From NCBI GenBank assembly GCA_027604185.1, contig JADGKB010000191.1:1-17895 (forward strand): a stretch of 17,895 bases of DNA, written 5' to 3'. Each line of letters opens with the position of its first letter. Position 1 is the stretch's first letter. Source of the DNA: Boothiomyces macroporosus. Lineage: Eukaryota > Chytridiomycota > Chytridiomycetes > Rhizophydiales > Terramycetaceae. This document shows, one piece after another, positions 1-17,895 of the stretch. The position numbers and the translations under genes are program-made. The notes under the pieces were generated by a model. The model made no database searches, was not told the DNA's origin, and saw only the letters and a program-made list of their open reading frames with translations.

Positions 1-95
1 GGGATGAAGAGACATTTAATAGCGCAGCAGAAAATGGAAATTTAGAAAATATGAAATGGTTGAAAGAGAATCTAAACAATGTTCCACTATTTTGA
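1..95 (+). CDS. C-terminal end of an ankyrin-repeat-like protein (partial)
   Basis: An open frame enters the window (first full codon at base 3) and ends at TGA 93-95. Its last 30 residues contain AAENGNLENMKWLKEN. The spacing of Ala-Ala, Gly-Asn-Leu and Met-x-Trp-Leu is that of the helix pair of an ankyrin repeat, of the kind seen in large repeat families of protists and some fungi. Only this last repeat is visible, so length, other domains and function are unknown. The protein ends shortly after the repeat with no extra domain. The identification rests on about 16 residues, so chance resemblance is possible though unlikely. Confidence 0.5.
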   Translation, partial: DEETFNSAAENGNLENMKWLKENLNNVPLF

Positions 96-476
96 TTAAT
101 AAATTTTAAATGGGTTATTTATCATTACGAGAATATCAAAAGCTGATCTATGGTACAGGAAATTTGCTTGAATATACACACTTTCAGGATATATAACAGC
201 GCATTGATTGCACAGGATTCTACTTTGATGAGAGGTTAACACTATTCATCAACCAAAAATACTTTGAAATCATAATATGGCCAGACATGTGTTAATACCA
301 TCACCATCATTCACATCTGTCAGACAATGCTTGCCGACTAATCAAAATAAACGGAGACTATCAAGCACCAAAAACTCTCAAACCATTCAATCGGTTCTTG
401 CGGCATCCAACATCCATGTGTTGAACCGGGCTCTGGACAAATATAGAAACAGAAAAACAAAAAACTTGTAGAATAA
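96..476. other. Spacer upstream of the PNGase A-like gene
   Basis: There is no convincing gene here. Two short plus-strand frames are open (a 28-codon ATG frame near 109 and a 64-codon frame at 277-471), but neither resembles a known domain. The 277 frame is not in phase with the downstream gene. The stretch should hold the terminator of the ankyrin-like gene and the promoter of the next gene. A missing signal-peptide exon of the downstream gene would have to lie here, but I find no hydrophobic segment that qualifies. Confidence 0.4.
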
Positions 477-2121
477 ATGAAACTCCCTGTGGTAGATTTA
501 TACACTCTCGTCAACTTGCATTCACCCTCCCACCCATTCACTCAGCAACCACTCACACAAGATCCCATTTCTGCTATCGACACTTTTCAAGTAACTCATC
601 CAATCACACTTCCCAATAAGCCAAAATGCTCTTCAGTTCTGTTAGAGCACCAGTTTCCTTTTTCTTATGGCAAGCCTTACGTTGGTAACTACACCGTACC
701 ACCGTCTTGCGGTAAATCGTGGGAACAGATTGTTTTAACGTTGAATGGATCTGTATCTGGCCGACAGTTTGATAGAGTTGGTGCTATTTGGATTGACGGT
801 GTTGAAATCCTTCGATTAACTGGTGCAGAGCCATCAGGTACTCCAATAACTCGGTGGCAAGTACAAAAAGTAATTCATTTTAATTCAGGACATTACTGAG
901 TATTCTGCATTGTTTGGTGGTTTGAATAGTGTTGTGTTTGCATATGATAATGTTGTTGATGGCACTTATACTGGTATCTTTAATTTCACTGTTTCCATTG
1001 ATTTCTACAAGGGAAAGAATAGAGATGCTCCAGATTCAGTCCTACCGCTGTCTTTATCTAACAACACTTATGGCTGGGCTACTTTGCCAACTACCAACCT
1101 TACTACTTTTGTTTTACCCAAGCTGCCACCAAACTTGGAACGAGCAGAAGTGGAAATCTACGTATCTGGCCATGGTAATGACGAGTTTTGGTAGTTGATT
1201 GTTTACATAGGTATACTAATTTACCAAATGCATTGGCTCAACCACAAAACCAATTGTTTGGCGGAGGCACTTATAAGGAAATTGATCTGTTCATCAACTC
1301 CAAATTGGTTTCTTTTGAGCCTATTCCACCGACTGTATACACTGGCGGAATGAATCCGTTGCTTTGGAGACCTATTGTAGGTATCGATACATTCAACCTC
1401 CCACCAATTACTTTTGACATTACTCCATTTGCTTCATTATTATTCCAACCAAATTCCAACATTGGTTTCAATGTTAGTTTTGCTGCCAATTCATACTGGC
1501 TAGTCGATGCTAATCTAAAGATATGGGTAGACAAGAAGAACAAAGGAAAGGAATTCAATGGTAAATTAGAGTCGTTTGCTATTAACCCAACTATTCCTAC
1601 TGAGCTTTACTCTGGTGATTTGAATAACTTGGTGATGAATACTACGGTAAAGAATAGCTTTTCAGCTAAAGGTAAGCAAGTCTAATATAGGCTCTATAAA
1701 AACATCAAGAGGTACTGTCACAACAAGAGTAGAAAAACAAGTATCGTTCACAAACCAGAACCTTGTAACTGAACAAGGCAACAACCAAGTCTTTATTCAA
1801 TCCACTAACGTCAGTACTACTGTAACAGTGTCTAGAAGAGACGTGACTGTTAGTAAGAAACACAAAAAGAGATATCCGTTCACTGGTTTACTAAGCGCCT
1901 TGTCTGCAAACTCTTACTTGACTACAATCACTCATGGCAAGCGCGAAGAAACTGATGATTACTTGCTGGACACACTCTTGTATGCCAATGGCACATTTGG
2001 TGGAGCCAATTATGCCACCACTAACCAGAATTATACATTTATAGATTCAAAGCAATGCTACAAGCGAAATGTTGCTGCTGCTGGCAGAGTGCTTGTTTCA
2101 GACATTTATCCGAAATGTTGA
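477..2121 (+). CDS. Peptide-N-glycosidase A-like protein (PNGase A family), 4 exons
   Basis: The spliced product is 528 residues from exons 477-869, 889-1190, 1211-1671 and 1691-2121; introns are 19, 20 and 19 nt. The family removes N-glycans from glycopeptides in secretory or acidic compartments. Seen in the sequence: FQVTHPITLP near residue 37, FPFSYGKPYVGNYTVPPSC, the family signature GRQFDRVGAIWIDGVEILRL across residues 98-117, and RWQVQKDITEYSALF, whose second half reads correctly only after intron 1 is removed. Each intron is set by restoration of such continuity (for example GHGNDEFW to YTNLP). The C-terminal half is beta-rich, with Asn-x-Ser/Thr sites, as in the family. Odd: the first 30 residues show no clear signal peptide although the family is normally secreted, so the true start may be in an undetected upstream exon. 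The pdxT-like gene starts 31 bp after the stop. Family assignment is firm; enzymatic activity is inferred. Confidence 0.85.
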
Positions 2122-2128
2122 AATAAAT

Positions 2129-2134
2129 CACGTG
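2129..2134. promoter_or_regulatory. CACGTG palindrome in the 31-bp intergenic gap
   Basis: The gap between the PNGase A stop (2121) and the next ATG (2153) holds AATAAA at 2122-2127, then CACGTG at 2129-2134, then a T-rich run. CACGTG is the E-box bound by fungal bHLH factors such as Cbf1 and Pho4. AATAAA could serve the upstream gene as a poly(A) signal. Both are six-base words, so the functional reading is tentative. The position is suggestive because the whole downstream promoter must fit here or overlap the upstream gene. Confidence 0.3.
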
Positions 2135-2152
2135 TTTTTCTTTCATTTTTTC

Positions 2153-2748
2153 ATGACAGGACAAAAGACTGTAGGCAAGTACTATTTAACCCAGGTGTCT
2201 TGGCCTTACAAGGGGCATTCAGCGAGCATATCCATACACTCCAGAAACTAGGAGCAACAACCGTACAGGTAAAGAAACAAGAGCACTTGGATGAAATCGA
2301 CGGATTAATCATTCCAGGCGGAGAGTCAACCACAATGTCACTAATAATGCAACGCAACGGTCTAATTGAACCTCTTAAGTCATTTATCCAATCAGGGAAG
2401 CCAGTCTTTGGTACTTGCGCTGGTCTAATAATGCTCTCCAATGAAATTACCAACCAAAAAAAAGGTGGACAAGTTAACTTGGGTGGGCTTGATATTACAG
2501 TTGAACGAAATGCTTTTGGAGCACAGTTGGATTCGTTTGTATCTGACTTGGATCTGACTATTGGCAAATTCCAAGGAGTGTTTATCAGAGCTCCTATTAT
2601 TAGCAGTGTTGGGGATAATGTTGAAGTTATTGGCAAGTACAATGATAGAATTGTTGCTGTTAGACAAGGGAATATTTTGGGGACTAGTTTCCATCCCGAG
2701 CTTACTCATGACACAATGGTTCATGAATACTTTATTAAAATGATTTGA
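2153..2748 (+). CDS. SNO1-like (pdxT): Pyridoxal 5'-phosphate synthase glutaminase subunit (PdxT/Sno type)
   Basis: This is the class I glutamine amidotransferase subunit that hydrolyses glutamine and passes ammonia to PdxS/Snz for one-step vitamin B6 synthesis. Exons 2153-2174 and 2195-2748 give 191 residues, the usual length. After splicing the N terminus reads MTGQKTVGVLALQGAFSEHI, matching the family start; unspliced it breaks. Motifs seen: PGGEST (residues 48-53), nucleophile Cys82 in FGTCAGL, and the His174-Pro-Glu176 pair in SFHPEL. Together these are the complete Cys-His-Glu triad. The intron is 20 nt with a GC donor and AG acceptor (2175-2194); no GT donor gives the right phase. The partner synthase gene is not in the window. 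The gene lies head-to-tail 31 bp after the PNGase A-like gene and convergent with Psf1. Confidence 0.93.
2175..2194 (+). other. 20-nt GC-AG intron of the pdxT-like gene
   Basis: The intron reads gcaagtactatttaacccag. The donor GCAAGT is the standard strong context of GC-AG introns, and TTAAC lies just before CCCAG. It is phase 1. Removing it restores KTVGVLALQGAF; nearby GT positions give wrong frames. Confidence 0.85.
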
Positions 2749-2831
2749 ATTTTACTCTAGTGGTGATTTGATTCTTTTATCACTGTGCTAAATAGTAGCA
2801 CTACTGATCTGTACTTGTTTCTTTGATCTTT

Positions 2832-2945
2832 ACAATTACTCTGATATTTACTACACAATAATGTACAATTACTGTGATATTTACTTTGATAATCACTGTA
2901 CATTTACTTTGATAATCACTGTACATTTACTGCACAATAATTACA
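2832..2945. repeat. AT-rich degenerate tandem repeats between convergent genes
   Basis: The spacer between pdxT and Psf1 (2749-2999) is AT-rich and holds repeats built on TTACT, TGATA and TGTACA words. A 23-bp period is nearly exact over two copies at about 2880-2928 (actttgataatcactgtaca twice). A second related pair around ACAATTACT(C/G)TGATATTTACT begins at 2832 and 2865, 33 bp apart. It probably covers both 3' ends. No gene is seen. Confidence 0.7.
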
Positions 2946-2999
2946 ACTGTAATAAAACTGTCAAACTACAAAAACAAAATATTTCTTGATAATTAAATA

Positions 3000-3488
3000 T
3001 TAGACTACAACTAAATGCCCCGACATTATCAAATCTTGAACTTCTGCTTTTTTAAGATAATACTGCGTCCCTAGTCTAAGCGGCAACACACCCATCTCTG
3101 TCATTATTTCACCTTGATCAAAAACAAATTTACCACACTCTTTAACAACCCTCACTTCAACAAAAATATTCTTTGGTGGCTCATCACCCTGATTCAAATC
3201 GATATCCAAATACAATCCTTTCAAATCCCTCACGAGTTGCTTATACTCGTTGATAAACGCTTGCTCTGATGGGCTGCTAACATTGACTCCGTTCCAAATT
3301 AGTTTACATATCTTGTCTAGTTTTTGTCTTTGAGCAACAAGGACGATTTGCTTGTTCTTTTTTACTACAGACAGACTGTTTTTCTGTAAGAGTAAATGTT
3401 TTATTTCTAAAAGGACTGCGTTGAGAGTCTCTTGTTTGTACTGGTGCTTTAGTAGTAATAGTGCTTGATCTGTGTAGAACTGTTTCAT
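3000..3488 (-). CDS. PSF1: GINS complex subunit Psf1
   Basis: Psf1 is one of four subunits of GINS, which joins Cdc45 and Mcm2-7 to form the replicative helicase in the nucleus. The frame is intronless, 162 residues, somewhat shorter than the usual 190-210. It shows the N-terminal helical A domain (MKQFYTDQALLLLKHQYKQE), then SPSEQAFINEYKQLVRDLKG near residues 82-101, a family landmark. Then follows PPKNIFVEVRVVKECGKFVF and a C-terminal B domain ending in YYLKKAEVQDLIMSGHLVVV, where the family has a sequence like FLRRxDVExLIRQGxL. The missing length falls mainly in the N-terminal half. It converges with the pdxT-like gene; its upstream region carries the 24-bp and 13-bp tandem repeats. Assignment comes from the order and spacing of these motifs. 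Confidence 0.88.
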   Translation of the reverse strand: MKQFYTDQALLLLKHQYKQETLNAVLLEIKHLLLQKNSLSVVKKNKQIVLVAQRQKLDKICKLIWNGVNVSSPSEQAFINEYKQLVRDLKGLYLDIDLNQGDEPPKNIFVEVRVVKECGKFVFDQGEIMTEMGVLPLRLGTQYYLKKAEVQDLIMSGHLVVV

Positions 3489-3565
3489 TAGAGATTTATT
3501 TTATTTTCGGACAAGTTTTTCTTTCTGGACAGAAAATCAACCAGTGTCTTTATCCACATGTTATG

Positions 3566-3660
3566 CCTCTGTTGTTTACCTATGTATTACCTCTGTTGTT
3601 TACCTACGTATTACCTCTCTGTTGTTTACCTATGTATTACCTCTGTTGTTTACATGTGTA
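3566..3660. repeat. 24-bp minisatellite, about 4 copies, upstream of Psf1
   Basis: The unit is cctctgttgtttacctatgt followed by atta. Copies run 3566-3589, 3590-3613 (one change, TATGTA to TACGTA), 3614-3639 (two extra bases, CT) and 3640-3660 (diverged and truncated). It starts 78 bp upstream of the Psf1 ATG on the promoter side. The period is a multiple of three, which creates a spurious Leu/Tyr-rich reading frame that I do not call a gene. Confidence 0.9.
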
Positions 3661-3719
3661 TCATTTACCTATACTTGATATCGCTTGAGTAATGACAATA
3701 CTTATCATTAGAGCTGTGA

Positions 3720-3757
3720 GAGATATCCGCAAAGATATCCGGAAAGATATCCGCAAC
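3720..3757. repeat. 13-bp tandem repeat, 3 copies, AGATATCCGSAAA
   Basis: Three consecutive copies of agatatccg(c/g)aaa occur at 13-bp spacing, each holding the palindrome GATATC. They lie in the 319-bp interval between the Psf1 start (3488) and the Hsp70-like stop (3808). They may be protein-binding sites for Psf1 transcription or simple slippage products; the sequence alone does not decide. Confidence 0.75.
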
Positions 3758-3807
3758 ATTAAAGATCAAATTATACTACAAAGAAGAATGATAAATTGAA
3801 TTTATTC

Positions 3808-5656
3808 CTACAACTTTTCATCTTCCCAAATAACAGAATCACCACTCAAATAGCTCTTGCTGTCAACATGGTAAACTTGCAAAATAACTTCAGTAGGATG
3901 GAAAATGATTTCTACTCTAAAGGTGTTGTTATGGCCAGGACGGATGTAGGCTGGCGGCACTTTTAACACACATGATAGAGCTACTTTCATCATCATATCA
4001 GTGCTGACTTGGCGTAATAGTTGGAATCGAACTGTCTTTGAGGAATCTGATGGTGAAAGAACTGGAACTGGTACTTTATGATTTAGAGGCATTTCTTCTC
4101 CTGCTGTCGTAATTTCAAAGTAATCTTCGTAGTAATAGTTTGGTGGCTGCTTGTAAATCTTTCTGTTTGGTGGTGGTGTTTCTGTTTGCGGATCATAGGC
4201 TTTGGAATAGAGTAAATAGTAGGAATGGGACCATATACGACGCGACACTTTACCAGGATTAAATCCAAAATCAGCTGCACCTTTCAAAATAGCACTGCCT
4301 GGATCTGGTGGGATTGTGATTCCAATCTTGTACTTTTGGCCAAATGTATCACGAACTCTTTCTGCTAAATAAGGACACCCAGCCAACCCACCAACAATCA
4401 ACAACTTTGTGGGTCTCTTTCCCTTGAAGATCAACTTTTCAAAATATTGCTCCAATTCATAGATTACAGTGTCAATAACTGGATCAAAGAAGCTAGCCAT
4501 TTCTTCAGCAGTCAATTCAATCTTGTCATCACAGCCATGCTAAATTAACAATAGACTACCTGATATTCTCTTTGTTTAATCAAAGATTTTTGCATCAGAG
4601 ACATTTCACTGTATATTTCGCTAGGGATATCAATAGAAGCAAAGCAATAATCATTGTCAAAATCATCCTTTGTAAGCAGTCTCTTTTGTGGTTCAAAAGA
4701 ACTGATTAGCTTTAGAGCAATCTGGCTGTTCTTTGCCAATACGGTTTGATAACACTCTGGTCCTACTAGTCTCTGCACAAAATCCAAAAATGCTTTGTCA
4801 ATGTGAACACTTCCTGCCTAATATTAAATTAAAGTACCAAAGCACCAGCCGGAGGAATAATCTCAGCATGGTCTCCACTTTCCAATACTTCATGCGAAGT
4901 AATATCAGTAGTACCACCACCGATATCCAATGTCACGACTACATCATTAGGGGCCATGAATGGAGAGTTCTTTTGGATAAAGATGGACGCAGCTTGTGGT
5001 TCATAGCAGAGCAATAACTTTGAGCTTTCTAATGAATCAATCATTCCGCAGTCGAAACAGGCTTGTCTGGTCTTTGCTTTAGCGGTTGGACTCCAAATAG
5101 CAGGTACTGTAACAACCCACTGCACAGGATCATTGTTATGACCTAGTATTAGATCATGAAATTCGTAATCAAACACATTCATCCAATTACACTGTCAGAC
5201 ATACCTTGATGGTGCTTGATAATGTCTTCTGCAGTTGATTTCATGTAAGCCAAAAAGTCACACATTACTTTTGCCAAAGTAACTCCAGGAGGCAACGGCA
5301 CTGCTTGAGTATTTGTAGGATCCAACAATAGCTTGAATCGTTCAACGTAAAAGTAATCAGGATTTCCTTGTAGTCTGAAATAATTGATTTTAGCTGACGT
5401 CCCATATTTCAGCGGTTCCCAGACACCTTCATTACCATCAATTACCTTTAGTTCTCTTGTATAAAATTGAAGTGATATCCTTGGCATACGGCACCGACTG
5501 GTTTGGCCAATTCGCTTTTGTCAGATACTGTCCGAGTTGTTGGTCCGTTCCTGCGTTAATAAGACAAACCTAGCTTGACAGCGATACCTGAATAGGCGGT
5601 CTATATTAGTCTAATTGTACCCCCATATCTATAGAAGCGCATATTTGGGTTTCCAT
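3808..5656 (-). CDS. HSPA12-type Hsp70 ATPase-domain protein, 7 exons
   Basis: Exons (transcript order) 5656-5621, 5600-5570, 5550-5499, 5479-5205, 5142-4838, 4817-4560 and 4539-3808 give 562 residues, typical of the family. HSPA12 proteins keep the actin/Hsp70 ATPase fold but have an atypical C terminus. Seen: phosphate-1 loop SIDMGTAYSG (residues 8-17, joined across intron 1), VQWVVTVPAIWS, phosphate-2 loop VTLDIGGGTTDI, AGSVHIDKAFLDF after a 20-nt intron, adenosine motif LLIVGGLAGCPYLAERV, and PDPGSAILKGA. Introns are 20, 19, 19, 62, 20 and 20 nt. Two points are weak: the 19-nt intron at 5480-5498 has no TAAY element and could instead be a one-base frameshift, and the 62-nt intron is far longer than the others. 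A decayed relative lies just upstream, so relaxed selection here is conceivable, but the last three exons (1,295 coding bases) are clean. Client and role unknown. Confidence 0.82.
5143..5204 (-). other. 62-nt outlier intron in the Hsp70-like gene
   Basis: The donor GTATGT and acceptor CTAATACTAG are both good. Removal joins DIIKHHQG to HNNDPVQWVVTVPAIW at the length expected for the family. Internal AGs do not allow a 19-22 nt intron here. The last 42 nt are open in the downstream phase, but using them would need a 20-nt intron ending in TT. Confidence 0.65.
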
Positions 5657-5937
5657 CCTCACAGAAAATTGCAAAGAAAGTGGCTTTGGGAATCTCGGCA
5701 ATTTCAACCACAAAGAAAATATGAAAGGAAATTGGATGGAATAGAGTCCATTTTTATATGATGGAAGTGAGTCTAGTATGGTGTGAATTTAGTGTATCGG
5801 TGATCGTGGTTGGAAATACCCCAACCATCGTAAACTGTTGGATGCAGACAGTACCAAAGTAACTCTCCTCAAAGGCGAATTATATCATTGAATTTGGATG
5901 GTGCAAGATCTCTGGAATAACAATGGTTTATTCATAT
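5657..5937. other. Spacer between the Hsp70-like gene and its pseudogene
   Basis: No gene is called. It must contain the promoter of the Hsp70-like gene. On the minus strand a frame without ATG, roughly 5774 down to 5603, is open for about 57 codons and reads HIFFVVEIAEIPKATFFAIF in part. It runs out of phase over the Hsp70 first exon. It may be a remnant of the decayed paralogue's C terminus or another exon, but I cannot match it. Confidence 0.35.
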
Positions 5938-6570
5938 TCAAAATTCATGAAAAGTACTGCCGCCTTCAACATGATTATTCTTAATCTCTGTTGGATGAAA
6001 TACAACTTCTCTAAATTGTTGTACCGCCCACTGGCAATATATTCTTCTGGAATTTGAATGTTACAAGTTGGTGCGTTTTGCATAATCAAATCTGCACTTG
6101 GTGATCTGAACTGGACAACTTGTTGGTGTCTCTTGGTGTGCGCATGTTTACTCTTACCTTGTGATTTGGCTGCATTTCTTCACCAGCAACAGTGATTTGC
6201 AAATAGTCATCATAGAATCTGTGATCGTATACTTTTCTATTTGGTGGGGGCGAGCCATTAGTGGGATCGAATTGCTTAGAGTAGAGCAAAAAGAATGAGT
6301 GGTTCCAAATACGATGAGATACTTTTCCTGGATTGAACCCGAAATCAATTCTTCAATGTATTTTTCCAGCTCAGTGTTGATTGCATTCATAACTGGATCA
6401 AAGAAACTGCAGCTTCAGCAGCAGATAATTCCTTGTAGATTTCAATTGGAATATCATAGATGCAAAGCAAAAGCCATCTTCTAGGTTCTACCGAAAGTAT
6501 GCGACTCAAAGCTCTTTAGCAGCTGTAGCGGAATTTGGCAGTCTACAATTGCTGTTCCTACTAATGGCTC
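5938..6570 (-). pseudogene. Truncated, frameshifted HSPA12-type paralogue
   Basis: Minus-strand translation in shifting frames matches the downstream Hsp70-like gene in order: a LVGxxxxxxQIPLQLLKSFE region (6570-6485), FCFAS, IPIEIYKELSAAEA, SFFDPVMNAINTELEKYIEEL, then directly FGFNPGKVSHRIWNHSFFLL, and SPPPNRKVYDHRFYDDYLQI to about 6190. Against the intact gene there is no N-terminal half, so the first phosphate loop and the LDIGGGTTDI region are gone. About 40-50 residues including the adenosine motif are deleted near 6350, and at least four frameshifts or stops occur. The substitutions show a divergent paralogue, not a recent copy. Exact ends are uncertain. Confidence 0.8.
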
Positions 6571-6744
6571 CGGGGGAATGTCGCTCTGAAGGGGTCTGCC
6601 CTTTGCCCAATCCCAATTATGGGTGGGATTAAATTATACATGTCAGTCAGCAATTTTTTGTCAGCAATTGTTTTAAATTTGTTCAACTTTGAAACCCCCC
6701 AATGTTTTTTGTGGCACAGCTGCTCAAAAAAAACTTTGAAAAAA
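6571..6744 (+). promoter_or_regulatory. Upstream region of the MTAP gene
   Basis: The 174 bp between the pseudogene and the MTAP start contain an inexact direct repeat, CAGCAATT near 6650 and 6663, and A-rich runs next to the ATG (6724-6745). No TATA-like element stands out. An in-frame open stretch extends upstream of 6745 to 6619, but it shows no homology to the family, so the start at 6745 is preferred. Confidence 0.35.
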
Positions 6745-7693
6745 ATGACAACAATTCTAACTTCAGTGTCCAATGTATCAATCGGTGTTATCGGAGGCTC
6801 CGGATTATACTCTCTCGATAACCTCAAAGTCCTAGGTGAATATTCTCCAACCACGCCTTGGGGAAAGCCATCAGACAACTTGATTATTGCAGAAACCAAC
6901 ACTGGGATCAAAGTTGCATTCTTGGCTCGTCATGGCAGAGGGCATTACCTAACCCCAACCGAAGTGCCATCTCGTGCAAACATTGCAGCCTTGAAACACA
7001 TTGGGGTTAAAGTTATTCTTGCTTTTTCTGCTGTTGGATCCCTTCGTGAAGAAAGTAAGTCCAAGCTAATTTAGTCGCTCCAAGAGACTTTATCTTGCCA
7101 ACCCAAATCATTGACAGAACCAAGGGTGTAAGACCATTCACCTTCTATGAAGATGGAATCGTTGGGCACGTCATGTTTGCCGATCCATTCTCTTCAGACA
7201 TTGCCGATATCATTTATGATGTTCAAAAGGACTTGAATGGACCTAAATTCCACAGAAACAAGACTTTGATTTGCATGGAAGGTCCACAATTCTCCACCAG
7301 AGCTGAATCGCACATGTATAGGTAACCAAAATTAATTTTAGAAGCTGGGGTGCTGATATCATCAACATGAGTGTATTGCCAGAAGCTAAATTGGCAAGAG
7401 AAGCTGAAATTGCTTACCAAATGGTGTGCATGTCCACCGATTACGATTGCTGGAAAGAAACCGAAGAAGCAGTCTCTGTCGAAGCTGTTATCGCTAACTT
7501 GACTGGAAATGCAGACTTTGCTAGAAAGTTGTTGGGATCTGTTATTCCTGTTTTAGCCGAAAAGTTGGAAAAGAGCCAAGTTAAGAGCGTCATTGATCTG
7601 CAAGGAAGTGCTTCCAACTCATTGATGACTGCTCCTGGAAAGAGAAACGAAGAAACTATGAAAAAAATCAGATACATCTTGCCAAGCGCGTAA
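6745..7693 (+). CDS. MEU1/MTAP-like: S-methyl-5'-thioadenosine phosphorylase, 3 exons
   Basis: The enzyme splits methylthioadenosine, a polyamine-synthesis by-product, with phosphate into adenine and methylthioribose-1-phosphate, the first step of methionine salvage. Exons 6745-7054, 7075-7321 and 7342-7693 give 302 residues (human about 283, yeast Meu1 337). Seen: [10 protein letters not shown] near the N terminus, [15 protein letters not shown] (phosphate site), [43 protein letters not shown] (base and ribose site), [20 protein letters not shown] and STDYDCW, where the conserved Asp residues select adenine-type substrates. Both introns are 20 nt and fall inside otherwise unbroken motifs: REE|IAPRDF and MYR|SWGAD. 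ATG 6745 is chosen because it gives a normal-length N terminus. The gene converges with the Rim15-like kinase; the two stops are 95 bp apart. Confidence 0.95.
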
Positions 7694-7788
7694 TAAATCT
7701 CATATCATCTGATGGATTTCCAGCTTTTACTCATTATATTTGTGGTCCTATGATTTGACTCGTTTCAATCGATATTAACATGATTACT

Positions 7789-10700
7789 TTATTGTAATGA
7801 TAAATTAGAACGTGTGGATAGCGCAGCCAAAACATTAGTCCTGTTCACTGGTCGCTGCAGCACTGTGTCAAAAGTAGAGTTATTCTTGTATCCTGGAGGC
7901 ACTAGAACTATAATTGGGGTTTTGGAATTAATATTCGATGTGGTTTTAATCATTTTGCAAATTGCTTCTGCATTCACTAGGTTAATAATATTTACACAGC
8001 GGTATATTGATATCGGCAAAAATAACATCATACTTGGTTTCTCCAATAGCAAGTTGCAAGGCTTCATCACCAGTCTTTACAAGTGTACATTTACAATTCA
8101 AGTTTTGAAGAATAGTTTCTAATATCTTGGCACTTACAACATTGGAATCTGCAATTAACACTTCCAGCGTCTGTTCAAGAGCAAATGTTGGATCTGCAAG
8201 TTGAATAGCCTGTTCATCGTCAGCTAATCCTAATGGCTTCAAAGGCAGGTCCAGATATACAGGTGAGCTTTCCCTCTTTGTGCCAAACAAGGATTGTTTT
8301 GCACTTTCTAGGTATGCTTGTGACGATGACGATTTGCGCGAGTCTGTCAGCTGCGAAGTCGAAAACACAGAAGATGATTTGGAAATATCAGTAAAAGGAT
8401 TTAGAGGCTGCCCCTGTGCAGACATTGGCTGCTTAAAGGTTGTTGAGCCAAAATCGGAAGATGGTGTCAACAACGATGCAGAAGCAGCAGTTGGGAGGGA
8501 CGAACTGACTGTTTTATAGTTCTTTCCGCCCCCTGTTAAAGATATTGACGACATGAATTCATTTCGCATGCCCGAGTTGGCAATACTATTGACAGGCAAA
8601 GATTCTCTTCTATTGTGATTCTGTTTTAACGGGTGGTTTCGTGGGCTTTTAGATGGGATTTGTATAGGTAGTGCAGGGATTCCGAAAGACGGAAGAGAAT
8701 CTCTTCGCTTTTGTAACCACTGCTCTCCCTCTGGGAAATCTTGGTTAATTTTTGACATGATTTGCTGATTTGCTTTCTCCAACAGCGGCAAGTTCTTGTA
8801 TACCGCCTCTCCAAAATCTGGCCCAGTTGTAGGCAATTCCTCTCTCACATTGTCATCCGAGTAGTTTCCATTTTTGTTATTTTCATCAGAGTCTGATAGA
8901 TTTCCCTTTTGCACACCTCTAGAGTCGAAATAATCCGTGTCTTCAATATTCTTTACCGACGGGATAAAGAAAACTTTTTGACTAGTCAGATTATCCCAAG
9001 GGGTTTCAGCAAACCAAGCCATTTGCTTGACCTCTGTCGCACCTCTTGATCCAAGCCTGCTTTCAACATCTGTACACATTAATCTTTCCATGAGCTGTCT
9101 GGCATCATTTGACACTTCAATATCTTCTTCCATCCAATCAATTTTTCGTAGTAAAATGTTTTCAAATACTTGTGGAGGAGTAGGCGCATTAAAAGGCGGG
9201 ATACCATACAGAAACTCGAATAAAATCACACCTGCAGCCCACTAAAGTTAATTTGATTTACCCAATCAACACTTGTGCCTTGTCCCATCCCTAAAATGCT
9301 CTCTGGTGCCAGGTAGTCAGGCGTTCCTACCAATTTTTTCTGGTTTCTCTCCTCCATTTTCTCAGTTAACCTTCCTCCGTAAACAAACGAATCATTTGAA
9401 CTGATACTGGCAATGGATTCACGCCTCGCTAGATGGTTTTTTAGCAAGAACGGTGCTTGAAAAGATCCGCCATTGAGAGCATCAGATATTGGCGACTGGG
9501 GAGGCAAACTTGGCTTGAGACAAGATGTGGACCCTGAAATATCTCCAACTCCAATAGCTCTTCTTCCCAAGAACCCAATTTTGGACAGTCCAAAGTCCGT
9601 CAATTTAATATGGCCATCGGCATCAATCAGCATGTTATCTGGCTTCAAATCGCTAAATTAAATTCCAAATACCGATGAACAATATCTCTTTGATGTAGAA
9701 ATTCCAACCCAAGAATCATTTCAGAAATGTACTGTCTAGCCCAAGGTTCATCCAACTGCCCAAAGGACTTTAAAAGTGCTGCACAATCTCCCCCGTTCAA
9801 AAACTCCATCACAAGATAAATATGATTTTTGGACTGAAATGTAGAATAGAGTTTAACTATGTATGGGGAATCGAGCTGCGTCAATATCGTTCTTTCTGAT
9901 TTGATGTTCATTACTTGGTTTTTGGCCACCATGTCCGCTTTCTTTAGGACTTTAATAGCAAAATACATTCCTGTGATTTTCTTTTTAGCCAAGAACACAG
10001 AGCCAAAGGCACCTTTCGAAATAGGTTTTATAATTTCATAGTCTTTGATTGTTGGGGCTTGCATTGAAGGCGAGGTTGCAATACTTGAGTTGATTGAAGC
10101 ATTGGACAAATTGGAGTATGAAAAGGATGACGACATCATGGTGTTGGTATTGAGGAAACTTGGTCTTCGCGAAGTGTGAAGGGGCGAAGACACTACAGGG
10201 GAGCTGGTGACATCTATTTCAAATGATTTATCATGGCCAACAACCATCCGTGGATTTCTCATTGATGTGGTACGCGGTAATATCGGGGTATCATCTTGAT
10301 CACTGTGTGTTTGAATTCGAAGAGACTTGTGTTTATGGAGCCGCTTATGTCGCGCAACAAGTGGTTCAATTGGTGTAAGTGGCGCTAATGGTGATATAGG
10401 GGATCCAGGAATTTTATCTGGCGAATCACCTCCAAAAAGTGTTGCTGGCGAAATTTTCATTACAGGATCGTTGGCGACTGCCGAGAATGGGCTTTTACTA
10501 GGAGTTGAAGTTGTAGCCGAATCAGGGGGAATGGCAGACGGTAGCGACTCTTTTGAAGATTCTTTCACCGATTTGAGATTCATGGTTGATGGAATTTTTA
10601 CGACCACCCCTCCAACTTCCAATAAATCGCTTTTTACATCCTCACTCTGCACATCGCTCATCGAAGCCATAGCAGCAGTTTGAATACCAATTTCTACAAG

Positions 10701-13594
10701 TAGTGATTGATCTGCAGTCAAACAATCGCTATATTCTACAGATTCTTTGACCAGCTTGTCAACCAAGAATTGCTTTCGTTCTACCAGATCTCTTATTGCC
10801 CGTCCAATGGTATATATTCCATATCCAATTGAAAGTACCCCATCTTCCACAATTGGCTCAGGAACAGTTGTATTGTCAATCACGAGCGGCTCAAATTTAG
10901 GCAAGAATTCTGCCTCAGGATTGCACTCCCATCGCAATAATGGCGGGAACAAGTCCAAAACCGCGCTATCATATTCAATACTTTCATTGGTGCGGTTCGC
11001 TTTTATAGCCAAGAGTTTTCGCAAGATTTCCAGTATTGTCTTTGTCAATTCATCAAGTTTTTCCAAATACTGATAATACATTTTTTCTGTCGCCCTTGCT
11101 ATTTTTGTTTGCTCCTTATCCAAATCTTTTTGTACAGATGCAATCTCCTCCTTCAACAACCCCTCCTTATCTTCACAATTTTCCCGTAAAGCTTTGATTT
11201 CGTCATTTAGCATAACCAGATCCATCTGGGTTTTGTGGAATTTCAAACATATTTCCGTATGGACAGAGAAATGAATTGCCGGACAACTTCTTTCGCAAAT
11301 GTTACATAACGCAAGATCTAAATTTGGAATTGCTTCTTGCTCGTCAAACAACAAGTTTGGATCAAACAGAGACTTTCGCGAAGTTTGTATGGGGCTTTCA
11401 TCTGGTTTCAACACTTTGACCGGTTTCGCAATCCAGACGCTACTATTCAGCAATCTATTCGAATCAAGAGTAATCATCCCTTTTGCTTCAATTTTGACTT
11501 TTCTTCCGTCCTGTCTTCTGGCCAAAAAACTTAATTCGATTGTATTTTTTTCTCTATTTGCATTCAACGCCGCTTCATGGAGCACATTTCGATCAAACAA
11601 AAAAGGAATGTTGTCGCATCCAACTACATCGCTGGGATCGTACTGAAACACCTTTTTACAGGAATTGGAGCAAAAAATCACCGACCCAGTGTTTGAAAGC
11701 TCCAACAGCACAGTGAGATTAGGATCATCTTCTTTGAAATTATCAGCAAAGGCGTTCGCAAGGCTTCTACGTCCTTTCTTATGTCTCAGCTGTCTAAGGG
11801 GTCGGCGAGGCGGACTATCATGGCTATCCGAATCTTCAAACTCTTCATAATCTCCATAATCACTGCTATCTTGTCCTCCAAACGAAGAAAGGGATGCCCT
11901 ACCAAGTGTACTAGTATCTGATCTTTTGTTGTTTAATTGAGATGTTCTCCTGACTTGGGGCTTCTTTTTCTCCCGCGACAAAGCAGTCCAATGGCGAATA
12001 TCCTCTTCAAAATGCTCCATTAGTCTGGCAACACTTGCAAATACGATCATTAATCGGACAATTAATTCTTGGAATGGCCAATCAGGATTACTGCCCCATA
12101 ACTGCAACAAATTCTGTAATCGCGTAATAACAGTCTTTGTGGTAGAAGGAGCCATTAATTGAGCTAAACTCAAATCCAGAGTGCTTTGTGCTGTTGCTAT
12201 TACAGAAGCCAGGGCATCCATAAATTGCTCGTCCTTGATTTTCATTGAGTTTACCAGCTTCATGCTATTTGACGCAATCTTTTTTCTCATTGATTCACTG
12301 GAAGATATTTTAACTAGAGATTTCCCGCCTTGGTTGTCAGCCATTTCAGAATTTGCTAAATTAAGATAATCGTACATGCAATTCGTTCAATATTTACTCT
12401 TGGCAATTGGTATGTATTTGTAGAATGTCGAGTGAATAAATCGTTGAGAGAATCTCGGATTAGCGCCATATACCTTTTAAATTCTTGTCATTTTCTTCGT
12501 ATGAATAGCCGCTTGCCAAGGTAATACTGTGAGATTTTTCTAATGCCGAGTCATTCATGTAATCTTTCGGTGCTCCACGTATATCACTACTGAATGGCTT
12601 AATGTCTGGCTTTATTTCCACTTTTTCTGAATACTCCATCGCTTTCTGAACCACTTCTTGCAGCTCTTCCAAAATCTTTTTGATTTCCGCGTTACAAGAA
12701 GACTGGGCCACCGCCAAGCTTTGTTTTAGATCTGCGAATCCTTTCAAATACTCATTCAAATCTCCATCAGAGTGACTCTTGTTCAGGTTTTTTTCTAGAT
12801 TAAATACACAAACCTATATCAGGTGTTGATCGTGTTCCTGATGATGGAAGCGGACTGTTTTTGGTTGAATTCCCTGTTGAAATTGAAAAATTCTTTTGCA
12901 TCCGTAATTTAGATAAAGGGTTTCGCAGCTCTGTGTCAGAGTCATCGTCAAGCGAGAAGCCAGGTGAAGGACTCCTCATATCCCGCATTGGAAATGGTGA
13001 TAGCACGGGAGAATTTATCTGTCTTCCTCTCGGCGCATCCTTTAATGGCTCATACTTTAACTCCAGCAAAAATGGTAACGGTGATTCGCGAACTGGCGAT
13101 TGCTGGATTCCTTCATGCCAGTCCGGCCATATTCCATTATTCTGGTATCTCCACAAGTAATTTTTTGCTCTTCTGTTGTTTTCTACGACTTGGGTATACA
13201 AGTATATATCCCTCGTAGTCATCAATGAAGCCAGTTTCTCTAATCTATCTCTTCTTGATTCTCTAGTGTTGGATTTTATCTGTGCTTCATTTGGGGACCA
13301 TTTCGGTAGTTGAGGCAGGGAAGCAGACCTACAATTAGAAGATATAACCTAGAATTAAAAAGAGCTAAACCTGAACAGAAATGAGCCGCGAGTATTTTCT
13401 GGTAATACAGGCTTCTTTTTCTTCTTTTCTTCTCTATTTCGTAAATTCAATCCGATAGATTTCCGTTTAAAGTCGTTGTCGAACGACATTCCAAGGGGAG
13501 AAGGCGGTTGGGGTTCATGTGAGAGTGCGTACGGATTCAAAGGGGATAGTCTCCGGTCTACTTTTGCAGTGCGCTTCTTTGTCAAGGACTCCAT
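7789..13594 (-). CDS. RIM15-like: Rim15-like PAS/AGC protein kinase with C-terminal receiver domain, 8 exons
   Basis: Rim15 kinases integrate nutrient signals (TOR, PKA) and drive quiescence, acting through endosulfines. Exons (transcript order) 13594-13371, 13328-12814, 12794-12474, 12453-12376, 12355-9673, 9652-9262, 9241-7996 and 7976-7789 sum to 5,646 nt, 1,881 residues (yeast 1,770). Domains: Ser/Pro-rich N terminus; PAS about 595-700 (LTVLLELSNTGSVIFCSNSC); a CxxC...HxxxC zinc finger about 725-750 (CNICERSCPAIHFSVHTEIC) followed by a coiled coil; kinase from about 1145 with SKGAFGSV, AIKVLK, HRDLKPDN (made across a 20-nt intron), DFGLSK, an insert of about 80 residues, then GTPDYLAPES and DWWAAGVILFEF; receiver about 1763-1878 with DVIFADINIP (acceptor Asp about 1814). 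The receiver has VLQRP where Lys-Pro is usual, and IADSN lacks the full acidic pair, so phosphotransfer may be lost, as seems true in yeast. Start chosen as the first ATG of its frame; further upstream exons are possible. Confidence 0.9.
7977..7995 (-). other. 19-nt intron inside the receiver domain
   Basis: It reads gtaaatattattaacctag on the minus strand, phase 1, with TTAAC just before the acceptor. Removal continues the receiver from DVIFADINIP to LLNAEAICKMIK. It is listed as a typical example of the intron class in this window. Confidence 0.88.
13329..13370 (-). other. 42-nt double intron (22 + 20 nt units, abutting) in the Rim15-like gene
   Basis: The interval consists of two complete intron-like units with no exon between: 13370-13349 starts GTTTAG and ends TTAATTCTAG; 13348-13329 reads gttatatcttctaattgtag. 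Removing all 42 nt joins NTRGSFLFR to SASLPQLPKWSP in frame, while removing only the first leads to a stop. It may be spliced as one 42-nt intron or as two consecutive ultrashort introns. Confidence 0.75.
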
Positions 13595-14258
13595 GTAGAT
13601 TCCCCAAACACGGTTTTTGAAACTGGAAACAAAAACGTAATTCAAAAAACATTAAATCTGAACTCTTTTCGGATTAGAAATCTGGATTTCTGGATTATTA
13701 GGAGCATACTAGGATTGAAAGTATAGATATCTTTTGCTTTCGAGTGGCCAGTCTCGTCGTCTCTATTGAAGCTTGTGAGATTGAATGGTAGACTGCTTAG
13801 TGGATAATCAGCATAAATATTGAGGATGGATAGCAAGAAAGTCTCTCTTTTGCACTTAGTGCTCAATCCAACTTTGTAATTCTGGCATTGAGTCAGATTT
13901 ACAGTCTCAAGCTGATTACACTCAAGAGCCAAGTTGACTGATAGTTCCCAAGCCAACTGCGGTTATTAATTTCTACTATCCAGTATAATTGTCTGTATAC
14001 ATCATTTGCCCTTTTTGCCAATTAATTTGCAGGCTTTTTCACACAATTTTTCCGGCTAATAGTCCCAAAAATAAAGCAATCGATGAAACGCAACAGCAGA
14101 TGAATAGATCGTTTGTAGATCATTATTGCGTTCATACCCGCGTGTAAACCGTATGCGGAAAAATAATGTTTTGTCATTACTCCGATTTAATCGCCTCAAC
14201 CCAACTCAGAGGTGGCTTTGGCTATTAAGTTTACAATTTTTTTGGCGAAAAACTTTGA
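13595..14258. other. Divergent region between kinase and secreted-protein genes
   Basis: These 664 bp lie between the outward-facing starts at 13594 (-) and 14259 (+). The right part (about 13977-14258) shows no gene and should hold the promoter of the secreted-protein gene. The left part holds an open minus-strand stretch, described separately. No known promoter element is obvious. Confidence 0.4.
13642..13956 (-). CDS. Unassigned minus-strand open frame, possible exon
   Basis: A 104-codon frame without its own ATG begins directly after a perfect 20-nt intron-like element (13976-13957, gtagaaattaataaccgcag). It contains NQLETVNLTQCQNYKVGLST and DIYTFNPSMLLIIQKSRFLI. A 41-nt excision from a GT at 13664, ending at TTTCCAG, would fuse it in frame to the codons preceding the kinase ATG. 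That would make it an N-terminal extension of the Rim15-like protein. Alternatively it is a separate small gene or a chance frame. I recognise no domain. No upstream start codon could be tied to it. Confidence 0.3.
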   Translation of the reverse strand: MAWELSVNLALECNQLETVNLTQCQNYKVGLSTKCKRETFLLSILNIYADYPLSSLPFNLTSFNRDDETGHSKAKDIYTFNPSMLLIIQKSRFLIRKEFRFNVF

Positions 14259-15151
14259 ATGCAATTTATCTTGTTACTGGCTCAAATAATTTTATGTCAA
14301 CCTCCGGTCTGTACCAAAGATCAAACACCGCAGGATAATAATTGTCTGCCAGTTGTTGGCAGTTCTGTTCAGGATACTACTGGTAGCGGACCAAGCGGGG
14401 GTAATAGAAACTCATTATAGGCTATGTTCCAAACGGTGTGAGTATTACTGGTCAAACTTCTTCGCAGAACGGACAGGGAAACGGAAACGTAGTTGGAACT
14501 GTCAGCTGCTCACAGTTTCCAAATATCGAGAAACAAAAGCTGCTTCTACAATGTGGGACTTATTTGGACTTGAACTCTATCGCTTCGACTACTATTTATT
14601 CCTTTGTGCAATTATGGCCAACTTCTATCACTCAAGTTTGTACCCAAAAGTGTAGTCAGGGCGTTACTACCATAGGAAGTGACATTTTAGCAAGCAATTG
14701 TAAAACACAAATATTTGCCGGATCAATGACTTTTAATGCTTTGAATTTTTTATTACAAGTCATATTTAATGCTGGCTGCGTTCAAGACACGAAAGGAAAC
14801 TTCTGTCTTTTGGATCAACTACCATTGATTAAACCTATCCTAGATGCGAATGCGGATCCTGATAAAGCCATAAATGCTGTAATATTATATTAATAATAGA
14901 TTCTCAATAACACAGCTATTGCATGTTCAAAATGTGCAGTAAATCAGTATCAAGCGATTACAACCGCTGCTTCAAAGTACCCAGACACAAACACCAGTGC
15001 TATCTTTAAGCCGTACTTGACAAAGTGGGCCAAGACGTGTCAAATCCAACCTCAGCAACAACCAGGCATGTCAGTAATTGATCAAAATGGTGCTTTATCA
15101 TACTCGCTGTTTCTACCCTTTATGCTTATTGTTTTTATATTAAATATATGA
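14259..15151 (+). CDS. Secreted, probably GPI-anchored Cys-containing protein, 3 exons
   Basis: Exons 14259-14400, 14421-14878 and 14900-15151 give 283 residues. The N terminus MQFILLLAQIILCQPPVCTK is a short signal peptide. The body carries scattered cysteines (CTKDQTPQDNNC, SCSQFP, LLQCGTYLDL, VCTQKCSQG, NCKTQ, AGCVQ, IACSKCAVNQ, KTCQIQ), suggesting a disulphide-bonded extracellular domain. The C terminus, SYSLFLPFMLIVFILNI, is hydrophobic and ends the protein, as in GPI-attachment signals. Gly/Ser/Asn-rich linkers follow the signal peptide. Introns are 20 and 21 nt; the second is the only single ultrashort intron divisible by three and carries in-frame stops. The family is not recognised; a cell-wall or surface role is inferred from topology. 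The first ATG was chosen because only it yields the signal peptide. Confidence 0.75.
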
Positions 15152-15287
15152 TTTAATTAGATATGCTTTTTGTCCCAAGAATCTGACAAGTTGCTCATAA
15201 ACACCAGATCTTTTACCAAAGGGATAGCCTAAATGTCAGCTCAGATTCAGACTTCTTTTTCGGTTAGCAACAATCCTAATCTTAAAT

Positions 15288-15767
15288 ATGTTGAATGATG
15301 AATTGTTACCTACTCTTGTGAATCATATCGTAGATCGTGTATGTCACGTGTGAAGATTAATGAAAAGCCTGCGGTATTGTTTAGAGGGACAGATTTGAAG
15401 TTGGGTTTCACCTACTTATTTGAAGAATCATCAATCTACACCTGGAATCTTTATACAAAATACCTAAGAATTTCTATTGCCCCTAGTACAGTCACAATGA
15501 CACTACCATTTTACATCACCAGGTAAAGGAAACGCAATGAATATACTTGCTCAAAATGATCTACCAATTTGGAATACAACCAGCCTATTTCGATTTTTAT
15601 GCGGTCAGTGGCCTTTTTGCAGGTTCAAATATCCAAATTGTTTATTTGAAGATGCGGCAGAGTATTTCCGAGTTTCTTTATTCGATGGCGGCAGGTAAGC
15701 AATTCTAATTAATGCTACAAGCAATATTAAAGTCATCTATCTGCGCATTCGGTCTTTTTGTCTTTGA
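15288..15767 (+). CDS. Tentative small gene of unknown function, 4 exons
   Basis: A consistent model is 15288-15347, 15368-15485, 15523-15694 and 15722-15767 (131 residues; introns 20, 37 and 27 nt). Protein-like segments are MLNDELLPTLVNHIVDRV, PAVLFRGTDLKLGFTYLFEE, YTWNLYTKYLRISIAPS, NAMNILAQNDLPIWNTTS and AEYFRVSLFDGG. The middle segments faintly recall beta-sandwich modules of fungal secreted Ser/Thr-rich proteins, but I do not claim a family. No signal peptide is seen in the model, the introns are less typical than elsewhere, and two frames overlap in 15550-15690. It could be a decaying gene or a gene with a different exon set. The next gene begins 29 bp after the proposed stop. Confidence 0.35.
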
Positions 15768-15796
15768 CAATTTAGGCAAAACTTTTTCAATCCAGA

Positions 15797-17691
15797 ATGG
15801 GACATAAAAGACCAGCAAAAAAGAGAAATTTCATGGAACAAGCCACGACATATTACGACCCAGAGGCTGCTCGTACTAGAATCGAATCCATTCTCAATAG
15901 CACTCCCACGAGTGACGTAATACAAACTGCCCCTGTTTTGAACTACATGGAACCGCTTGACCCTATCAAACGAGACCCTACGTACGATTTTAAAAAAAGG
16001 ATCAATGAAAATCAAGAAGTAGACAGGCGATTGTTTGTTACCAAGGCTCTCCCTTCTCTAGTTGGAATATCTCTTGCATTGTTGCTTGCACTCTTTTCCT
16101 ATTTCATTTTGCCTGGAGATGCAGACAAGCTATCATATATTCAGACCCAGCTGGCAATAGGAAACGTCAAAATTGGCAGCTGGACTATTTCTGTTCACAG
16201 TGTAGTTGCAGCCATTGTTACTTTTCAGGGAATGTTGCTGGGGTTGGCCGTTGCGATATCCGTACTGATTCAACTAATTATAGACACCACTCTTAACTTG
16301 GTACTATATTACAAAAGTTGGAGTCCCGTATACATTCATTGACTCGTCGAAAAGTGTAGTTGGCAGTTTGCGTGCCATCAAAAGTGGAGCAAAGGACTTT
16401 AAGCCCTACATCTTTGTTTCAATCATTTATTTGGTGTCTTTGATTTTTAGAAGCGCAGATAATATCGCACTATCCTCTTTTATTTTTGAAGCGCAGATAT
16501 CTGAATTTGGAAAGGTCCAAGTATACGATACTAGTAGTTTAACAGACTTTAACCCATTCTACTTGGCGGTTAAAACAGACGACCCTGTGAATGCACAAAG
16601 TGACATTGTGCTCGCTGAAGGCTCTCAGCCGTTTCATTCTGCTCTTGGGTCTGTTTCTAATGGGAATTCAAATGCGGAAATCAGCTCAAGAAATACTTCC
16701 AACATATTGGCTTGTGATTCATGCGAAGCCAGCGTTCAGATTGCAGCAGACTATAATATCACCTGTGTTCCTTATTCTGAACCTAACAATGGCACTGCCT
16801 TCATCAATTCAACTGTACATGGAATTTTTGCAAAAGGGCCAATTGCTGACCAACAGGTGTACTTTAGAGTAGGAGTTCGGTGGTATGTAAGCATAACTGA
16901 CGGGGAAAATTTCAATCATGTTAACTGCACCATTTGGGCTGCAAATTCTACCCGATACGAGAGCAGTGCTGGAGGTACACAGCAAAAGGACGTTGGAACA
17001 GTACATTCTATAGAATTGATAGACAGATACGATAAAGCATTCAAATGGCCAGTAGAACTTCCGTATGACAGCACTATAACATACGAAGGGGCAGAATTTC
17101 CATCCGTTCCGCTATACTCTGGATCCTTGAATAACAGCTACTACTATGAGACACCATTGCCCTTCTACGTCATTGGATCATATTCATTAATGCTACAAAG
17201 GTATGGATTTGGAAAATGCCAGTACGAAGATTTTGCCATGTAAGAGTTTTTAATATAGGATTGGAAACTGTGGAAACCTCTACGATTTTCCTTTCACGAT
17301 AAAAGATACATACAGTGATATCCAGTATAAAATCGAACAGATAACTGAAAAATACTATCAGAATATGTTTTACTTGAGGTTTAATAGCATTATAGAAGTT
17401 GACGGCATGAATCACTATTTCGCAACAGTAACAAGAAAAGCGTCAATGATGTGGGTAATAATGCTATTCAATATGTTTAGCATTTGCGTTCTGCTCAGTG
17501 CGATATTCGTGATCAGCTCTGTAGATATCCCAATTAAGCTGGGAGTTTTACAGCTGTCGATTCTTTCATATCGGTCAAGACTATTTGAAAGGGATCAGTT
17601 TTCAAGTGAAAAACAGTTGCGGGAAAAGTTTGTGGTCAAAGTTGTGGAACATGAAGGGATCTTTTGGCTACAGCGACAAGATAGAGAATAA
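15797..17691 (+). CDS. Multi-pass membrane protein with large extracellular domain, 3 exons
   Basis: Exons 15797-16261, 16284-17239 and 17259-17691 give 617 residues. The start MGHKRPAKKRNF is basic and cytosolic in character. Hydrophobic segments: LVGISLALLLALFSYFIL (about 91-108), a segment ending LLGLAVAIS (about 135-160), a segment with FVSIIYLVSLIF (about 190), and near the C terminus WVIMLFNMFSICVLLSAIFV. Between the third and fourth lies an extracellular-looking region of about 300 residues with many N-glycosylation sites and Cys pairs (LACDSCEAS, HVNCTIW, GNCGNLYDF). Four-helix proteins of this shape are common as orphan families in fungi; I know no function. Introns are 22 and 19 nt: the first restores AIS|TPLLTWYYITK, the second DFAM|IGNCGN. 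An alternative end, removing 17632-17656 (25 nt), would run to 17782 in another frame. Confidence 0.75.
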
Positions 17692-17895
17692 AGTCGAATT
17701 TAAATCAAATAATAATATCGGCTGCAACAAAGTAATTGGGATACCAACTATTTCGAAACCGACTATGGTGCACCCTTTTTAATATCGTTATAGTAGGTCA
17801 ATCGGATTGCTCGTCGTGTTCTTCATAGTTGGGCAAACCAAGTTGGAGTCAAAGAAACCTCGCCCATTAAAGAACAGTCAATGTAACCACAAGTT
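17692..17895. other. Downstream end of the window, no gene called
   Basis: It holds the 3' flank of the membrane-protein gene. A frame open to TAA at 17780-17782 could be an alternative C terminus of that gene if a 25-nt intron at 17632-17656 is used. Nothing recognisable follows up to the edge. Confidence 0.4.

Follow-up and report, generated by a model that had tools for sequence, protein, structure and literature searches.

Probable introns of 19 to 22 nucleotides across the sampled genome of a Boothiomyces-like chytrid fungus

The window, i.e. the whole 17,895-nt stretch of DNA analysed here, carries seven genes, and the spliced frames of all seven closed. On the plus strand lie a PNGase A-like gene (477-2121, spliced product of 528 aa), a Sno/PdxT gene (2153-2748, 191 aa), an MTAP gene (6745-7693, 302 aa), a gene for a secreted-type protein (14259-15151, 283 aa), and a membrane-protein gene (15797-17691, 617 aa). 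The minus strand contains an Hsp70-like gene (3808-5656, 562 aa) and a Rim15-like kinase gene (7789-13594, 1881 aa), which has the eight exons and 1,881 codons that an earlier note on this DNA had proposed. That note had also proposed seven closed frames and about 20 introns of 19-22 nt, and both statements held: 20 GT-AG introns of this size were placed in six genes, and all 12 of the coordinates listed in it were exact GT-AG segments of 19-20 nt. The seventh gene, Sno/PdxT, has a single 20-nt candidate with GC-AG ends (2175..2194), which closes the frame with a VGVLALQGAF start as in SNO proteins and gives a first exon of only approximately seven codons.

Ten of the 20 tiny junctions match annotated proteins of related chytrids. 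Both 20-nt introns of the MTAP gene have junctions that are gap-free against 4glf; the junction residues at 7055..7074 are identical in P0001, with one adjoining substitution in P0002, and those at 7322..7341 are identical in both proteins. In the Rim15-like gene, the 20-nt introns at 9242..9261 and 9653..9672 fall within the kinase motifs DW|WAAGVI and HRDLKPDN, respectively, and both motifs are uninterrupted in P0121 (Boothiomyces sp. JEL0866), P0122 (Terramyces), and P0123. In the same gene, the junction of the 19-nt intron at 12795..12813 is that of P0121 and P0122, the junction of the 20-nt intron at 12454..12473 is that of P0122 in a stretch absent from P0121, and the junction of the 19-nt intron at 7977..7995 is that of P0121, P0122 terminating here with two different residues. 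For the PNGase A-like gene, the protein is uninterrupted across the 19-nt intron at 870..888 in P0230 (Boothiomyces sp. JEL0838) and P0231 (Terramyces). The 20-nt intron at 1191..1210 has the junction of P0230, P0231 being two residues shorter at this point, and the 19-nt intron at 1672..1690 has the junction of P0231, P0230 being gapped by 14 residues.

The other ten tiny introns were placed by frame closure and motif alone. In the Hsp70-like gene, the 20-nt introns at 4540..4559 and 4818..4837 were given by a gene finder as well as by frame closure, and those at 5427..5445 (19 nt), 5551..5569 (19 nt), and 5601..5620 (20 nt) by frame closure; the alignment of this protein with solved structures was too weak to fix its tiny-intron junctions. 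Frame closure also placed the 20-nt intron at 12356..12375 in the Rim15-like gene, where the flanking residues are unlike those of the relatives, the 20-nt GT-AG intron at 14401..14420 and the 21-nt intron at 14879..14899 in the secreted-type protein gene, and the 19-nt GT-AG intron at 17240..17258 in the membrane-protein gene. In the last gene, the frame is restored at 16262..16283 by a 22-nt intron whose branch motif is CTAAT; two other readings, an intron of 17 nt at 16301-16317 and a homopolymer (A4) error at that site, were therefore rejected. Eight other segments restore this frame, all of them 31-76 nt long.

Two longer introns were present in the window. The Hsp70-like gene has a 62-nt intron, GTATGT...CTAATACTAG, at 5143..5204 (gene finder and frame closure), and the Rim15-like gene has a 42-nt intron at 13329..13370, whose junction is that of P0121 and P0122 and which may alternatively be read as tandem intron-like units of 22 nt (13349-13370) and 20 nt (13329-13348). 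The tiny-intron habit put forward in the earlier note is thus modal but not exclusive, and the genome is not one in which virtually all introns are tiny, as in Stentor or mikrocytids.

For the length distribution beyond the window, an EM gene finder was started from bare GT/AG ends and a length prior that was flat over 10-200 nt, and run on a 217-kb sample. It predicted 109 introns, 70 of which were 18-24 nt and 68 of which were 19-22 nt, with the mode at 20 nt; this modal length below 30 nt and narrow spread are those of the ultra-short class. Six wrong-dinucleotide controls, each run for four EM rounds against six for the GT/AG run, gave 0, 1, 0, 3, 1, and 1 introns at 19-22 nt. The peak was identical in an earlier run with fewer genes (47 of 70 introns at 19-22 nt), the final run having an improved background model. 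In a separate test for segments that restore a reading frame and have the branch A at -6, 87 passed and 60 of these were 19-22 nt long, compared with 2/35, 1/10, and 1/4 in three controls. The peak was absent with the branch A at -5 (4/14 segments) and with the branch A at -4 and any GT donor (4/26). Across the whole genome, the pattern GTAAGTN{1,31}TAATTTAG had 37 of its 41 matches at 19-22 nt, when 15-45 nt were permitted. The proposal of a modal 20-nt intron is therefore borne out across the sampled genome, by the gene finder on 217 kb and by the whole-genome pattern, and this size ranks with the smallest introns described.

The 21-nt class is inflated in this sample, since 17 of its 20 stretches were chosen near matches of a 21-nt pattern, which 8 of the 70 tiny introns fit exactly. 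The gene finder was a crude tool, which called 52 genes in 217 kb and built three models in the window, and it was nearly blind to tiny introns that leave the frame open. Its Rim15-like model had three wrong long introns and missed the tiny ones at 12356..12375, 12454..12473, and 12795..12813. We regarded its 26 predictions above 80 nt as mostly noise, because the wrong-dinucleotide controls yielded 46-59 of that length and those in the window, of 178, 118, and 108 nt, were wrong by comparison with relatives; 11 of the 109 predicted introns, at 29-68 nt, are candidates. Among predicted tiny introns with a length that is a multiple of 3, in-frame stops occurred in 16 of 19; as the gene finder has a built-in preference for introns of this kind, no selection was read from the figure.

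The predicted tiny introns share the consensus GTAATT…yTAAy…AG, with the donor GTA(A/T)TT and an AU content of 74%. The GT-AG ends (70/70) follow from the construction of the search. A was found at +3 in 66 of the 70, G at +5, which is usual elsewhere, in only six, and G as the last exon base in 44. The A of the branch motif lies at -6 in 35 introns, -7 in 24, -8 in three, and -15 in two, and six introns have no motif. The motif yTNAy with its A at -6, -7, or -8, present in 62 of 70, is complementary to the GUAGUA loop of U2, and of the 64 introns that have the motif, 57 had a distance of 13, 14, or 15 nt from the 5' splice site to the branch point. The ends (GT-AG, rarely GC-AG) and the complementarity of the donor to U1 are those of U2-type introns. 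The Prp8 gene has two such introns, of 20 nt and 19 nt, whose flanks match the conserved protein (e.g., PWEQ|VREV), and the U2AF65 gene has two (20 and 19 nt) within its aligned part, with the junction HVE|FRTVDET. The gene-finder model for this U2AF65 locus was fused with an upstream frame and contained five predicted tiny introns, two of them inside the alignment; its 177- and 29-nt predictions were not relied on.

The true introns could be longer, at the 50-100 nt usual for fungi, the 20-nt reading being an artefact of picking GT...AG segments that reopen the frame. The 42-62 nt introns in the window fit this explanation, as do the sites at which annotated relatives depart from the tiny-intron models with longer gaps (e.g., P0230 at 1672-1690 and P0121 at 12356-12473). 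Nevertheless, we consider it very unlikely, since continuity is exact to the residue, with no spare residues, at the MTAP junctions, HRDLKPDN, DWWAAGV, and the Prp8 and U2AF65 junctions, and the 20-nt peak is absent from the wrong-dinucleotide controls. It is slightly less probable still that the segments stay in the RNA and that the broken frames reflect ribosome bypass, programmed frameshifting, or sequencing indels. The data are DNA only, and 47 of the 66 predicted tiny introns counted do break the frame; however, the segments have the GTA start, the branch motif, and the AG end in common, annotations of other assemblies have identical junctions, the conserved Prp8 gene carries both insertions between matching flanks, and the sole homopolymer-like case (16301-16317) is explained by a normal 22-nt intron. 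Minor (U12-type) or self-splicing introns, for which no point in favour was found, are the least credible, since the donors are unlike the U12-type consensus ATATCCTT/GTATCCTT, the branch motif (C/T)TAA(C/T) is complementary to the U2 loop, and a group I or II core needs far more than 20 nt, with zero Rfam matches in the window at gathering thresholds.

The earlier note had held that such introns would need a strongly adapted spliceosome, and had proposed a search for changes in U1, U2, SF1, U2AF, and Prp8. The comparison covered part of the machinery (U1, U2, U6, the first 342 residues of Prp8, SF1, U2AF65, and SMU1). Where compared, these snRNAs and splicing factors look conventional, and so do not bear out the first idea. 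The 5' end of U1 is AUACUUACCUG, which is canonical, in a gene match of 68.8 bits, 0.7 under the Rfam cut-off. The branch-recognition loop is GUGUAGUAUC in both U2 genes, and the ACAGAGA box of U6 is unchanged; both are canonical. The compared parts of Prp8, SF1, and U2AF65 align well with solved splicing factors. The U2AF65 match (230.7 bits against a family cut-off of 310.3) is low because the gene is split by introns. A reduced spliceosome of the microsporidian or mikrocytid type, with U1 unidentified and many proteins lost, was not indicated by the components surveyed, as U1 and U2AF65 are present and the SF1 and SMU1 genes were located. RED_N (PF07808) had zero matches here and zero in control genomes.

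Taken as sequence, the segments are very probably U2-type spliceosomal introns of the ordinary kind, reduced to an almost constant module of 19-22 nt, in line with the earlier assignment of spliceosomal-type introns to a fungus. Its proteins place this fungus in the Rhizophydiales, as a Boothiomyces chytrid or one closely related. Their positions, the module, the length mode, the spread in the sampled genome, the match of half of the tiny window junctions to relatives, and the canonical U1, U2, and U6 are established by computation. The module consists of a GTA(A/T)TT 5' end, approximately 4-6 free nt, the (C/T)TAA(C/T) motif, and AG, with the branch A 13-15 nt past the first intron base and the G of AG 5-6 nt past the branch A. 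We suppose that GUA is marked by U1 and that the branch A is taken by SF1 and then by U2. The nearest AG would be used without a polypyrimidine tract, for which 19-22 nt leave no room, and the intron would exit as a lariat with a loop of approximately 14-16 nt. Since some longer introns share the same 3' module, the distance from the 5' splice site to the branch point is presumably what shrank.

Several likenesses to the ciliate Stentor coeruleus, whose annotated introns are all 15-16 nt, appear in a published account (PMC9505925): AU richness (75.6% in Stentor), a nearly fixed branch A followed by a tail of 5 nt (5-6 nt here), the GUAAUU start of its commonest intron, and conserved U2 and U6 recognition sequences. 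In contrast to Stentor, for which the branch consensus is described as not strong, the chytrid introns are 19-22 nt with a clear yTAAy, coexist with longer introns, and mostly follow an exon G (44/70). Mikrocytos mackini (16-17 nt) likewise has narrow sizes near the lower intron limit, but it lives as a parasite inside cells, its spliceosome is strongly reduced, and 224 introns are predicted for it (PMC10245619), whereas SF1, U2AF65, SMU1, and U1 are present here and 70 tiny introns are predicted in 217 kb alone. Chlorarachniophyte nucleomorph introns (18-21 bp, cited in PMC10245619) are of the same size class in a relic algal nucleus, unlike the free fungal nucleus here. Paramecium and Nyctotherus also have ultra-short introns throughout the genome, slightly longer (~25 bp) and in another phylum (PMC5014332). 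Microsporidia, which are fungal relatives, share rather short introns but have few or none and a reduced spliceosome (PMC10245619, PMC8476143), whereas introns are frequent here. The earlier list of comparators had omitted mikrocytids (16-17 nt) and microsporidia.

Among the papers listed by our literature searches, none reported tiny introns in chytrids. Ultra-short introns have been described in ciliates (heterotrichs among them), in parasites of the Rhizaria, and in relic nuclei. The chytrid would be a separate instance within Opisthokonta, with the longer introns of the same genome as internal controls. Chytrids are kept in culture collections (PMC7537106), and the minimum distance from the 5' splice site to the branch point becomes testable. 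In the human B complex, two RNA helices are ~21 nt apart; assembly is lost as the distance from the 5' splice site to the branch point drops from 50 to 35 nt (as cited there), and short distances are tied to SMU1/RED (PMC6692369). We tentatively propose, at somewhat less than even confidence, that a near-complete conventional spliceosome in a free-living fungus excises 20-nt introns genome-wide, with the 5' splice site and branch A 13-15 nt apart (below the ~21 nt of the human helices), a GUAAUU donor convergent with Stentor, and unaltered snRNA recognition sequences. If so, sequence geometry, and not a rebuilding of the spliceosome, would fix how small an intron can be, and Terramyces and Kappamyces may have the trait as well. 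As a practical caution, chytrid annotations may be damaged by gene predictors unprepared for introns of 20 nt. In the MTAP record P0031 from Kappamyces, 18 conserved residues are missing around the position of the 7322-7341 intron, and the mis-splicing of a tiny intron is one possible cause.

The intron lengths were surveyed by EM gene finding in 217 kb (38.8% GC), comprising the window and 20 further stretches (199 kb), with bare GT and AG as the starting signals and a length prior flat over 10-200 nt. The gene finder returned 52 genes with 109 introns. Seventy introns were 18-24 nt long (19 nt, 6; 20 nt, 31; 21 nt, 20; 22 nt, 11; 23 nt, 1; 24 nt, 1), and of the rest, 26 exceeded 80 nt, 11 measured 29-68 nt, and two measured 10 nt. 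When wrong dinucleotides replaced GT and AG, six controls gave 76-101 'introns' each, with 46-59 above 80 nt and only 0-3 at 19-22 nt. The genome-wide habit of 19-22 nt introns proposed in the earlier note is therefore borne out in this sample, in which the length mode is 20 nt. Seventeen of the 20 sampled stretches were picked near matches of a 21-nt intron pattern, which 8 of the 70 tiny introns fit; without these eight, the counts for 19, 20, 21, and 22 nt are 6, 31, 12, and 11, respectively. The gene finder is crude: it produced only three models in the window, together holding seven tiny introns, and its Rim15-like model replaced genuine tiny introns or coding sequence with three wrong long introns.

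A frame-restoration test, which needs no gene model, was performed on this 217-kb sample, with 50-codon open flanks, a frame open only after removal of the segment, and a branch A at -6. Eighty-seven segments passed and 60 of them were 19-22 nt long, compared with 35, 10, and 4 segments in three controls, of which 2, 1, and 1 fell at 19-22 nt. When the branch A was set to -5 or -4, segments of 19-22 nt made up only 4/14 and 4/26, respectively. The pattern GTAAGT, then 1-31 nt, then TAATTTAG was searched in the whole genome (15.2 Mb, 216 contigs) and matched 41 times, with a total length of 19-22 nt in 37; the backward control pattern gave 37 matches in the 15.2 Mb, as a count without length breakdown. 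In the source assembly, other intron-pattern searches gave identical matches that repeat inside a single contig, near 53.7 kb (C10), 6.4 kb (C16), 45.1 kb (C20), and 18.8 kb (C65), which suggests segmental duplication or an assembly artefact.

The usual fungal donor is GTAAGT or GTATGT. The donor of the 70 predicted tiny introns is GTAATT (+5 T in 42/70 and G in 6/70; +6 T in 41/70), preceded by G at exon position -1 in 44/70, and their AT richness is 74%. The A of the branch motif yTNAy lies at -6 in 35/70, at -7 in 24/70, and at -8 in 3/70; the motif is distant in 2/70 and absent in 6/70. In 57 of the 64 motif-bearing introns, the branch A is found 13-15 nt past the first intron base, and the interval from branch to AG leaves no room for a polypyrimidine tract. 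Eleven predictions are 29-68 nt long, and 6 of them, the 62-nt window intron included, have the same motif near the 3' end. Among the 37 predictions longer than 24 nt, 17 have it, at least two of the 17 being wrong window models that end at a tiny-intron acceptor. Since the motif recurs near the end of longer predicted introns, a constant 3' module, with a stretch of variable length upstream of the branch, is likely.

Eight genes were rebuilt in the window, holding 20 GT-AG introns of 19-22 nt beside one 62-nt and one 42-nt intron. All 12 segments located in the earlier note were confirmed as GT-AG introns by their ends, with lengths of 19 or 20 nt, and its seven closing spliced frames, one of 1,881 codons, were likewise recovered. 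The frames close for the PNGase A-like (PF12222), Sno/PdxT (PF01174), Hsp70-like (PF00012), MTAP, and Rim15-like (1,881 aa) genes, and for a small protein of secreted look and a protein with membrane spans, the look and the spans being judged by eye and neither protein having a Pfam match. The intronless Psf1-like gene (3000-3488) scored 26.8 bits for PF24997, just below the cut-off of 27.

Since MTAP, Rim15-like, and PNGase A junctions match annotated relatives, whose annotations are predictions and not transcripts, 10 of the 20 tiny introns count as supported by relatives (2, 5, and 3, respectively); the other 10 are based on frame closure and motif. Boothiomyces belongs to the Terramycetaceae (Rhizophydiales, Chytridiomycota). 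The alignment of MTAP with 4glf is gap-free at both junctions. In Boothiomyces sp. JEL0838, the annotated MTAP (99% identity, two differences) has identical residues at both; in Terramyces sp. JEL0728 the spacing is kept and one residue next to the first junction is substituted. The Rim15-like protein is 93% identical to that of Boothiomyces sp. JEL0866 (P0121), a relative that carries kinase and response-regulator domains. Six of the seven junctions in the window protein agree with P0121 and/or the Terramyces relative P0122, and two of the six interrupt invariant kinase motifs (HRDLKPDN and DWWAAGV); the junction at 12356-12375 is without corroboration from relatives. For PNGase A, the JEL0838 protein P0230 agrees with the junctions at 870 and 1191 and has a 14-residue gap at 1672, and the junction at 1672 agrees with the Terramyces protein P0231, which is two residues short at 1191. 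The Kappamyces MTAP record P0031 lacks 18 residues near the position of the window intron 7322-7341, which could stem from a tiny intron mis-spliced by a gene predictor.

The strongly adapted spliceosome expected in the earlier note found no support in the parts of the machinery tested. Two U2, one U1, and one U6 genes were found, all with canonical recognition sequences. The Prp8 gene has its own tiny introns (20 nt at residue 45 and 19 nt at residue 91), and its first 342 residues align well with the Prp8 chain 9r8v_A; the alignment has a single inserted residue, which lies a long way downstream of the two introns. The U2AF65 gene carries 20-nt and 19-nt introns within RRM1, gap-free at both against 6xlv_A. 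SMU1 was found, as was SF1, whose gene has predicted introns of 21, 24, and 49 nt. From these results, the parts tested look conventional. A METTL16-type methyltransferase domain was also found, its family matching in 5/14 control genomes as well, and RED gave no match in the genome in a search without a positive control. The two U2 genes are diverged (L009, 142.2 bits; L010, 135.4 bits), with identical branch-recognition loops and different 3' halves.

The tiny introns are probably recognized by U1, SF1, and U2 and end at a nearby AG. U1 would pair with GUA(A/U)UU, giving up the pair with a +5 G; the branch A ~14 nt downstream would be taken by SF1 and U2, and the AG just past it would be used as acceptor; the steps beyond recognition we infer. 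In the human B complex, as given in PMC6692369, ~21 nt separate the helix of the 5' splice site from that of the branch. This exceeds the entire 5' splice site-to-branch distance in the Boothiomyces tiny introns, so that early complexes would be arranged otherwise or the two sites bound in sequence. Stentor, with a lariat loop of 10-11 nt in PMC9505925, faces the same spacing problem. The most abundant intron quoted there starts with GUAAUU, the prevailing donor of the Boothiomyces tiny introns, a likeness that may reflect convergence or mere AT richness.

Introns of 16-17 nt in mikrocytids, 18-21 nt in chlorarachniophyte nucleomorphs, and 15-16 nt in heterotrich ciliates appear in PMC10245619, and the excerpted survey of intron lengths in 644 fungal genomes (PMC8476143) describes no comparable ultra-short case. 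Among the matches listed, titles and abstract openings of the open-licence literature gave no report of ultra-short chytrid introns; in the sole listed paper with both 'Boothiomyces' and 'intron', the latter is a kit maker's name. Tiny chytrid introns are already implicit in public annotation, since the annotated proteins show database pipelines splicing many of these segments.

Further features were noted in the window. A possible 20-nt GC-AG intron lies in the Sno/PdxT gene (2175-2194, +). In the Rim15-like gene, the 42-nt intron (13329-13370, -) reads as complete tiny introns of 22 and 20 nt back to back, resembling a duplicated intron or a tandem precursor that is spliced in steps. The PNGase A-like and Sno/PdxT genes, which lie side by side (477-2748, +), are joined as one protein in P0230 and P0231; in the window they read as two genes with separate stop and start. 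A second Hsp70-like gene, in broken remnants judged by eye from ORFs (5928-6560, -), adjoins the intact-looking one.
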